Positions 1-64,000 of a DNA stretch of 64,000 nt are shown one piece after another. Both the position numbers and the translations under genes were made by a program. The notes below the pieces were generated by a model. The model did not search any database, was not told where the DNA came from, and saw only the letters and a program-made list of their open reading frames with translations. The stretch is from Actinomycetospora cinnamomea. GTDB taxonomy: Bacteria > Actinomycetota > Actinomycetes > Mycobacteriales > Pseudonocardiaceae. How positions within the stretch are numbered: position 1 is the stretch's first letter; each line of letters starts with the position of its first letter. The stretch is taken from contig NZ_QEKW01000005.1 in NCBI RefSeq assembly GCF_003096675.1, positions 186,001 through 250,000 of the forward strand. Reading direction: 5' to 3'.

Positions 1-134
1 CTCGCGACGCGGAACCTCATCAGGTGGCCGCTGGCCGCGCCCTCCAAACCACCCTGAGCGGGCGATCACGCTCCACGGCTCCTAGACTCCTCGGTGCCGA
101 GCTAGTGAACGCTTTCACAAGGAGCCGTCCGCCC

Positions 135-1484
135 GTGTCCGCCACCACCGGAGCGCGCCGCAGCCCCGACACCGACGCCGACGTCGTCGTCGTGGGCGCG
201 GGTCCGTCGGGGTCGACGGTCGCGACGTACCTGGCGCGCGCCGGCCTCGACGTCGTCGTGCTGGAGAAGGCGACGTTCCCCCGCGAGAAGGTGTGCGGTG
301 ACGGCGTCACCCCGCGGGGCGTGAAGCAGCTCGTCGACCTCGGCGTCGACACCCGCGAGGAGGCCGGCTGGCGCCACCAGCGCGGGCTGCGCGTCGTCGG
401 CGGCGGGTCGGTCCTCGAGCTCGACTGGCCCGAGCTCACGAGCTTCCCCGGCTACGGCCTCGTGCGTCCCCGCCGCGACTTCGACCAGATGCTCGCCGAC
501 CACGCCCGGGCCGCCGGCGCGCGCGTCGAGGAGGGCGTCTCGGTCTCCGGCGCCACGGTCGACGAGCGCACCGGCCGCGTCACCGGCGTCGCGGCGCGCC
601 GCGGGCCGGAGCGCACGCCGGCGACGTACCGCGCCCCGCTCGTCGTCGCCTGCGACGGCGTCGGCGCCCGCACGGCGCTGTCCGTCGGCATCGGCAAGCG
701 CGACGACCGCCCGCTCGGCGTCGCCGTGCGCCGCTACTACACCAGCCCGCGCCACGACGACGACTACCTCGAGACCCACCTCGGCCTCCACGACCGCCCG
801 GGCGTCGGCCCCGACCTGCACGGCGGCTACGGCTGGGTCTTCGGCATGGGCGACGGAACGGCCAACGTCGGGCTCGGGGTCCTCGCCACGCGGCAGGGCG
901 ACCGCCGCGACTACCGGGCGCTGCTGCGCTCGTGGACCCACGGCCTGCCGCCGGAGTGGGGGCTGATCGAGGAGAACGCCACCGGGCCGATCGGCGGCGC
1001 GGCCCTGCCCATGGGCCTGTCCCGCACCCCGATCTACCGCGACGGTCTGGTGCTCGTCGGTGACGCGGGCGGCATGGTCAACCCGTTCAGCGGCGAGGGC
1101 ATCGCGTACGCGATGCAGTCCGCGGCCCTGGCCGCCGAGTGCGTCGTGCAGGCCATGGCGCGCCCCGAGGGGCCGAGCCGCGAGCGCGCGCTCGCCGGTT
1201 ACCCCGCGGCGGTCCGGCACGAGCTGGGCCGGTGGTACCGGGTGGGCAACCGCGCGGCCGGCGCGCTCGGTCGGCCCCGGTTCATGCACCACGCGCTGCG
1301 TCTCGGGCTGCCCCGGCACCGGCTGATGGGCGCCGCGCTCAAGCTGTTCGCCGGCCTGTCCGACGGGCGGGACGGGAGCGCGGGCGACCGCGCCCTCGAC
1401 CTCGCGCTGCGGCTCGTGCCGCCGCTGCGGGACGACGCGCCCCGCGGGACGGCCACACGGAAGGAGGGCATCGTGGCGGCCTGA
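135..1484 (+). CDS. Geranylgeranyl reductase family FAD-dependent oxidoreductase (menaquinone reductase-like)
   Basis: FAD-dependent reductase of the geranylgeranyl reductase family, 449 aa from the GTG at 135. That start has AAGGAG about 10 bases upstream and sits just before the Rossmann fold. The dinucleotide-binding GAGPSG lies at residues 21-26, followed by a helix and an acidic strand end (VVVLEKA). The second FAD motif, GDAGGMVNPFSGEGI, is near residue 309. In actinomycetes such enzymes (MenJ type) saturate one isoprene unit of the menaquinone side chain. Lying directly before nuoA, with a polyprenyl synthase after nuoN, it fits quinone tail modification for complex I. An archaeal-type lipid or chlorophyll role is unlikely here. 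The exact substrate is inferred. Confidence 0.85.
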   Translation: MSATTGARRSPDTDADVVVVGAGPSGSTVATYLARAGLDVVVLEKATFPREKVCGDGVTPRGVKQLVDLGVDTREEAGWRHQRGLRVVGGGSVLELDWPELTSFPGYGLVRPRRDFDQMLADHARAAGARVEEGVSVSGATVDERTGRVTGVAARRGPERTPATYRAPLVVACDGVGARTALSVGIGKRDDRPLGVAVRRYYTSPRHDDDYLETHLGLHDRPGVGPDLHGGYGWVFGMGDGTANVGLGVLATRQGDRRDYRALLRSWTHGLPPEWGLIEENATGPIGGAALPMGLSRTPIYRDGLVLVGDAGGMVNPFSGEGIAYAMQSAALAAECVVQAMARPEGPSRERALAGYPAAVRHELGRWYRVGNRAAGALGRPRFMHHALRLGLPRHRLMGAALKLFAGLSDGRDGSAGDRALDLALRLVPPLRDDAPRGTATRKEGIVAA

Positions 1485-1647
1485 GCCGCCTCCGGCCAGC
1501 ACGGGTAAGGGCGCCCTGCCCACGGGCTGCTCCGTCCGGCCTCATTAGGGTCGTGCCCGCCCGTCTGGCGTGATCCACTGCACGGCCCCGCTCGCGGGTC
1601 GCTCCACCACGTGATCCCCGACGCTCCCGGGAGGAAAGGAGACGGCG

Positions 1648-2013
1648 ATGCTGGACCCCTACGTCCCGCTGGTCGTCATGTTCGCGCTCGCCGCCGCGTT
1701 CGGGCTGTTCTCCGTGGCGGTGGCCCCGCTGGTGGGTCCGCGTCGCTACAACCGCGCGAAGCTCGACTCCTACGAGTGCGGCATCGAGCCGTCGCCCCAG
1801 CCGATCGCCGGCGGCGGCCGCATCCCGGTGGCGTACTACCTCACCGCGATGATGTTCATCCTCTTCGACGTCGAGATCGTCTTCCTCTACCCCTACGCGG
1901 TGAACATCGACGCGCTCGGCCTCTACGGCCTCGTGGTGGTGCTGGTGTTCCTCGCGCCCATCGTGCTCGCCTACGCCTACGAGTGGCGCCGCGGCGGGCT
2001 GGACTGGAGCTAG
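1648..2013 (+). CDS. nuoA: NADH-quinone oxidoreductase subunit A
   Basis: Small membrane subunit of complex I, 121 aa, the normal length. Three hydrophobic helices lie near residues 7-29, 62-84 and 90-112. The conserved loop [15 protein letters not shown], with its Cys and acidic residues, and the [10 protein letters not shown] motif of helix 2 are intact. It anchors the junction between the peripheral arm and the membrane arm at the quinone site. A GGAGG-rich leader (GGGAGGAAAGGAG) precedes the ATG. It is the first gene of a tightly packed nuoA-N operon; nuoB starts two bases after its stop. Confidence 0.97.
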
Positions 2014-2015
2014 AC

Positions 2016-2609
2016 ATGGGACTGGAAGAGAAGCTCCCGAACGGGATCGTCCTGGCCAGCGTCGAGAGCCTGGTCAACTGGACCCGCAAGGCGTCGCTGT
2101 GGCCGGCCACCTTCGGGCTGGCGTGCTGCGCCATCGAGATGATGACCTCGGGCGCCCCCCGCTACGACCTCGGCCGCTTCGGCATGGAGGTGTTCCGCCC
2201 GAGCCCCCGCCAGGCCGACCTGATGATCGTCGCGGGCCGTGTCACCAACAAGATGGCCCCGGTCCTGCGCCAGATCTACGACCAGATGGCCGAGCCGCGC
2301 TGGGTGCTGGCCATGGGCGTCTGCGCCTCGTCGGGCGGGATGTTCAACAACTACGCGGTCGTGCAGGGCGTCGACCACGTCGTGCCCGTCGACATGTACC
2401 TGCCGGGCTGCCCGCCGCGCCCGGAGATGCTCATCGACGCGATCCTCAAGCTCCACCAGAAGATCCAGAACGAGCCGCTCGGGCCGGTCCGCGCCGAGCT
2501 CGCCGCGCAGCGGCGCGCCCAGGGCGAGAAGCTCGAGCTGCTGCCCTCCTCGGAGAAGTACGGCAAGACGACGAAGAGCGGGGAGGTGCAGGCCGAGCAT
2601 GTCTGGTGA
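2016..2609 (+). CDS. nuoB: NADH-quinone oxidoreductase subunit B
   Basis: Peripheral-arm subunit that holds the terminal [4Fe-4S] cluster N2, which passes electrons to menaquinone. 197 aa from the ATG at 2016. Cluster cysteines are visible in ACCAIEMM, in MGVCASSGG and in [10 protein letters not shown]. The C-terminal 40 residues are charged and variable, as in actinobacterial NuoB. The open frame extends upstream through nuoA but the alignment with the family starts at [11 protein letters not shown]. It overlaps nuoC by 11 bases, which suggests translational coupling. Confidence 0.97.
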
Positions 2610-3414
2610 GGACGAGAAGCCGAGGACCACGCCGGAGACGCCCGGCACCGGCGCCGGCGGCGCGAGCGGGCCGACCGGCGCGTCCAACGTCTCCTCGGCC
2701 GGCGCGGTCGCGTTCGGCCCGCAGGAGATCCGCCGCCCCGACGTCAGCGGCGCCGTGGCCGGCCGCGCGCGGGAGGGCATGTTCGGCGTCACCGACTCCG
2801 GCGACACGTCGGGCTTCTCCGGCCTGCGCCTGCCGGCGTACTCGCCGCCGCCCGCCGAGCGCCCCTACGGCGGGTGGTTCGACGAGGTCGCCGACGAGAC
2901 CACTGCGGCCCTGGCCGACGACGGCGGCGCCGACTTCGCCACGTGCGTCCAGCAGGTCACCGTCGACCGCGGCGAGATGACCTGGTACGTCGACCGCGAG
3001 CACCTCGTGCGGCTCGCCCGCACGCTGCGCGACGACCCGGCGCTGCGCTTCGAGTTCTGCTCGGGCGTCTCCGGCGTCGACTACGGCGACGGTGTCCCGC
3101 AGCAGCTCCACGTCGTCGTGCACCTGCTGTCGATGACCTACCGGCGCCGGCTGCGCCTGGAGGTCGCCCTCGACGTCGCCGACGCGCACTGCCCGTCGCT
3201 GGTCGAGGTGTACCCGACGGCCGACTGGCACGAGCGGGAGACCTGGGACATGTTCGGGATCGTCTTCGACGGCCACCCGAGCCTGACCCGGATCCTCATG
3301 CCGGACGACTGGAACGGCCACCCGCAGCGCAAGAGCTACCCGCTCGGCGGCATCCCCGTGGAGTACCACGACGCGGAGATCCCGCCGCCCGACCAGCGGA
3401 GGGCCTACACGTGA
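2599..3414 (+). CDS. nuoC: NADH-quinone oxidoreductase subunit C
   Basis: 30-kDa subunit of complex I, 271 aa from the ATG inside the end of nuoB. The conserved core runs from about residue 110 ([20 protein letters not shown]) to the signature [19 protein letters not shown] and the C-terminal YPLGG. The first 90 or so residues are Gly/Ala/Pro-rich and look disordered. Such an N-terminal extension is common in actinobacteria but absent from E. coli NuoC. It has no cofactor; it packs against NuoD and NuoB. The next gene overlaps its stop by four bases (GTGA). Confidence 0.96.
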
Positions 3415-4772
3415 CCGGTCCTGGCAACACGACCGAGACCCGCACCGACCCGTACGCCGCGTCGGATCCCTATGCGGCGACCAGCCGCGAGACCACCGAG
3501 GGCACCGTCTACACGGTCACCGGTGGCGACTGGGACGAGATGGTCGACCAGACCGCGGGCGACGAGCGCATCGTCATCAACATGGGTCCGCAGCACCCGT
3601 CGACCCACGGCGTGCTGCGCCTCGTGCTCGAGCTCTCCGGCGAGACCGTCACCGACGCCCGGCTGGTCATCGGCTACCTGCACACGGGCATCGAGAAGAA
3701 CTGCGAGTACCGGACCTGGACCCAGGGCGTCACGTTCGTGACGCGCATGGACTATCTGGCGCCGCTGTTCAACGAGGCCGCCTTCTGCCTGTCGACCGAG
3801 CGGCTGCTGGGCATCGACGTGCCCGACCGGGCGGCGACGATCCGCGTGCTCCTCATGGAGATCAACCGGATCGGCTCGCACCTCGTCGCGCTGGCCACCG
3901 GCGGCATGGAGCTCGGCGCGCTGACCGGCATGACCAACGGCTTCCGGGAGCGCGAGGAGGTCCTGCACCTGCTCGAGTTCCTCACCGGCCTGCGCATGAA
4001 CCACGCGTTCATCCGTCCCGGCGGCGTCGTGCAGGACCTGCCGACCGGCCACGAGGAGCGCATCCGGGCGTTCGTCAAGGTGATGCGCGAGCGGATGCCC
4101 GGCTTCCACAAGCTGCTCACGGGCAACCGCATCTGGCGCCAGCGCCTCCAGGGCGTCGGCTACCTGCCCCTCGACGGCTGCCTCGCGCTCGGCGTCACCG
4201 GGCCGATCCTGCGCTCGGCGGGCCTGGCCTGGGACCTGCGCCAGGTCGACCCGTACCTCGGCTACGAGCACTACGACTTCGAGGTGCCCACCGACACCGC
4301 CGCCGACAGCTTCGCCCGCTACGTGCTGCGGGTGGAGGAGATGAACCAGTCGTTGCGGATCATCGAGCAGGCGCTCGAGCGCCTCGAGCCCGGCCCGGTG
4401 ATGGTCGAGGACGCCAAGATCGCGTGGCCGGCGCGGCTGTCGATCGGCGCGGACGGCATGGGCAACTCCCTCGAGCACGTCCGCAAGATCATGGGGCAGT
4501 CGATGGAGTCCCTGATCCACCACTTCAAGCTGGTCACCGAGGGCTTCAAGGTGCCGCCGGGCCAGGCGTACGTCCCGATCGAGTCGCCCCGCGGGGAGCT
4601 CGGCGCCCACCTGGTCTCCGACGGCGGCACCCGCCCGCTGCGCGTGCACGTGCGCGACCCCAGCTTCGTCAACCTGCAGGCGGCCCCGGCGATGTCCGAG
4701 GGCGGGATGGTCTCCGACGTCATCGCCGCGCTGGCCAGCCTCGATCCCGTGATGGGGGGTTGTGACCGTTGA
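3411..4772 (+). CDS. nuoD: NADH-quinone oxidoreductase subunit D
   Basis: 49-kDa subunit forming the quinone-binding pocket with NuoB, 453 aa from the GTG at 3411. The family core begins near residue 54 with [17 protein letters not shown], which contains the His of the quinone site. [16 protein letters not shown] follows, and the C-terminus ends in DPVMGGCDR as in family members. About 50 variable residues rich in Thr/Asp/Tyr precede the core. The nuoE start TTG overlaps its TGA stop. Confidence 0.97.
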
Positions 4773-5572
4773 GCCCGACTCCGCTCCCGCCCGAGGCGCC
4801 GCCGGTGGAGCCCGAGCACGCCATCGACGAGGCGGGCGGCACCACCGCCCAGCACGCCGAGCTCTCGAGGGTCGACACGAGCGTGTTCGACGGGGTGCGC
4901 GAGCGCGCCGCGGCGATCCTCGCCCGCTACCCGCAGCCCCGCTCGGCGCTGCTGCCGCTGCTGCACCTCGTCCAGCACGTCGAGGGCCACGTCTCGCGTG
5001 CCGGCATCGCGTTCTGCGCGGAGGTCCTCGAGATCACGACGGCCGAGGTCTCGGCGGTCGCGACCTTCTACACGATGTACAAGCGCGAGCCCGTCGGCCG
5101 CCACCTGGTCAGCGTGTGCACCAACACGCTGTGCGCAGCGCTGGGTGGTGACGACATCTACGCGGCCGTGCGCGAGCGTCTCGGCGGGCCGGATCAGCCC
5201 CTGGGCCACGAGCAGACCGCCGCCGACGGGTCGGTGACGATCGAGCACGCCGAGTGCCTGGCGGCGTGCGACCTCGCCCCGGTGCTGACCGTCGACTACG
5301 AGTTCTTCGACAAGCAGACCGTCGACTCCGCGCTCGAGATCATCGACGCGCTGCGGCGCGGGGAGAAGCCGCACCCGACGCGCGGGGCCCCGCTGACCGA
5401 CTTCCGCTCGGTGGAGCTGCTGCTCGCCGGGTTCTTCGACGACCCGGCCGTCGGTGGCCTCGAGGCCGTCGCCGGCCCGTCCGCGGCCGTGGAGAGCCTG
5501 CGCGGCGCCCGGCTCGCCGAGGAACGCGGCTGGACCGCGCCGCCCGTGCCCGACGAGGGAGCGCACACATGA
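4769..5572 (+). CDS. nuoE: NADH-quinone oxidoreductase subunit E
   Basis: 24-kDa thioredoxin-fold subunit with the [2Fe-2S] cluster N1a. 267 aa from a TTG that overlaps the nuoD stop; no ATG or GTG in frame fits better. The four cluster ligands are in VCTNTLC and AECLAAC. The domain occupies residues 25-190. The remaining 75 residues are Ala/Pro-rich and variable, making this longer than E. coli NuoE (166 aa), as usual in actinobacteria. It works with NuoF and NuoG in the NADH dehydrogenase module. Confidence 0.95.
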
Positions 5573-6900
5573 CCGACCCGCTCACCCCCGTGCTCACCAA
5601 GCACTGGCTCGGCCCCGAGTCGTGGACCCTGCGCCACTACACCGAGCTCGGCGGCTACTCCGCCCTGCGCACGGCGTTCGACACCCCGCCGGACGACCTC
5701 GTCGCCCTGGTCAAGGACGCGGGCCTGCGCGGCCGCGGCGGCGCCGGGTTCCCGACGGGCATGAAGTGGAGCTTCATCCCGCAGGCCAAACCGGGGGAGG
5801 AGCCCACCGGCCCCGCGGCCAAGCCCAAGTACCTCGTCATCAACGCCGACGAGGGCGAGCCGGGGACCTGCAAGGACACCCCGCTGATGATGGCCGACCC
5901 GCACTCGCTCATCGAGGGCTGCATCATCACCGCGTACGCGATCCGCGCCCACTTCTGCGCGATCTACGTGCGCGGCGAGATCGTGCACTGCATCCGGCGC
6001 CTGCACGCCGCGGTGCGCGAGGCCTACGAGGCCGGCCACCTCGGCAAGGACATCCACGGCACCGGGTTCGATCTCGACATCGTCGTCCACGCCGGCGCCG
6101 GCGCGTACATCTGCGGGGAGGAGACCGCGCTGCTCGACTCGCTCGAGGGCCGGCGCGGGCAGCCGCGTCTCAAGCCGCCGTTCCCCGCGACCGCGGGGCT
6201 CTACGCGGCCCCGACGGTGGTCAACAACGTCGAGACCATCGCGACCGTCCCCTCGATCGTGGCGGGCGGCAAGGACTGGTTCCGGACGATGGGGCGCGAG
6301 CGCTCGCCCGGCCCGAAGATCTACTCGCTGTCCGGGCACGTCGAGCGCCCCGGCCAGTACGAGGCGCCGCTGGGCACCACGCTGCGCCAGCTGCTCGAGC
6401 TCGCGGGCGGTATGAAGGACGGCATCCCGCTGAAGTTCTGGACGCCCGGCGGGTCGTCGACGCCGCTGCTCACGGCCGAGCACCTCGACGTCCCCTTGGA
6501 CTTCGAGGGCGCCACCGAGGCCGGCTCGATGCTCGGCACCACCGCGCTCATGATCTTCAACGAGACCGTCTCGGTGCCGTGGGCGGTCATGAAGTGGACC
6601 GAGTTCTACGAGCACGAGAGCTGCGGCAAGTGCACCCCGTGCCGCGAGGGCTGCTACTGGATGGCCGGCATCCTGCGCCGCATGGTCGACGGCGAGGGCA
6701 CCGAGGCCGACATCGACACCCTGCTCGACGTCTGCGACAACGTGCTCGGCCGCTCGTTCTGCGCCCTCGGCGACGGCGCGGTCTCGCCGATCACCAGCGG
6801 CATCAAGTACTTCCGTGACGAGTTCGTCGCCCTCTGCGGTGCCCAGCGCCGGCACCCCGAGGTGGAGCGGATCGTCGAGCTGAGCGGAGCCAGCGCATGA
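5569..6900 (+). CDS. nuoF: NADH-quinone oxidoreductase subunit F
   Basis: 51-kDa subunit that oxidises NADH, with FMN and the [4Fe-4S] cluster N3. 443 aa from the ATG overlapping the end of nuoE. Visible motifs are the glycine-rich NADH site GLRGRGGAGFPTGMKW, the FMN region INADEGEPGTCKD, AGAGAYICGEETALLDSLEG, and the cluster ligands SCGKCTPCREG with the later Cys in SFCALGDGA. Its last bases overlap the nuoG ATG (ATGA). Confidence 0.98.
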   Translation: MTDPLTPVLTKHWLGPESWTLRHYTELGGYSALRTAFDTPPDDLVALVKDAGLRGRGGAGFPTGMKWSFIPQAKPGEEPTGPAAKPKYLVINADEGEPGTCKDTPLMMADPHSLIEGCIITAYAIRAHFCAIYVRGEIVHCIRRLHAAVREAYEAGHLGKDIHGTGFDLDIVVHAGAGAYICGEETALLDSLEGRRGQPRLKPPFPATAGLYAAPTVVNNVETIATVPSIVAGGKDWFRTMGRERSPGPKIYSLSGHVERPGQYEAPLGTTLRQLLELAGGMKDGIPLKFWTPGGSSTPLLTAEHLDVPLDFEGATEAGSMLGTTALMIFNETVSVPWAVMKWTEFYEHESCGKCTPCREGCYWMAGILRRMVDGEGTEADIDTLLDVCDNVLGRSFCALGDGAVSPITSGIKYFRDEFVALCGAQRRHPEVERIVELSGASA

Positions 6901-9572
6901 CCGCCGCGTCTGAGAGGGCCCCGGAGCGGACCACCCAGGACGAGGACCTGCCCCCCGTGCCCGAGGGGCACGTCCGCCTCACGATCGACGACCGGATCGT
7001 CGACGCCCCGCAGGGCGAGCTGATCATCCGGACGTGCGAGCGGCTGGGGATCGTCGTCCCGCGCTTCTGCGACCACCCCCTGCTCGACCCGGCCGGCGCG
7101 TGCCGCCAGTGCCTGGTCGAGGTGGAGATGAACGGGCGCCCGATGCCCAAGCCGCAGGCCAGCTGCACGATGACCGTCGCCGACGGCATGGTCGTGAAGA
7201 CGCAGATGACCTCGGCGGTCGCCGACAAGGCGCAGCAGGGCGTCATGGAGCTCCTGCTGATCAACCACCCGCTCGACTGCCCGGTCTGCGACAAGGGCGG
7301 CGAGTGCCCGCTGCAGAACCAGGCGATGTCGTCGGGGCGCGCCGAGTCGCGGTTCGTCGAGGAGAAGCGGACCTTCGCCAAGCCGCTGCCGATCTCCGAC
7401 GAGGTGCTGCTCGACCGCGAGCGCTGCGTGCTCTGCCAGCGCTGCACGCGCTTCTCCCGCCAGATCGCCGGCGACCAGTTCATCGAGCTGCTCGAGCGGG
7501 GCGCGCACCAGCAGATCGGCACCGAGGAGACCGCCTTCGGCGAGGGCGAGGACTTCCAGTCCTACTACTCGGGCAACACCATCCAGATCTGCCCGGTCGG
7601 GGCGCTGACCTCGGCGTCCTACCGTTTCCGCTCGCGCCCGTTCGACCTCGTCTCCACGCCGGGCGTGGCCGAGCACGACAGCTCGGGCGCCTCGGTGCGC
7701 CGTGACTGGCGCCGCGGGGCGGTCCAGCGCGTGCTGGCCGGCGAGGACCCCGAGGTCAACGAGGAGTGGATCGACGACAAGACCCGCTTCGCGTTCCGCT
7801 ACACCCAGGCCGCCGACCGCATCACCCGCCCGCTCGTGCGCGGTGCCGACGGTGCGCTGCACGACGCGTCGTGGACCGAGGCCCTCGAACGCGCCGCCTC
7901 CCTCCTGATCGCAGCCCGTGACGGCCTCGGTGTCAGCGGTGGGCCATCGCAGACACTGGATGACAGCGATGCCACACCGCTGACACCGGGCGAGGGCGAG
8001 GAGGACACGGAGCGTGAGCCCAAGCGCGGGGTCGGCGTGCTGCCCGGCGGCCGGTTGACCGTCGAGGACGCGTACGCGTACGGCAAGTTCGCCCGCCTGG
8101 CGCTGGGCACCAACGACGTCGACGCCCGCGCGCGGGTGTCCTCGGACGAGGAGCTGGACTTCCTCGCTGCGCATGTCGTCGGCACCGGGCCCGGGCACGT
8201 CTGGGCTCCGTCCGTCACCTATGGGGCGCTGGAGTCCGCGCGCACCGTGCTGTGCGTGGCCCTCGAGCCCGAGGAGGAGGCGCCGATCGTCCTGCTGCGG
8301 CTGCGCAAGGCCGCGCGGGCGGGGACGCGGGTGCACCACCTCGGGCAGTGGTCGACGCCGGCGGTGGTCAAGACCGGCGGGCACCTCGTGCGGGCCGTGC
8401 CGGGCGAGGAGCCGGTCGCGCTCGACGCGCTGCCCGACGAGCTCGACGCCGCCCTGGCCGCGCCGGGTGCGGTGATCCTGGTCGGCGAGCGGGCCGCGGA
8501 CGTGCCCGGCCTCTACGACGCGGTCGGCGCGCTGGCCAACCGCACCGGGGCCAAGGTCGCGTGGGTGCCGCGACGGGCGGGCGAGCGCGGGGCGCTCGAC
8601 GCCGGCCTCGTGCCGGGCCTGCTGCCCGGCGGCGGGGCCGTCGCCGACGCCGGGGCCCGCGCGGCGCTCGCGTCGGCGTGGGGCCTCGCCGGGACCGAGC
8701 TCCCCGCCACCCCGGGGCGCGACCTCACCGGCATCCTGCGGGCGGCGGCCGACGGCGAGCTCGCCGGCCTCGTGGTCGGCGGCGTCGAGCTCGACGACCT
8801 GCCCGACCCGGCGCTGGCGCGCGCGGCGCTGCGCGAGGCCGACGTCGTGGTGAGCCTCGAGCAGCGGCACAGCGAGGTCACCGAGCTCGCCGACGTCGTG
8901 CTGCCCGTGGCCCCGGTGATCCACAAGTCCGGCACCTTCCGCAACTGGGAGGGCCGCGACCGGCGCTTCGCCACGACGATCGACCCCTCCGGGGGGTCGG
9001 CCGGGCACGTCGGGGGCCGGGCGGCGATCACGCTGCCGGACTGCCGCGTGCTCGACACCCTGGCCGTCGAGATGGACGTCGACCTGTTCACGCAGACCCC
9101 CGACGTCGCGGCCGCCGAGTTCACCCGCGTCGCCGCGGCCCTGACCGACGCCCGGAGCGCCGCGCACGGGCACCTCGCGGCCGCCCGGCAGACCCCGGCC
9201 GAGGAGCGCGGCGGCGAGCCGGCCCTGCGCCTCGCGAGCTGGCGCCAGCTGCTCGACGGCGGGCGGCTGCTGGTCGACGAGCCCGAGCTGGCGGGCACCG
9301 CGCGCCCGCCGCGGATCCGGGTCTCGCCCACCACGGCCACCCGGCTGGGCCTGGTGGAGGGTGCGATGGCCGGGCTCGAGGGCCCGCGCGGTGCCCTGCA
9401 CCTGCCCGTCGAGCTCGCCGATCTGCCCGACGACGTGGTCTGGGCGCCGGCCCGGGTGCCGCAGCCGGACGGCGGCGTCGTCACCCTGGCCGCGCTCGGC
9501 CTCACCCACGGCGGCCCCGTCGCGGTGACGGGCGGGCAGCGGGACCTGACCATCGAGGAGAGCCCGGCGTGA
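6897..9572 (+). CDS. nuoG: NADH-quinone oxidoreductase subunit G
   Basis: Large iron-sulfur subunit, 891 aa. The N-terminal [2Fe-2S] ferredoxin domain shows [18 protein letters not shown]. Next come the His-Cys [4Fe-4S] domain ([18 protein letters not shown]) and paired [4Fe-4S] ligands ([10 protein letters not shown] and QICPVGAL). The molybdopterin-oxidoreductase-like domain follows without evident cofactor residues. A low-complexity acidic insert of about 40 residues lies near residue 340-385 ([20 protein letters not shown]). It relays electrons from NuoE/F to NuoI. The large antisense frame on the minus strand here is a shadow. Confidence 0.96.
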
Positions 9573-10891
9573 ACCCGGTTCCGCCCCCACCGGGGTACTA
9601 CCAGACCCTCATCGCCGACGACCCGTTCTGGCTGACCCTGATCAAGGTCGTCATCGTGTTCGCGGCGCTCATGCTCGTGACCCTGTTCATGATCTGGTTC
9701 GAGCGCCGGGTCGTGGGTCGGATGCAGCAACGCCCCGGCCCGAACTGGAACGGCCCGTTCGGCCTGCTCCAGTCGCTGGCCGACGGCCTCAAGCTGGCGT
9801 TCAAGGAGGACGTCCTGCCGGCCGCGCGGGACCGCGCGGTGTTCTTCCTCGCCCCCGTGCTCTCGGTGGTCCCGGCGTTCGTGGCCTGGTCGGTCATCCC
9901 GCTGGGGCCCGAGGTGTCGATCTTCGGTGAGGCGACGGCGCTCCAGCTCACCGACGTGCCCGTCGGCATCCTGGTCGTGCTGGCGTGCTCGTCGGTCGGC
10001 GTCTACGGGATCGTGCTCGCGGGCTGGGCGTCCGGCTCGCCCTACCCGCTGCTCGGCAGCCTGCGCAGCGCCGCCCAGGTGATCTCCTACGAGCTCGCCC
10101 TCGGCCTGTCGATCATCGGGGTGGTGCTCTACGCGGGCTCGCTGTCCACCGCCGACATCGTCTCCGCTCAGCAGACCGGGTGGTACATCTGGCTGCTCCC
10201 GGTCAGCTTCCTCATCTTCGCGGTGTCGATGGTCGGCGAGACCAACCGTGCCCCGTTCGACCTGCCCGAGGCCGAGTCGGAGCTGGTCGGCGGCTTCCAC
10301 ACCGAGTACTCGTCGCTGAAGTTCGCGCTGTTCTTCCTCGCCGAGTACGTCAACATGGTCACGCTCTCCGCCGTGGCCACCACGCTGTTCCTCGGCGGCT
10401 GGATGGCGCCGTGGCCGCTCTCGCTGATCCCGGGGGTCAACGAGGGCTGGCTGCCTCTGCTGTGGTTCTTCGGCAAGACGCTGGCGTTCCTGTTCGTCTA
10501 CGTCTGGCTGCGCGGCACGCTCCCCCGCCAGCGCTACGACCAGTTCATGCGGCTGGGCTGGAAGCTGCTCATCCCGGTCGGCCTGCTCTGGCTGGTGCTC
10601 GTGGCCGCCCTGCGGGTGCTGCGCACCGAGCTGACCACCGGGCAGATCCTCATCGCCGGCGGCGTGGCGCTGGTCGTGCTCGTCGGCGCGGCGCTGCTGC
10701 TGCCCGACCAGGCGCCGCCCGAGGAGGACCCCGAGCCCCCGGTCGTCGCCGACTACCCCGTGCCCCCGCTCGACCTCGCGGTCCCGCCCACCCCGAAGCG
10801 GCGCCGCCGCGCGGTGACGGCGGCGCGCGAGGAGCCCGAGCAGGGCGGCGAGACCGTCACCGCCGGCGCGAGCCGGGAGGGAGATCGCTGA
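9569..10891 (+). CDS. nuoH: NADH-quinone oxidoreductase subunit H
   Basis: Eight-helix membrane subunit forming much of the quinone chamber, 440 aa from the GTG overlapping the nuoG stop. Family motifs include [37 protein letters not shown] and [27 protein letters not shown] in pieces along the protein. The C-terminal 70 residues after the last helix are charged and Pro-rich (an actinobacterial extension). The stop codon shares one base with the nuoI start (TGATG). Confidence 0.96.
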
Positions 10892-11457
10892 TGGGCCTGT
10901 TCGACGGTGTCGCCGGTTTCGGCGTCACCTTCTCGACCATGTTCCGCAAGGTCGTCACCGAGGACTACCCGCGGGTGAAGAAGGTGACCGCCCCGCGGTA
11001 CCACGGGCGGCACCAGCTCAACCGCCACCCGGACGGCCTCGAGAAGTGCGTCGGCTGCGAGCTGTGCGCCTGGGCCTGTCCGGCCGACGCGATCTACGTC
11101 GAGGGCGGCGACAACACCGACGAGGAGCGCTACTCGCCGGGCGAGCGCTACGGCGCGATCTACCAGATCAACTACCTGCGCTGCATCGGCTGCGGCCTGT
11201 GCATCGAGGCGTGCCCGACGCGCTCGTTGACGATGACCAACGAGTACGAGCTCGCCGACGACGACCGCCAGGACCTGATCTACGACAAGGAGCGGCTGCT
11301 CGCCCCGCTGCTGCCGGGGATGGAGCAGCCGCCGCACCCCATGCGGCTGGGCGAGGACGAGCAGGACTACTACGTCCAGGGCCCGGAGATGGCCCGCCGC
11401 CGCGACGTCCACGACTCCACCAGCGACGAGATCGACATCTCCGGGGCGGCACGGTGA
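10891..11457 (+). CDS. nuoI: NADH-quinone oxidoreductase subunit I
   Basis: Ferredoxin-like subunit with two [4Fe-4S] clusters (N6a and N6b), 188 aa. Ligands are in [16 protein letters not shown] and [13 protein letters not shown], each followed by the distal Cys-Pro. It passes electrons from NuoG to the N2 cluster of NuoB. The 40-residue charged C-terminal tail is typical of actinobacteria. The start overlaps the nuoH stop, and the stop overlaps the nuoJ GTG. Confidence 0.97.
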
Positions 11458-12404
11458 GCGCCGCCGGCCTGGTGCTGTCCGCCGCCCCGGTGACCGGCGG
11501 CGGGGAGATGACGACCGGCGAGGCCGTCGTCTTCTGGATCCTCGGCCCGCTCGCCCTCGCCGGCGGGCTGGGCATGATCTTCAGCCGCAACGCCGTGCAC
11601 TCGGCGCTCTGGCTCGTGATGACGATGCTGAGCCTCGGCGTGCTCTACGTCGTGCAGCAGGCGCCGTTCCTGGGCGTCACCCAGATCATCGTCTACACCG
11701 GCGCGATCATGATGCTGTTCGTCTTCGTGCTCATGATGGTCGGCCGGGACGCCTCGGACTCGCTGGTCGAGGTGCTGCGCGGCCAGCGTCTGGCCGCCGC
11801 CGTGCTGGGCGTCGGTCTCGGCGGGCTGGCCGTGGCCGCGGTGGCCGACACGTTGACCGCCGGCGGTCCGGTGGGGCTGGGTCCGGGTTACGGGCCCGAG
11901 GCCCGCGGCAACGTCGTGCTGCTGGGCAGCAGCATCTTCCTGGACTACGTGCTCGCCGTGGCGCTCAGCTCCTTCCTGCTCACCGCGGCGGCGCTCGGGG
12001 CGCTGGTCTACGCCTTCGCCGGCCGTCCCCGGCGGGCCGCGTCGTCGCAGCGGGCCCGGGTCACCGAGCGCCTGCGCGGGCCGCTGTCGGGCTACGGCTC
12101 GCGCTCCGGGCCCGGTGTCTTCGCCACCGCCGACTCGGTGGCCACGCCGGCGCTGCTGCCCGACGGGTCGGTGGCCCCGGCGTCGTTGTCGAACATCATC
12201 GAGGCGACCCGCCGCGAGCGCCTGGACGCCGACATCGCCGACGTGCAGTCGGAGAGCGGGCCGGCCGGGGACGTGGACGCCCGGGCCCTGCGGGGCGACG
12301 GGGACGGCGGCGGCGAGAGCGGCGGGGACAGCGGTGCCGGCAGCACCCACGACCGCCTCAGCGCCGGCGACCACGGGAGCACCGAGAGCGAGACCACCCG
12401 ATGA
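11454..12404 (+). CDS. nuoJ: NADH-quinone oxidoreductase subunit J
   Basis: Membrane subunit with five helices, 316 aa from the GTG at 11454 that overlaps the nuoI stop. An ATG at 11508 with GGGGAG upstream is a plausible alternative start just before the first helix. The pi-bulge helix motif [18 protein letters not shown] is intact. After the last helix near residue 185 a hydrophilic tail of about 120 residues, rich in Gly, Asp and Ser, extends well beyond E. coli NuoJ (184 aa). The stop overlaps the nuoK ATG. Confidence 0.95.
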
Positions 12405-12700
12405 GCCCCACGGCCTACCTGCTGCTCTCCGCGCTGCTGTTCGCCATCGGCGCGGTCGGCGTGCTGGTCCGGCGCAACGCGATCATCGTCTTCATGTGCG
12501 TCGAGCTGATGCTCAACGCGGTGAACCTGACGCTCGTCACGTTCTCGCGGATCAACGGCTCGCTGGACGGCCAGATCATGGCCTTCTTCGTGATCGTCGT
12601 GGCGGCCGCGGAGGTCGTCGTCGGCCTCTCGATCATCATGGCCATCTTCCGCACCCGTCGGACCACCTCGGTCGACGACGCCAACCTGCTGAAGTACTGA
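12401..12700 (+). CDS. nuoK: NADH-quinone oxidoreductase subunit K
   Basis: Three-helix subunit of the proton-translocating chain, 99 aa, normal length. The two conserved membrane glutamates are visible in [12 protein letters not shown] and in [15 protein letters not shown]. It couples quinone chemistry to the antiporter-like subunits. Its ATG overlaps the nuoJ stop; nuoL follows after 16 bases that include a GGGGGG ribosome-binding stretch. Confidence 0.97.
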
Positions 12701-12716
12701 GGGGGGACACCGAGTC

Positions 12717-14729
12717 GTGTCGCTGATCTCGTCGGCGCTCCCGGCCTCCGCGCCGCTCCCCGAGGTGCTCCCGGCCGAGGGCACCGGGAGCGTGGCCTGG
12801 CTGCTCGTCGCGCTGCCCGCGCTGGGCGCGCTCGTGCTGTTCGTCGGAGGGCGCCGCACCGACCGCTGGGGCCACGTGCTCGGCGTGCTGACGGTCGTCG
12901 CGTCGTTCGCCGTCGCGGTCGTGCTCTTCGCCGGGTCGCTGGCGCTGCCCGCGGAGGAGCGGGTGCGCGAGCTGCCGCTCTACGAGTGGTTCGCCGTGGG
13001 CGCGCTGGACGTCGAGTTCGGGCTGCGGATCGACCCGCTGTCGCTGACGTTCGCGCTGCTCATCACCGGCGTCGGGTCGCTGATCCACATCTATTCGGTG
13101 GGCTACATGGCCCACGACCCGGACCGGCGGAAGTTCTTCGCCCAGCTCAACCTGTTCGTCGCGGCGATGCTCGTGCTCGTCCTCGGCAACGGGTTCGTGA
13201 CGCTCTACCTCGGATGGGAGGGCGTCGGCCTCGCGTCCTACCTGCTCATCGGCTTCTACACCGGACGCCGCTCGGCGGGCAGCGCGGCGAAGAAGGCGTT
13301 CCTCATGAACCGTGTGGGCGACGTCGGGCTCGCGCTGGCGATCTTCCTGCTGTTCGTCGAGCTGGGCACGACCCAGTACGCCGAGGTGTTCGCCCGCGCC
13401 GGGGAGATCTCGCCGGGCGCGCTCACGGCGATCACGCTGCTCCTGCTGCTCGGCGCGTGCGGCAAGTCCGGCCAGTTCCCGCTGCAGTCCTGGCTCCCCG
13501 ACGCCATGGAGGGCCCGACCCCGGTCTCCGCGCTCATCCACGCGGCGACGATGGTCACCGCCGGCGTCTACCTCATCGCCCGGGCCAACCCGCTCTACGA
13601 CCTCGCGCCCGTCGGCCAGCTCGTCGTCACGATCGTCGGGGCGATCACCCTGGTGCTCGGCGCGATCATCGGGTGCGCCTACGACGACATCAAGAAGGTC
13701 CTGGCCTACTCCACGGTCAGCCAGATCGGCTACATGATGCTCGCCGTCGGGCTCGGACCGGTCGGCTACGCCGCCGCGCTGGCCCACCTGCTGGCCCACG
13801 GCTTCTTCAAGGCCGGCCTGTTCCTCGGCGCCGGCTCGGTGATGCACGGGATGGCCGACGAGACCGACATGCGCCGCTTCGGCGGGCTCTGGCGCCACAT
13901 GCCGGTGACGTTCTGGACGTTCACCTTCGGCTACCTGGCACTGATCGGCTTCCCGTTCCTCTCCGGCTTCTACACGAAGGACCTGATCATCGAGGCGTCG
14001 CTGACCGCGGGGCCGATCGCCGGCTGGATCCTCGGTGTGGCCGCCCTGCTGGCCGCGGGGCTGACCGCCTTCTACATGACCCGCCTCATGCTCATGACCT
14101 TCTTCGGGCCCGAGCGCTGGCGTGACCTGCAACCGCGGCGGATCGACGCCGCGGACCTCGAGGACCCGCCGGAGCACTACCACCCGCACGAGTCGACCGC
14201 CTCGATGACCGCGCCGATGGTGCTGCTGGCGATCGGCTCGATCGGCGCCGGGGCGTTCCTCGTCGGCGGCGAGCGCCTCGCCCACTACCTCGAGGCCTCG
14301 ATCGGTCCGACGATCGAGCCGTACGACGTCCCGGCCGTGTTCTACGTGGGGCTGGTCCCCTACGTCGCCACAGTGCTGATGCTCGCCGGCGCCGGTGTCG
14401 CGTACCTCCTCGTGGGCCGCCGGCCGGTGCCGGTCGAGCGCCCGCAGCGGGTGAGCCTGCCGGTGCGGGCCGCGCGAGCCGACCTCTACGCCAACGCGAT
14501 CAACGAGGGCGTCATCGCCCGCCCGGGCATCTGGCTCTCGCGCGCGCTGGTCTACCTCGACAACCGCGGCGTGGACGGGGCCGTCAACGGCACCGCCGCC
14601 CTGCTCGGCGGCACGTCGGGCCGGCTGCGGCGCACGCAGACCGGCTTCGTCCGCTCCTACGCCCTGACCATCCTGGGAGGCTCCGTCGTGCTCGTCGCGG
14701 CCCTGCTCACCGTGGGCGGGCTCGGATGA
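12717..14729 (+). CDS. nuoL: NADH-quinone oxidoreductase subunit L
   Basis: Distal antiporter-like proton channel subunit, 670 aa from the GTG at 12717. Conserved motifs include [64 protein letters not shown] (in pieces), and [15 protein letters not shown] with the channel lysines. The lateral amphipathic helix and final membrane helix account for the C-terminal 150 residues. The stop overlaps the nuoM start (ATGA). Confidence 0.97.
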
Positions 14730-16363
14730 GCGCGCTGCTGCTGGCCCTGCTGCTGGTCCCGCTCGTCGGCGCCGCCGTCTGCGGCGTGATGGCCACGCGG
14801 GAACACCTGGACCGCGCGGGCAAGGCGGTCGGCCTCGCGTTCTCCGCGGTCTCGCTCGTGCTCGTCGCGATCGTCTGGGCGCAGTTCCGCACCGGCCCCG
14901 GGGTGCCCCGCTTCCAGGGCAGGCTGTCGGTGGAGTGGATCCCGGCGTTCGGGACGCGCTTCGCCCTCGGTCTCGATGGCATCGCGCTGACGATGATCGC
15001 GCTGCTCGCGGTGCTGGTGCCGATCGTGCTGGGCTTCGGCTGGGCCGAGAAGCTGCCGCCCGGGCGCACCGGCGCCGGCTTCACCGCGCTGATGCTCGCC
15101 ACCCAGGGCGTGCTCGTCGGCGTGTTCGCCGCCACCGACGTGTTCCTGTTCTACGTCCTGTTCGAGGCGATGCTCGTCCCGATGTACTTCCTCATCGGGC
15201 GCTTCGGCGGGCCGCGCCGCCAGTACGCCGCGGTGAAGTTCTTCCTGTACTCGTTCCTCGGCGGCCTCATCATGCTGGCGTCGGTGATCGGGCTGTACGT
15301 GGCCAGCGACGCCCGGCTCGGCGAGGGCACCTTCGACTGGACGGCGCTGCAGGGCATGGCCGCGCAGCTGCCGCTCGAGACCCAGATCTGGCTCTTCCTC
15401 GGGTTCTTCGCGGCGTTCGCCATCAAGGCGCCGCTCGTGCCGCTGCACACGTGGCTGCCCGACGCCGGTGCCGAGGCGCCGGTGGCCGGAGCCGTCATCC
15501 TGGTCGGCCTGCTCGACAAGGTCGGCGTGTTCGGGTTCCTGCGCTACTCGCTGCCGCTGTTCCCCGCCGCGTCCCGCGAGCTCGCCCCGCTGGTGCTCAC
15601 GCTCGCCGTGATCGGGGTGCTGTACGGGGCGCTGCTCGCCGCGGCGCAGACCGACATGAAGCGCTTCGTCGCCTACACCTCCATCGCGCACTTCGGCTAC
15701 ATCGCGCTGGGCATCTTCGCCTTCACGTCCCAGTCGATCGCCGGGGCCTCGCTGTACATGGTCAACCACGGCATCGCGACGGCGATGCTCTTCCTCGCGG
15801 TCGGCCTGCTGATCCGCCGCGGCGGCACGGCGTCGATGACCGAGTACGGCGGCGTCGGGCGCGCGGCCCCGCTGCTCGCCGGGATGTTCCTGATCGCCGG
15901 GCTCTCGACGCTGTCCTTGCCGGGGACGAACTCGTTCGTCAGCGAGTTCCTCGTGCTCATCGGCGCGTTCTCGACGCGACCGGTGTTCACGGTCGTGGCG
16001 ACGGTGGGCATCGTGTTCGCCGCGCTGTACGTGCTGTGGGTCTACCAGCGGGTCTTCACCGGCCCGCTGCGCGGCGCGGCCGTGGTCGGCGACGGTCCGG
16101 GCGCGGCGTCGGCCGCGACCATGTCCGGCACCGACGACACCGGCGACGGCTCCTGGGCGCGGCGGACGACGGCCCGCTTCGGTGACCTCACCCGCGGCGA
16201 GGTCGCGGTGATGGCCCCGCTGGTCGCCCTGGTCCTCGTGCTCGGCTTCTTCCCCGGCCCGGTCCTCGAGGTCCTCGAGCCGGCCGTGTCGGCGACCATG
16301 GCCGAGGTCGGCGCGACCGACCCCGTCGGCCCGCCCACCCCGATCAACGGAGTCCCGCGATGA
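14726..16363 (+). CDS. nuoM: NADH-quinone oxidoreductase subunit M
   Basis: Second antiporter-like subunit, 545 aa with about 14 hydrophobic helices. Key motifs are [18 protein letters not shown] (channel Glu), [24 protein letters not shown], and [18 protein letters not shown] 45-residue Gly/Ser/Asp-rich loop near residues 445-490 ([20 protein letters not shown]) interrupts the C-terminal region. The stop overlaps the nuoN ATG. Confidence 0.97.
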
Positions 16364-17982
16364 CCGCGCCGACCTTCCCGAGCATCGACTACGCCGCGCT
16401 CGCCCCCGTGCTCGTCGTGTTCGGCGCGGCGTGCCTGGCGGTGCTGTTCGAGGCCGTGCTGCCCCTGCGGGGCCGGAGCCGCGTCCAGCTCGGGCTGACC
16501 CTCGTCGCCGTGGTCGCGGCCCTGGTCGCCGTCGTGGCCCGCGCGACGTCGGGCGCCCCCGCGGTCTCGACGCTGGCGGAGGCCCTCGCCGTCGACGGGC
16601 CCGCGCTGTTCCTGTGGGGCACGCTGCTCGCCCTCGCCCTGCCCAGCGTGCTGTTGATGGCCGACCGGTCGGTGGAGCCGGGCGGCGCGTTCGTCGCCGA
16701 CCCCGTGGCGCTGGCCGAGGTCGAGGCCGAGAGCCGGGTCGGCGTCGGCGCGTCCCGCGGCGGGAGCCGGTCCGCCGGAACCTCGGGCGGGTCGGCGGGA
16801 GGCGGCGGGCGAGGGGCCCGCGACGCGGCCCGCGCCGAGGGCCACACCGAGATCTACCCGCTGCTGCTCTTCGCCCTCGGCGGCATGATGGTGTTCTGCG
16901 CGGCCGACGACCTGCTGACGATGTTCGTCGCGCTCGAGGTGCTCAGCATCCCGCTGTACCTGCTGTGCGGGCTCGCGCGGCGCCGGCGGCTGATGAGCCA
17001 GGAGTCGGCGGTCAAGTACTTCCTGCTCGGCGCCTTCTCCTCGGCGTTCTTCCTCTACGGGCTCGCCCTGCTCTACGGCTACGCGGACTCGGTGAAGCTC
17101 TCGGACATCTCGCTCGCCGCCGCGGGCTCGCTGCGCCCGGACTCGCTGCTGTTCGCCGGGATCGCGCTCGTCGTGGTCGGGCTGATGTTCAAGGCGTCGG
17201 TGGGCCCGTTCCACACGTGGACCCCCGACGTCTACCAGGGCGCACCCACGTCGGTGACCGCGTTCATGGCCGCGTGCACCAAGGTCGCCGCGTTCGGCGC
17301 GATCCTGCGCGTCTTCACCGTCGCGTTCGGGTCGACGGTGTGGGAGTGGCGCGGCGTGCTCTGGGTGGTCGCGATCATCTCGATGGTCGTCGGCGCGGTG
17401 CTGGGCCTGACCCAGACCGACGTCAAGCGCATGATCGCGTACTCGTCGGTCGCCCACGCCGGCTTCCTGCTGCTCGGCGCCATGGCGATCACGCCGGCCG
17501 GGCTGTCGGCGACGCTGTTCTACCTGCTGGCCTACGGCTTCACCACCGTCGCGCTGTTCGGGCTGGTGTCGCTGGTGCGCGGGCCGGAGGGGGAGGCGAC
17601 CCACCTCTCGGCGTGGGCGGGGCTCGCGAAGCGGGCACCGGTGGCCGCGGCCGCGGTGACGTTCCTCATGCTGGCGCTGGCCGGGATCCCCCTGACGAGC
17701 GGCTTCACCGCGAAGTTCGCGGTGTTCTCCGCGGCCCTGGCCGACGGCATGACGCCGCTGGTCATCGTGGCCCTCGTGGTCAGTGCGGTGGCCGCGTTCT
17801 TCTACCTGCGGCTCATCGTGCTCATGTACTTCTCGGAGCCGGCCGCGGACGGACCGACCGTGAGCGTGCCTGGCCCGTTCACGACGGTGGCGATCACACT
17901 GGGGGTCGTGGTGACCCTGCTGCTCGGCGTCGTGCCGACCGCCGTCCTCGGATGGGTCGAGGGCCTGTCCTTCCTCACCTGA
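16360..17982 (+). CDS. nuoN: NADH-quinone oxidoreductase subunit N
   Basis: Third antiporter-like subunit, 540 aa. Diagnostic motifs are FVALEVLSIPLYLLCG, KYFLLGAFSSAFFLYG, KASVGPFHTWTPDVYQGAPTSVTAFMA and TDVKRMIAYSSVAHAGFLLLG. Between helices 3 and 4 a Gly/Ser/Arg/Glu-rich hydrophilic insert of about 55 residues (near 107-160) has no counterpart in E. coli NuoN. It is the last subunit of the operon. Its TGA shares a base with the next ATG, so the prenyl synthase is co-translated. Confidence 0.97.
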   Translation: MTAPTFPSIDYAALAPVLVVFGAACLAVLFEAVLPLRGRSRVQLGLTLVAVVAALVAVVARATSGAPAVSTLAEALAVDGPALFLWGTLLALALPSVLLMADRSVEPGGAFVADPVALAEVEAESRVGVGASRGGSRSAGTSGGSAGGGGRGARDAARAEGHTEIYPLLLFALGGMMVFCAADDLLTMFVALEVLSIPLYLLCGLARRRRLMSQESAVKYFLLGAFSSAFFLYGLALLYGYADSVKLSDISLAAAGSLRPDSLLFAGIALVVVGLMFKASVGPFHTWTPDVYQGAPTSVTAFMAACTKVAAFGAILRVFTVAFGSTVWEWRGVLWVVAIISMVVGAVLGLTQTDVKRMIAYSSVAHAGFLLLGAMAITPAGLSATLFYLLAYGFTTVALFGLVSLVRGPEGEATHLSAWAGLAKRAPVAAAAVTFLMLALAGIPLTSGFTAKFAVFSAALADGMTPLVIVALVVSAVAAFFYLRLIVLMYFSEPAADGPTVSVPGPFTTVAITLGVVVTLLLGVVPTAVLGWVEGLSFLT

Positions 17983-18992
17983 TGTCCGGACCCCGACTGA
18001 CGCAGGTCGCGGGACTGCCGATCTCCGACCCGGAGCTCGCGGCCGCGGTCGGCGACGGCCTCGACCGTGTGGAGGACCTGCTGCGCCGCGAGGTGCACAG
18101 CGACTACCGGTTCGTGACCGACACGTCGCTGCACCTCATCGAGGCCGGCGGGAAGCGGTTCCGTCCGCTGCTGACGCTGCTGGCGGCGCAGCTCGCGGGC
18201 GGCACGTCGGAGGACGTGGTGGTCGCGGCGACGTCGGTGGAGCTGGTGCACCTGGCGACGCTGTACCACGACGACGTCATGGACGAGGCGACGATGCGTC
18301 GCGGCGCCGAGAGCGCCAACGCCCGCTGGGACAACACCGTCGCGATCCTCACCGGCGACTACCTGTTCGCCCACGCCTCGCGGCTGGTCTCGCAGCTGGG
18401 GCCGGATGCGGTGCGGATCATCGCCGAGACGTTCGCCGAGCTCGTGACGGGGCAGATGCGCGAGACCCGGGGCCCGCGCGACGGCGAGGACGCCGTGGAG
18501 CACTACCTCGCCGTGGTGGCCGAGAAGACGGGCTCGCTGATCGCGACCTCGGGGCGCTTCGGGGCCATGTTCGCGGGGGCGCCGCCGGAGCACGTGACCG
18601 CGATGAGCCGGTTCTCCGAGATCATCGGGACCGCGTTCCAGCTCTCCGACGACATCATCGACATCGCCTCGCCGTCCGGGGACTCGGGCAAGACCCCGGG
18701 GACCGACCTGCGCGAGGGCGTGGCGACGCTGCCGGTGCTCTACACGCTCGCCGGCGACGGGCCGGAGGTCGCGCGGCTGCGCGCGCTGGGCGTCGGGAGC
18801 CGGGAGCTGGCCGACGACGAGGTCGACGAGGCGCTCGAGCTGCTGCGGGGATCGGCGGGGCTGCAGGAGGCCCGCGCGGCCCTCGACGCCCGCGCCGACG
18901 CCGCCCGCGCCGAGCTCGCCGCCCTCCCCGAGGGCCCCGCCCGCCAGGCCCTCGCCGCCCTCCTCGACTACACCGTCGCGCGCACCGGCTGA
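17982..18992 (+). CDS. Polyprenyl (all-trans) diphosphate synthase
   Basis: Class I trans-prenyltransferase, 336 aa from the ATG overlapping the nuoN stop. GGKRFRPLL is the IPP-binding motif. The first aspartate-rich motif is DDVMDEA, near residue 91; the second is DDIIDIASPSGDSGK. Such enzymes build the C40-C50 chain used for menaquinone. Placed last in the nuo operon, with a GGR-family reductase first, it probably makes the quinone tail (GrcC/HepT-like). Chain length cannot be read from sequence. A hairpin follows its stop by a few bases. Confidence 0.9.
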   Translation: MSGPRLTQVAGLPISDPELAAAVGDGLDRVEDLLRREVHSDYRFVTDTSLHLIEAGGKRFRPLLTLLAAQLAGGTSEDVVVAATSVELVHLATLYHDDVMDEATMRRGAESANARWDNTVAILTGDYLFAHASRLVSQLGPDAVRIIAETFAELVTGQMRETRGPRDGEDAVEHYLAVVAEKTGSLIATSGRFGAMFAGAPPEHVTAMSRFSEIIGTAFQLSDDIIDIASPSGDSGKTPGTDLREGVATLPVLYTLAGDGPEVARLRALGVGSRELADDEVDEALELLRGSAGLQEARAALDARADAARAELAALPEGPARQALAALLDYTVARTG

Positions 18993-18997
18993 CCCAT

Positions 18998-19037
18998 GTG
19001 CGTGATCTTCTGACCTATAGGTCAGAAGATCACGCAC
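18998..19037. terminator. Perfect 18-bp-stem palindrome between convergent genes
   Basis: Arms 18998-19015 (GTGCGTGATCTTCTGACC) and 19020-19037 are exact reverse complements around a TATA loop. It lies five bases after the prenyl synthase stop and overlaps the last codons of rarD on the opposite strand. It therefore serves as a bidirectional terminator for the nuo operon and rarD. A near copy lies at 49835-49878 in another convergent gap. Neither has a long T-tract. Confidence 0.8.
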
Positions 19038-19956
19038 GTAGGGGGCGGGCGCGGAGGGCGTCGGCCGTGAAGATCACGAGAGCGGCCCAGATCAGCGAGA
19101 CACCGATCCACCGCGACACCGGCATGGCCTCGCCGGCGACGATCACGCCCCACAGGAACTGCAGGGTCGGGTTGATGTACTGCAGCACCCCGAGGGTGGC
19201 CAGCGGCAGCCGCCGGGCGCCCGCGGCGAAGAGCAGGAGCGGCACCATCGTCACCGGGCCCGCGGCCATCAGCAGCAACGCGTGCCCCACGCCGTGGCCG
19301 GTGAACGTGCCCGTGCCGGCGACCTGGAGCCCGATCAGGAAGACGATCGCGAGCGGGCCGAGCAGGAACCCCTCCGCGGTCAGCCCGGGGATCGGGTCCA
19401 GCGGCACACGGTTCTTCACCAGCCCGTAGACCCCGAAGCTCACGGCCAGGACCAGGGTGATCCACGGCAGCCGCCCGGTGCCGACGGTCAGGACGACGAC
19501 CGCGGCGGCCGCCAGCCCGATCGCCGCCCACTGCACCGGGCGCAGGCGCTCGCGGAGCACGACCACCGCGAGCAGCACCGACACCAGTGGCGTGGCGTAG
19601 TACCCCAGCGCGGCATCGACGACGTGGGCGTTCGTCGTCGCCCAGATGTAGGTGCCCCAGTTCACCGCGATCAGCGCCGACCCGGCCGTGATCAGCGCCC
19701 ACGTCCGCCACGGGAGGCCCCGCAGGTCCGACCACCGCCGCGCGACGGTGATCACCAGGAGCATCCCGACGAGCGTCCACGCCACCCGGTGCGCCACCGA
19801 CTCGACGGCGTCGGCCGGCGCGAGCAGCGGCCAGAAGGCGGGCGAGAGACCCCAGAGGGCGTACGCGCCGACCGCGGCGGTGTAGCCGCGACCGGTGCCG
19901 CCGGCGCGTCCCTCCGCGCCGACCGCCGTCACGGTCGGGTCGGCGGTGGCCACCAC
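19030..19956 (-). CDS. rarD: EamA family transporter RarD
   Basis: DMT-superfamily permease, 308 aa from a GTG at 19956. It has about ten hydrophobic helices in two EamA repeats. RarD-type signatures include the N-terminal AAVGAYALWGLSPAFWPLL, RVAWTLVGMLLV, NWGTYIWATTNAHVVDAALGYY and LGVLQYINPTLQFLWGV. The substrate is unknown; E. coli RarD was named for chloramphenicol resistance. The first 25 residues are hydrophilic and variable, so the true start could be slightly downstream. The last codons run into the shared palindrome. Confidence 0.88.
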   Translation of the reverse strand: MVATADPTVTAVGAEGRAGGTGRGYTAAVGAYALWGLSPAFWPLLAPADAVESVAHRVAWTLVGMLLVITVARRWSDLRGLPWRTWALITAGSALIAVNWGTYIWATTNAHVVDAALGYYATPLVSVLLAVVVLRERLRPVQWAAIGLAAAAVVVLTVGTGRLPWITLVLAVSFGVYGLVKNRVPLDPIPGLTAEGFLLGPLAIVFLIGLQVAGTGTFTGHGVGHALLLMAAGPVTMVPLLLFAAGARRLPLATLGVLQYINPTLQFLWGVIVAGEAMPVSRWIGVSLIWAALVIFTADALRARPLRA

Positions 19957-20032
19957 CGCACTCCACCACGACCCGCCGGTCGCCGCCCACCTCCGCCGGA
20001 CGTGACCCGTGCCGCAGCCGCCGTGTCGAGCC

Positions 20033-21115
20033 TCAGGCGACGAGCCGGAACGACGAGCCGGAGCTGCCCTGCGTCCACGCGGCGGGCAGCGCGGCGGCGA
20101 GCGCGTGCTGGGCGCGCCAGCCGGTGCAGTGCCCCGGGACGACGAGGGACGGGTCGAGCTCGGTCAGGGCCGAGACGGTCGGCCCGATCACCGGCTCGAA
20201 CGCCGGCCCGCTCAGGTGCAGCCCGCCGAGCAGACCGTGCAGCGTGCGCACGCCGGTGAGCCGCTGGGCGTGCCGGACGATGTTGACCACGCCGGCGTGC
20301 CCGCACCCGGTCACGACGACCAGGCCGCGGCCGCGGACGTGCACGACCAGCGCCTGGTCGTCGATCACCAGAGGGTCGTGCTCCCACGCGCTGCCGGTCC
20401 ACGCCTGGTGGGCGGGCGGCATGCCGCGCTCGAACTCGGTGGTCCGGTCCACCTCGCCGGTGATCAGGACACAGCCGTCGACCAGGAGCGACGGTTCACG
20501 ACGCTCGACGAGGGAGAACCCCTCGCCGTCGAGGGCGCGCGGGCTCAGGGTGGGCAGCTCGTGGGGCTCGTGCTGCGGCGGGGCGAGGCGCCGGCGCGTC
20601 CAGGCCCGGGGGTGCAGCACCATCGGCATCCGGCGCGCGCCGAGCCGCCGCGCCAGCCCGGCCAGCCCGCCGGCGTGGTCGAAGTGCCCGTGGCTGAGGA
20701 CGACGCCCTGGACCGCGGCGAGGTCCACCTCCAGCCGGTCGGCGTTGGTGACGACGGCGTCCGGGGAGAGCCCGGTGTCGAAGAGCAGCGAGGTCGTGGT
20801 GCGGCCGCGGCGGACGGTGACCAGGGCGGCGAACCCGTGCTCGGCGACCAGGCCGACCGCCGTCTCGCGGCCCTCGAACTGGGGTGCCACGGCCCGGCCC
20901 GCGGTGAAGTCCGCCCGCCGGGTGCGCTCGTCGTCCACGAGCAGGGCGTCGTAGACGTTGTCGACGAGGGTGGTCACCTCGACCTCGTCGACGGGCTCCA
21001 GCGCGACGGGGTCGACGGCCTCACCCGGCGCGGGCCGTGGCAGCGCCTGCCCGACCCCGGGGTCCGATCCGTCCTCGCACATGTCGGCCTCCCCGGATCC
21101 GGTGGACCGGGGCAT
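20033..21115 (-). CDS. MBL-fold metallo-hydrolase
   Basis: Metallo-beta-lactamase-fold protein, 360 aa from the ATG at 21115; a second ATG at 21082 is possible. The metal motif HGHFDHAGG is near residue 141, after LLFDTGLSPDAVVTNADRLEVDL. A later His lies in VTGCGHAGVVNIV and another in LVVPGHCTGWRAQH. The sequence FTAGRAVAPQFEGRE and the GCGHAG motif resemble the group annotated as 7,8-dihydropterin-6-methyl-aminobenzene 5'-phosphate synthase-like. The real substrate is unknown. It stands alone between convergent rarD and the kor genes. Confidence 0.8.
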   Translation of the reverse strand: MPRSTGSGEADMCEDGSDPGVGQALPRPAPGEAVDPVALEPVDEVEVTTLVDNVYDALLVDDERTRRADFTAGRAVAPQFEGRETAVGLVAEHGFAALVTVRRGRTTTSLLFDTGLSPDAVVTNADRLEVDLAAVQGVVLSHGHFDHAGGLAGLARRLGARRMPMVLHPRAWTRRRLAPPQHEPHELPTLSPRALDGEGFSLVERREPSLLVDGCVLITGEVDRTTEFERGMPPAHQAWTGSAWEHDPLVIDDQALVVHVRGRGLVVVTGCGHAGVVNIVRHAQRLTGVRTLHGLLGGLHLSGPAFEPVIGPTVSALTELDPSLVVPGHCTGWRAQHALAAALPAAWTQGSSGSSFRLVA

Positions 21116-21166
21116 GGTCGGACGTCCGGGGACGCAGCGGAAGGGCCGGAGGTCACCACCGCGGGT

Positions 21167-21206
21167 GTGCGCGCGTGCCCGTGCTCCAGCACGGGCAAGC
21201 GCGCAC
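21167..21206. terminator. Near-perfect 19-bp hairpin downstream of korB
   Basis: Arms 21167-21185 and 21188-21206 pair at 18 of 19 positions around a CC loop, with the core TGCCCGTGCT/AGCACGGGCA. It lies 20 bases beyond the korB stop (minus strand) and before the MBL gene, so it probably terminates kor transcription. A diverged relative lies at 53218-53259. Confidence 0.7.
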
Positions 21207-21225
21207 GAGCGCGGAGCGCAAAGTG

Positions 21226-22332
21226 CTACTGCTCGTTCTCGGGCTCCGGCAGGACCGCCCAGGTGTCCTTGCCCCGCAGCAGGGCGCCGAGCGAGTCGCC
21301 GCGGTCGGTCGCCTGCTGCTTCGCCGCCGCGACCTGGGCGCGGGCGCCGTCGTCGTAGGTCGGGCGGTCGACCTTGCGGAAGATCCCGGTGACGGTGTGG
21401 GTCAGGTCCTGGTCGGACAGGCGCGACAGCGCGAACGACTGCGTCGGGTCCTCCTCGCCGGCGCGGTGGATCACGACGTCGTCCTCGGCCACCCCGCCAG
21501 GTCCGCCGACGGCAGCCACCTCGAGGCCCCCCGTCGCCGAGCGCACGACCCCGTACTCGCCGTCGTTGCCGAACCGGATCGGCTCGCCGTCGACCAGCGG
21601 GATCAGCCGCTCGGCCACGCCGTCGCCCTTGCGCAGGACGTCGAACGAGCCGTCGTTGAAGATCGGGCAGTCCTGGAAGATCTCAACGAGCGAGGCGCCG
21701 CGGTGCGCCGCCGCCTGGCGGAGCACCTCGGTGAGGCCCTTGCGGTCGGAGTCGAGCGCGCGCCCGACGAACGTCGCCTCCGCACCGAGGGCCAGCGAGA
21801 CCGGGTTGAACGGGGCGTCGATCGAACCCATCGGCGTCGACTTGGTGACCTTGCCGGTCTCCGAGGTCGGCGAGTACTGGCCCTTGGTCAGCCCGTAGAT
21901 CCTGTTGTTGAACAGCAGGATCGTGATGTTCATGTTGCGGCGCAGCGCGTGGATCAGGTGGTTGCCCCCGATCGACAGCGCGTCGCCGTCGCCGGTGACG
22001 ACCCAGACCGAGAGGTCGGGGCGCGTCACCGCCAGCCCGGTGGCGATCGTCGGCGCGCGCCCGTGGATCGAGTGCATGCCGTACGTGTCGAGGTAGTACG
22101 GGAAGCGCGACGAGCAGCCGATGCCCGAGACGAACACGATGTTCTCGCGCTTGAGCCCGAGCTCGGGCAGGAAGCCGCGCACCGACGCGAGGACCGCGTA
22201 GTCGCCGCAGCCCGGGCACCAGCGCACCTCCTGGTCGGAGGTGAAGTCCTTGGCCTTCTGCGGCTCGTCGGTGGTCGGCACGAGGTCGAGCCCGCCCCCG
22301 AAGGACGGCTGACCCAGCTCCACAGCGCTCAT
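21226..22332 (-). CDS. korB: 2-oxoacid:ferredoxin oxidoreductase subunit beta
   Basis: Thiamine-diphosphate subunit of a 2-oxoglutarate ferredoxin oxidoreductase, 368 aa. WCPGCGDYAVLASVRGFLPELGL and SGIGCSSRFPYYLDTYGMHSIHGRAP are the family signatures. GDGDALSIGGNHLIHALRRN with FNNRIYGLTKGQYSPTS forms the TPP/Mg site. With KorA it decarboxylates 2-oxoglutarate to succinyl-CoA and reduces ferredoxin, an oxygen-tolerant KGD bypass in mycobacteria. Its start overlaps the korA stop by four bases. Substrate choice is inferred from similarity. Confidence 0.93.
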   Translation of the reverse strand: MSAVELGQPSFGGGLDLVPTTDEPQKAKDFTSDQEVRWCPGCGDYAVLASVRGFLPELGLKRENIVFVSGIGCSSRFPYYLDTYGMHSIHGRAPTIATGLAVTRPDLSVWVVTGDGDALSIGGNHLIHALRRNMNITILLFNNRIYGLTKGQYSPTSETGKVTKSTPMGSIDAPFNPVSLALGAEATFVGRALDSDRKGLTEVLRQAAAHRGASLVEIFQDCPIFNDGSFDVLRKGDGVAERLIPLVDGEPIRFGNDGEYGVVRSATGGLEVAAVGGPGGVAEDDVVIHRAGEEDPTQSFALSRLSDQDLTHTVTGIFRKVDRPTYDDGARAQVAAAKQQATDRGDSLGALLRGKDTWAVLPEPENEQ

Positions 22333-24215
22333 GCGGGCAGATCCCCCTTGACGGCATCGGTGAGGACGCCGGCGAGCTCCTCGGCCTGGAACGGCAGGCC
22401 GGCGACCTTGGTGTAGGAGTGCGCGTCGACCAGGTACCGGGCGCGCAGCAGCATCGCGAGCTGCCCGAGGTTCATCTCGGGCACGACGACGCGACGGTAG
22501 GACCGGAGCACGTCGCCGAGGTTGCGCGGCAGCGGGTTGAGGTGGCGCAGGTGCGCCTGGGCCACCGTGAGCCCCGCCGCGCGGACCCGGCGGCAGGCGG
22601 CCCCGATCGGCCCGTACGACGAGCCCCAGCCGACGACGAGCACCTCGGCCTCACCCGACGGGTCGTCCACGTCGATGTCGGGCACCGGGATGCCGTCGAT
22701 CTTGGCCTGGCGCAGCCGGACCATGCGGTCGTGGTTGTCCGGGTCGTAGGAGATCGTCCCGCGGCCGTCGGCCTTCTCCAGGCCGCCGATGCGGTGCTCG
22801 AGCCCGGCGGTCCCGGGGATCGCCCAGGGCCGGGCGAGGGTGTCGGCGTCGCGCAGGTAGGGCCAGAACTCGTCGGACCCGTCGGGGGCGTTCGGCTCGG
22901 TGGCGAACGTGACCGACAGGTCGGGGAGCTCGTCGACGTCCGGGACCCGCCACGGCTCCGAGCCGTTGGCGATCGCGCCGTCGGAGAGCAGGAACACCGG
23001 GGTGCGGTAGGTCAGCGCGATCCGCGCGGCCTCGAGGGCGGCGTCGAAGCAGTCCGACGGCGACTGCGGGGCGATGATCGGCACCGGCGCCTCGCCGTTG
23101 CGCCCGTACATGGCCTGCAGGAGGTCGGCCTGCTCGGTCTTGGTGGGCAGGCCGGTCGACGGGCCGCCGCGCTGGACGTCGAGGATCAGCAGTGGCAGCT
23201 CGAGCGCCACCGCGAGCCCGATCGTCTCGGACTTCAGCGCGACACCGGGGCCCGAGGTCGACGTGACGCCGAGCGAGCCGCCGAACGACGCGCCGAGCGC
23301 GGCGCCGATGCCCGCGATCTCGTCCTCGGCCTGGAAGGTCGTGACGCCGAAGCCCTTGTGCTTGGAGAGCTCGTGCAGCACGTCGGAGGCCGGGGTGATC
23401 GGGTAGGTGCCCAGGAACACCGGCAGCTTCGCCTGCTGGCCGGCGGCGACGACGCCGTAGGCGAGCGCCAGGTTGCCGGTGATCTGCCGGTAGGTGCCCT
23501 CGGCGAGCCGCGCGGGCGCGACCTCGTAGGTGACCGCGAAGCTCTCGGTGGTCTCGCCGTAGTTCCACCCGGCGCGGAAGGCCAGGATGTTGGCCTCGGC
23601 GAGGTCGGGCTTCTTCGCGAACTTCTCGCGGAGGAACTGCTCGGTGCCCTCGGTGCCGCGGTGGTACATCCACGACAGCAGGCCCAGCGCGAACATGTTC
23701 TTCGCGCGCTCGGCGTCCTTCTTGCTCATCCCGGTCGGCTCGAGCGCCCCGCGGGTGAGCGTCGCCATCGCGACCTCGTGGACGGTGTAGGGTTCCAGCG
23801 AGTCGTCGGATAGCGGGTTGGCCTCGTAGCCGACCTTCGCGAGGTTCCGCTTGGTGAACTCGTCGGTGTTGACGATGAGGATCCCGCCGTGCGGCAGGTC
23901 CTTCAGGTTCGCCTTCAGCGCCGCCGGGTTCATCGCCACGAGGACGTCGGGACGGTCGCCGGGGGTGAGGATGTCGTAGTCGGCGAAGTGGAGCTGGAAG
24001 CTCGACACTCCGGGGAGCGTCCCGGCGGGGGCGCGGATCTCGGCGGGGAAGTTCGGCAGCGTGGCCAGGTCGTTGCCGAACGCCGCAGCCTCCGACGTGA
24101 ACCGATCACCGGTCAGCTGCATGCCGTCACCCGAGTCACCCGCGAAGCGGATCACCACGCGGTGGGTCTGGCGCACTTCCCGACCGGCCGGCCCGACGGC
24201 GGTGTCAGTGCTCAT
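22329..24215 (-). CDS. korA: 2-oxoacid:ferredoxin oxidoreductase subunit alpha (gamma-alpha fusion)
   Basis: 628 aa, the fused gamma-alpha form typical of actinobacteria. The gamma domain (residues 10-190) begins with VVIRFAGDSGDGMQLTGDRFTSEAA. The alpha domain contains GTYPITPASDVLHELS, FQAEDEIAGIGAALGASFGGSLGVTSTSGPG and RGGPSTGLPTKTEQADLLQAMYGRNGEAP (in pieces). The C-terminal part (VVGWGSSYGPIGAA) is domain II. It binds CoA and pairs with KorB. The start ATG has a purine-rich leader (GGGACGCGATCGCTCCGATGAG). Confidence 0.94.
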   Translation of the reverse strand: MSTDTAVGPAGREVRQTHRVVIRFAGDSGDGMQLTGDRFTSEAAAFGNDLATLPNFPAEIRAPAGTLPGVSSFQLHFADYDILTPGDRPDVLVAMNPAALKANLKDLPHGGILIVNTDEFTKRNLAKVGYEANPLSDDSLEPYTVHEVAMATLTRGALEPTGMSKKDAERAKNMFALGLLSWMYHRGTEGTEQFLREKFAKKPDLAEANILAFRAGWNYGETTESFAVTYEVAPARLAEGTYRQITGNLALAYGVVAAGQQAKLPVFLGTYPITPASDVLHELSKHKGFGVTTFQAEDEIAGIGAALGASFGGSLGVTSTSGPGVALKSETIGLAVALELPLLILDVQRGGPSTGLPTKTEQADLLQAMYGRNGEAPVPIIAPQSPSDCFDAALEAARIALTYRTPVFLLSDGAIANGSEPWRVPDVDELPDLSVTFATEPNAPDGSDEFWPYLRDADTLARPWAIPGTAGLEHRIGGLEKADGRGTISYDPDNHDRMVRLRQAKIDGIPVPDIDVDDPSGEAEVLVVGWGSSYGPIGAACRRVRAAGLTVAQAHLRHLNPLPRNLGDVLRSYRRVVVPEMNLGQLAMLLRARYLVDAHSYTKVAGLPFQAEELAGVLTDAVKGDLPA

Positions 24216-24383
24216 CGGAGCGATCGCGTCCCTTCGCGTCCTCGTGGGTCATCCCTTGGTGAAGAGCGGACCACCCAGGCTAACCTCACCGACGAGCCGA
24301 TCACCGGCGGCTGGTCGCGGGTCACACGCTGGACCGAACAAGCCGGTGGCGCACCCCCACCGTTCCCCCTGGCGGACCAGTGC

Positions 24384-25190
24384 TCAGCGCTTCCCGGTGG
24401 AGGCGCGGACGCGCGCGAGCCCCTCGCGGAACCCCTCCGAGCGCAGCGACTCCAGCTGCGGGCCGACCTCGACGGCGACGGCGTCGTGGTGCCGGTCGAG
24501 CTGTCCCGTCGCGCGGATGCTGGCCCTGGTGGCGACGACCAGCGCGCGCGGGGCGGCCGCCGAGGTCGCGGCCATGCGCAGCGCCTCGGCCACCGCGGGG
24601 GAGCGCCCGTCGGCGCCGTCGCCGGTGGCCACCTTCAGCGCCAGACCCAGCTCGACGGCCCGCGCGGCGTCGAGACCCTCGCCACCGAGCAGCATCGCGG
24701 TCGTGGCCTGCGGGCCGACGATCCGCTGCGCCATCCACGTCATCCCGCCACCGGGGTGCACGCCCAGGCGCAGGAAGCCCGGCTCGAAGCGGGCGGTCTC
24801 GCCGGCGATGCGCACGTCGGCGGCCAGGGCGAGGTTGAGCCCGGCCCCGACGGCGGGCCCGTCGACGGCGGCGAACGTCGGCAGCGGGCACTCGGCCAGC
24901 GCCAGAAACCCGGCGTAGATCCGCTGCAGCGCGTCGGGGCCGGCCTCGCCGGCCGCGGCCAGCTCGTCGAGGTCACCGCCGGCGCAGAACGCGGGCTTGG
25001 GGTCGTCGTCGCCCGTGACGACCACCGCGTGCACCGACTCGTCGGCGGCGACCTCGTCGAGCACGGCGACGAGACGGTCCGACAGCGCGCCGGTCATGGC
25101 GTTGCGGCGCTTCGGGTCGGACACGGTGAGGAGCGCGGTGGCCCCGACGGGGCCGTCGAGGCGCTCCAGACGGACATCGGGCTCGGCCAT
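24384..25190 (-). CDS. Enoyl-CoA hydratase/isomerase family protein
   Basis: Crotonase-fold protein, 268 aa from the ATG at 25190 (MAEPDVRLERLDG). The open frame extends 29 codons further but that part reads as leader. Oxyanion-hole segments are KRRNAMTGALSDRLVAVLDEV and AFCAGGDLDELAAAGEAG, then VDGPAVGAGLNLALAADVRIA. The Glu/Asp catalytic positions of true hydratases are not clear, so isomerase or another crotonase activity is possible. It is transcribed divergently from the thioesterase at 25243, with a 52-bp gap. Confidence 0.85.
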   Translation of the reverse strand: MAEPDVRLERLDGPVGATALLTVSDPKRRNAMTGALSDRLVAVLDEVAADESVHAVVVTGDDDPKPAFCAGGDLDELAAAGEAGPDALQRIYAGFLALAECPLPTFAAVDGPAVGAGLNLALAADVRIAGETARFEPGFLRLGVHPGGGMTWMAQRIVGPQATTAMLLGGEGLDAARAVELGLALKVATGDGADGRSPAVAEALRMAATSAAAPRALVVATRASIRATGQLDRHHDAVAVEVGPQLESLRSEGFREGLARVRASTGKR

Positions 25191-25242
25191 GGGCGACAGC
25201 ATGCCGTGGGGTGACGCGGCTCGCGGCCCGGAGGTCGTTGGC

Positions 25243-25830
25243 ATGGGTAACGTGCGGCGGGTGCCGACCTCCACCATCGAGCCGCCCGCCGACGCGGAGG
25301 CGCCCCGGCGTCACCCCAAGGCGCCCGGACCCGGCGAGCGCACCCGCGAGCACCACAGCCAGTGCCGGGGCTGCGCCGACGTGCCCGGCAGCCTGCGCAT
25401 CCGCTCGTGGGTGGAGGACGACGGGGTGTCGGTGCGCAGCCGCTTCGACGTCCTCGACGAGCACCAGGGCGGGCCGGGTCTGCTGCACGGCGGCTTGTTG
25501 ATGACCGCGTTCGACGACGCGCTCGGCACCGCGCACACGCAGGTCGTGCGGGCCGCGGTCACGGCGCGGATGGAGACCGACTTCCGCCGCCCCGTGCCGG
25601 TCGGGACGACGCTGTGGCTGCGCTCCCGGGTCGACGCGGTGGTGGGGCGCAAGGTCTACACCTCGGGTGTCGCCTACCTCGGCGAGCTCGACGGCGAGGT
25701 CGCGGGCACCGCCCGGGCGCTCTTCGTCAAGGTCGGCGCGGAGCACTTCCTCAAGCACAGCCGCCCCGAGGACCTCGAGGCCCTCGGCGCCAGCCGCGAG
25801 GTGATCGAGGCCGCGCGCGCGGCGCCGTAG
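25243..25830 (+). CDS. PaaI/hotdog-fold thioesterase family protein
   Basis: 195 aa from the ATG at 25243; an alternative GTG is at 25261. The hotdog core is residues 65-170, with [23 protein letters not shown] (the catalytic-type HGG helix), then [22 protein letters not shown] and the final strand [10 protein letters not shown]. The N-terminal 45 residues are charged and contain a Cys pair (SQCRGCADV). It is probably an acyl-CoA thioesterase acting near the divergent enoyl-CoA hydratase; the substrate is unknown. Confidence 0.82.
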
Positions 25831-25895
25831 ACGCGGGAACGGCGACCCGTCCCCCGACGTTGATCCGGACAACGGATCCCGTCGAGGAGGAGCAC

Positions 25896-26729
25896 GTGCG
25901 CAACGGCCTGAAGACCGCGATGCTGCTGGGCGCGCTCAGCGCGATCGTGCTGGTCCTCGGCTCGCTGTTCGGCCGCGGGGGGCTGCTGATCGCCCTGCTG
26001 GTCGCGCTCGGCGTCAACGGCTACGCCTACTTCAACTCCGACAAGCTCGCGTTGCGGGCCATGCGCGCCTACCCGGTGAGCGAGGCCGAGCAGCCGGCGA
26101 TGTACCGCATCGTGCGCGAGCTGGCGACCGATGCGCACCAGCCGATGCCGCGCCTCTACGTCAGCCCCACCGAGGCGCCCAACGCCTTCGCCACCGGCCG
26201 CAACCCGCGCAACGCGGCGGTGTGCGCGACCACCGGCATCCTGACGCTGCTCGACGAGCGCGAGCTGCGCGGCGTCCTCGGGCACGAGCTCTCCCACGTC
26301 TACAACCGCGACATCCTGATCTCGTCCGTGGCCGGCGCGCTGTCGAGCGTCGTGTCCTACCTGGTGCTCGCGGCCCAGCTCTTCGGCGGCAACCGCAACC
26401 TCCTCGCCACCCTGGCGGTCGCGATCATCGGGCCCGTCGCGGCGGGGATCATCCAGATGTCGATCAGCCGGTCGCGGGAGTACCAGGCCGACGCCAGCGG
26501 CGCGGCGCTGACCGACGACCCGCTGGCCCTGGCCTCGGCGCTGCGCAAGCTGCAGTACGGCACGGCCGCCGCCCCGCTGCCGCCGGACCCGAAGCTGGTC
26601 AGCCAGTCGCACCTGATGATCGCCAACCCGTTCCGCCCGGGCGAGGGCCTCTCGCGGATGTTCTCCACCCACCCGCCGCTCGACGACCGCATCGCCCGCC
26701 TGGAGGCCATGGCCGCCGGCGGTCGCTGA
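25896..26729 (+). CDS. htpX: Zinc metalloprotease HtpX
   Basis: Membrane-bound M48 protease, 277 aa from the GTG at 25896 with GAGGAGGAG upstream. Two N-terminal hydrophobic helices (residues 7-45) precede the catalytic domain. The zinc motif HELSH is at residue 130, after [11 protein letters not shown]. The third ligand Glu is in [12 protein letters not shown]. Another hydrophobic pair lies near 147-190. The C-terminal [18 protein letters not shown] is typical. It degrades misfolded membrane proteins. Confidence 0.95.
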
Positions 26730-27081
26730 CCCCTGGGGACCGCCCTCCACCGCCGTGCCCCGCGCCGGCCCGACCGCTCCGCGTCACCTGTACGAGTCGC
26801 ACACGGGGTGTGCGAGCAATGCGGCTTTGCTGGCGTTCGACGCCAGGATCGCCACATCCTCGCTCGCGCGACACGCCGGTGTGGGATCGTCGTGAGGTTC
26901 CGCCGACGTTCCCCTGACGAATTCGCGTCCTCGGCGGAGTCGAGGCCGGTATTCGTGCGAGCGCGCATTCCGGTTCGATTTTCCCCCCTTCCGGAAACGG
27001 GCGAACCCCGATGCGGCGGAGCGCGGAGAACGAGGCGGGAGATGCCGGCGGCGAGGCCGGTGTCGTGTGGAAAGGCCTCCG
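26730..27081. other. Gene-free interval between htpX and the secreted protein
   Basis: No convincing gene on either strand. Two short hairpins follow htpX: TCGCACAC/GTGTGCGA at 26797-26815 and CTGGCG/CGCCAG at 26830-26846. Neither has a T-tract; the first may terminate htpX. The rest presumably holds the promoter of the gene at 27082; no clear -10/-35 pair was picked out. Confidence 0.4.
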
Positions 27082-27879
27082 ATGAGGACATCCAGGAAGA
27101 TCGCCGGGCTGGTCGTGTCGGGCGTCGCCGCGCTCGCTCTGAGCGGGTTCACGACAGGGGTCGCGATCGCGGCCGAGCCGGTCGCCGAGATCCCCGACCT
27201 CACCGGCCGGTCGTCGTCGGTCGCGCTCGACGAGGGCTTCACCGGCGCCCTCGAGTCGCTCGAGGTCACGCCGGGGACCATCGGCGGCGCGTCCCTCGAG
27301 GACGGCAGCGTCTCGTTCCCGATCACCGGGGGGAACGTCACCGTGTACGAGCCCGGAACGGTGAACCCCTACGTCCAGGGACGCATCGAGCACGACGGCA
27401 GCGGGCTGAGCCTGACCAAGGGCGACACCCGGGTCGAGCTCACCGACTTCGTCATCGACCCGGGCAACCCGGCGACCCTGTCGGGCACCGTCACCGCGAA
27501 CGGCGAGACGGTGGCCGACTCGGCGGTGCTGTTCGACCTCGACGGCTCCACCCTGGAGCCGATCCAGACCGACGCCGCGGCGGGCACCGCGACCCTCACC
27601 GGGACGACGGTCCGTCTCTCGGGTGCCGCGGCGGACGCGCTGAACCAGGCGTTCAGCACCGACGCGGTCCAGGGCGGCCTGACCGTCGGTGTCGCGACGA
27701 TCGTGGTCGACCTGCCGGGCCAGGTGTCCGCGATGCCCGAGGGCGGCGTCGACACCGGCGGCGGTTCGACCGCGGGCGGCGTGGACCTGGTGCTGGTCTC
27801 CGGCGGTGCACTGGCGCTGACGGCCGCGGGCGGTCTGGCCCTCGCCGCACGGCGACGCGCTGCCGGCACCCGCAGCTGA
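27082..27879 (+). CDS. Secreted, C-terminally membrane-anchored protein of unknown function
   Basis: 265 aa from the ATG at 27082. A signal peptide is clear: MRTSRKIAG, a hydrophobic run, and a likely cleavage site near AIAAEPV (about residue 32). The exported part is acidic and beta-strand-like, with VQGRIEHDGSGLSLTKGDT, VELTDFVIDPG and TLSGTVTANGETV. A Gly/Ser/Thr linker (GGVDTGGGSTAGG) leads to a terminal hydrophobic segment (LVLVSGGALALTAAGGLALA) and the Arg tail RRRAAGTRS. This resembles a sortase substrate but has no LPxTG. The sortase gene follows directly. Function unknown. Confidence 0.75.
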   Translation: MRTSRKIAGLVVSGVAALALSGFTTGVAIAAEPVAEIPDLTGRSSSVALDEGFTGALESLEVTPGTIGGASLEDGSVSFPITGGNVTVYEPGTVNPYVQGRIEHDGSGLSLTKGDTRVELTDFVIDPGNPATLSGTVTANGETVADSAVLFDLDGSTLEPIQTDAAAGTATLTGTTVRLSGAAADALNQAFSTDAVQGGLTVGVATIVVDLPGQVSAMPEGGVDTGGGSTAGGVDLVLVSGGALALTAAGGLALAARRRAAGTRS

Positions 27880-27961
27880 CCCCACCCGCGCCGTGGGCCG
27901 TCCGCACCGCGGGCGGCCCACGGCGCGGGACACGTCCCCGCTGCCACGACGGGAGGCCCCG

Positions 27962-28612
27962 ATGACCCGCACGACCCGCCGCGGGCTGTTGGTCGCCGCG
28001 TCCGCCCTCGCCCTGCTCGGGGTCGTGCTGGCCGCGGTCGGCCTCGGCGGAGACCCCGGCCCGCCGCGCGCGGCCGCGCCGACCGGGTCCGAGGCGGCGC
28101 CGTTCCTCCCGACTCCGGAGCCGCCGACGCCGGCCGCGTCCTCTCCCGGGTCGGGAGCCCCGCCGGCCGGCCTGGAGCTCCCCGCGATCGGGGTCTCCAC
28201 GCCCGTCCACGCGGTGGGACTGGACCCGGACGGGACCCTCGAGGTCCCGGCGCCGGGGCCGCGCTACGACGAGGCCGCCTGGTACCGGGGCTCGCCGACG
28301 CCCGGCCGCGCCGGCTCGTCGGTGATCATCGGCCACGTCGACTCGGCCCGGGACGGGCCCTCGGTGTTCTACGACCTCGGTCGCCTGCGCCCCGGCGACC
28401 GCGCCATCGTGACGCTGGCCGACGGCACGCGGCCCACCTTCGTCGTAGAGGACGTGCGGACCGTGCCCAAGGCCGATTTCCCGCGGCTCGAGGTATACGG
28501 CGCGACGCTCGGCCCCGAGCTGCGTCTCATCACCTGCGGCGGCGCCTTCGACCCGGCCGCCGGGCACTACGAGGACAACACCATCGTCTTCGCCCGCCTG
28601 GTCGCGGGCTGA
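27962..28612 (+). CDS. Class F sortase
   Basis: Transpeptidase of 216 aa. An N-terminal signal anchor (residues 8-30) and a Pro/Ala-rich stalk (35-65) place it outside the membrane. The sortase barrel starts at GLELPAIGVSTPVHAVGLDPDG. Catalytic His is in VIIGHVDS (about residue 123), Cys in LRLITCGGAFD (about 192), and Arg in NTIVFARL near the C-terminus. Class F is the usual actinobacterial class. The preceding secreted protein is the obvious candidate substrate. Confidence 0.88.
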   Translation: MTRTTRRGLLVAASALALLGVVLAAVGLGGDPGPPRAAAPTGSEAAPFLPTPEPPTPAASSPGSGAPPAGLELPAIGVSTPVHAVGLDPDGTLEVPAPGPRYDEAAWYRGSPTPGRAGSSVIIGHVDSARDGPSVFYDLGRLRPGDRAIVTLADGTRPTFVVEDVRTVPKADFPRLEVYGATLGPELRLITCGGAFDPAAGHYEDNTIVFARLVAG

Positions 28613-28715
28613 CCCCGGCCGGCCTTGACCGGGAAGCCTGTGCGGGCCAGGGTCACGAGCAGCGTCGCGTCCGGGCCGGTGTCAGGCCGGCGGATGGAGG
28701 CGCGGGAGCCCTGGA

Positions 28716-29111
28716 GTGACCCACCCCATGGCCGTTCGCATCGATCACCTCGCGCTCGCCGCCCACGACGCCCGCGAGTCCGCCCAGTTCCTCGCCGACG
28801 TCCTCGGCCTGCCCGCGCCCTACGAGGCCGGGCCGTTCGTCGCCGTCGACGTCGACGAGACGTTCACGATCGACTACGCCGCCCCGCCGATCGACTTCCC
28901 CGGGCAGCACGTCGCGTTCCTCGTCGGCGAGGACGACTTCGACGTGATCCTCGCCCGCCTGCAGCACCGCGGCATCATCTACTGGGCCGACCCCGGGCAG
29001 CGGTGGGTCGGGCAGTACAACACCCACGACGGCGGCCGCGGGCTGTACTTCGACGACCCCGCGGGTCACCACCTCGAAATCATCACCCGCCGGTACGGCT
29101 CCGGTGGGTGA
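28716..29111 (+). CDS. VOC family protein (glyoxalase/dioxygenase fold)
   Basis: 131 aa from the GTG at 28716; the ATG at 28728 (MAVRIDHL) is equally possible. The vicinal-oxygen-chelate fold is shown by two beta-alpha-beta-beta-beta halves, RIDHLALAAHDARESAQFLADVLGL and QHVAFLVGEDDFDVILARLQ. Possible metal ligands are His in RIDHLAL, His in GQHVAFL and Glu in HHLEIITR. The reaction cannot be told from sequence. The GNAT gene starts inside its last codons. Confidence 0.82.
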   Translation: MTHPMAVRIDHLALAAHDARESAQFLADVLGLPAPYEAGPFVAVDVDETFTIDYAAPPIDFPGQHVAFLVGEDDFDVILARLQHRGIIYWADPGQRWVGQYNTHDGGRGLYFDDPAGHHLEIITRRYGSGG

Positions 29112-29559
29112 GGTCCGGCGTGGCGGGGTCGACGACGCCCCCGTCGTCGCGGCGCTGCTGCACGACTTCAACACCGAGTTCGACACCCCGACGCCCGGCG
29201 CCGCCGTCCTGACCGAGCGCCTGCGGACGCTCCTGGCCCGCGACGACCTCGTCGCCCTGCTCCACGGCGACCCGCCGGACGCCCTGGCCGTCGTGTCGTT
29301 CCGGCCCAACGTCTGGTTCGACGCCCCGGTGGCCCTGCTCGACGAGCTCTACGTCCGCCCGGACCTGCGCGGGCGCAGGATCGGGCACGCCCTGATCGAG
29401 GCCGTCGAGGCGCTGGTCGCGGCGCGCGGCGGGCGGGTGGTCGAGGTGAACGTCGACGGCGAGGACGTCGACGCCCGGCGCTTCTACGTCGCCCACGGCT
29501 ACAGCCACACCGAGCCCGGCGCGACCGAGCCGAGCTACTACTACGTGAAGGAGTGGTGA
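29104..29559 (+). CDS. GNAT family N-acetyltransferase
   Basis: 151 aa from a GTG overlapping the VOC gene end. The acetyl-CoA site is visible as LYVRPDLRGRRIGHALIEAVEALVAARGG (R/Q-x-x-G-x-G/A form). The C-terminal strand VEVNVDGEDVDARRFYVAHGYSHTE is typical. The substrate is unknown; it is translationally coupled to the VOC protein. Confidence 0.85.
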   Translation: MGEVRRGGVDDAPVVAALLHDFNTEFDTPTPGAAVLTERLRTLLARDDLVALLHGDPPDALAVVSFRPNVWFDAPVALLDELYVRPDLRGRRIGHALIEAVEALVAARGGRVVEVNVDGEDVDARRFYVAHGYSHTEPGATEPSYYYVKEW

Positions 29560-29626
29560 GCGACCCCGACGGACCTCCGGGCCCGACCCCGAGGTGCCTC
29601 GCCGGCCGGGCCACGACGGTGGGTCC

Positions 29627-30019
29627 ATGCAGCTCACCGCCCGCCAGACCGAGCGCGTCGCGCGCGTCCTCCTCCTCGCCGACGAGGAGGCGGCCCGCAA
29701 CGGCGACGCGCGCGTCGGCACCGCCCACCTCCTGCTCGCCCTCCTGCGCGACGAGCGCGACCACGACGGCGGCCCGCTCGACGGCGTCGACGTGGACGAC
29801 GTCCGCGCGGAGCTCGCCCGCCGCCGTGGCACCCACCGCACGGCGTCCCGGTACCGCCCCTGGACGCCGGGCGCCGTCGCGGCTCTGGACACCGCGGTCC
29901 GCGTCGCGGGCGACGAGCCGGTCGGTGTCCGCCACCTCCTGCGCGGCGTCCTCGCCGACCGCGCCGACGACGCCGCCCAGGTCCTGCGCCGCTTCGGTGT
30001 CGGTGTGGCCGCCTGCTGA
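29627..30019 (+). CDS. Clp N-terminal (ClpR) domain-like protein
   Basis: 130 aa from the ATG at 29627. Two helical repeats are visible: LTARQTERVARVLLLADEEAARNG with VGTAHLLLALLRDERD, and TPGAVAALDTAVRVAG with VGVRHLLRGVLADRADDAAQVLRRFGV. This matches the substrate-binding N-domain of ClpA/ClpC without any ATPase domain. Stand-alone proteins of this type are common in actinobacteria and may act as adaptors or decoys; no function is shown here. Confidence 0.72.
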   Translation: MQLTARQTERVARVLLLADEEAARNGDARVGTAHLLLALLRDERDHDGGPLDGVDVDDVRAELARRRGTHRTASRYRPWTPGAVAALDTAVRVAGDEPVGVRHLLRGVLADRADDAAQVLRRFGVGVAAC

Positions 30020-30022
30020 TCG

Positions 30023-31369
30023 TCAGCTCGACCGCGCCGCCGCCACCGCTGCCCGGACCTCCGCCGGCTCGAGGTAGTCGTCGGTGTGCTCGAACTCGGC
30101 GAGCCGGCCGCTGGCCCCGGTGAGGAACCCGAGCCGGACGGCGCTCTGACCCTGGACCGCGTGCAGCGCCCAGTTCGTCGCGACCCGCGCCATCGCCGCC
30201 GGCACGTGCAGGGCCCAGAGGTGGTACGCGGCGGTGACGGCGGCGGCGGGCGTCCCGGCGAGCCCGATCCCGAAGGGCTTGGCGACGGCGTTCCTCCCGC
30301 CGAGGTCGACGACCATGCCGAGGTCACGGTGGCGGTAGCGCCGCGTCGGACGGCCGGCGAGGCTCGCAACGACGTTGTCGGCGGCGACGGGCGCCTGGCG
30401 CGAGGCGTGCTGGGCGGTCGGCGGGCAGACCGCACCGTCTCCGGTCGCGAGGTCGGGCACCGCGGCGGCGTCGCCGAGGGCGGACACCTCGGGCCGGCCG
30501 GGCACCGACAGGTCGGGCTCGACGACCAGCCGCCCATGGGCCGTCTCGGCGTCGAGTCGGCCGACCAGCGGGCTCGGGGCCACACCCGCCGTCCAGATCA
30601 GCGTCGAGGTGGCCAGGCGCCGCCCGTCGGACAGCGTCACCGAGGTGTCGTCGGCCCCGACCAGGCTCGTGTGCAGGTCGACGTGCACGCCGCGGGAGAC
30701 CAGGACGCGCCGGGTGTCCTCGCTGAGACGCGCGCCGAGTCCCGGCATGAGCTCACCGCCGTGCTGGACGACGTGCCAGCGGATCAGCGAGGGGTCGAGG
30801 CGGGGGAGGCGCCGGGCGAGCGCGACGGCGGTTCGTTGCAGGTTGGCGGCCGTCTCGACGCCGGCGTAACCGCCGCCGACCACCACGAAGCGGCAGCGTC
30901 GTGCGCGCTCCTCGGGGTCGGTCGAGGCGTGGGCGATCTCGAGCTGGCCGAGCACGTGGTCGCGCAGGAACGCCGCCTCGGCGAGGGTCTTGGCGCCGCG
31001 CCCGAACTCCCGCAGCCCCGGGACGTCCATGACCCTGGTGACGCTGCCGGGCGCAAGGACGAGCCGGTCGTAGGGCAGCACCTCGTGCTCGCCGGTGATG
31101 CTGCGGACGAGCACCCGCCGCGTGTCGAGGTCGACGCCGATCGCCCGGCCCGGCACGAGCAGGGTGCGCCGGAGCAGACGCGACAGCGACAGCACCGCGG
31201 CCCGCGGCGTCAGCACCCCGGCGGCGACCTGCGGCAGCAGGGGCAGGTAGAGCATGTGGTCGTCGGGCGAGACGAGCCGGATGTCGGCCTGCGGGACGAG
31301 CTTCTCCAGCCGCCGCGCGACGCCCGTGCCCGCGAAGCCGCCACCGACCACGACGATCCGCGCGCTCAT
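30023..31369 (-). CDS. Type II NADH dehydrogenase-like NAD(P)/FAD oxidoreductase
   Basis: 448 aa. The N-terminal FAD fold shows IVVVGGGFAGTGVARRLEKLVPQ. The NAD fold shows CRFVVVGGGYAGVETAANLQRTAVAL. Others are LVLAPGSVTRVMDVPGL, TLIWTAGVAPSPLV, VSALGDAAAVPD (FAD ribityl Asp), then AQHASRQAPVAADNVVASL. The C-terminal part contains an amphipathic stretch as in NDH-2, which oxidises NADH and reduces menaquinone without pumping protons. It complements complex I. It is divergent from the VOC gene at 31472. Confidence 0.88.
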   Translation of the reverse strand: MSARIVVVGGGFAGTGVARRLEKLVPQADIRLVSPDDHMLYLPLLPQVAAGVLTPRAAVLSLSRLLRRTLLVPGRAIGVDLDTRRVLVRSITGEHEVLPYDRLVLAPGSVTRVMDVPGLREFGRGAKTLAEAAFLRDHVLGQLEIAHASTDPEERARRCRFVVVGGGYAGVETAANLQRTAVALARRLPRLDPSLIRWHVVQHGGELMPGLGARLSEDTRRVLVSRGVHVDLHTSLVGADDTSVTLSDGRRLATSTLIWTAGVAPSPLVGRLDAETAHGRLVVEPDLSVPGRPEVSALGDAAAVPDLATGDGAVCPPTAQHASRQAPVAADNVVASLAGRPTRRYRHRDLGMVVDLGGRNAVAKPFGIGLAGTPAAAVTAAYHLWALHVPAAMARVATNWALHAVQGQSAVRLGFLTGASGRLAEFEHTDDYLEPAEVRAAVAAARSS

Positions 31370-31471
31370 GCGCTCTGCCTACCGCACCCGACGGGTGTCG
31401 AGAACGCGTCGCCGGCTCCGTCCCCGGGACGTGATCGGCCGTGCCGCGGCCGCACCGGACGAGGAGGACCC

Positions 31472-31912
31472 ATGACGATCCAGCGGATGGACCACGTCGG
31501 CGTCGTCGTCGACGATCTCGAGGGCGCGCTCGCGTTCTTCGTCGACCTCGGCATGGAGAAGGTCGGCGAGGTGACGCCGGCCGAGGGACGGTGGGTCGAC
31601 CAGGTCGTCGGGCTCGACGACGTGCGCGTCGAGATCGTGTTCGTGCAGACCCCGGACGGCCACGGCCGTCTCGAGCTGACGAGGTTCCTCCACCCGACGG
31701 CCACCACCGCCGAGCCGGACGCCCCGGCCCACACGATCGGGCTGCGCCGCCTCATGTTCGCGGTCGACGACATCGACGCCACCGTGGACCGGCTGCGCGC
31801 CCGCGGCCACGAGCTCGTCGGCGCGATCGCGCAGTACGAGGACGTCTACCGGCTCTGCTACGTGCGCGGCCCCGAGGGGATCCTCGTCGCGCTGGCCGAG
31901 GAGCTCCGCTGA
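31472..31912 (+). CDS. VOC family protein
   Basis: 146 aa from an ATG with GAGGAGGA upstream. It begins IQRMDHVGVVVDDLEGALAFFVDLGMEKVGE. The second half has HTIGLRRLMFAVDDIDATVDRLRARGHELVG and ends in RGPEGILVALAEEL. Possible metal ligands are His in MDHVGVV, Glu in RLELTRF and Glu in the final strand. It resembles glyoxalase/bleomycin-resistance-like proteins. Substrate unknown. Confidence 0.82.
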   Translation: MTIQRMDHVGVVVDDLEGALAFFVDLGMEKVGEVTPAEGRWVDQVVGLDDVRVEIVFVQTPDGHGRLELTRFLHPTATTAEPDAPAHTIGLRRLMFAVDDIDATVDRLRARGHELVGAIAQYEDVYRLCYVRGPEGILVALAEELR

Positions 31913-31923
31913 GCCGCCGCCGG

Positions 31924-32439
31924 TCAGTGGAGCGGCGCGGGGCTGACGTAGAGGTACGCCGGGACCTGCGTGCCGTGGCCGGTGTCGTGCATCGCCGTCC
32001 CGATCCGCTGCCAGCCGAGGCGCTCGTAGGCCGCGATGGCGGCGCTGTCCTTGGTCATGACGTCGCCGACGAGGTCGAGGCAGTGGTGGGCGGCCCAGTC
32101 GGTCATGGTGCGGGCGAGAAGGAGCCCCAGCCGGTGGCCCCGTCCGGCGGGAGCGACGAACAGGCGCCCGCCCACGATCGTCGTGGCCGGGTCCCCGCCG
32201 TGGGCGACCCACGCGTCGACCGCGGCGACGCCGGGCTGCGCCGTCGTCGTGAGCGCGTGCCCGACGACGTGGTCGCCGACGACGGCGACCCACGCGTGCA
32301 GCAGGCCCGGCGGGTTCAGCCAGGCGTGCGGGTCGTCGACGCCCTCGACGGGATAGCCGTCGACCCGGTGGACCTCGACCAGCGCGGACGCGACGGCGTC
32401 GAGGTCCTCGGGCCGGCGGTCGCGGACCAGGCCCGCCAT
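31924..32439 (-). CDS. GNAT family N-acetyltransferase
   Basis: 171 aa. VRDRRPEDLDAVASALVEVHRVDGYP is the N-terminal GNAT strand-helix. The acetyl-CoA loop is FVAPAGRGHRLGLLLARTMTDWAA. The C-terminal segment SAAIAAYERLGWQRIGT is the typical final helix-strand. It ends convergently with the VOC gene (11-bp gap) and starts a few bases from the yajQ stop on the same strand. Substrate unknown. Confidence 0.85.
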   Translation of the reverse strand: MAGLVRDRRPEDLDAVASALVEVHRVDGYPVEGVDDPHAWLNPPGLLHAWVAVVGDHVVGHALTTTAQPGVAAVDAWVAHGGDPATTIVGGRLFVAPAGRGHRLGLLLARTMTDWAAHHCLDLVGDVMTKDSAAIAAYERLGWQRIGTAMHDTGHGTQVPAYLYVSPAPLH

Positions 32440-32444
32440 CGACG

Positions 32445-32936
32445 TCAGCGGTAGTTGACGAACTGCAGCGCGATGTCGAAGTCCCGCTCCTTGAGCAGGG
32501 AGATCACGGCCTGCAGGTCGTCCTTCTTCTTGCCCGTGACGCGCAGCTGGTCGTCCTGCATCTGCGCCTGGACGCCCTTGGGGCCCTCGTCACGGATGAC
32601 CTTCGAGATCTCCTTGCCCTTGTCCTTGCTGATGCCCTGCACCAGCGAGCCGGTGACCTTGTAGGCCTTGCCCGACAGCGAGGGGTCGCCGACGTCGAAG
32701 GCCTTCAGCGAGATGCCACGCTTGATCAGCTTCTCCTTGAAGACGTCGATCGCGGCGGTGCAGCGTTCCTCGGTCTCGGCGCTGATGGTGATGGCCTCCT
32801 CGCCGGCCCACGAGACGTCGGCGCCGGTCCCGCGGAAGTCGAAGCGCTGCGAGAGCTCCTTGCTCGCCTGGTTGAGCGCGTTGTCGACCTCCTGGCGGTC
32901 GACCTTGCTCACGACGTCGAACGAGGGGTTGGCCAT
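32445..32936 (-). CDS. yajQ: YajQ family cyclic-di-GMP-binding-like protein
   Basis: 163 aa from the ATG at 32936 with AGGGAGGACGACG upstream. It starts [23 protein letters not shown] and continues [17 protein letters not shown]. The C-terminal half has [31 protein letters not shown], the classic family ending. Some relatives bind cyclic-di-GMP or nucleotides; function in actinobacteria is not established. It lies next to tRNA-Tyr, just outside the integrated element. Confidence 0.93.
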
Positions 32937-33043
32937 CGTCGTCCTCCCTGACGTGCCGGCGGGCATCCCGGGTACCCGGCTGCACGGCCGCCGGGCCCCG
33001 GTCTGTAGTCTTCCCGACGCCGTCCTGCGGGGCGGCACGCCCT

Positions 33044-33124
33044 GGCGGGTTGCCCGAGTGGCCAAAGGGAGCGGACTGTAAATCCGTCGCGAAAGCTTCG
33101 AAGGTTCGAATCCTTCACCCGCCA
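33044..33124 (+). tRNA. tRNA-Tyr (GUA)
   Basis: Acceptor arms GGCGGGT (33044) and ACCCGCC pair fully. The anticodon arm CGGA-CTGTAAA-TCCG gives GUA. A variable arm follows (class II), then the T arm GAAGG-TTCGAAT-CCTTC. Discriminator A and an encoded CCA (33125-33127) are present. The 3' half from 33072 onward was supplied by the integrated element; the displaced host 3' half lies at 46565. Hence this is a chimeric but fully paired gene. Confidence 0.95.
33072..33091 (+). repeat. attL core, 20 bp in the tRNA anticodon arm
   Basis: CGGACTGTAAATCCGTCGCG, identical to 46565-46584. The inverted segments CGGA/TCCG of the anticodon stem around the seven-base anticodon loop are the expected arrangement for a tyrosine integrase core with crossover in the loop. 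Confidence 0.88.
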
Positions 33125-33128
33125 CCAA

Positions 33129-33157
33129 GCCCCTGACCAGCACGAACGGTCGGGGGC
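33129..33157 (+). terminator. tRNA-Tyr terminator (element side)
   Basis: GCCCCTGACC at 33129-33138 and GGTCGGGGGC at 33148-33157 form a 10-bp stem with one wobble and a nine-base loop, followed by CTT. It lies inside the element just after the tRNA CCA and so replaces the host terminator now at 46622-46650. Confidence 0.7.
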
Positions 33158-33180
33158 CTTGTAGTACCAGGGGCGGCGAC

Positions 33181-33211
33181 CAAGATCGTTGCCCCCTACG
33201 CGCCCCCTACA
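33181..33211 (+). repeat. Left copy of 31-bp end repeat (candidate integrase arm site)
   Basis: A 31-base sequence containing GCCCCCTAC twice in tandem, separated by GC. It matches 46408-46438 in the same orientation with one difference. It lies 89 bp inside the left core. Terminal direct repeats of this kind are the expected form of arm-type integrase sites, though this is inferred. The surrounding 33158-33547 interval holds no convincing gene. Confidence 0.6.
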
Positions 33212-33547
33212 GGTCGCGCCGTCGCCCCCGACGCGTGGGCGCGGACCGATTCGGGCGGGGGTGGACCGGAGCGGCCAACGTTGCCCTACGCGGGTGACGC
33301 TGGGACGCTCTACCTGTCGCTGTTCGCGCCAGCGCTGGACCGGTCTTCACGGAGTCGACCAACTCCCAAGATCGACGCTCCGGGTTGGACGACGAGCGCG
33401 CTACGCGCGCGAGTGGCCGGGAGATGGGCGCTTCGAGCCTCCCGCCCGGCCGAGCAACGGCATCACGAAGGACGACACACGTGTGTCGCCGAGTGGTGCC
33501 CGCTCGCGCGTCGGCTTCCTCTCGGCGACCAACCCGAGAGGACGATC

Positions 33548-34135
33548 ATGTACGACCCGCTCGACCCGGCCGAGCACATCGGCCCGACGACGCCCGACGA
33601 GGCACACGAGGCAGCAGGCCTGTTCGATCAGCTCCACGCGCTCGGCGGCTGGGGTAAGGCAGCTATCGCCTACGCCTGCACGACCAACGAGGGGCGCGGC
33701 GGGGACAACCGCCGGACCAATGAGGACTCGTCCCCATTCCCCATGTCGGCGGCGGAGTTCGCGCGGCTGGAGGTCCCAGGGTTGTCCGACCGGAAGACCA
33801 TCCGGAAGTACCGGCTCGCGTGGGAGTGGGCGATCCGCGAGGGTCACGCAGCCCACGTCGAGCCCGGCGAGCCCTACGCGCTCCCGTCGTTGTCGTGGGA
33901 CGAGTACCGACAGGGACGCGCGGCTGTAGCCAACGCGGAGCCTGCACCGGCGGACGGGCCCGCGACGACCGGCGAGTTGTTCGAGGGGATGGACGCGGCC
34001 CTCGACGCGATCGAGCACCAGATCAAGGGCGAACGCGACGCACAGCGGCGGGAGGCGCTGGCGGTCCACTTCCGCGAGCGTGTCGCCCGGATCGCGCTGC
34101 TGCTCGACGCCCCCGACATCGACAGCGCGGCGTGA
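33548..34135 (+). CDS. Element protein of unknown function
   Basis: 195 aa from the ATG at 33548, preceded by GAGAGGACG. The open frame runs further upstream, but that part is Arg/Pro-rich without family character. LHALGGWGKAAIAYACTTNEGRGG is followed by LEVPGLSDRKTIRKYRLAWEWAIREGHAA, which could form a helix-turn-helix. The C-terminus (DAALDAIEHQIKGERDAQRREALAVHFRERVARIALLLD) looks like one long helix or coiled coil. First gene of the element; a regulator or partition-like role is possible but unproven. Confidence 0.65.
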   Translation: MYDPLDPAEHIGPTTPDEAHEAAGLFDQLHALGGWGKAAIAYACTTNEGRGGDNRRTNEDSSPFPMSAAEFARLEVPGLSDRKTIRKYRLAWEWAIREGHAAHVEPGEPYALPSLSWDEYRQGRAAVANAEPAPADGPATTGELFEGMDAALDAIEHQIKGERDAQRREALAVHFRERVARIALLLDAPDIDSAA

Positions 34136-34488
34136 TGGTTGACCCCCACCCCTCCCTCAACAGGCGTCTCTGTACGCGCGGCGACGCGGAGATAGAGGCG
34201 CGCGGGTTGTCGGCCCGGCTCATCAAGTCGCTACAGAACGCCGGGTACCTCTCGCGGGTCCGGGTGAGCGCGAGCCTGACGCTGGTGGACCTCGACGAAC
34301 TGGACCGCTACCTCGACGCGTGCACGGACCCGGCGGTGTACGGGCCTCTGGCTGGCGAGGGCGGGGACCTGGACGCGCTCGCGCGGCGGTGGGCCGAGGA
34401 CCGGGACCCGGAAGCGCATTCAGCCCTCATTGCCATCGGACAGATTGTCGATTCCGCGCTATGGGATGACGACCCGGGCGACCTCTAG
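34135..34488 (+). CDS. Small putative DNA-binding protein (excisionase-size)
   Basis: 117 aa, start overlapping the previous stop (TGATG). LSARLIKSLQNAGYLSRVRVSASLTLVDLDELDRYLDACTDP has the shape of a winged-helix/MerR-Xis-like domain: helix, short turn, then LxxxDLDELDRYL. The tail is acidic (EGGDLDALARRWAEDRDPEAH). Excisionases often look like this, but no family match is certain. Confidence 0.6.
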   Translation: MVDPHPSLNRRLCTRGDAEIEARGLSARLIKSLQNAGYLSRVRVSASLTLVDLDELDRYLDACTDPAVYGPLAGEGGDLDALARRWAEDRDPEAHSALIAIGQIVDSALWDDDPGDL

Positions 34489-34586
34489 CAGCGGAAACGC
34501 CGTGCGCTAATGCATTCGAGCGCGAGTAATCGTCCGGCCGTATTCGAGTCGCGTAACGTTCTCGACGACTCGGAAACGGAGGTCTC

Positions 34587-34874
34587 ATGGATTTCGAACA
34601 GCGACGCGAGAGTGAGCCGTCGCAGTCGGCTGGGGTGGGGGATGGCGTCGCCGAGATACTGGCGGCGTACGGCGTCGAGCCTTCGCAGAAGGGCGCCCGA
34701 CCGGAAGTCGAGGACGACGAGGACGAGAACAAGGGCTGGACCCCGCCAATCGGGTCATCGGGGGTGGGCGGAGGTTCCAACTACAAGTATCGGGCCGCTT
34801 TCCGCGAGGGCGGTGAGTCGCGAGAAGCGCTTATCAACAAGTACCCGGCCCTACAGAACGGACTGATCCGCTGA
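34587..34874 (+). CDS. Small acidic element protein
   Basis: 95 aa, with GGAGG 10 bases before the ATG. It is acidic (PEVEDDEDENKGW) and probably disordered for the first 60 residues. The C-terminal segment SNYKYRAAFREGGESREALINKYPALQNG shares NKYP with the protein at 35222 (MYNKYPQLPHP). Lower GC than host genes. Function unknown. It starts a run of four overlapping small genes. Confidence 0.6.
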   Translation: MDFEQRRESEPSQSAGVGDGVAEILAAYGVEPSQKGARPEVEDDEDENKGWTPPIGSSGVGGGSNYKYRAAFREGGESREALINKYPALQNGLIR

Positions 34875-35050
34875 TGGGACGACCCAAGAAGTTCGAGCGG
34901 ACTCTGAAGATTGCGCTCACCGAGGAGCAGTGGGAACGGCTCGACCTCGAAGCAATCATCATGCGAGTCCCGATTGCGGAAGCGGTCCGGATGAACATCG
35001 AAGTCGGCCTGATGAGTACGACGACACGAGAGGAGACGAGCGATGCCTAA
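34874..35050 (+). CDS. Ribbon-helix-helix-like small protein
   Basis: 58 aa starting in the TGATG overlap with the previous gene. FERTLKIALTEEQWERLDLEAI followed by VPIAEAVRMNIEVGL has the strand-helix-helix pattern of CopG/Arc-type regulators. Likely a small DNA-binding protein controlling element genes. The following gene starts inside its last codons (ATG at 35043). Confidence 0.6.
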   Translation: MGRPKKFERTLKIALTEEQWERLDLEAIIMRVPIAEAVRMNIEVGLMSTTTREETSDA

Positions 35051-35222
35051 TCGCGTGAAGGTGGCGACGCTCGCCAAGGGCGCCGACGCGGCGGAACAGG
35101 CGATCATGGAGGCGCGGCGAGCGCTCTCCGATCAGGAGGACGACAGCGCCCGCGCACAGCGCCGATCGCAGCGGAAGCGCGACCGCCTGGAGAGCCGCTA
35201 CATGCCGAGGGGGAACGGCTGA
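35043..35222 (+). CDS. Small basic element protein
   Basis: 59 aa, overlapping both neighbours (8 bases upstream, 1 base downstream). Mostly helical, with a strongly basic stretch (ARAQRRSQRKRDRLESRYMPRG). It could bind nucleic acid, but no family is recognised. The position in a chain of overlapping genes is the main support. Confidence 0.55.
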   Translation: MPNRVKVATLAKGADAAEQAIMEARRALSDQEDDSARAQRRSQRKRDRLESRYMPRGNG

Positions 35223-35701
35223 TGCCCGGGAAGCTGGCGAACTACAAGGCAATCTGGGCCGCTCGCCCGCCGGGAGCGCAGGCCGAGGAGTACCAGCGAG
35301 AGGTCGCTGTCGGACGCGTCGAGCAGCAGCTCCAGACGCAAGGTCTGCGAATGGTCGAAGGCGAGCGAGAGCGCCTGGCCGGCGTGGCCGAGACAGTGAC
35401 TCGATCGGCCGCCGACATCCAGGCTGCGGCCCGCGCGATCACGAAGGCGTGCCAGTCGCGGATCGTGAACGTGGAGGAAGTCGCGGATCAGCTCGACGAG
35501 TTGGAGAAGCAGGCCCGCAAGAACCGCGCGGCCATCGCCCGCATCGAGGAGATGCAGGCCGCGAACGAGTCGCGCGCGCAGGACCCGGTGGAGCTGATGG
35601 AGCGGATGTACAACAAGTACCCCCAGCTCCCGCATCCGGCCGATGACCTGCCCGCCTTCCGCACGGACTCGGAGCAGTCGTCGCCCGCCGTACGGCGCTA
35701 G
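35222..35701 (+). CDS. Coiled-coil element protein
   Basis: 159 aa. Residues 20-125 are nearly all helix-forming with heptad-like spacing (VEEVADQLDELEKQARKNRAAIARIEEM), so a coiled coil is likely. The C-terminus contains MYNKYPQLPHPADDLPAF. Start codon overlaps the preceding stop (TGATG). Function unknown; the NKYP motif links it to the 34587 product. Confidence 0.62.
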   Translation: MPGKLANYKAIWAARPPGAQAEEYQREVAVGRVEQQLQTQGLRMVEGERERLAGVAETVTRSAADIQAAARAITKACQSRIVNVEEVADQLDELEKQARKNRAAIARIEEMQAANESRAQDPVELMERMYNKYPQLPHPADDLPAFRTDSEQSSPAVRR

Positions 35702-35711
35702 ACATTCGGCC

Positions 35712-35766
35712 GCGCCGGACCGGGGAGATACAAGTTTTGGCCGACTCTGTTTCCCCGGTCCGGCGC
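35712..35766. terminator. Perfect 15-bp hairpin with 25-base loop
   Basis: GCGCCGGACCGGGGA (35712-35726) pairs exactly with TCCCCGGTCCGGCGC (35752-35766). A second hairpin, GGCCCT-CGAA-AGGGCC, follows at 35773-35788. They separate the four-gene small-protein cluster from the 35806 gene. The large AT-rich loop is unusual for a simple terminator. Confidence 0.6.
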
Positions 35767-35805
35767 TCGACGGGCCCTCGAAAGGGCCGCTAGGAAGTAT
35801 ACCTA

Positions 35806-36324
35806 ATGAGCGTTAGACGGATGATCCACGACAAGATGATGGGCCCGCACTTCCTGCGGCAGGCCTTCGAGGAAGGGCCCGACGCGGTCCTGTGGTGTGT
35901 CGAGTCGCAGGAGGACTTCTACGCACTGCGCGAAGCCCGGCAGAGCGTCACCGGGTCGTTCGGCGAGTTCAGCCACAAGCACGCCGCGCAGTTGCGGCCG
36001 TTCTCCGGACTACTGCTGATCGGCGTGACGCTGGACGATGCGGGCGCCTTCGAGGCGCGGCGCCGGTGGCTCCTGGTGACGGAGGTCCTGTCCGCGCGCC
36101 AGGTCCAGTTCCGGGCTCCCGCCCGCGACCTGTGGGAGGGCGCGACCTTCGCCGACCACTTCGCCGAGGGCTACACGCTGGACGAGACGCGGCGGGTGTC
36201 GCTGCGGGACATGCGCTCCGCGATCGAGCGCGAGGAGGACCGGCGGCGCACGCAAGACGTCGCAATCGACCTTCAGGCAGCAATCGCTCGCGCGCCAAAG
36301 GTCCGAACCGGGGTCGCGTCGTGA
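35806..36324 (+). CDS. Element protein of unknown function
   Basis: 172 aa; AGGA lies 12 bases before the ATG. VRRMIHDKMMGPHFLRQAFEEGPDAVLWCVESQEDFYALREAR forms an alpha/beta-looking N-terminal half. The C-terminus is charged and helical (RDMRSAIEREEDRRRTQD). No family recognised. It overlaps the TOPRIM gene by four bases (GTGA), so a role in replication is suggested by context only. Confidence 0.62.
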   Translation: MSVRRMIHDKMMGPHFLRQAFEEGPDAVLWCVESQEDFYALREARQSVTGSFGEFSHKHAAQLRPFSGLLLIGVTLDDAGAFEARRRWLLVTEVLSARQVQFRAPARDLWEGATFADHFAEGYTLDETRRVSLRDMRSAIEREEDRRRTQDVAIDLQAAIARAPKVRTGVAS

Positions 36325-37304
36325 CCGTCGAGCTGTGGCGCGACGACGAGCGCGAGGCGTGGGCGGTCCGGGGCGGCGACGGCGCGGTCCGGCTGTGCGA
36401 GCGCTACGTGGAGGCGGCGGAGCTGTTCCACGAGTTCCAGCGGCGCGCGACCACCCCGCGCAAGGTCCCCGCCGGGCAGGTCGAGTATCGGTCGCCGCTC
36501 GGCTCGCGGGTCCGGTTCCGCAAGGCGCGCTTCAACCTCGTGCTGCCGTCCGGGGAGGTCGTGAACAAGGCGTTCCGGTACGAGCACCAGCCGCAGCCGC
36601 CCGACGGCCAGTGGCTCCGCAAGAAGCCCGCGTGCGCGGACCGGACGTTGTATCGGTTGCCGGAGCTGAGGGCGGCCCTGGCTGGGGGGCGGGGTGCGGT
36701 CGTCTACTGGTGCGAGGGGGAGAGCGACGCGGACGCCGTCGCCGCAGAGCTCCACCTACCAACCCCACCCCCAGGCCAGGACCTCGCCAGCCTCCGCACG
36801 GCCGAGATGCGGCGCGGGAAGGGTATGGACGCGTACCGGCGCGCGGTCGAGTCTGAGCGTCGGCGGATCGCGCGGTGGTGGAAGGCGACGCAGACCGAGG
36901 GTTGGCCGGCCGCCGCGACCTCGCACCACGGCGGCGCCGCGCACGTGACCGCCGAGCAGGCGGCGCTGTTCCGAGGGTTCCGGGGCCGCGTTGTCGTCGT
37001 CGCAGACCTCGACGCGCCGGGCGCGGCTGACGCGGTCCTCCGGCGGGGGCTTCTCGTGGACGTAGCGGGCCTGGACGCCCGGAGGGTGACCGTCGCCGCC
37101 CCGGCGGCCGGGAAGGACGCGAGGGACCACCTCCGGGCCGGGAAGGGCCTGGATCGGCTCAGGGAGGCGCGAGAGCGGGACCTACGCCGGACCGCGCGCG
37201 AGTACATCGCCGAGAAGAACACCGCCGCAGAAGCGCGCGGCTACCTCCGCACGAGGGCAGCCCTGTCGTTGGTCGAGCGGTATTCGCAGAAGCGCAAGAA
37301 GTAA
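36321..37304 (+). CDS. TOPRIM-domain (primase-like) protein
   Basis: 327 aa from a GTG overlapping the previous stop. The TOPRIM fold is shown by AVVYWCEGESDADAVAAEL (catalytic-type Glu near residue 131) and VVVVADLDAPGAADAVLRRG (DxD near 230-232), then RVTVAAPAAGKDARDHL. The N-terminal 100 residues contain VEYRSPLGSRVRFRKARFN and resemble the pre-TOPRIM part of toprim proteins, without clear zinc ligands. Such proteins prime replication in phages and plasmids. With the RepA-like ATPase downstream it forms a replication module. Confidence 0.75.
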   Translation: MTVELWRDDEREAWAVRGGDGAVRLCERYVEAAELFHEFQRRATTPRKVPAGQVEYRSPLGSRVRFRKARFNLVLPSGEVVNKAFRYEHQPQPPDGQWLRKKPACADRTLYRLPELRAALAGGRGAVVYWCEGESDADAVAAELHLPTPPPGQDLASLRTAEMRRGKGMDAYRRAVESERRRIARWWKATQTEGWPAAATSHHGGAAHVTAEQAALFRGFRGRVVVVADLDAPGAADAVLRRGLLVDVAGLDARRVTVAAPAAGKDARDHLRAGKGLDRLREARERDLRRTAREYIAEKNTAAEARGYLRTRAALSLVERYSQKRKK

Positions 37305-37368
37305 GCGCAGGAATCGCTATCCGGTAGCGTATTCGGCGTTCGACCGCTATTCCGAGAAGGGGATACCT

Positions 37369-37575
37369 ATGCCCACGTCACTGACCGAGAAGCCGCCCAC
37401 GTTGAGTGAGACGTTGGTCGTCCGCTTCACCGAAGCAGAAGTGGAGCGCTTGCGGGCGCTCGCGGACGAGCACGAAGTGTCGATGGCTCGTGTAGTCCGA
37501 GTGGCGGTCGCCGACTTGTTCGAACGGATGGACGAGGAAGCGCCCGCCCCAACTAAGAAGAAGCGCAAGAAGTAG
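37369..37575 (+). CDS. Ribbon-helix-helix-like regulator
   Basis: 68 aa. LSETLVVRFTEAEVERLRALADEHEVSMARVVRVAVADLFERM matches the CopG/Arc strand-helix-helix pattern. The tail is Lys-rich (PTKKKRKK), like the end of the TOPRIM protein (QKRKK). The start has GAGAAGGGG upstream. A strong hairpin follows. It may bind the paired palindromes at 37669 and control the ATPase gene. Confidence 0.72.
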   Translation: MPTSLTEKPPTLSETLVVRFTEAEVERLRALADEHEVSMARVVRVAVADLFERMDEEAPAPTKKKRKK

Positions 37576-37580
37576 GGGGT

Positions 37581-37618
37581 GCCCTCTCCCCGGTGAACCG
37601 CGCCACCGAGGAGAGGGC
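37581..37618 (+). terminator. 15-bp hairpin after the RHH gene
   Basis: Arms 37581-37595 (GCCCTCTCCCCGGTG) and 37604-37618 pair at 14 of 15 positions around an eight-base loop. It begins six bases after the stop codon. No long T-tract follows. Confidence 0.72.
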
Positions 37619-37668
37619 TGGGAGGCGGTGACGAGCCGCTCCACTAGTTGTCCCCTAACGACGTTCTC

Positions 37669-37702
37669 CGCCTAGGCGCCCTCCTGTTTGACCGCCTAGG
37701 CG
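37669..37702. promoter_or_regulatory. Two identical 10-bp palindromes upstream of the RepA-like gene
   Basis: CGCCTAGGCG occurs at 37669-37678 and 37693-37702. Both are perfect palindromes, 24 bp apart from start to start (about two helical turns). They lie 30-63 bp before the ATPase start codon. This is the expected layout of a cooperative repressor operator; the RHH protein encoded just upstream is a candidate ligand. Confidence 0.6.
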
Positions 37703-37731
37703 AGACACCCGACCTCCCCGAGAGGAACCGA

Positions 37732-38991
37732 ATGCCTAGCAAGAACCCTACTCCAAGTAGGCGCGGTGAACGGAGTGCATACGAGCAGCAGCGTCGAATG
37801 CAGGAAGCGCTGGATCGGGGCGAGGATCCAACAGAGGGGAGAGACTCGGGAGACCGGCATCGGGAAGAGGTCGAACGACAGAAAGCGCGACTCAAGGCGG
37901 CCGAGCAAGCGAAGCGGGAGGTAGTCGAGGAGCATTGGGAGCCGCCCCCGTCGTTCGGGTCAATGCGGTATCAGCTCGACAACCCCCTGCCCGAGAACGG
38001 CTTTGTCGTGAAGGAACTGGCCGGCACCGGCATGACGATCCTCTTTATCGCGCAGTGGAAGGCGGGGAAGACCACCGCTGGCTTCAACCTCGCCGTCGCG
38101 CTCGCGGACGGCGGCGAGTTCCTGGGCCGGTTCGGAACGGAGCTGCGCGAGGACACGAGCGTCGCATACTGGAACTTCGAGCTGGACGGACGTCGAGCGC
38201 AGGACTGGGTCCGGGACCTCGACCCGCAGCATCCGGAACGGCTCTACGTCGAGCACTGGCGCGGCTACGGCATCCCGATCGAGACGCCAGCGGGTGAGGA
38301 CTTCGCCGTCGGACACCTCATCGAGCAAGCCGCGTCCGTCCTCATCATTGACCCGTCGAGCAGCGCGCACGACCACGACGAGAACAGCGCGCAAGAGATG
38401 GGCCGCTGGTACAAGGCGGTCGAGCGGATCAAGCGTCGAGCCGGGCTCGACCTCGTGGTGATCGTCGCGCACGCCGGCCATGGCGGCGTCGGGGAGAACG
38501 GCGATGGACTCCCGCGTGTTCGAGGTAACTCGAAACAGATGGGCGACGCGGACGCCTTCTGGTTCTACCAGCACGGCGGCGAGCACGGCCAGATCGCGCC
38601 CGACTCGCGCCGCTACTTCACCGCCTACGGCCGCGACATCGACACCGGCCAGATCACGCTCGACTACGACAGCACCTCGCGGCGGCTCGAAGTGGTGAGC
38701 GGAGTAACGGGCCGGGCGGAGGATCGCGCCCTTAACACGGGGAAGGAAGTCTGGCGAATCCTCGACAACTACTACAGCAGCAACACCAAGACCTTCGCAG
38801 GCAAGAGCAAGTTGGAGAAGCTCATCAGGACGGCCGGTAAGAGCGACTACAAGCGGGAGGGGATCGAGTACGCGGACAGGATGGGGTGGATCGAGATCGA
38901 GGAGCAGGGCGACGGTCGTCCGATTCTCTACAGGCTGGGAAAGACGCAACCGGAAGACGACAAGTGCATCCGGCTTCCACCGCTGAAGTAG
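37732..38991 (+). CDS. RepA-like AAA ATPase (replicative helicase family)
   Basis: 419 aa from the ATG at 37732, which has GAGAGG upstream; the frame is open further back but the operators lie there. Residues 1-70 are charged and helical (REEVERQKARLKAAEQAKREVVEEH). The RecA-like core has Walker A FIAQWKAGKTTAGFN near residue 106 and Walker B VLIIDPSSSAHD near 203. VVIVAHAGHGGVGENGDGLPRVRGNSKQMGDAD carries the sensor region, in the style of plasmid RepA/AAA_25 proteins. The C-terminal part may be a winged helix. Probably the element's replication initiator or helicase. Confidence 0.78.
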   Translation: MPSKNPTPSRRGERSAYEQQRRMQEALDRGEDPTEGRDSGDRHREEVERQKARLKAAEQAKREVVEEHWEPPPSFGSMRYQLDNPLPENGFVVKELAGTGMTILFIAQWKAGKTTAGFNLAVALADGGEFLGRFGTELREDTSVAYWNFELDGRRAQDWVRDLDPQHPERLYVEHWRGYGIPIETPAGEDFAVGHLIEQAASVLIIDPSSSAHDHDENSAQEMGRWYKAVERIKRRAGLDLVVIVAHAGHGGVGENGDGLPRVRGNSKQMGDADAFWFYQHGGEHGQIAPDSRRYFTAYGRDIDTGQITLDYDSTSRRLEVVSGVTGRAEDRALNTGKEVWRILDNYYSSNTKTFAGKSKLEKLIRTAGKSDYKREGIEYADRMGWIEIEEQGDGRPILYRLGKTQPEDDKCIRLPPLK

Positions 38992-38993
38992 GT

Positions 38994-39140
38994 ACCTCGC
39001 CCCACCTCGCCCCTACCTCGCCCCAGCCGTCGGGGCGAGGTCCCCCGAACCACCTCGCCCCGCCCTCTTAGGGGGCGGGGGTGGTCGGGGATCGCCGGTC
39101 GAACTAACCCGTACCCCGCCCCTATCGAGAGGGGCGAGGT
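38994..39140. repeat. Cluster of six 10-bp repeats (candidate origin)
   Basis: ACCTCGCCCC occurs directly at 38994, 39004, 39015 and 39052, and inverted (GGGGCGAGGT) at 39032-39041 and 39131-39140. The first three are nearly back to back. Copies three and four form a 10-bp hairpin with a seven-base loop. The cluster starts three bases after the RepA-like stop and ends just before the next gene's ribosome-binding site. Iterons next to a rep gene suggest an origin; a termination or autoregulatory role is the alternative. Confidence 0.6.
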
Positions 39141-39158
39141 TCGCTGGAGGAGGAGCAA

Positions 39159-39413
39159 ATGTCGGACAGTGTGAAGGATCAAGAGATTGCTGCGAGCGGT
39201 CTGATTAAGGTCCGGGCCGAGTGCGGGCTCACGACATACCGATGCCCGGCGTGCGGCGAGGAGTCGGTGTTCAGCGTCGAGCTAGACCGATGCTTCCACG
39301 TCGACGGAAGCGACAACCGCTCATGCTGGCGGGCGATTCTGCGGGAACGAGATAAGTACAGACCGGATCACGTCCGACGGGTTCGTGAGGGGAACGGGGC
39401 TCGCAATGGCTAA
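39159..39413 (+). CDS. Small zinc-ribbon-like protein
   Basis: 84 aa with a strong GGAGGAGGAG leader. Possible zinc ligands are CPACGEE near residue 31, then Cys in LDRCFHVDG and NRSCWRAIL. The C-terminus is basic (RRVREGNGARNG). Its end overlaps the next gene's start by eight bases. A helper of replication or transcription is plausible; function unknown. Confidence 0.62.
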   Translation: MSDSVKDQEIAASGLIKVRAECGLTTYRCPACGEESVFSVELDRCFHVDGSDNRSCWRAILRERDKYRPDHVRRVREGNGARNG

Positions 39414-39978
39414 GAACACAGCAAAGAAGAACCGCGAGTTGGTGTTTGCGGAGGAGTCGTCAGAACAACCAATCGTCAGCAACAAGAAGGGTCGACGCGT
39501 CGATTACACGAAGCCTGATCCCAAGAGCGGGAAGCTGCGCCCTTACGGCGGGACCGGCGAAGGCAACCCGTCGCACGCCAACGTGCCGCTGGAGGACCGA
39601 TGCACCGCCAACCGGGCCAAGGACGGGCAGCGGTGCACGAAGCTCAAGATCAGGGGTGCGGAGGTCTGCGGTACCCACGGGGGCCGGGCGCCGCAGGTGA
39701 TGCGGAAGGCGATGGCCCGGCTACAGAACAGCACGGATCGTCTTGTGCAGGCCCTCCTGGAGATCGCACTCGACCCGGAGCGTCCGGACGCGGTGCGGCT
39801 CGTGGCGTTGCGCGACGCGCTCGACCGCGCGGGCGTGAAGTCCGCCGACAAGGTCGACATCATGCACTCGGCGAAGCCGTACGAAGCGCTCGCGACGAAG
39901 ATCATGCGGGCGCCGTCGGAGCGTGTGGACGAGGAGTACACGGCTCGCGCTGTCGACATGGACGACGAGCGGTACTGA
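39406..39978 (+). CDS. CTHGG zinc-motif protein, small-terminase-like
   Basis: 190 aa from the ATG at 39406. Four candidate zinc ligands form C66-x10-C77-x10-C88-x2-H91 in EDRCTANRAKDGQRC and EVCGTHGGRAPQV. A helical segment follows (MRKAMARLQNSTDRLVQALLEIALDP), then VRLVALRDALDRAGVKSADKV. Proteins with a C-x2-HGG-x-APQV motif before such helices are common in actinophages and are often called small terminase or DNA-binding proteins. No large terminase is present. Basic N-terminus. Confidence 0.62.
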   Translation: MAKNTAKKNRELVFAEESSEQPIVSNKKGRRVDYTKPDPKSGKLRPYGGTGEGNPSHANVPLEDRCTANRAKDGQRCTKLKIRGAEVCGTHGGRAPQVMRKAMARLQNSTDRLVQALLEIALDPERPDAVRLVALRDALDRAGVKSADKVDIMHSAKPYEALATKIMRAPSERVDEEYTARAVDMDDERY

Positions 39979-39983
39979 CGGCG

Positions 39984-40325
39984 ATGCGGAGCTACGGACG
40001 CGGGTTCGTCACCGCCGTCGACCCGTACCGCGACAACCCGCCCGACGAGGACGGCGACGTCGTGTGTGCGGGGTGCGGCGCCGTCTTCCCGGGGCTCGAC
40101 GCGCTCGCGGCCGCCGGGCTGCTCGCCTACCCGGAGCGGTGCCGCGAGTGCCGGGCCACGGAGCGCGAGCAGGTGGCGTCGAGCGCGGGCCTGCTGTCGG
40201 TCCCGGGCGACCCGTCGCGGGTGCAGCGCTCCACCCTCGCCGACCGCGAGGAGGCGAGGCGCCGGGCGCGGATCAGCGCCGGTGTGCGAGCCGCGAAGGC
40301 CCGGCGCGAGGCAGCCCGCTCATGA
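39984..40325 (+). CDS. Small protein with paired CxxC motifs
   Basis: 113 aa. CAGC (VVCAGCGAVF) and CREC (PERCRECRATE) form a probable zinc ribbon in the first 60 residues. The C-terminus is Arg/Ala-rich and basic (EARRRARISAGVRAAKARREAARS), fit for nucleic-acid binding. It begins six bases after the previous stop. High GC compared with its neighbours. Function unknown. Confidence 0.6.
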   Translation: MRSYGRGFVTAVDPYRDNPPDEDGDVVCAGCGAVFPGLDALAAAGLLAYPERCRECRATEREQVASSAGLLSVPGDPSRVQRSTLADREEARRRARISAGVRAAKARREAARS

Positions 40326-40451
40326 TCAACACGACCCATCTGGACGACGCCATCGCACAGCTCGTGGCGAACCGTCGCGGTTGCAATACGGGGATGACGG
40401 GCGTCAAGCCCCCAGTTAACCCCGTTCCCTTCGCAACCGAGGAGCGGACCC

Positions 40452-40712
40452 ATGACCCCCACCCCAACCCCGACGGGCGCGCCTGCGATCGAGGTGGTCC
40501 CGGTCGCCTGGCTCGACGCGGGCGACCGGATCACCGAGCACGACCCGGCGCTGTCGGACGAGGAGAGCGCGAGCGCGAACGATTGGCGGACCGTCGAGTC
40601 GGTCGAACGCCGGGTGACTGCGTGCCGGGTCGTCGTGCACTTCGAGGACGGGGACCGGGCGACCGGCTACCCGGAACAGCTCGTGGTCCGGGTCGTCGGG
40701 AGTGCGTCGTGA
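40452..40712 (+). CDS. Small element protein of unknown function
   Basis: 86 aa, with GAGGAGCG upstream of the ATG. Beta-rich: VVPVAWLDAGDRITEHDPAL, then TVESVERRVTACRVVVHFEDGDRATGYPEQLVVRVVG. The spacing resembles small KOW/SH3-like barrels, but no family is certain. The recombinase start GTG overlaps its stop (GTGA). The 126 bp before it hold no convincing gene. Confidence 0.6.
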   Translation: MTPTPTPTGAPAIEVVPVAWLDAGDRITEHDPALSDEESASANDWRTVESVERRVTACRVVVHFEDGDRATGYPEQLVVRVVGSAS

Positions 40713-41482
40713 GCGCGCCCACGGAGATCCACGGAGAGCCGATGGACCGGCCGACCCCCGGCCGGGCGACGCGGAAGCCCCGTCAACGCGGGAGCGGTGG
40801 AACGGGCCACGGGAACGGGCCGTCCTCGACGGCGTCGACCGGCCTCCGGCTCGTCGGGTACGTCCGGGTGTCGACGGCGGCTCAGGCGACGGATCGGAGC
40901 CACGGGCTGAACGCACAGTGGGACGCGCTCGACCGCTGGTGCCGGGCGAACGGCCATGAGCTTGTGACTGTCGTTCCGGAGGTCGCGAGCACCCGGGACC
41001 CGGAGCGGATGTATGGCCGGCTGGCGGTCGAAGCGCTGTTGCGGGCCGGGCTCGCGGATGCGATGGCGGTGCGGGACCTGGACCGGGCGAGCCGGGGGAC
41101 GCTCGACGGCGCGGAGATGCTGAGCCGCGCCGTGCGCCACGGCTGGCGGGTCGTCGGGACCGACGGGCTCGACAGCTCCGACCCGGAGCAGGAGCTGATG
41201 ATCAACATTCGGCTCGCCGTCGCCCAGGAGGAACGCCGCAAGATCGCCCGCCGGACCCGCGAGGGCCTGGCGGCGGCGCGGAGCAAGGGCGCGGTGCTTG
41301 GCCGGCCACGCACCATCCCCGACGCGGTGGTGCGCCGGATGAAGAAGCTGCGGACCGAGGGGCTGTCGTGCGCCCGAATCGCTGCGGCGCTGGACCGAGG
41401 GAAGACGCCCCCGCCGAGCGGCGGTGCGAACTGGAGCCCGGCGACCGTGCGGACGGTGCTGCGCCGAGAAGGAGCCCTGTAA
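40709..41482 (+). CDS. Serine recombinase (resolvase/invertase type)
   Basis: 257 aa from the GTG overlapping the previous stop. After a 45-residue basic, Gly-rich extension the catalytic domain begins LRLVGYVRVSTAAQATD, with the nucleophilic Ser near residue 55. AVRDLDRASRGTLDGAEML carries the conserved Arg cluster; QEERRKIARRTREGLAAARSKGAVLGRP is the long E-helix. The C-terminus VVRRMKKLRTEGLSCARIAAALDR plus WSPATVRTVLRR is a helix-turn-helix. It resembles small resolvases and invertases rather than large phage integrases. Its TAA overlaps the integrase ATG. Confidence 0.88.
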   Translation: MSAPTEIHGEPMDRPTPGRATRKPRQRGSGGTGHGNGPSSTASTGLRLVGYVRVSTAAQATDRSHGLNAQWDALDRWCRANGHELVTVVPEVASTRDPERMYGRLAVEALLRAGLADAMAVRDLDRASRGTLDGAEMLSRAVRHGWRVVGTDGLDSSDPEQELMINIRLAVAQEERRKIARRTREGLAAARSKGAVLGRPRTIPDAVVRRMKKLRTEGLSCARIAAALDRGKTPPPSGGANWSPATVRTVLRREGAL

Positions 41483-42813
41483 TGGCCTACGTCCAGAAGC
41501 GCGGTGCGTCGTACAAGGTGCGTGGGAAGGAGCCCGCGTACGACGAGACGACCGGCGCTGTCCTCCGGGACCGACGCGGCCGGATCGTGATGCGGGACGT
41601 GTCGTTCGGGACCTTCGACAACTGGACCGACGCCGATAAGCACCGCAAGAAGATCGACGGCGAGTTGGTGACGACCGGGCGGACCCTCGACCACGCCGCC
41701 GGGCGCGAGACGTTCGGGACGTTCGCTGCGGACTGGATGGAGACGAAGCGGAGCGCGGTGGCGAATGGGCGGCTGAAGGAGCGCACGGCCGACGACTACG
41801 CGGACCTGTTGCGCCGGTACGTCCTGCCGGTGTTCGCGGCCCGCCCAATCGGCTCGATCACGCCGCACGACGCCGAGAAGTTCCACGCCGCGCTCGTGAA
41901 GCGCGGGCTGGCCCGCTCGACCGTGAAGCACGGGTACGACGTGTTCCGGTGGGCCCTGGCGTACGCGGCCCGACGACACGCGATCGGTATTAATCCGGCC
42001 GAGGGCATCGACACCTCCGGCCACGCCGACGGCTACCGCTTCGAGGGGACGCCGCTGTCTCGGGATCAGGTCGCGGCGGTCGTCGCTGCGGTAGGGGAGC
42101 GGTCGGAGGTGTACGCGCTCGCCGTGCGGTTCCTCGCGTCGACCGGGCTGCGTGCCGCGGAGTTTGCGGGGCTCGAGGTTGCGGACCTACGGCTAGTGGC
42201 CCGGGCTGGGGGTGGGGCAAAGGGCTCGGTGCGCGTCGCGCGGACGAAGCGCTGGAAGGCGGGCGAGTGCATCGAGGGGACGCCGAAGAGCAAGAAGTCC
42301 CGGCGGACGGTCCCGCTCCCGCCGGGGCTCGCGGGCGACCTCCGGGCGTACCTCGACGACGTGCACCCCGACGGCTCCGACCCGGCGGCGCCGTTGTTCC
42401 CCGGGCGGGTCGAGTCGCGGGGCGGGGCGAAGGCGAAGGGCCAGCGCGGAACCCTCGCGCCGGTCGTCCTCGACTGGTCCCGGCCGGTCAACCCGTCGGC
42501 GCTCTACAAGTCCGTCGTGCTGCCCGCGTACGCGGCTGCGGGTCTGCCCGACGGGACGCGGCTCCACGACCTCCGACACACATACGCGACGCTCCAGCTG
42601 ATGGCCGGCGAGCCGTACCAGAAGGTCTCGCGCTGGCTCGGGCACGCGTCGTTCGTGGTGACGTTGACGATCTACGCCCACTGGATCGAGGACGAGGACG
42701 AGGAGTCGTCGTTGGACTTCGCCCCCTCCTCAGCTAGCGCCGAGCAAGCGCGTGAGAAGACTACAAATCGGACTACAGACGACAATGTCATTCCGATCCG
42801 CGCGGCTCAGTAG
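41482..42813 (+). CDS. int: Tyrosine recombinase / phage-type integrase
   Basis: 443 aa. The N-terminal arm-binding region is basic (YVQKRGASYKVRGKEP), followed by the SAM-like core-binding domain (TFGTFAADWMETKRSAVANG to YDVFRWALAYAARR). Catalytic residues: Arg224 in STGLRAAEFAGLEV, His362 and Arg365 in LHDLRHTYATLQ, His388 in WLGHASF, and Tyr398 in TIYAHWI. It is the obvious enzyme for integration into the tRNA-Tyr anticodon arm. It overlaps the serine recombinase gene and lies 3.7 kb from the right attachment site. Confidence 0.93.
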   Translation: MAYVQKRGASYKVRGKEPAYDETTGAVLRDRRGRIVMRDVSFGTFDNWTDADKHRKKIDGELVTTGRTLDHAAGRETFGTFAADWMETKRSAVANGRLKERTADDYADLLRRYVLPVFAARPIGSITPHDAEKFHAALVKRGLARSTVKHGYDVFRWALAYAARRHAIGINPAEGIDTSGHADGYRFEGTPLSRDQVAAVVAAVGERSEVYALAVRFLASTGLRAAEFAGLEVADLRLVARAGGGAKGSVRVARTKRWKAGECIEGTPKSKKSRRTVPLPPGLAGDLRAYLDDVHPDGSDPAAPLFPGRVESRGGAKAKGQRGTLAPVVLDWSRPVNPSALYKSVVLPAYAAAGLPDGTRLHDLRHTYATLQLMAGEPYQKVSRWLGHASFVVTLTIYAHWIEDEDEESSLDFAPSSASAEQAREKTTNRTTDDNVIPIRAAQ

Positions 42814-42838
42814 AATCGACGCGAGGAAAGGAGGAATC

Positions 42839-43042
42839 ATGGCGAAGATTCTGCGAGGCCTGAACGGCCGCGAGTACCCGGTGGAGCTCCAGGCGGACTT
42901 CACGCCGCACAACCGGTTCGGCGACGGCGTCCGGACGAACACCCCGGCGGCTGTCGAGTCGCGTGCTGTTCTCGCGCGGCGTTTGCGCGGGCACGCGCTC
43001 GGCCCGGTGCGACTGGTGCCGAAGGACCCGGCCCAGCCGTAG
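42839..43042 (+). CDS. Small element protein
   Basis: 67 aa, chosen for the perfect AAGGAGG eight bases before the ATG. AKILRGLNGREYPVELQADFTPHNRFGDGVRTNTPAAVESRAVLARRLRGHALGP has no recognised family. Follows the integrase by 25 bp and is closed by the hairpin at 43088. Function unknown. Confidence 0.6.
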   Translation: MAKILRGLNGREYPVELQADFTPHNRFGDGVRTNTPAAVESRAVLARRLRGHALGPVRLVPKDPAQP

Positions 43043-43087
43043 GACAACGTCCGGGCACCCACTGGCCAGTTCCGCCCGGACTGCATA

Positions 43088-43137
43088 ACGACACCCCCGG
43101 TACCCCTTCGCCTCCTTGCGGGTATCGGGGGTGTCGT
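43088..43137 (+). terminator. 18-bp hairpin terminator
   Basis: Arms 43088-43105 (ACGACACCCCCGGTACCC) and 43120-43137 pair along 18 positions with one wobble; loop 14 bases. It lies 46 bases after the 42839 gene and probably ends the integrase transcript. Confidence 0.8.
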
Positions 43138-43202
43138 GTCTATGCAGAAGTTCGCCCATCTGCTGTGAGCCATTTCCACGGTTCGCAACTAACGTAGGTT
43201 AC

Positions 43203-43562
43203 ATGATCAACACCGTGAAGACCGACTGGCTCGCCGTTGCGTCGTGGGCGTACCTCTCGAATGGTGAGGCGCCCGCCGGATATACCGCGATTCCGGGTGT
43301 CTCCGCTGGCGCGTACGTCCGCGAGGGCTCGACCCCGCCCCCGTCGGCCCTGGCCCGCCGCGCGGCGCTCTCGGCGCTGGAGGACGAGAACGGGTGCCCG
43401 ACCGACGGCGGCGAGGCCCTGCTGTTCGACGGCTCGACCGTCGAGCGCGAGGGCCGCGTCTGGTGGCGCTTCGAGACGCTGAGCTCGATGCCGATGCGCG
43501 GTCTCGTCGCCCCGCTCCACGACTGGATCGCGGTGGAGGAGGACGACGCCGAGGACTGGTGA
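43203..43562 (+). CDS. Element protein of unknown function
   Basis: 119 aa from the ATG at 43203. The N-terminus TDWLAVASWAYLSNGEAPAGYTAIPGVSAGAYV is followed by a long helix-forming run and a very acidic end (WIAVEEDDAEDW). The leader has little Shine-Dalgarno character (CTAACGTAGGTTAC). Framed by two terminators, so it is probably monocistronic. Acidic mimic or anti-defence roles are possible for such proteins but nothing shows one here. Confidence 0.58.
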   Translation: MINTVKTDWLAVASWAYLSNGEAPAGYTAIPGVSAGAYVREGSTPPPSALARRAALSALEDENGCPTDGGEALLFDGSTVEREGRVWWRFETLSSMPMRGLVAPLHDWIAVEEDDAEDW

Positions 43563-43584
43563 CCCCCTCTCCCCTCAACGACCG

Positions 43585-43616
43585 ACGCCCCGGCTCTCTT
43601 GTGGAGACCGGGGCGT
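43585..43616. terminator. Bidirectional hairpin between convergent genes
   Basis: ACGCCCCGG (43585-43593) pairs with CCGGGGCGT (43608-43616), and the flanks partly extend it. It lies between the convergent 43203 gene and the methyltransferase, each stop within 25 bases. Confidence 0.7.
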
Positions 43617-43624
43617 TGTCGCGT

Positions 43625-45418
43625 CTAGGAAGGGTCGATCTCGAACATCCCTTGAGGTTCCGAGTAGTCCATCATCACCTGGCCGACACCCTTGCTCGAT
43701 CGCTTCTGCGCCTGAAGGTAGGGCAGCAGCGTCACCGGGAGCTTGGGATGCTCCTCGTTCAGCAGCTGTTCGACGGTCATGATCTGGACCTTTGGGTACT
43801 GCTTGCCGTCGCCCGGATGCTTGTAGATGCCGCTGTGGTTCGCCGCGTCGAGCATCGCCTTGGTGGGCTTCTTCATGCAGATGAACACGCCCATGGCCGC
43901 CTTCTGCGATTGGACCGTACCGATCAGGTCCCGCACATGGCCCGGGTTCGTGGTTCCACCCTTGACGGACACCAGCACGCGATCCGACTTGCCCTTTGCG
44001 TCGATGAGGAAGCGGATCACGCCATCAATGCCCTTGTCGCCGACTTGCTTCTCGTTCGGCGTGCCGTCGACCAGCATCACACACCAACGCTCGAACTCGA
44101 ATGGCGAGTACTTGAAGAGCGCGTGCGCACCATCCATGTCTCGCGGAATGCCGTGGATGCTGTAGGAGTCGCGGACCGTTTCGCCGTAGGTGTGGCGCAA
44201 GCGTGCGTCGATCAAGTCGATGGCGATAGTAGTAACGTCGATGCCTATCCAGCGGCGGTCGAGCTTCTGTGCAGCGTCCACGGTCGTCCCGCAGCCAGCG
44301 AAGGGGTCGAGGACTATGTCGCCCTTGTCGGAGCCAATCTCTACAATTCGTTCGAGAAGAGAAAGCGGCTTTTGGGTCGGATAACCAAGGCGCTCGGCTG
44401 CCATCGGGTTGATCGAGATCAGGTCCGTCCAGAGCGATTGGATAGCGGAGCCCTTGGCCTCGTCGAGGTAGAACTTGCGCTCAGGCACGGCACCGGGTTT
44501 GGATTGGACGACCCGATCTGCCTCGATCATCTCCTGCATCCGCTCCTGCGAGTACCGCCAGTAGCGAGTCACCCCCATGACTTCGTAGCTGGGGTTGCCC
44601 TTCGCAGCACCGCCGGGGCCGATCATGCTGATCGTGCGATAGCGCCTTCCGGTGCTCGGCTCGACATGCTTGAAGCGCTTGAGATAGTCCTCGTCGTACT
44701 CGCCGAACAGCTGATTGAACTTGTAGTTCTCCGACTTTCCGAAGACAAGGATCGTGTCTGTCGCTCGGCCAAGGTGTCGCGCGCCCTGGCCTGAGTTGCC
44801 CTTCACTGTGTGGGCGCGCTGCCAGATGACTTCATTGATGAACCTGCGAGGCCCGAACGTCGCGTCCAAAATGATCTTCAAGTAGTGGCTTGCGGTCGGA
44901 TCGCAGTGTAGCCAGAGGGTTGCGGTCGGTTTCATTACGCGATGAAGTTCGACGAGGCGCGCAGTCATCATCACGAGGTAGGCCAGGACGTCGTTCTCGC
45001 CGAGAAGCTTGTGCATCGCTTCCAGTGCGTCCTGGACCGCCATCGGAGCCCCACCGTTTACCAGGCTGTAGAAGAGCTGCTCTGTGTCCTGGTTCCACAC
45101 CCACGTGTCGTCGAAGGCTTCGATCTGGGCCTGTGACTCCTCACCCGACTTGTCCTGAAAGAGGACGTTGTATGAGCGATTGGAGTTGAACGGTGGATCG
45201 AGGTAGACGAGGTCCACCGACTCGCTAGCGATGTTCTCCCGAAGAACTTCGAGGTTGTCGCCGTAGTAGAGCTGGTTACGCCATGAGGTATCCCCCGCCA
45301 CTGCCGCAGCCTCGCACACGGTTCGCGCGTCGGTCGCGGCGACGGGCCGTCTCTCGTGGACGCTCGCGGGCTCGACCGGGGTGGGGGTGAGTCGACCCTG
45401 GGCCCGGTCGTCTCGCAT
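43625..45418 (-). CDS. DNA methyltransferase with C-terminal Mrr-like nuclease domain
   Basis: 597 aa from the ATG at 45418; the conserved part starts near residue 45 (TSWRNQLYYGDNLEVLREN), so a later start is possible. Motif IV DPPFNSN (74-80) precedes motif I DPFAGCGTTVDAAQ (near 371), the beta-class order for N6-adenine or N4-cytosine methylation. QRAHTVKGNSGQGARHLG and GYPTQKPLSLLERIV are typical. Residues 440-570 (FERWCVMLVDG, GDKGIDGVIRF, VLVSVKGG) match the Mrr/PD-(D/E)xK core with GID and xxK. GC is clearly below that of neighbours. A separate nuclease or specificity gene is absent. Confidence 0.85.
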   Translation of the reverse strand: MRDDRAQGRLTPTPVEPASVHERRPVAATDARTVCEAAAVAGDTSWRNQLYYGDNLEVLRENIASESVDLVYLDPPFNSNRSYNVLFQDKSGEESQAQIEAFDDTWVWNQDTEQLFYSLVNGGAPMAVQDALEAMHKLLGENDVLAYLVMMTARLVELHRVMKPTATLWLHCDPTASHYLKIILDATFGPRRFINEVIWQRAHTVKGNSGQGARHLGRATDTILVFGKSENYKFNQLFGEYDEDYLKRFKHVEPSTGRRYRTISMIGPGGAAKGNPSYEVMGVTRYWRYSQERMQEMIEADRVVQSKPGAVPERKFYLDEAKGSAIQSLWTDLISINPMAAERLGYPTQKPLSLLERIVEIGSDKGDIVLDPFAGCGTTVDAAQKLDRRWIGIDVTTIAIDLIDARLRHTYGETVRDSYSIHGIPRDMDGAHALFKYSPFEFERWCVMLVDGTPNEKQVGDKGIDGVIRFLIDAKGKSDRVLVSVKGGTTNPGHVRDLIGTVQSQKAAMGVFICMKKPTKAMLDAANHSGIYKHPGDGKQYPKVQIMTVEQLLNEEHPKLPVTLLPYLQAQKRSSKGVGQVMMDYSEPQGMFEIDPS

Positions 45419-45436
45419 GGCGAGCGTCCACGAGAG
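45351..45436. repeat. Perfect 17-bp inverted repeat around the methyltransferase start
   Basis: CTCTCGTGGACGCTCGC at 45351-45367 and its exact reverse complement at 45420-45436, 52 bp apart. Read on the minus strand, the first arm lies directly before the annotated ATG (45418) and the second inside the 5' codons. Inner segments (CGACCGGG / CCCGGTCG) can pair as well. It could sequester the start codon in RNA or bind a dimeric regulator. Confidence 0.65.
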
Positions 45437-45440
45437 GGCG

Positions 45441-45917
45441 TTAGGCGGCCGCTCGGACGTCGCGGTTCAGCACCAGCGACCCCGCCGTCCACCCGATCAC
45501 GTCAGCGAGCCGGCCACGCCAGTACATCCCCTCGCCCGGTGCCATCGAGAAGCCGGTGAGGATGCGAGCCTCCCTGAGGTGGATGTACTCGGGCTCGGTG
45601 GCGCGGTGCAACTCGGTCATAGTCCGGCTGGCCTCGTCGCCCAGCTCGTCGAGCTTGCTCTCAACTGTGGCGAGTTCGTCGCGCAGCTTGCGGAGGTCGG
45701 CGGCCTCGTCGACGAGCCAGTTGGGGTCGCCCGCGTCGTTGCGCGGTCCGAGCTGCTGGCCCTGCTCCTCGAACCACTGATGAGCCGGAACGATCGTTCC
45801 GGTGACGATGAGGCCGGGGAGAGTCAGCGTGATTGCGGCGCTGGCGCTCGATTCCATCTTGTTCACGGACTGGACCATCAGCGTCAGGCTCGGGTCGACG
45901 CGGGGGCGATCGGACAT
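45441..45917 (-). CDS. Element protein of unknown function upstream of the methyltransferase
   Basis: 158 aa from the ATG at 45917 with AAGGAG nine bases upstream. The open frame extends further but without coding character. VDPSLTLMVQSVNKMESSASAAITLTLPGLIVTGTIVPAHQWFEEQ is followed by a helical region (LRKLRDELATVESKLDELGDEASRTMTELHRA) and YIHLREARILTGFSMAPGEGMYWRGRLADVIGW, which looks like a beta-hairpin barrel. No family recognised. Same strand as the methyltransferase, so possibly co-transcribed through the inverted repeat. Confidence 0.6.
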   Translation of the reverse strand: MSDRPRVDPSLTLMVQSVNKMESSASAAITLTLPGLIVTGTIVPAHQWFEEQGQQLGPRNDAGDPNWLVDEAADLRKLRDELATVESKLDELGDEASRTMTELHRATEPEYIHLREARILTGFSMAPGEGMYWRGRLADVIGWTAGSLVLNRDVRAAA

Positions 45918-46407
45918 CACGTTCTCCTTGGGGAGCGACTCGTGCTCGTACTCGAACACGTGTGCCCATTGGAGCACGCCGTGACCGGATCGTGTCCGAA
46001 AGACTGACCGGTCGGGTATGGACAGCGCCGAGTGGAACAGGTAATGCGCCGAGCGGCAGGGGCCGCGGTTCGCGGCCACGAGGGCGCGGCTCGGACCGGG
46101 GCTGGAGGGGTCAACCGGTCCGGGCCTGGGACCGGAGGTACGCGTACGCCATCCCGGCCGTGCCTTCCCGGCTGACCAGTCTCGGCGGGGGCGCAAACCT
46201 CAGCGACCGCGACGCCGGTCCCTCATCGACCACTCGCGCCCACCCCCGGTCGAGCGGTGGCGCCCTGGCCGGCCACGGCCGAGGAGTCGCCGCACGAGCC
46301 GTCGGACGAAGTTGATCACGACGGCGAACGCTAGGGCGGTGCATGGGGGATGAGTAGGTATCCCGTTCACACCATAAGCACGAAGGCGGTTGTTGTGGAT
46401 CTCTGTT

Positions 46408-46438
46408 CAAGATCGTCGCCCCCTACGCGCCCCCTACA
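46408..46438 (+). repeat. Right copy of 31-bp end repeat
   Basis: Matches 33181-33211 in direct orientation with one mismatch (T to C). It lies 126 bp inside the right core and contains the same GCCCCCTAC doublet. The interval 45918-46564 otherwise has no convincing gene and appears to be the right end's recombination region. Confidence 0.6.
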
Positions 46439-46448
46439 CACCCCAGGT

Positions 46449-46478
46449 CGGAGCGGTTCGGAGCCGTCCGGAGCGGTC
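46449..46478 (+). repeat. Three tandem 10-bp repeats near the right end
   Basis: CGGAGCGGTT, CGGAGCCGTC and CGGAGCGGTC follow each other without a gap, so one repeat per helical turn. A related CGGAGCGG lies at 33267-33274 near the left end. Phased repeats between arm site and core are compatible with excisionase or integrase binding. Confidence 0.45.
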
Positions 46479-46564
46479 CACTTTGTACGCGCGATCGGTG
46501 CGCTGACCAGCTCTTATGTAGTCGCGGGAACGCCGTTTTCAACGGCACCAGATTTCAACTCGAA

Positions 46565-46620
46565 CGGACTGTAAATCCGTCGCGCAAGCTTCCCAGGTTC
46601 GAATCCTGGACCCGCCACCA
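46565..46620 (+). repeat. attR core and displaced tRNA-Tyr 3' half
   Basis: The first 20 bases repeat the core at 33072-33091. The sequence continues as a full tRNA-Tyr 3' half: variable arm, T arm CCAGG-TTCGAAT-CCTGG, ACCCGCC and CCA. There is no 5' half, so it is not a functional gene. It is presumably the host's original 3' end. Confidence 0.85.
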
Positions 46621-46621
46621 C

Positions 46622-46650
46622 AGGCCCGTCGCCCCACGGACGACGGGCCT
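46622..46650 (+). terminator. Original tRNA-Tyr terminator, now displaced
   Basis: AGGCCCGTCG (46622-46631) pairs with CGACGGGCCT (46641-46650), followed by TCGT. It sits one base after the CCA of the tRNA remnant, the position expected for the host terminator before integration. It may also close the DUF4188 gene on the other strand. Confidence 0.72.
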
Positions 46651-46672
46651 TCGTCGTCGTGCGGGGCGCCGT

Positions 46673-47146
46673 CTACGTCGGTACCGGCGTCCGCGCGGCA
46701 CGTCCGAGGCGGCGTCGCGCGGAGCTCGCCTCCGCGAGCGGCACGCACCGCCCGGCCTTGCCCAGGCCGAACTCCGGCATGTGGCCGTAGATGGCCTCGT
46801 ACTCCCCGGCGCGCACCAGGTACGTCTCGTGCCAGATCCCGGTCTCCCCGTTGCGGCGGTAGTAGTTGCGCCACGCCGCCAGGTGGGGATCGTCGCGGTC
46901 CCGTGCGAACGCCTCGAGGTGCTCGAACGAGCGCCAGTACTGGACGATCACGGGGAAGCCCATGGTGTAGCCGAGTAGGCCCTTCTCCGGACGCTCGCTG
47001 AGGTACTTCAGCATGTGGGTCATCCCGCGCCGGCCTCCCAGGTCCCGGAACGTCCGGACCGGGTGCCGCAGGTCCCAGCGCGCGCCGATGAGGAACACGA
47101 CGAAATCGCCGTCGATCTCGGCGGTCCGCAGGTGAGTGGTGGACAT
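46673..47146 (-). CDS. DUF4188 family protein (monooxygenase-like)
   Basis: 157 aa from the ATG at 47146 with CAGGAG upstream. HLRTAEIDGDFVVFLIGARWDLRHPVR, IVQYWRSFEHLEAFARDRDDPHLAAWRNYYRR and GIWHETYLVRAGEYEAIYGHMPEFGLGKAG are strong family matches. The fold is a ferredoxin-like dimeric alpha/beta barrel related to small haem-binding monooxygenases and aldoxime dehydratases; activity is unproven. First host gene to the right of the element. Confidence 0.85.
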   Translation of the reverse strand: MSTTHLRTAEIDGDFVVFLIGARWDLRHPVRTFRDLGGRRGMTHMLKYLSERPEKGLLGYTMGFPVIVQYWRSFEHLEAFARDRDDPHLAAWRNYYRRNGETGIWHETYLVRAGEYEAIYGHMPEFGLGKAGRCVPLAEASSARRRLGRAARTPVPT

Positions 47147-47236
47147 CGCGCACTCCTGGCTCGAACTACAGAGAGTCACAGAGTAGACGGTGACCAGGGG
47201 TGATGGACCCCCATAAGAGTGGCGCGCGAGGATTCA

Positions 47237-47521
47237 TCATCGCACTTGGTGCATCTTCCGCACAGTTGTTGGCGTATCCTGGGCCAATCGGGCGAGGAGC
47301 TCGTCGACGCCGTCCCCCTCGAGCGCCGCCAGCCCCGCGGGCCGGCCCGTCGCGACGAGCAGCAGCTCGCCCGCCGGGCCGCGCAGGTCGCGGTCGGCGT
47401 CGCCGAAGGTCCGGTCCGCGTCGGTCGCGACGAGTCGATGACCGTCGAGACGCTTCCGCGCGCCGTAGAACCGCGATCCCCACGCCTGCTCGAGCGCGGG
47501 CACGACGAGCGCGGCGGGCAT
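47237..47521 (-). pseudogene. C-terminal remnant of a mycothiol-dependent maleylpyruvate isomerase-family gene
   Basis: About 94 codons from an ATG at 47521, reading ALVVPALEQAWGSRFYGARKRL, then LVATDADRTFGDADRDLRGPAGELLLVATGRPAGLAALEGDGV. This matches only the C-terminal domain of the DinB/MDMPI-type family (normally about 200-260 aa). The DinB-like N-terminal domain with its metal-binding His residues is absent. Upstream lies the stop of the MEDS/HATPase gene, 43 bp away. Likely a decayed gene; a short functional protein is less probable. Confidence 0.6.
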
Positions 47522-47564
47522 CGGCCGCGACCGCCCGAGTCGGCACCCGTCCACGGGACGGAAG

Positions 47565-48542
47565 CTAGCGCCCGCCCTGGTCCAGGTACATCGTGATCCG
47601 CACCGTCGTCCCTCCATCGCGGGTGCTGTGCAGCCGTACGAGGTCGCAGAGCCGGTGGGTGAGGTAGAGCCCGTAGCCCCGGCCGTCGGCCGGCCCCGGC
47701 GGGTGGCGCCCGACCAGCGGGTCCTCGACGTGGCCGCCGTCCTGGATCTCCGCGACCACACGGTCGTCGGTGTGCCAGAGCGAGAGGATGCCCCGCCCCT
47801 CGGTGTGCACGACGGTGTTGACCGCGACCTCGTGCACCGCGAGGCACAGATCGGCCACGCGGTCGGGGCGCATCCCCGCGGCCGCCGCGTGCTCGGCGAC
47901 GGCGAGACGGACGGCGCGGGGACCGTACGGCGCGCCGTAGACGAGCGTCTCGCCCTCGTCCGGCGGGTCGGGCAGCGGACCGACGATCGCCTCGGCGAGC
48001 TTGAGCGGGTCGCCGTACGTCGGGTTGGGGACGGCGACCCCGTCCTCGGTGACGAGCGGGTGCGCGGCGCGCGCGTCCGCGGTCGCGGCGGAGCCGAGCC
48101 GCGCGGTGTCGTACGGGCACAGCAGCGACACGGGGCGGTCGGCGAAGGCGAGGTTGGCCAGCGCGTCGTGCTGCAGGCAGGCGGCGCGCTCGTCGTCCGG
48201 CCGGTCGGGCGTCCAGGCCTGCGACACGGCACGGACCCGGCGACCGGGTCGCTCGTCGACGAACCGGTGCAACGCCGGCAGCAGCCGCGCGGGGTTCCGG
48301 CCGAGCCGCGCCACGTCCTGCAGCAGCACGTCGTCGACCCGGTCGCCGAGCGCGGCGCCGACCAGCTCGAGGTGGGCCGCCGGCAGGGCCACGACCACGG
48401 CCTCGTGGGCCTCGAGCCCGGCGCGCACGTGCGCGACGACCCCGGCGACGAGCCCCTCCTCGCCCTCGTGGAAGAGCGCTGCGTGCTCGAGCACCGTGTC
48501 CGGGCCACGGTGGTGACGACCGGCGGAATCCGACGACCTCAC
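47565..48542 (-). CDS. MEDS-HATPase anti-sigma regulator (RsbA-like)
   Basis: 325 aa. The N-terminal MEDS sensor domain begins TVLEHAALFHEGEEGLVAGVVAHVRAGLEAHEAVVVALP and includes VRAVSQAW and RPVSLLCPYDTARL. The C-terminal HATPase_c domain shows AVHEVAVNTVVHTEGRG (N box), VVAEIQDGGHVEDPLVG and GRGYGLYLTHRLCDLVRL. Such proteins regulate anti-sigma networks controlling stress sigma factors. No sigma or anti-sigma gene is adjacent. The phosphorylated His of true kinases is absent. Confidence 0.82.
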   Translation of the reverse strand: MRSSDSAGRHHRGPDTVLEHAALFHEGEEGLVAGVVAHVRAGLEAHEAVVVALPAAHLELVGAALGDRVDDVLLQDVARLGRNPARLLPALHRFVDERPGRRVRAVSQAWTPDRPDDERAACLQHDALANLAFADRPVSLLCPYDTARLGSAATADARAAHPLVTEDGVAVPNPTYGDPLKLAEAIVGPLPDPPDEGETLVYGAPYGPRAVRLAVAEHAAAAGMRPDRVADLCLAVHEVAVNTVVHTEGRGILSLWHTDDRVVAEIQDGGHVEDPLVGRHPPGPADGRGYGLYLTHRLCDLVRLHSTRDGGTTVRITMYLDQGGR

Positions 48543-48669
48543 TCCTCACCACCTCGGGCTCGACGGTTCCGGTTCGCATCCTGGCCGGTTCGCCTCGCGC
48601 GAGGACAGCCGGCTCCGCTCAGTGGAGCAGGCGGTGCGACAGGCGGTCCCGTCCCCTGCTCACGCGCCG

Positions 48670-48993
48670 TCACACGGCGTCGGCCCCGCGTTCACCCGTC
48701 CGGACGCGTGTCACCAGCTCGAGCGGCACCACCCACAGCCGGCCCTCGGGGTGCACGGCGGCCGCGACCTCATCGACGACCCGCTCGATGACCTCGTCGT
48801 GGACGATGGACTCGATGCGCAGGCACGGGACCATCTGGTCCACCACGACAGCGCCCCGGTGCACCGACCGGTGACCGTCCGTAGCCGGACCGAGCACCTC
48901 CGCGACCGTCATCCCGAGCACGGCGTGGCGCTCGAACGCCCGGCGGACGCCGTCGAGTGCGTGGGGCGGGACGAGCGCGTGCAGCATCTTCAC
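48670..48993 (-). CDS. Degenerate PII-like (GlnB family) protein
   Basis: 107 aa. MKMLHALVPPHALDGVRRAFERHAVLGMTVAEVLGP matches the PII N-terminus, and PCLRIESIVHDEVIERVVDEVAAAV with LELVTRVRTGERGADAV the C-terminus. The T-loop is HRSVHRGAVVV, so both Tyr46- and Tyr51-type positions are replaced. The B-loop (GxIGDGK) is missing. Binding of ATP or 2-oxoglutarate and uridylylation are therefore doubtful. No amtB or glnA gene is nearby. It may sense something else or pair with another protein. Confidence 0.72.
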   Translation of the reverse strand: MKMLHALVPPHALDGVRRAFERHAVLGMTVAEVLGPATDGHRSVHRGAVVVDQMVPCLRIESIVHDEVIERVVDEVAAAVHPEGRLWVVPLELVTRVRTGERGADAV

Positions 48994-49079
48994 CGGCCCG
49001 AGCCCTCCCGTCGTCCGCTGCGCGGGACGCTACGGGCCCGGGACCCGGCTGGCGAGCATGCGCTGCCTACGCTGCCGCC

Positions 49080-49832
49080 GTGCCCTCCCCGTCCCCGGTC
49101 GTGCTCGTCCTCGGTGGCCGCAGCGAGATCGGGGTGGCGCTCGCGTGCCGCCTCGCGGGCACGGGACGCGCCGGCACGGTGGTGCTCGCCGCGCGCCGTG
49201 CCCACGACCTCGCCGACGAGACCGCGGCCCTCCGCGCGGCCGGCGCGCGGGTCGCCGCCGTCGAGTTCGACGCCGACGACGTGGCCGGCCAGCCCGCGGT
49301 GCTCGACGCCGTCGAGGCCGAGCACGGGGTGCCCGACACGGTCGTCGTGGCGTTCGGTGTGCTCGGCGACCAGGCCCGCGCCGAGCGCGACGCCGCCCAC
49401 GCCGTGGCCGTCGTGCACACCGACTACGTCGCGCAGGTCGCGGTGCTCACCGAGGTCGCGGCGCGGCTGCGGGCCCGCGGGCGGGGCGAGATCGTCGTGT
49501 TCTCGTCGGTCGCGGGCGTGCGTGTGCGGCGGGCCAACTACGTCTACGGCAGTGCGAAGGCCGGGCTCGACGGTTTCGCCTCGGGCCTCGCGGACGCGCT
49601 GCACGGCAGCGGGGTGCACCTCACGCTCGTGCGCCCCGGCTTCGTCATCGGCCGCATGACGGCCGACAGCGGCCTGTCCCCGGCGCCGCTGTCGTCGACA
49701 CCGGAGCAGGTGGCCGAGGCGACGGCACGCGGGATGGGCCGCGACGTGGTCTGGGTCCCGGGCGCGCTGCGCCTGCTCTTCACGGCGATGCGCCTGCTGC
49801 CCCGCTGGGCCTGGCGGCGCCTGCCGCGCTGA
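49080..49832 (+). CDS. SDR oxidoreductase, DprE2-like (decaprenylphosphoryl-2-keto-ribose reductase)
   Basis: 250 aa from the GTG at 49080. The cofactor motif is VLVLGGRSEIGVALACRLA (GGxSEIG, as in DprE2). VVVAFGVLGDQARAE, VFSSVAGVRVRRANYVYGSAKAGLDGFASGLA carries Ser and YxxxK. DprE2 converts the keto intermediate to decaprenylphosphoryl arabinose for arabinan synthesis. No DprE1 gene is within view, so the exact role is inferred. The 49835 palindrome follows directly. Confidence 0.78.
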   Translation: MPSPSPVVLVLGGRSEIGVALACRLAGTGRAGTVVLAARRAHDLADETAALRAAGARVAAVEFDADDVAGQPAVLDAVEAEHGVPDTVVVAFGVLGDQARAERDAAHAVAVVHTDYVAQVAVLTEVAARLRARGRGEIVVFSSVAGVRVRRANYVYGSAKAGLDGFASGLADALHGSGVHLTLVRPGFVIGRMTADSGLSPAPLSSTPEQVAEATARGMGRDVVWVPGALRLLFTAMRLLPRWAWRRLPR

Positions 49833-49834
49833 CC

Positions 49835-49878
49835 ACGTGCGTGATCTTCTGAGTGATAGCTCAGAAGATCACGCACGT
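49835..49878. terminator. Second member of the GTGCGTGATCTTCTGA palindrome family
   Basis: Arms 49835-49853 (ACGTGCGTGATCTTCTGAG) and 49860-49878 are exact complements around TGATAG. Apart from the loop it nearly repeats 18998-19037. It lies between the convergent stops of the DprE2-like gene and the aldo/keto reductase. Confidence 0.8.
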
Positions 49879-49881
49879 AGG

Positions 49882-50886
49882 TCAACGATGGGTGATGCCG
49901 GCCGAGGCGCCGGGGGCGAGCTGCGGGCCGGTGACCGGGACGTCGCCGAGCGCCTCGTCGATGGCCGCCAGGGTGTCGGCGGAGAGCTCCTTGCCGGCGG
50001 CGGCGGCGTTGGCGTGCACCTGCTCGGGACGCGAGGCCCCGACGATCGCCGACGCCAGTTCCGGGCGGCGCAGCACCCAGGCCAGCGCCATCTCGGCCAT
50101 CGACAGGCCGGCGCCCTCGGCGATCGGCACCAGACGCTGCACGGCCTCGAGGGTCCGGTCGGTGAGCTTCTGCTTGATGAAGCCGTTCATCTCGTCGCTC
50201 GCCGCCCGCGAGTCGACGGGCACGGGCTCACCGGGGCGGTACTTGCCCGTGAGCACGCCCTCGGCCATCGGCGACCAGACGATGTTCGAGATGCCGTGCT
50301 CGGCGGTGACGCCGAAGACCTCGGCCTCCGGTGCGCGCCACAGCATCGAGTACTGGGGCTGCGACGACACCAGCGCCACGTCGTCCGGGCACGCCGCGAG
50401 GCCCGCACGGATCTGGTTTGGGGTCCACTCGCTGAACCCGAGGCACCGGGCCTTGCCCGCGCGGACGACCTCGGCGAGCGCCTCCATCGTGTCCTCGATC
50501 GGCACGTCCGCGTCGAAGCGGTGGCACTGGTAGAGGTCGACGTGGTCGGTCTTGAGCCGCCGCAGGGAGGCGTCGATCTGCTTGCTGATCTGCGCGGGCG
50601 ACAGGCCGCGGTCGCTGTTCGACATCGGGAAGTAGACCTTGGTCGCGAGCACGTAGTCCTCGCGCCGGTGGTCGGTGAGGATGCGGCCCCACGCCTCCTC
50701 CGCCGCGCCGCGGCCGTAGACGTTGGCGGTGTCGAAGAAGGTGATCCCGGCGTCGAAGGCGGCGCGCGTGCACGCGGCGGTCGCGTCCGCCTCGACGCCG
50801 CCCGAGTAGGTCAACCAGGACCCCAGGGAGATCTCCGAGACCTGCAGGTCGCTCGAACCGAGCTGGCGGTAGCGCATCTCCGCCAC
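49882..50886 (-). CDS. Aldo/keto reductase family protein
   Basis: 334 aa (GTG at 50886; ATG at 50877 is the likelier first codon of conserved sequence, MRYRQLGSSDLQVSEISLGSW). GITFFDTANVYGRGAAEEAWG holds the catalytic Asp and Tyr; VLATKVYFPM the Lys; DLYQCHRFD the His. NADPH contacts lie near the C-terminus (ASAIVGASRPEQVHANAAAAG). It resembles Kv-beta/YghZ-type reductases. Substrate unknown. Confidence 0.88.
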   Translation of the reverse strand: MAEMRYRQLGSSDLQVSEISLGSWLTYSGGVEADATAACTRAAFDAGITFFDTANVYGRGAAEEAWGRILTDHRREDYVLATKVYFPMSNSDRGLSPAQISKQIDASLRRLKTDHVDLYQCHRFDADVPIEDTMEALAEVVRAGKARCLGFSEWTPNQIRAGLAACPDDVALVSSQPQYSMLWRAPEAEVFGVTAEHGISNIVWSPMAEGVLTGKYRPGEPVPVDSRAASDEMNGFIKQKLTDRTLEAVQRLVPIAEGAGLSMAEMALAWVLRRPELASAIVGASRPEQVHANAAAAGKELSADTLAAIDEALGDVPVTGPQLAPGASAGITHR

Positions 50887-51158
50887 CGTAGGGCGCGGCG
50901 CCCGGGACGTCCTGCCCAGTGATCGGTACTGCCGGTGACCGGAAGGACACGGCCGATCGGCGCATCACGTCGACCGGCCGACGCAGTTCCCTGGGGCTCG
51001 AGTGTGAATCTGCACGACGCCGGGTTCCGCGTGCACGCCCTGCTGGCACGATGGTGTCACGAGCTCGCGAGAGGCCCCCGTGTGGGGCGGCGCCGCTGCC
51101 GCCGATGCCGTGCGGGTCCTCGCCCCGGTTCTCCACCGACGAACGCCCTAGGGGTTTC

Positions 51159-51350
51159 GTGAACGTGTTCCTGGCGCCGCTGCGCCCTCTCGCCGATGTC
51201 CTCGACCTGACCGCGGAGGCCGTCGCCGCCGTCGGCACCGTCTCGGTCACCGCCCTCGGGCTGGTGCTCACCCGGCACGTCGAGACGGGGGAGCAGCCGT
51301 CGCACCTGCGCGTGGTGGACACCGCGCCACCGCTGACGACGCAGCGCTGA
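51159..51350 (+). CDS. Small protein, one hydrophobic segment
   Basis: 63 aa from a GTG at 51159. NVFLAPLRPLADVLDLTAEAVAAVGTVSVTALGLVLTRHVETGEQPSHLRVVD has a hydrophobic stretch in residues 18-38. The frame is open far upstream but that part is Arg-rich and unlikely. It ends six bases before the stop of the XRE gene on the other strand. Whether it is translated is uncertain. The preceding 272 bases hold nothing else clear. Confidence 0.4.
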   Translation: MNVFLAPLRPLADVLDLTAEAVAAVGTVSVTALGLVLTRHVETGEQPSHLRVVDTAPPLTTQR

Positions 51351-51356
51351 CGGGCC

Positions 51357-51704
51357 TCAGCCGCGGGGCGCCGGCTCGTCGCGCCGCTGGTCGCGCAGCA
51401 GGGCGTTCAGTTCGCGCAGCTCGTCGCGGATCTCGGTGAGCAGCCCGGGGATCTCGTGGCTGCGCTCCCAGTGCGGCGTGACGTCGATACCCAGCTCGCC
51501 GAGCTCGCGCTCGTAGAGCTCCGCGAGCAACGTGCGGTAGGGCTCGTCGGGAACGGTGCCGTTCTCCCAGCGCGACAGCTGGGTCTTCAGGCTGGCGGCG
51601 CTGGCGACGTCGACCTGACCGCGCTCGGCCAGCTCGCGCAGCCGCGCCACGGCCGTCGTCTGCGACCACCCTCGATCACGGCGGGCATCGCGCAACGAAA
51701 CCAC
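51357..51704 (-). CDS. XRE-family helix-turn-helix regulator
   Basis: 115 aa from a GTG at 51704. SLRDARRDRGWSQTTAVARLRELAERG and ASAASLKTQLSRWENGTVPDEPYRTLLAELYERELGELG form the Cro/CI-type domain: the recognition helix SLKTQLSRWENG is typical. The C-terminus is a helix (GLLTEIRDELRELNALLRDQRR). The long frame upstream is a shadow of the hydrolase gene. Target unknown, possibly its own promoter or the upstream hydrolase. Confidence 0.75.
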   Translation of the reverse strand: MVSLRDARRDRGWSQTTAVARLRELAERGQVDVASAASLKTQLSRWENGTVPDEPYRTLLAELYERELGELGIDVTPHWERSHEIPGLLTEIRDELRELNALLRDQRRDEPAPRG

Positions 51705-51784
51705 GCCGTCACAGTAGACGACGCGCCCGTGACGCAGGCCGCACCCACGGGGTGGGTCGTGCACGACCCGATCGGACCCGCCCC

Positions 51785-53209
51785 TCAGCGGGTGCGCGGA
51801 GTCCGTGACGCGCGCTTCGGCGCGGGCCGCTTCGCGGGCCGGCGCGCCGGGCGGGGTCGAGCGGCCCCCTGCTCGTCGGTGTCCGGGTCCTGCGGGTCCG
51901 CCGACTCCCTCTCCGCGTCCTCGGACGGTGGGAGCGCGGACGGCGAGCCGGTGTCGGTGTCGGCGGGGGGCAGCGCCGGCGGCCGCACGGGCTCGCCGGC
52001 GCGGCGGCGGGGGACGCTGGCGGGGCGCAGGGCACGGCGGCTGGTCGGGCTGCTGCCCTCCACGGTCGCCGGGGCGTCGTGGCGGTCGAGGAAGGCGCAC
52101 AGCCGCGCCCAGGTCGTGACCCTCGCGGAGCGTCCGGCCAGCACGCCCAGGTGGCCGCCGGGCGCCGTCGTCAAGCGGGTCTCGGTGCCGGTGAGGAGAC
52201 GCGCGCCCGCCCGCACCGCGCGCGGCGGGACGACGCGGTCGTTCTCGCCGGCGACGAGCAGCACGGGACGACGCAGGTCCCCGAGATCGATCACCCGGTG
52301 TCCCACCGGGACCCGCCCGGACGCGAGGTCCCCGGGCGAGACCATCGCGCGGAAGTACGTGCCGACGAGCCGCGCCTGCTCCCCGATGATCGCCCGGAGG
52401 TCGTCGACGGCCTCGAGCTGGGCGAGGAAGTCGCGGTCGTCGAGCCGCGCGAGCACCGTGAGCGGTGCGGTGAGCAGCTCGTCGAGGGAGCCCAGGCGCA
52501 GCGCGCGCAGCAGCGCCGGCAGCGGCATGAGCGCGAGCAGGGTCTGCAGCGTCGCGAGCACCGGGCCTCCCGCGGCCACGGCCAGCGGGCGCGCGCGGAC
52601 CACCGGCGGCACCTCGTCCAGGGAGAACGGTGTCGCGATGGCGGTGACCGACGCCAGCGGGAGGTCCGGGTGCCCGGCCGCGCTGAGCACGGCGTGCAGG
52701 CCCCCGATCGACCAGCCGACCAGGTGCACCGGTGCGCCCTCGTGGTGCGCGCTGACCGTGCGCACGACGTGGGGGAGGATCTCGTCGACCCACCGCTCGA
52801 GGTCCGCCGGCCCGGGCGAGATCGCGCCGCCGTGGCCGACGAGGTCCTCGTCGTCGACCTGGTGCACCGAGCGGCCCTCGCCGACGAGGTGCTCGACGAG
52901 GCTGTTGCCGCGCCGCAGGTCGAACGCGACGCCGCACGCCCCGAGCGGCGAGACGAGCAGCACCGGCGAGCCCCGCAGCCGCGCGGTGGGGTGCACGGCG
53001 TAGCGGTAGGTGCTGACCGAGCCGGAGCGCGCGAGCCCGTGCGCGCGCCCGAGCCCGGCGGCCGCCGGGTCGCCGGGCCCGGTGTCGAACGCCGCGCGCG
53101 GCATGCGGCGCAGGTCGGCGAGCGGACCCTCGAGGACGCGGTCGCGCACGTTGCCCAGCGCGCGCCACGCCCCGGCGGGGGTCAGGATCACGGGCCCTCC
53201 CGTTTGCAC
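51785..53209 (-). CDS. Alpha/beta hydrolase related to PHA synthase (PhaC-like)
   Basis: 474 aa. VLLVSPLGACGVAFDLRRGNSLVEHLVGEGRSVHQVDDEDL and the nucleophile elbow VHLVGWSIGGLHAVLSAAG (Ser near residue 170) resemble class III PHA synthases, which have Cys instead of Ser here. LLVAGENDRVVPPRA carries the Asp and APGGHLGVLAG the His. The last 90 residues are Arg/Pro/Asp-rich and disordered. With Ser in place of Cys, a hydrolase is more likely than a polymerase. Lipid or polyester substrate is a guess. Confidence 0.75.
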   Translation of the reverse strand: MQTGGPVILTPAGAWRALGNVRDRVLEGPLADLRRMPRAAFDTGPGDPAAAGLGRAHGLARSGSVSTYRYAVHPTARLRGSPVLLVSPLGACGVAFDLRRGNSLVEHLVGEGRSVHQVDDEDLVGHGGAISPGPADLERWVDEILPHVVRTVSAHHEGAPVHLVGWSIGGLHAVLSAAGHPDLPLASVTAIATPFSLDEVPPVVRARPLAVAAGGPVLATLQTLLALMPLPALLRALRLGSLDELLTAPLTVLARLDDRDFLAQLEAVDDLRAIIGEQARLVGTYFRAMVSPGDLASGRVPVGHRVIDLGDLRRPVLLVAGENDRVVPPRAVRAGARLLTGTETRLTTAPGGHLGVLAGRSARVTTWARLCAFLDRHDAPATVEGSSPTSRRALRPASVPRRRAGEPVRPPALPPADTDTGSPSALPPSEDAERESADPQDPDTDEQGAARPRPARRPAKRPAPKRASRTPRTR

Positions 53210-53217
53210 TGCGTGCT

Positions 53218-53259
53218 CGTGAGTGCTTCCCCGTGCCCTGGCACGGACAACCGCTCACG
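53218..53259. terminator. Imperfect hairpin of the second repeat family
   Basis: Arms 53218-53237 and 53240-53259 around a CT loop; the core CCGTGCC/GGCACGG pairs exactly, the outer part with a few mismatches. It resembles 21167-21206 (about 15 of 19 positions in the right arm) and likewise lies downstream of a minus-strand gene, here DUF2254. Confidence 0.5.
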
Positions 53260-53348
53260 CGGCCGAAGGCCAAAGCCTAGGCGCCGCACCCGGTGGGCAG
53301 CATGATCGACGGGCCGCACTGCCCACGGCCGTGGCCGGGCGCCCGTCC

Positions 53349-54545
53349 TCAGCCGTGGAGCCCCGCCGCCCGGCGCCCCGCGGCGACGGCCTCGCGATGC
53401 TCGGGGAGGGCGGCGTCGGCGAGGTCGTCGAGCATCCGTGCGAGCCGCGCCGGGATCTGGGGCATGTCGGCCCCGAAATGGGCGATCTCCTCCACCGTGA
53501 GCACCACCAGCTCTCCGACCGACCAGGAGGGCACCTCGAGCCGGGTGACGCCGTTCCGATCGCCGTGCCGACCGGGTCGCCACGGGCGCGTGACGAGGCG
53601 ACGCAGCAGGTCGTGGAGCGCGTCGACGGCCTGGGCGCACGTCGTCGGGTCGTTGATGCTGGGCGAGAGCGCCTTGATCGCGATGTCGACCAGCTGGCGG
53701 AAGCCGAAGGCGAGGTCCTGGTCCATCGACCGCTCGATCCCCTGGGTCACGCTCCGGGCGTAGCCGGCGGCGTCCACCTCCGGGGCGGACGGGCCGCGGT
53801 AGATCGTCATCAGCGAGGCGCCGACCGGCACGAAGTCCCCGACCCGGACGGCCAGGGCCGCGCCGACGCCGTCGCGCTCGGCGCGGCGGACCAGCGCGTC
53901 CTCGTCGATCCGCAGCAGGGGCCCGGCCTGCGGCGCCACCACCACCTGCTCGCGCCCCGTCCGGTCCAGCGGGGCGGCCGGTGGCGACGGCTCCCGGGGG
54001 ACGCGGACCTCGATGAGTCGGCGGGCCTCGTCCGAGGTCCGGCGGATGATCGACGAGACCTGGATGAAGTGGATGATGTGGTGGATGTAGTAGATGAACT
54101 GCGCGACCGAGGCCAGCACCAGCAGGAACGAGCCGGTGACGGCGATCCGCGGGACGAACGCGTCCGCGGTGTTCGTGCCCTGGACCTCGCGGAGGGTGAA
54201 CAGCGCGTAGACGAACGTCGCGATGAACAGCCCCAGCGACCACTGGATGGCGCGATCGCGCAGGAACTGGCGCAGCACCCGGGGCGAGAACTGCCCGCTC
54301 GTCAGGACGAGCACGACGACCGTGATCGAGAAGACCAACCCGGTGAACGAGATCATCGCCGTGATGACCGCGCCGAGGAAGCTTCGCGCGCCCTCGGGGG
54401 GACCGGGGAAGAGGAGCCGCGTGGCCGCGTCGCCGGCCGCCCGGTCGACCGCGGTGAGGGCGAACGCGGCCACGATCGCGGCGAGACCGCACGCCGCGGG
54501 GCGTATCCAGAAGGTCCGGTCGGGGCGTCGCACCAGGCGTCTCAC
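53349..54545 (-). CDS. DUF2254 family membrane protein
   Basis: 398 aa. Four hydrophobic helices lie near residues 15-35, 60-82, 103-125 and 140-165. GAVITAMISFTGLVFSITVVVLVLTSGQFSPRVLRQFLRDR is the family signature. The C-terminal 230 residues are soluble, with VGASLMTIYRGP, FGFRQLVDIAIKALSPSINDPTTCAQAVDAL and LVVLTVEEIAHFGADMPQIPARL. Function unknown in the family. Confidence 0.82.
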   Translation of the reverse strand: MRRLVRRPDRTFWIRPAACGLAAIVAAFALTAVDRAAGDAATRLLFPGPPEGARSFLGAVITAMISFTGLVFSITVVVLVLTSGQFSPRVLRQFLRDRAIQWSLGLFIATFVYALFTLREVQGTNTADAFVPRIAVTGSFLLVLASVAQFIYYIHHIIHFIQVSSIIRRTSDEARRLIEVRVPREPSPPAAPLDRTGREQVVVAPQAGPLLRIDEDALVRRAERDGVGAALAVRVGDFVPVGASLMTIYRGPSAPEVDAAGYARSVTQGIERSMDQDLAFGFRQLVDIAIKALSPSINDPTTCAQAVDALHDLLRRLVTRPWRPGRHGDRNGVTRLEVPSWSVGELVVLTVEEIAHFGADMPQIPARLARMLDDLADAALPEHREAVAAGRRAAGLHG

Positions 54546-54615
54546 GCCTCGATGAGATCAGGCGGGCGGCTCGCGAGGTGTCCTCCCGCCCGCACCGCCG
54601 TTCGCGCCCCCGACG

Positions 54616-55773
54616 TCACGCCTCCGCCTGGTGGACGACCCCCGCCTCCCGCAGCCGCGCGATGCGGTCGGGGTCGAGACCCCAGCCGGCGAGCGCCTCC
54701 GCCGAGTGCTCGCCGGGCGACGCGGGCGGGGTCGGCGTGGCGCTCGGGGTGCGGCTGAAGCGCGGCGCCGGCGCCGGCTGGCGCACGCCGAAGGCGTCGA
54801 TGTGCAGCCCGCGGGCCTTGTTGTGCGGGTGCTCGGCGGCCTCGTCCATGTCGAGCACGGCGGCCACCACCGCGTCGGTGGGCTCGAGGTCGGCGGCCCA
54901 CTCGTCGCGGGTGCGGGTCGCGAACACCTCCGCGAGCCGGGCCCGGAACTCCGGCCAGCGGGCCATGTCCCACTGGTGCGTCGCGATGTCCTCGCCCTCG
55001 AGGCCGAGACCCGCCATGAGCTCGGCGTAGAACTGCGGCTCGAGCGCGCCGACGGCGACCCAGCCGCCGTCGCGGCAGCGGTAGTGCTCGTAGAACGGGG
55101 CGCCGCCGTCGAGGATGTTGCCCCCGCGGGGGTTCGGCCACATGCCGCCCGCGCGCATGCCGTAGACCATGGCCATCTGCAGGGCGGCGCCGTCGACGAT
55201 GGCCGCGTCGACGACCTGCCCGCGCCCGGAGGCCGCCCGCTCCACCAGCGCGCCGAGCACGCCGACGACCAGCAGCATCCCGCCCCCGCCGAAGTCCCCG
55301 ACGAGGTTGATCGGGATGCCGGGCGCGCCGTCGGGGCCCTCGATGTGCGCGACGACGCCGGCCGTCGACAGGTAGGTCAGGTCGTGCCCGGCGCGCGCGG
55401 CGTTCGGGCCGTCCTGGCCCCAGCCGGTCATGCGCCCGTAGACGAGGCGCTCGTTGCGCCCGTGGCAGACGTCGGGCCCGAACCCGAGCCGCTCGGCGAC
55501 CCCGGGGCGGTAGCCCTCGAGCAGCACGTCGGCGCCCTCGACGAGCTCGAGCAGCACCTCCAGGCCCTCGGACGACTTCAGGTCCAGCGCCACCGACCGC
55601 CGTCCGCGCGCGAGGACGTCCTTGCTCGCGTTGCCCAGGGAGAGCCCCCGGCCGCCCGCCGGGCGGTCGATGCGCAGCACGTCGGCGCCCATGTCCGCGA
55701 GCATCATCGCCGCGAACGGTCCGGGCCCGATGCCCGCGACCTCGATGACCTTGACGCCGTCCAGCACACCCAT
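54616..55773 (-). CDS. CaiB/BaiF-type CoA transferase (alpha-methylacyl-CoA racemase-like)
   Basis: 385 aa from the ATG at 55773 with AGGAGAGCG upstream; the frame stays open further but the family begins MGVLDGVKVIEVAGIGPGPFAAMMLADMGADVLRIDRPAGG. Next are VALDLKSSEGLEVLLELVEGADVLLEGYRPGVAERLG and RLVYGRMTGWGQDGPNAARAGHDLTYLS, typical of Amacr. GDFGGGGMLLVVGVLGALVERAASGRGQVVDAAIVDG continues the family pattern. It racemises 2-methyl-branched acyl-CoA in relatives. It fits the fatty-acid genes of the window. Confidence 0.88.
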   Translation of the reverse strand: MGVLDGVKVIEVAGIGPGPFAAMMLADMGADVLRIDRPAGGRGLSLGNASKDVLARGRRSVALDLKSSEGLEVLLELVEGADVLLEGYRPGVAERLGFGPDVCHGRNERLVYGRMTGWGQDGPNAARAGHDLTYLSTAGVVAHIEGPDGAPGIPINLVGDFGGGGMLLVVGVLGALVERAASGRGQVVDAAIVDGAALQMAMVYGMRAGGMWPNPRGGNILDGGAPFYEHYRCRDGGWVAVGALEPQFYAELMAGLGLEGEDIATHQWDMARWPEFRARLAEVFATRTRDEWAADLEPTDAVVAAVLDMDEAAEHPHNKARGLHIDAFGVRQPAPAPRFSRTPSATPTPPASPGEHSAEALAGWGLDPDRIARLREAGVVHQAEA

Positions 55774-55856
55774 GCCGTCTCGCTCTCCTCGCGGTCCCGT
55801 CTGCGCGCCGGAGCCTACGAGACAGTCAGCGCTGACGGTATGGGTGCACGAGCGCC

Positions 55857-56951
55857 TCACCCCCGGGTGAGACCGGCGGCGACGGCGCCCCGGCCGGCGA
55901 CACGGGCGTCGGTGCGGTCCCGGGCTGCCGCGGCGGGCGACCCCGGCGGGGCGGCGCTGACGTCGCGGACGCGGATCGGCGGGCCGGCGTCGATCCACGT
56001 GGGCAGGTACTCCGCGCGGTTCACATGCCACCGTCCGTCGGCACCCGGCGTGAAGGTGAAGCGGGCCAGCGCGCCGTCGTCGGTGCCGGGGGTCTCCTGG
56101 TCGGCGAGCTGGTTGCCGAGCCCATAGGCCACCCACTCGTCGCCGATCCGCTCGAAGGGCTGCACGACGTGGGCGTGGTGGCCGATGATCAGGTCGACGT
56201 CGGGGCTCGCGAGCAGCTCGGGGGCCAGGCGGAGCTGCTGAAAGTCCGGCTCCGGGTCGTTCTCGGTGCCCCAGTGCGCGGACAGCACGACGACCTGCGC
56301 CCCGGCCGCCCGGGCGCGGGCCGCCGCCGAGAGCACCGTCGCGGGATCGAGCAGCGACACGCTCCAGGGCCGGTCGGCGGGCACCGTCTGGCCGTTGAGG
56401 CCGTAGGTCGCGGACAGGTGCGCGACACGGACGCCGCGGACGTCGTACATCGTGGTCGCCCCGGCCTCATCCGGTGTCCGGGCCGTGCCCGCGTGACGCA
56501 GGCCGGCCGCGTCGAGGGTGCCCAGCGTGCGGTCCAGCCCCTCGGCTCCCTGGTCGAGCGCGTGATTCGAGGCCGTGCTGCAGCCGTCGTAGCCGATCCC
56601 GGCCAGCCCGCGGGCGAGTTCCGGCGGCGCGTTGAACGACGGGTAGCCGGCGTACGGGCCGCCCGGGCGCGCGAGGGGGACCTCGAGGTGGCAGAGCGCG
56701 AGGTCGGCGCCCGAGACCGGCGGGGCGAGCGCGGCGAGCTGCGGACCGAAGTCCGGGACCCCGCCGCCGTCGGCCACGGCCTGGTCGGTGACCGTCGAGT
56801 GGATCAGGACGTCGCCGCCGGCCACGAGCGTGAACGACGGCGGCGGGGGTGGCGGCCCGGCCGGCGACCCCGGCGCCGGGGCGCCCGACGCACAGGCGAC
56901 GAGCGCGACGACGCAGGCGATCACGGTCGTGGCGCGACGCAGCAGGGACAC
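55857..56951 (-). CDS. CapA family lipoprotein
   Basis: 364 aa from a GTG at 56951. The upstream ATG at 57035 is possible, but this start yields a clean signal peptide, LLRRATTVIACVVALVACASG, whose LVAC is a lipobox. FTLVAGGDVLIHSTVTDQ, LALCHLEVPLARPGGPYAGYPSFNAPPELA, DGCSTASNHALDQGAEGLDRTL and VDLIIGHHAHVVQPFERI are the CapA/PgsA metallophosphatase motifs. Relatives serve poly-gamma-glutamate or capsule synthesis, but no partner gene is seen here. Confidence 0.82.
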   Translation of the reverse strand: MSLLRRATTVIACVVALVACASGAPAPGSPAGPPPPPPSFTLVAGGDVLIHSTVTDQAVADGGGVPDFGPQLAALAPPVSGADLALCHLEVPLARPGGPYAGYPSFNAPPELARGLAGIGYDGCSTASNHALDQGAEGLDRTLGTLDAAGLRHAGTARTPDEAGATTMYDVRGVRVAHLSATYGLNGQTVPADRPWSVSLLDPATVLSAAARARAAGAQVVVLSAHWGTENDPEPDFQQLRLAPELLASPDVDLIIGHHAHVVQPFERIGDEWVAYGLGNQLADQETPGTDDGALARFTFTPGADGRWHVNRAEYLPTWIDAGPPIRVRDVSAAPPGSPAAAARDRTDARVAGRGAVAAGLTRG

Positions 56952-57066
56952 GGGCCCAGCGTGGGGAGCGGCCCCCGCCCGCGCCAGCGGGCGCGCCGCC
57001 CGGTCGACGGGCAGTGGTGTCCCGTGGGCGGGCATCGGTCAGCCGACGTTCCGCTCGCCCGCCTCG

Positions 57067-60000
57067 TCAGTGGACCCTCACGAACCCCCACATCCCCTGC
57101 GTGACGGCCCAGCGGAAGGCGCCGCTGCGGTAGGCGTGGTCGCCCGGGTGGCCCGCCGCCATGGCGATGTCGTGAACGACATCCGCGGTGAGGCCCGAGA
57201 GGCCGCCGATCTGCGGCGAGGTGCCGCCCAGCCACGGCCCCATCGCCCACTGCTGCCCGTGGGCGGTGAACGTGTGGTTCCTGGGCTTGTCGCACGCTCC
57301 GACGAGCCGGAGCCACAGCGTGTCGCCCTGCCGGGCCTCCCACATGGGTGTCGGCGGGATGTCGTGGAGCCGGGTCCGCGGATGGACCGGACGGCACCGG
57401 TAGTTGATGCCCTTCTGGCCGGCGTCCTCGGGGTCGTCGCCGGGCTCGACGTCCGCGACGGGTGAGGTCAGGTCGCCGTACGCGTAGTGCCGAAGGCCGT
57501 CCTGCCAGAAGAGCACCTGCTCGTTCGCGGACTCGCCGTGCTCGCCGTGAGGGCGGCGCACGGTCGTCCGCGTGCCCGTCCAGTCGTCGGGCACCCACCC
57601 CTCGGGCTCGACGACGAGCGCGCCGACGAGGCCGTGGTGCCGGTGGTTGCGGATGTCGGCCATGTCGTGGAGGAAGCAGACCTGCCCCACGCCCTTGCCG
57701 AGCTCCGGGTCCGCGTACCACCAGTAGCAGCGCCAGTTCTGCCGGTCGTGCCCGTGGCCGTCATGGTCGGCGACCGCGCCGTCGTCGGGTCCGTGCCCGT
57801 GGTCGTCCTCGAGCGGCAGAGGCCGCACGGTCGAGTCACGGTTGGCGCCGACGTGGGCGCCGTCGTCGGCCACGACGTCGTACCGCAGCAGCGCGGGGTG
57901 CAGCGAGACGCGGGGGCTGACCGTGCGCCGGTTCTCGTCGAGGGGCAGCGCCGGAGGGTGTGGCTCCGGGCCGAAGCGGGGGAGCAGCGGGTCCTCGTAG
58001 CGCCCCGTCCAGCCGTCCCGCGCCTCGAAGCCGTCGCGGGGCAGCCTCACCTCGTTGACGAGGCAGACCCGCACCCATTCGCCGGGCCGGCACCGGAGGA
58101 CCAAGGGCTCGGGCGCGTCGTCCGGGGGCTCCGGTCCGACGCGCCAGTCGCCCTCGACCCACGGGTGCGCCACGGGCTCGGCACCGCGCTCACGGACCTC
58201 CGGCGGCGCGAACGGTGAGCCCGTCCCGTCGGCGTCCTCCCGCTCGTCCTCCCGCTCGTCCCCCCGCGTGGTCTCACCGTGGGCGAGCACCTCGTACACG
58301 AGACCGTAGGGGTCGGTGAGCCGCCGGCCGTCGTACTCGTGCTCGACGCGTCGGGCGCGAACGGTGAACCAGCGGTACCGCTCCCCGGGGCCAGGACGCT
58401 CCAACGGCTCCGACAGGGCCTCGTCCGTGTCGAGGCGTGGGAGTGCGGAGCCGGGCACGAGGACGCGGACGAGGCCCCAGCACCCCAGCCACAGGTCGTC
58501 CATCGCGCTGAAGCGCCAGAGGTGGTCACCCACGCCGTACGGCGACGTCCCGTCCCCGTTGACGTCGAGGGTGAAGGCCTCGGAGATGCCGAGCGTCTGC
58601 TGGTTGACCAGCGTCGATGCGGTCTTCTGCCACTCACGTCGCCACCGCAGGCCGTGGGTGACGAAGCTGTGCTGCTCCTCGTGACTCCCCTGGATGAGGC
58701 GGATCCGCAGCCGCTCACCGGGGTAGGTCGGGATGATCGGGGTCTCGGGGTCGCGCAGCCAGGAGGAGCGCGTCAGCTCGCCGGCGTGGCCGGGTTCCGG
58801 CCGGTCCGCACGACGTCGACGTCCGTGGTCGGTGGCAAACCAGGCGGACGGATCCGGACCGCGCGCCGTGAGGGGCGCACAGCGATGGTTGACGGCCATC
58901 GTGCCCGGGTCGTCGTCGCCACCGAGCTCGCCCGGCGGGTTCAGCGGGCGTTCCTCGCGGTCGTAGAGCGGGACGAAGTCGCCCATGCCGAGGCAGGCCT
59001 CGCGGAAGGCGCCGATCGCGCTCTCGCGGCGAGGGGTCACCACGGCGCTCGTCCCGCTCCAGGCGACCCCGCCGGGACTGTTCCCGAGGGCGCTCTCGTC
59101 GAACTCGTCGTCCCCGTCGTCCACCTCGTCCGCCCTCGGGAGGGCGCGGACCAGCGGGGGACCGGGTGCCCAGGTGGCGCCGGGCGGCTCCGCGATCAGC
59201 GCGGCGAAGAGGCCCCGCTTCTGGCGGTAGTTCGCCAGCAGGTGGTCGTGGAAGAAGCAGGGCCCGAACTCCTCGTCGACCACCCACCGGTGGAGGCTCA
59301 CGTTGGCGGGCAGGGGGACGTCGCCCACGCCCGGCACCGCCTCGCGGCAGCTCGCTCCGGAGAGGTAGTTCCAGCCGGTGGAGGAGCCGTCGGCCGCGAG
59401 CACGTCGAACTTCACGAGGTGGACGTGCAGGCCGCACTCGACGGGCAGCTGGGTCAGGTCGAAGTGGTCGGCGCCGATCGTGCCGAGCTCGTTGTGCAGG
59501 CGGAGCTCGACGACGTCGCCGTGGTTCGCCCGGACGAAGAACGGCTCGCGAGGATCGCGATCGACCGGCAGCGGGTGCTCCGTGCGCCGACCGTTCACGA
59601 CCGTGCTGACGCCGCGCAGCGCGTAGAAGTGGCCGTGGTGATCGTGCCAGCCGATGCGGTTGTAGGTGATCTGCTCCTCGGCGACGTCCACGTCGTAGGA
59701 GATGACGCGATTCGCGGCCGGGACGCCCGCCGTGGCGTTCCATGTGCGTGCTTGTGTGTCGAGGGCGACGAAGGGCGCGCCCGGTCGCTGGGCGGCGCCC
59801 GGTGCGAAGGCCGCCGTCTCGGCGGCCGAGGCGGGCGGGAGCTCGAGGAGCCGGCGTCGCCCTCCGACCTGACCCGGGGCGGCGGCCGGGGGCGGCGGAG
59901 CCTTCTGCGGGACGGCCGCGTCGACGAACCACGGGAAGCCGACGCGGCGTCCGGCCGGGAGGGGGAAGGCGGGGTGGCCGGGACGCGGTGCGTCCTCCGG

Positions 60001-61899
60001 CCCGCGCCCGGGCAGCGGCTTCAGCGCAGGGCAGGGCGTGCCGTCGGGAAGGGGCGTCGCGCCGTCCACGACCGTGTCGAAGCTGCGCCACAGCCCCCAC
60101 ATGCCGTGGTGGAAGTGGGGGTAGAGGTGGCAGTGCCAGATGATGTCGCCGAACGAGTGCTGGCGGCTGCCGGACCCGTAGAGCGGGTCGATCGTGAACC
60201 CGGCCTGGGGACCGATGGAGATGGAGTCGAGCAGCTGCGAGCCGCGCTCCGCGCCCGGGCGCCACGCGCTCGGGGCGGCGGTGTCGGTCGGGATCGCATG
60301 CCACTGGTGGACGTGCAGGTGGAAGACGTGGGTCTCCTTGACGCCGGCATGCACCAGCCGCACCCGGCAGGGGTCGCCGCGGTAGGCCCGCAGGATCGGT
60401 GTCGCGGGGTCGCCGAAGAGCCAGGAGCTGTGGTGCTGCTCCTCGCCGGCCACCCGCTCGATCCACGTGCCGTCGGAGCGCCGCCCGATCCAGAACTCCT
60501 CGGCGAGCGTGTGGGGGTCGATCGCGCGCTTCACCGCCCGCAGGTCGTGGGGACTCGAGGAGGGCGTCGTGCCGGGGATCGCCGCGCTGCCGGTCCTCCG
60601 GGTCTGGTCCGCGTACTCCCGCATCCGGTGCGGGAGGCGGTTCGGCATCGGCTCGGCGCGATACGACAGCGGCATCACGGTGTGCTCGCCGCCTCCGATG
60701 TGCAGCGCGCTGTGCACCTCGGGCTCGTCGTGGATGAAGATCGTGAACTCGCGGTGCGGGCGCCAGCGCTCGCCGTCGGTCGCGAGGTCGACGTACTCCT
60801 CGGTGGCGGCCTGACCGCTCCTCCGGTGGATGTCCACGTCGAGGGCGCAGCCCAGGTCGGAGTCGGTGACGTCGTCGCCGGTCACCGGGTCGTGCCAGGT
60901 GGCCTGCTCGGGCTCGACGAGCAGCACGCCGAAGAGGCCGTGGGCGTTCGTCCCGTCCTGGGTGCCGCGGACGTCGGCGAGGTCGTTGAGCGGCCACACG
61001 CCCTCGGTGTCAGCCTTCCACCGGTAGGTGATCGTCCGACCTGTCGCTGCCGTCGTGTCGGGGTTGGCGCCCACGTGTGCGCCGTCGGCCTCGCGCACGC
61101 CGCCGACGAGCCCGGCGCCCTGACGGTGGAGGCCCACCCGCCGTCCCCGCACCTCGTTCCGGAGGGTCACCTCGACCGTCTCCCCGGCGCGGGCGCGCAG
61201 GACGAGTGGACGTGCCGCCGGGAGTGGGCGCAGGGGGTTGACGCGGTTGTACGAGGTCGCCCGCGCACCGACGGAGGGGATGACGTCGTTGAGGGCGAGC
61301 TGCTCGAGCTGCGGCCGGGTGAGGCCGGTCTCCCGCAGGAGCCGGGGAAGCTCGCCGAGCCACTCCTTGTGGATGCCGGCAAGGCGCTGCGCGATCGCGT
61401 CCTCGAGGACGGAACGGGCGGACCCCCACCGCCAGCGCCAGCGCCGGCGGACCTCCGGATCACGGTGGACCTCGTCGATCTCGCCGCCGGTGAGCTCGTC
61501 GAGGATCGACGTCAGCTCGTTCACCGTCGTCCGGTAGTGCTGCTCGATCTCGCGGCGTCCGGGCCGGATGGACGGGTCGGGGGCCTCCTCGGCCGCGTCG
61601 GCGGCGATCACCTCGCCGCGATGCACCAGGAGGTCGGCGTGGGCGGCGAGCGTGGTCCGCAGGAGCCGCTCCATCTCCTCGTAGCGGTCGAGGCCGTCGA
61701 GCAGCATGGTGATCAGCTGCCGCCGCCGGTGCGCCTCGGGGAGCCACTCATCGTCGCGCCGCCACTGGTCGCGCACCCAGCGCAGGAGCGGGACGACGCT
61801 GCTCGGCGCGTAGAGCAGACCGTTGCGGTCGTGGTCGCCGTCGTGGGTGTAGACGATCGGGAACTCGAGCGCCGTGACGTCGTAGGAGCGGACGGACAT
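57067..61899 (-). CDS. Giant multicopper oxidase, MnxG-like
   Basis: 1610 aa from the ATG at 61899; no signal peptide. The N-terminus VTALEFPIVYTHDGDHDRNGLLY resembles the MnxG type of Mn(II) oxidase. Residues 10-230 contain a helical insertion. Several cupredoxin-like domains follow. HVFHLHVHQWH is near 522-533 and HCHLYPHFHHGMWG near 586-600, both fully equipped. GWHDHHGHFY is near 748, GLHVHLVKFD near 820, FFHDHLLANYRQKRGLF near 880. Further weaker pairs are THGLRW (about 1075), LHDMADIRNHRHHGLVGALVV (about 1410) and HTFTAHGQQW (about 1540). The motif order is permuted. Oxidation of Mn(II), Fe(II) or phenols is possible; substrate unproven. Confidence 0.8.
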   Translation of the reverse strand: MSVRSYDVTALEFPIVYTHDGDHDRNGLLYAPSSVVPLLRWVRDQWRRDDEWLPEAHRRRQLITMLLDGLDRYEEMERLLRTTLAAHADLLVHRGEVIAADAAEEAPDPSIRPGRREIEQHYRTTVNELTSILDELTGGEIDEVHRDPEVRRRWRWRWGSARSVLEDAIAQRLAGIHKEWLGELPRLLRETGLTRPQLEQLALNDVIPSVGARATSYNRVNPLRPLPAARPLVLRARAGETVEVTLRNEVRGRRVGLHRQGAGLVGGVREADGAHVGANPDTTAATGRTITYRWKADTEGVWPLNDLADVRGTQDGTNAHGLFGVLLVEPEQATWHDPVTGDDVTDSDLGCALDVDIHRRSGQAATEEYVDLATDGERWRPHREFTIFIHDEPEVHSALHIGGGEHTVMPLSYRAEPMPNRLPHRMREYADQTRRTGSAAIPGTTPSSSPHDLRAVKRAIDPHTLAEEFWIGRRSDGTWIERVAGEEQHHSSWLFGDPATPILRAYRGDPCRVRLVHAGVKETHVFHLHVHQWHAIPTDTAAPSAWRPGAERGSQLLDSISIGPQAGFTIDPLYGSGSRQHSFGDIIWHCHLYPHFHHGMWGLWRSFDTVVDGATPLPDGTPCPALKPLPGRGPEDAPRPGHPAFPLPAGRRVGFPWFVDAAVPQKAPPPPAAAPGQVGGRRRLLELPPASAAETAAFAPGAAQRPGAPFVALDTQARTWNATAGVPAANRVISYDVDVAEEQITYNRIGWHDHHGHFYALRGVSTVVNGRRTEHPLPVDRDPREPFFVRANHGDVVELRLHNELGTIGADHFDLTQLPVECGLHVHLVKFDVLAADGSSTGWNYLSGASCREAVPGVGDVPLPANVSLHRWVVDEEFGPCFFHDHLLANYRQKRGLFAALIAEPPGATWAPGPPLVRALPRADEVDDGDDEFDESALGNSPGGVAWSGTSAVVTPRRESAIGAFREACLGMGDFVPLYDREERPLNPPGELGGDDDPGTMAVNHRCAPLTARGPDPSAWFATDHGRRRRADRPEPGHAGELTRSSWLRDPETPIIPTYPGERLRIRLIQGSHEEQHSFVTHGLRWRREWQKTASTLVNQQTLGISEAFTLDVNGDGTSPYGVGDHLWRFSAMDDLWLGCWGLVRVLVPGSALPRLDTDEALSEPLERPGPGERYRWFTVRARRVEHEYDGRRLTDPYGLVYEVLAHGETTRGDEREDEREDADGTGSPFAPPEVRERGAEPVAHPWVEGDWRVGPEPPDDAPEPLVLRCRPGEWVRVCLVNEVRLPRDGFEARDGWTGRYEDPLLPRFGPEPHPPALPLDENRRTVSPRVSLHPALLRYDVVADDGAHVGANRDSTVRPLPLEDDHGHGPDDGAVADHDGHGHDRQNWRCYWWYADPELGKGVGQVCFLHDMADIRNHRHHGLVGALVVEPEGWVPDDWTGTRTTVRRPHGEHGESANEQVLFWQDGLRHYAYGDLTSPVADVEPGDDPEDAGQKGINYRCRPVHPRTRLHDIPPTPMWEARQGDTLWLRLVGACDKPRNHTFTAHGQQWAMGPWLGGTSPQIGGLSGLTADVVHDIAMAAGHPGDHAYRSGAFRWAVTQGMWGFVRVH

Positions 61900-61922
61900 G
61901 GGGGCCTCCGACGGGTACGGCG

Positions 61923-62714
61923 TCAGGCGCCGAGGAGCGGGTGGACCAGAGCGGGTGGAAGGAAGCCGGCGAGCAGCGCCGTGCCGAGCAGGAGGAGGAC
62001 GACGCCGGTGGTCCGGGCGATCACGTGCGCCCTGGGGACGAGGCGTTCGGCCGCCATGACGGCGGTCAGCACGACCATCACGGGCAGCGCGAGCGCCCCC
62101 GTGCCGAGGCAGAGGAGCATCAGCGCCCAGCAGCAGCCGACGCAGGAGACGCCGTAGGCGCTCGCCACCGTGGCGGCGTCGAGTGTCGGACTGCGACGCC
62201 CCCAGAAACGCAGGGCGAACCATCGCGGCGTCCGGCAGGCGGTCAGGCAGGCGTTCTTGACCGGGGTGAACTGGTAGGCGCCGGCGAGGACCACGAGGCC
62301 TCCGGCGACCCGCAGGTGCGTCGCGGGCGCGACCGAGCCGGAGAGCACGGTCTCGATCACGAAGCCGCCGGTGACGAGCACGACCCCCACGGCGAGCCAC
62401 ACCCCGACGAACGCGGCGAGGGCCACGGCGAGACGCCACGCCACGTGGCCTCGTCGGCTCAGCAGCGCCCGGAGCAGACCGACGAGGGGAAGGGCGGGCG
62501 GCAGCATCATCGCCAGGACCATGAGCGCCCACCCCGCGAGGGTCGTCAGCAGGGCGGCGACGTCCGCGGGCGCGTCGGCGTGGTGCGCGTGCGGTGTCCC
62601 GCCGGTATGGCTGACGACGACCCCGACCCAGGCGGCCGCGGCGACACCGAGCACGGCCGTGGTGACGGAGGGCGTCGGGGCCCGGCGAGTCCGGCGTGGG
62701 GCCAGGACCGACAT
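61923..62714 (-). CDS. DUF2182 family membrane protein
   Basis: 263 aa from the ATG at 62714. Seven or so hydrophobic helices. LMVLAMMLPPALPLVGLLRALL and LAGAYQFTPVKNACLTACRTPRWFALRFWG are the family signatures, followed by VSCVGCCWALMLLCLGTGAL with three more cysteines. The HTGGTPHAHHADAP loop near the start is His-rich. Cysteine and histidine clusters suggest metal contact, but no biochemical role is established. It lies 23 bp from the oxidase gene and 15 bp from DUF1326 on the same strand. Confidence 0.85.
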   Translation of the reverse strand: MSVLAPRRTRRAPTPSVTTAVLGVAAAAWVGVVVSHTGGTPHAHHADAPADVAALLTTLAGWALMVLAMMLPPALPLVGLLRALLSRRGHVAWRLAVALAAFVGVWLAVGVVLVTGGFVIETVLSGSVAPATHLRVAGGLVVLAGAYQFTPVKNACLTACRTPRWFALRFWGRRSPTLDAATVASAYGVSCVGCCWALMLLCLGTGALALPVMVVLTAVMAAERLVPRAHVIARTTGVVLLLLGTALLAGFLPPALVHPLLGA

Positions 62715-62728
62715 CGGACGTCCGCCTG

Positions 62729-63397
62729 TCAGCCGGAGGCGCTGTTGCGCGGATGGCGGTAGTGGAACTCGCCGCACATCCCCGACCGCGCCCGTGCCTC
62801 GATGTACCCGCCGCCGCGCAGGGCTGGGACCGCGAGGCTGATCGACTCACTGCGCTGGGCCACGGATTCGTTCTTGATCTGCAGCTCGTGATGAAGTGCT
62901 GAATGGTTCAGGGTGAGTGGGTGCGACTCTTCCTCGAACGTGATCGGCGTGCCCTCGGCGTGCACCGTCGCGCACTCGTCGTTGCCCACCCTGACGGTCC
63001 AGGAACCATTCTTCTGTTCGATCGTGATGGGCTGATCGAAAATTGTCTCGAGGACGATGCCGTTGACGGTCGACAGAGCGGCGAGGGGATCCTCGCGGGC
63101 GGCGAGGCCCTCCTCGTCGGGGGCGAACGCGGCTTCCAGGACCCGCTGCTGTGCGGCTTCATCGGCGTCGACGTGCAGGACCGTCGTGGCGCCGCGATCG
63201 CGCCGCCCGCTTCCGTGGCTGGTGACGGCGACGACCCTGGTGCCCGCCACCCCGACACCGTCGATCTCGCCGCGGGTCAGGTCCCAGGCGACGAGGCCCG
63301 TGCAATGGCCTTCGTCCGGCTGGTCGTCGACCCAGCACGGGCACAGTTCGAAACAGTCGCAGGCCTCGATGAAAAGACCCTCGAAATCGTAGTTCAC
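62729..63397 (-). CDS. DUF1326 family protein
   Basis: 222 aa. It begins MNYDFEGLFIEACDCFELCPCWVDDQPDEGHC, a cluster of five cysteines (CDCxxxCPC) that defines the family. LVAWDLTRGEIDGVGVAGTRVVAV follows, and the C-terminal part HSALHHELQIKNES contains adjacent His residues. DUF1326 and DUF2182 genes commonly sit side by side; a metal-handling pair is an inference. Probably the first gene of the DUF1326-DUF2182-oxidase transcription unit. The 222 bases upstream (63398-63619) contain no gene and likely hold its promoter. Confidence 0.85.
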   Translation of the reverse strand: MNYDFEGLFIEACDCFELCPCWVDDQPDEGHCTGLVAWDLTRGEIDGVGVAGTRVVAVTSHGSGRRDRGATTVLHVDADEAAQQRVLEAAFAPDEEGLAAREDPLAALSTVNGIVLETIFDQPITIEQKNGSWTVRVGNDECATVHAEGTPITFEEESHPLTLNHSALHHELQIKNESVAQRSESISLAVPALRGGGYIEARARSGMCGEFHYRHPRNSASG

Positions 63398-63619
63398 GCG
63401 TCGACCCCCCGGAGCCGATCGGACAATGCCTGACCGTCGACGACGTGACGATTGTGGCGCGCGGGAAGTGAGTGGTTCCAGGCGCCGATCGGGGGACTAT
63501 TCCGAGAATTGCCAGATCAATGTCGCATCGCGTACGCGATCTGTTTCCGCGCGTGACGGGCCCTCACCGGGACCGCTTGTTCGGGCACGCATCGGACAGG
63601 TCGTCGCGGACACACGAAA

Positions 63620-63655
63620 GGGCACCTCCGCTCGAGGGATCGAGCGGAGGTGCCC
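63620..63655. terminator. Perfect 16-bp hairpin after the fadB-type gene
   Basis: GGGCACCTCCGCTCGA (63620-63635) pairs exactly with 63640-63655 around GGGA; on the minus strand CTTTCGTG follows. It lies 33 bases beyond the stop of the partial gene and terminates it. Confidence 0.85.
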
Positions 63656-63688
63656 TCGGTCGGGACGGGCCGGGCTACGCCACCACGC

Positions 63689-64000
63689 TCACTCTCCTCG
63701 CAGCGACTCGCCCTTCTCGGCCTTCTCCACCAGCGAGGCCGGCGGCTGGAAGCGGTCGCCGTAGGCCTTGGCGAGGATGCGGGCACGCTCGACGAACCCG
63801 GGCAGGCCGCCGGGGTAGCCGTCGATGTACTGGGCCACGCCGCCGGTCCAGGCCGGGAAGCCGATACCCATGATCGAGCCGATGTTCGCGTCGGCGATGG
63901 TGTGCAGGACACCCTCGTCGAAGCACTTCACGGTCTCGAGGGCCTCGGCGAAGAGCATGCGCTCCTGCATGTCCTCGAAGGGCAGGTCGCCCCGGGCCGC
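63689..64000 (-). CDS. 3-hydroxyacyl-CoA dehydrogenase/enoyl-CoA hydratase C-terminus (partial)
   Basis: Last 103 codons of a FadB/FadJ-type fatty-acid oxidation protein; the gene continues past the window edge without a break. QERMLFAEALETVKCFDEGVLHTIADANIGSIMGIGFPAWTGGVAQYIDGYPGGLPGFVERARILAKAYGDRF (in pieces) is the terminal helical domain of the multifunctional enzyme. It acts in beta-oxidation, oxidising 3-hydroxyacyl-CoA with NAD+. Confidence 0.88.
   Translation of the reverse strand, partial: AARGDLPFEDMQERMLFAEALETVKCFDEGVLHTIADANIGSIMGIGFPAWTGGVAQYIDGYPGGLPGFVERARILAKAYGDRFQPPASLVEKAEKGESLRGE

Follow-up and report, generated by a model that had tools for sequence, protein, structure and literature searches.

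In multicopper oxidases (MCOs), a T1 copper takes electrons and passes them to a trinuclear centre for O2 reduction. Genetically known enzymes that make Mn oxides are few, and the characterised one closest to the protein described here is MnxG of Bacillus sp. PL-12, which belongs to the MnxE3F3G complex (PDB 9bxa) and is made up of six cupredoxin domains, with the T1 site in domain 2 (D2) and the trinuclear centre between D2 and D3. In the Bacillus Mnx system, both MnxE and MnxF are needed for activity and overexpression (PMC5622069). Proteobacterial MnxG (NCBIfam model NF041487, Pseudomonas) is also a large six-domain MCO with the same motif order. According to the available text of Vasin et al. 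2013 (PMC3600357), six-domain blue proteins occur in bacteria, archaea and green algae, and the bacterial ones, which are 1217-2681 aa long, carry a trinuclear centre at D2/D3, a mononuclear site in D2 and residual copper residues elsewhere; the 23 prokaryotic proteins surveyed there fell into two clusters (Proteobacteria, and Firmicutes with Halobacteria) plus a planctomycete. A further described system is PpoB2 of Marinomonas mediterranea (COG5486, PF09948), a membrane protein with conserved Cys residues encoded in one operon with a copper oxidase, which transfers copper to the tyrosinase encoded in its operon and not to the MCO PpoA (PMC2855505).

The window, that is, the whole stretch of 64,000 nt from Actinomycetospora cinnamomea that was analysed, encodes an oxidase that shares with MnxG the six domains, the location of the copper sites and the ligands, and with the survey's six-domain proteins the residual sites. 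Unlike Bacillus MnxG, it is 1610 aa long and has a helical insert in D1 and clade-specific Cys and His residues. Unlike the Bacillus Mnx locus, it has no mnxE or mnxF upstream, and a DUF1326-PpoB2 gene pair stands in their place. The pair itself departs from the Marinomonas precedent, in which the PpoB2 client is a tyrosinase, whereas the partner here is an MnxG-like MCO and the locus has DUF1326 as an additional gene. What appears to be new is a clade of actinobacterial, sphingomonad and cyanobacterial proteins that combines the insert, the clade-specific Cys/His residues close to the copper motifs, the lack of a visible signal peptide and the gene pair, and that is not described in the available text of the 2013 survey. 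The protein is a giant copper enzyme of the MnxG six-domain kind, from a branch that is apparently undescribed so far.

A six-domain oxidase related to MnxG

The oxidase is encoded on the minus strand at 57067-61899, by an ORF with an ATG start preceded by GGAGG, as stated in the first-pass annotation, which had read it as a multicopper oxidase of 1610 residues. Its sole sequence match in the PDB was Bacillus MnxG (9bxa; phmmer, E 1.3e-146), and the alignment is colinear from residue 218 to the C-terminal end. Identity to the Priestia MnxG, a relative that also has no visible signal peptide, is about 39%. The nearest NCBIfam model was likewise MnxG (NF041487; 188.9 bits, E 7.5e-56). This score is far under the curated cut-off of 3100 bits for that equivalog model, so that, by this measure, the oxidase is not an MnxG ortholog. 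The protein had also been thought to exceed the usual MnxG size, a view that did not hold up, as the NF041487 model spans 1894 positions and relatives listed in the available text of the 2013 survey range up to 2681 aa.

Structure prediction and a count of cupredoxin domains, both suggested in the first-pass annotation, gave six domains. AlphaFold models were made for residues 1-1170 (pTM 0.80) and 706-1610 (pTM 0.85), and both gave 9bxa as the best hit in the fold comparison; with the model of residues 1-1170, this match covered 783 residues at Z 26.9 and 3.0 Å. The six domains are arranged as three tandem two-domain cupredoxin units, which could still be recognised as internal repeats (E 2e-17 between units 1 and 2, E 4e-9 between units 2 and 3). 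The kinship with MnxG that had been proposed is therefore backed by sequence, by fold and by the tree (see below), and the assignment as a six-domain MCO colinear with Bacillus MnxG, including its copper architecture, is well supported.

Two further results on the fold bear on the question of the substrate. Ceruloplasmin, a ferroxidase, was among the next fold matches after MnxG, and two-domain laccases matched the fold over single units. The latter, together with the characterised link between PpoB2 and a tyrosinase in Marinomonas (PMC2855505), could be taken to indicate an oxidase of organic substrates, that is, a polyphenol oxidase or laccase-like enzyme next to which PpoB2 would be found as it is next to that tyrosinase. 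We consider this improbable, as no laccase was matched by the oxidase in the sequence search, at E values up to 10, and the nearest proteins in sequence, fold and tree are all MnxG-like. Nor does the protein look like a three-domain laccase, since it does not group with these by sequence and its trinuclear motifs lie in D2 and D3 of six domains. Neither of the two outcomes named in the first-pass annotation as speaking against an MnxG-type enzyme, a place among laccases or copper ligands that do not fit, was seen; the ligands of MnxG align with those of the oxidase.

Copper motifs and their order

An alignment of 35 homologs showed all 12 expected copper ligands to be invariant (His524, His527, His529, His589, Cys590, His591, His595, Met600, His825, His827, His884 and His886), which means that the motifs are not due to chance. 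The first motif, HVFHLHVH (residues 524-531; 60307..60330, minus strand, as for all features below), provides the predicted T1 ligand H524 and the trinuclear ligands H527 and H529, and aligns with MnxG. The second, HCHLYPHFHHGM (residues 589-600; 60100..60135), provides C590, H595 and M600 to the T1 site and H589 and H591 to the trinuclear centre; H595 pairs in the alignment with the mutated H340 of 9bxa. Both lie within the first 40% of the protein (33-37% of its length), where they had been reported. The remaining trinuclear ligands come from HVH (residues 825-827, within LHVH 824-827; 59419..59427), which is present in 35/35 homologs and 26/26 out-group sequences and in which H825 and H827 pair with the HIH of MnxG, and from HDH (residues 884-886, within FHDH 883-886; 59242..59250), present in 35/35 homologs. 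The T1 motif is thus in D2 and the trinuclear motifs are in D2 and D3, in the same columns as in MnxG, and the placement of the predicted T1 copper in D2 and of the predicted trinuclear centre between D2 and D3 is well supported by the alignment.

The N-terminal-type motif pair had been given as WHDHHGH and FHDH. The second of these stands, whereas WHDHHGH (residues 751-757; 59629..59649) is not a trinuclear motif, as H752 is found in only 18/35 homologs and H754 in 4/35; LHVH had been overlooked and, judging from conservation, is the true partner of FHDH. WHDHHGH is instead part of a 'GxxDxxG' stretch that is repeated close to the beginning of all three two-domain units. Its last residue, H757, is specific to the clade of the oxidase (27/27 members inside, 4/26 sequences outside). 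Other invariant residues specific to the clade include Cys881, Cys1408, His870 and, beside the T1 ligands, His597 and His598. Cys822 is also invariant in the clade, yet it is present in 11/26 outsiders. The N-terminal GDHDxNG stretch, which had been likened to that of MnxG-type enzymes, is indeed common to MnxG relatives.

When the three units were aligned with one another, full copper motifs were seen in D2 and D3 only, with nothing but lone His residues in the other four domains. Remnants of this kind are HEEQHSFVTH in D4 (residues 1073-1082; 58654..58683), whose matching HCH motif is lost, HDMADIRNHRHH in D5 (residues 1411-1422; 57634..57669) and HTFTAH in D6 (residues 1542-1547; 57259..57276). 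Degenerate sites had been announced downstream of the active motifs, which is correct for D4 to D6, but one more is located in D1, ahead of the active sites.

The order of the motifs had been described as permuted. It is rotated relative to three-domain laccases and ceruloplasmin, and on this basis one could imagine an ordinary multicopper oxidase that has undergone a novel circular permutation. However, the same order is found in MnxG and, in the available text of the 2013 survey (PMC3600357), in bacterial six-domain MCOs and the green-algal Fox1, and remnants occupy the same positions in each two-domain unit. No rearrangement is needed if different sites of one repeated scaffold have been kept. 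This makes a novel circular permutation extremely improbable, and a permutation unique to this protein is ruled out by the colinear alignment with MnxG together with the published D2/D3 rule. That is, the 'permutation' is real when compared with laccases, and since it matches the published D2/D3 arrangement it is ordinary for the six-domain family.

Helical insert, N-terminus and distribution of the clade

A structural difference from MnxG is an insert of three long helices (residues 33-213; 61261..61803) placed after the first strands of D1 and modelled with pLDDT mostly >90. It is 153-248 aa long in 27/27 aligned clade members, versus 7-46 aa in homologs of the short type. Searches with the insert sequence against Pfam and the PDB gave nothing significant, and the VIA-align list held no separate match to it, although residues 1-844 were mainly tested there, so that this list is not evidence for a new fold. 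Homology of the insert to MnxE/MnxF was rejected, as no similarity was found and MnxE/MnxF look beta-rich by eye. Most likely, the insert serves in docking or oligomerisation, and it possibly covers in this clade some of the functions that MnxE and MnxF have as separate proteins in Bacillus. A haloarchaeal relative (L064, Halorientalis; 5251-10416, 1721 aa) also has an insert, of ~180 aa, at the equivalent place in D1. The match of the clade insert profile to it was not significant (E 0.32), and it may therefore be independent.

By hydropathy, the N-terminus has no hydrophobic segment (best 17-residue Kyte-Doolittle mean 0.84), in line with the lack of a signal peptide reported earlier, and none was visible by this measure in any clade member, whereas among six-domain relatives in which a signal or membrane segment can be seen, most have means of 1.35-2.4. 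The proteobacterial relatives L081 and L082, which are ~32% identical to the oxidase, have a hydrophobic N-terminal segment and are devoid of the helical insert. As no export signal is visible, the oxidase with its predicted T1 copper would have to function in the cytoplasm or leave it by some other route.

In a tree of 53 sequences, an analysis also proposed in the first-pass annotation, the oxidase was nested among MnxG-like proteins, in a clade with a support of 1.000 and a long stem. Sequences outside it included MnxG of the Bacillus type, relatives from proteobacteria and actinobacterial relatives with a membrane anchor. The clade itself has members in Actinomycetota, in cyanobacteria and, among alphaproteobacteria, in Sphingomonas, Novosphingobium and Pseudoroseomonas. 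A fragmentary locus of Gemmatimonadota (L030), omitted from the tree, also has the insert and the gene cluster. The homologs were collected by a pattern scan that favours peptides of the oxidase, so that counts for the clade are valid for the 41 loci and the window. The closest relative is from Actinomycetospora straminea (82-83% identity), and the gene is patchy, with a match in 6/18 Actinomycetospora genomes and none in the other 12. A separate group of actinobacterial six-domain MCOs (L104, L106, L107, L108, L109, L111) has strongly hydrophobic, probably membrane-spanning N-termini. Moreover, MnxG-like genes are plasmid-borne in several phyla (L060, Pseudonocardia; L061, Hymenobacter; L062, Microvirga; L063, Priestia; L064, Halorientalis), and the Hymenobacter and Microvirga copies adjoin metal-efflux genes.

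The DUF1326-PpoB2 pair and the substrate

A gene for a PpoB2-family membrane copper chaperone (PF09948, DUF2182; 144 bits, cut-off 28.7) lies 23 bp upstream of the oxidase, at 61923..62777, with its ATG start likely at 62714; the two genes apparently share an operon. The hydrophobic spans of the product indicate a multi-span membrane protein, and its C177, C181 and C215 are conserved in the clade. The first gene of the cluster (62729..63397) encodes a DUF1326 protein (PF07040; 73.5 bits against 25) with a CDCxxxCPCW motif, and beyond it are, by inspection, apparent fatty-acid oxidation genes. PpoB2 is directly upstream of the oxidase in 28/30 clade loci with upstream DNA, the two exceptions (L024 and L041) apparently belonging to a single Acidimicrobiales population, and DUF1326 is present in 27/29 loci with enough upstream DNA. 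Outside the clade, the pair was found beside an oxidase in Glycomyces only (L032), on the opposite strand. PpoB2 matches were obtained in 19 clade genomes, and 17 of these had just one. The pair also occurs away from MCOs, e.g. as a second copy in Geodermatophilus, and is therefore a portable module. A PKD-domain protein without a visible signal peptide is encoded in 21 clade loci and is absent from the genome of the window; in this family (e.g. L013, 4868-6589), an N-terminal part of ~270 aa is outside Pfam, and the gene precedes DUF1326 in many clade loci. Literature searches (DUF2182/DUF1326; Mn oxidation in the clade genera) returned nothing on the cluster, although papers on it may exist.

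Starting from the observed ORF, fold, ligand conservation, clade and gene cluster, the reading we favour, with somewhat better than even confidence, is a metal oxidase, most likely of Mn(II), that receives its copper from PpoB2/DUF1326. Among possible substrates Mn(II) comes first, given that no characterised protein is closer than MnxG, and copper delivery is suggested by the gene linkage. In such an enzyme, the T1 site in D2 (His524, Cys590, His595, Met600) would take electrons singly; through the His-Cys-His bridge these would reach the trinuclear centre (His527, 529, 589, 591, 825, 827, 884, 886), where O2 would be reduced to water. The two upstream proteins would most likely supply the copper, and the helical insert would most likely dock or oligomerise, possibly standing in partly for MnxE/MnxF. 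The absence of MnxE/MnxF-like ORFs from the window and clade loci, combined with the presence of the insert, leads us to propose that some of what MnxE and MnxF do is taken over here by the insert or by the copper pair. Against the Mn(II) and copper-loading reading may be set the low NF041487 score, the limited identity to the Priestia protein, the missing MnxE/MnxF, the lack of a visible export signal and the fact that the Marinomonas PpoB2 client is a tyrosinase.

The same fold and copper sites could also serve to oxidise Cu(I) or Fe(II), the enzyme protecting from metal stress while PpoB2/DUF1326 handle copper. A copper-handling pair directly upstream, the fold match to ceruloplasmin and the efflux genes next to plasmid-borne relatives would fit with this. 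We nevertheless regard it as rather unlikely, as the closest relative of characterised function oxidises Mn and the clade loci have no conserved efflux or iron gene next to them. Returning to Mn(II), a broader proposal, which we make tentatively and with some doubt, is that the cluster of DUF1326, PpoB2 and long MCO, often with the PKD protein, may constitute an undescribed, self-contained metal-oxidase system across actinobacteria, sphingomonads and cyanobacteria that would oxidise Mn(II) without MnxE/MnxF, by means of the helical domain and the copper-loading pair, and without a classical export signal. What accessory proteins such as MnxE and MnxF do could be tested cleanly in this clade, with its fused helical domain and its putative copper-loading pair. 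The cluster also points to a way of supplying copper when such oxidases are expressed, and provides a marker for seeking metal oxidation in the three groups. PpoB2 and DUF1326, nearly absent from the literature searched, would gain a likely client.

Downstream, the PGA_cap gene (PF09587; 55857-57035, minus strand), 31 bp from the oxidase and weakly similar to the lasso-peptide epimerase MslH, was rejected as an operon member, as the family does not recur downstream of clade loci. In Bacillota relatives, MnxE/MnxF-like ORFs occupy the upstream slot (in Priestia and Clostridia-type loci only), and the PpoB2 profile had no true matches in two of these loci (L044 and L045). In thermophilic Clostridia-type loci, the MnxF-like and MnxE-like parts apparently form a single ORF, which precedes the gene for a short MnxG-like oxidase (L038, 7109-7972; L045, 7227-7901; L042, 7243-7965; L044, 5796-6503).
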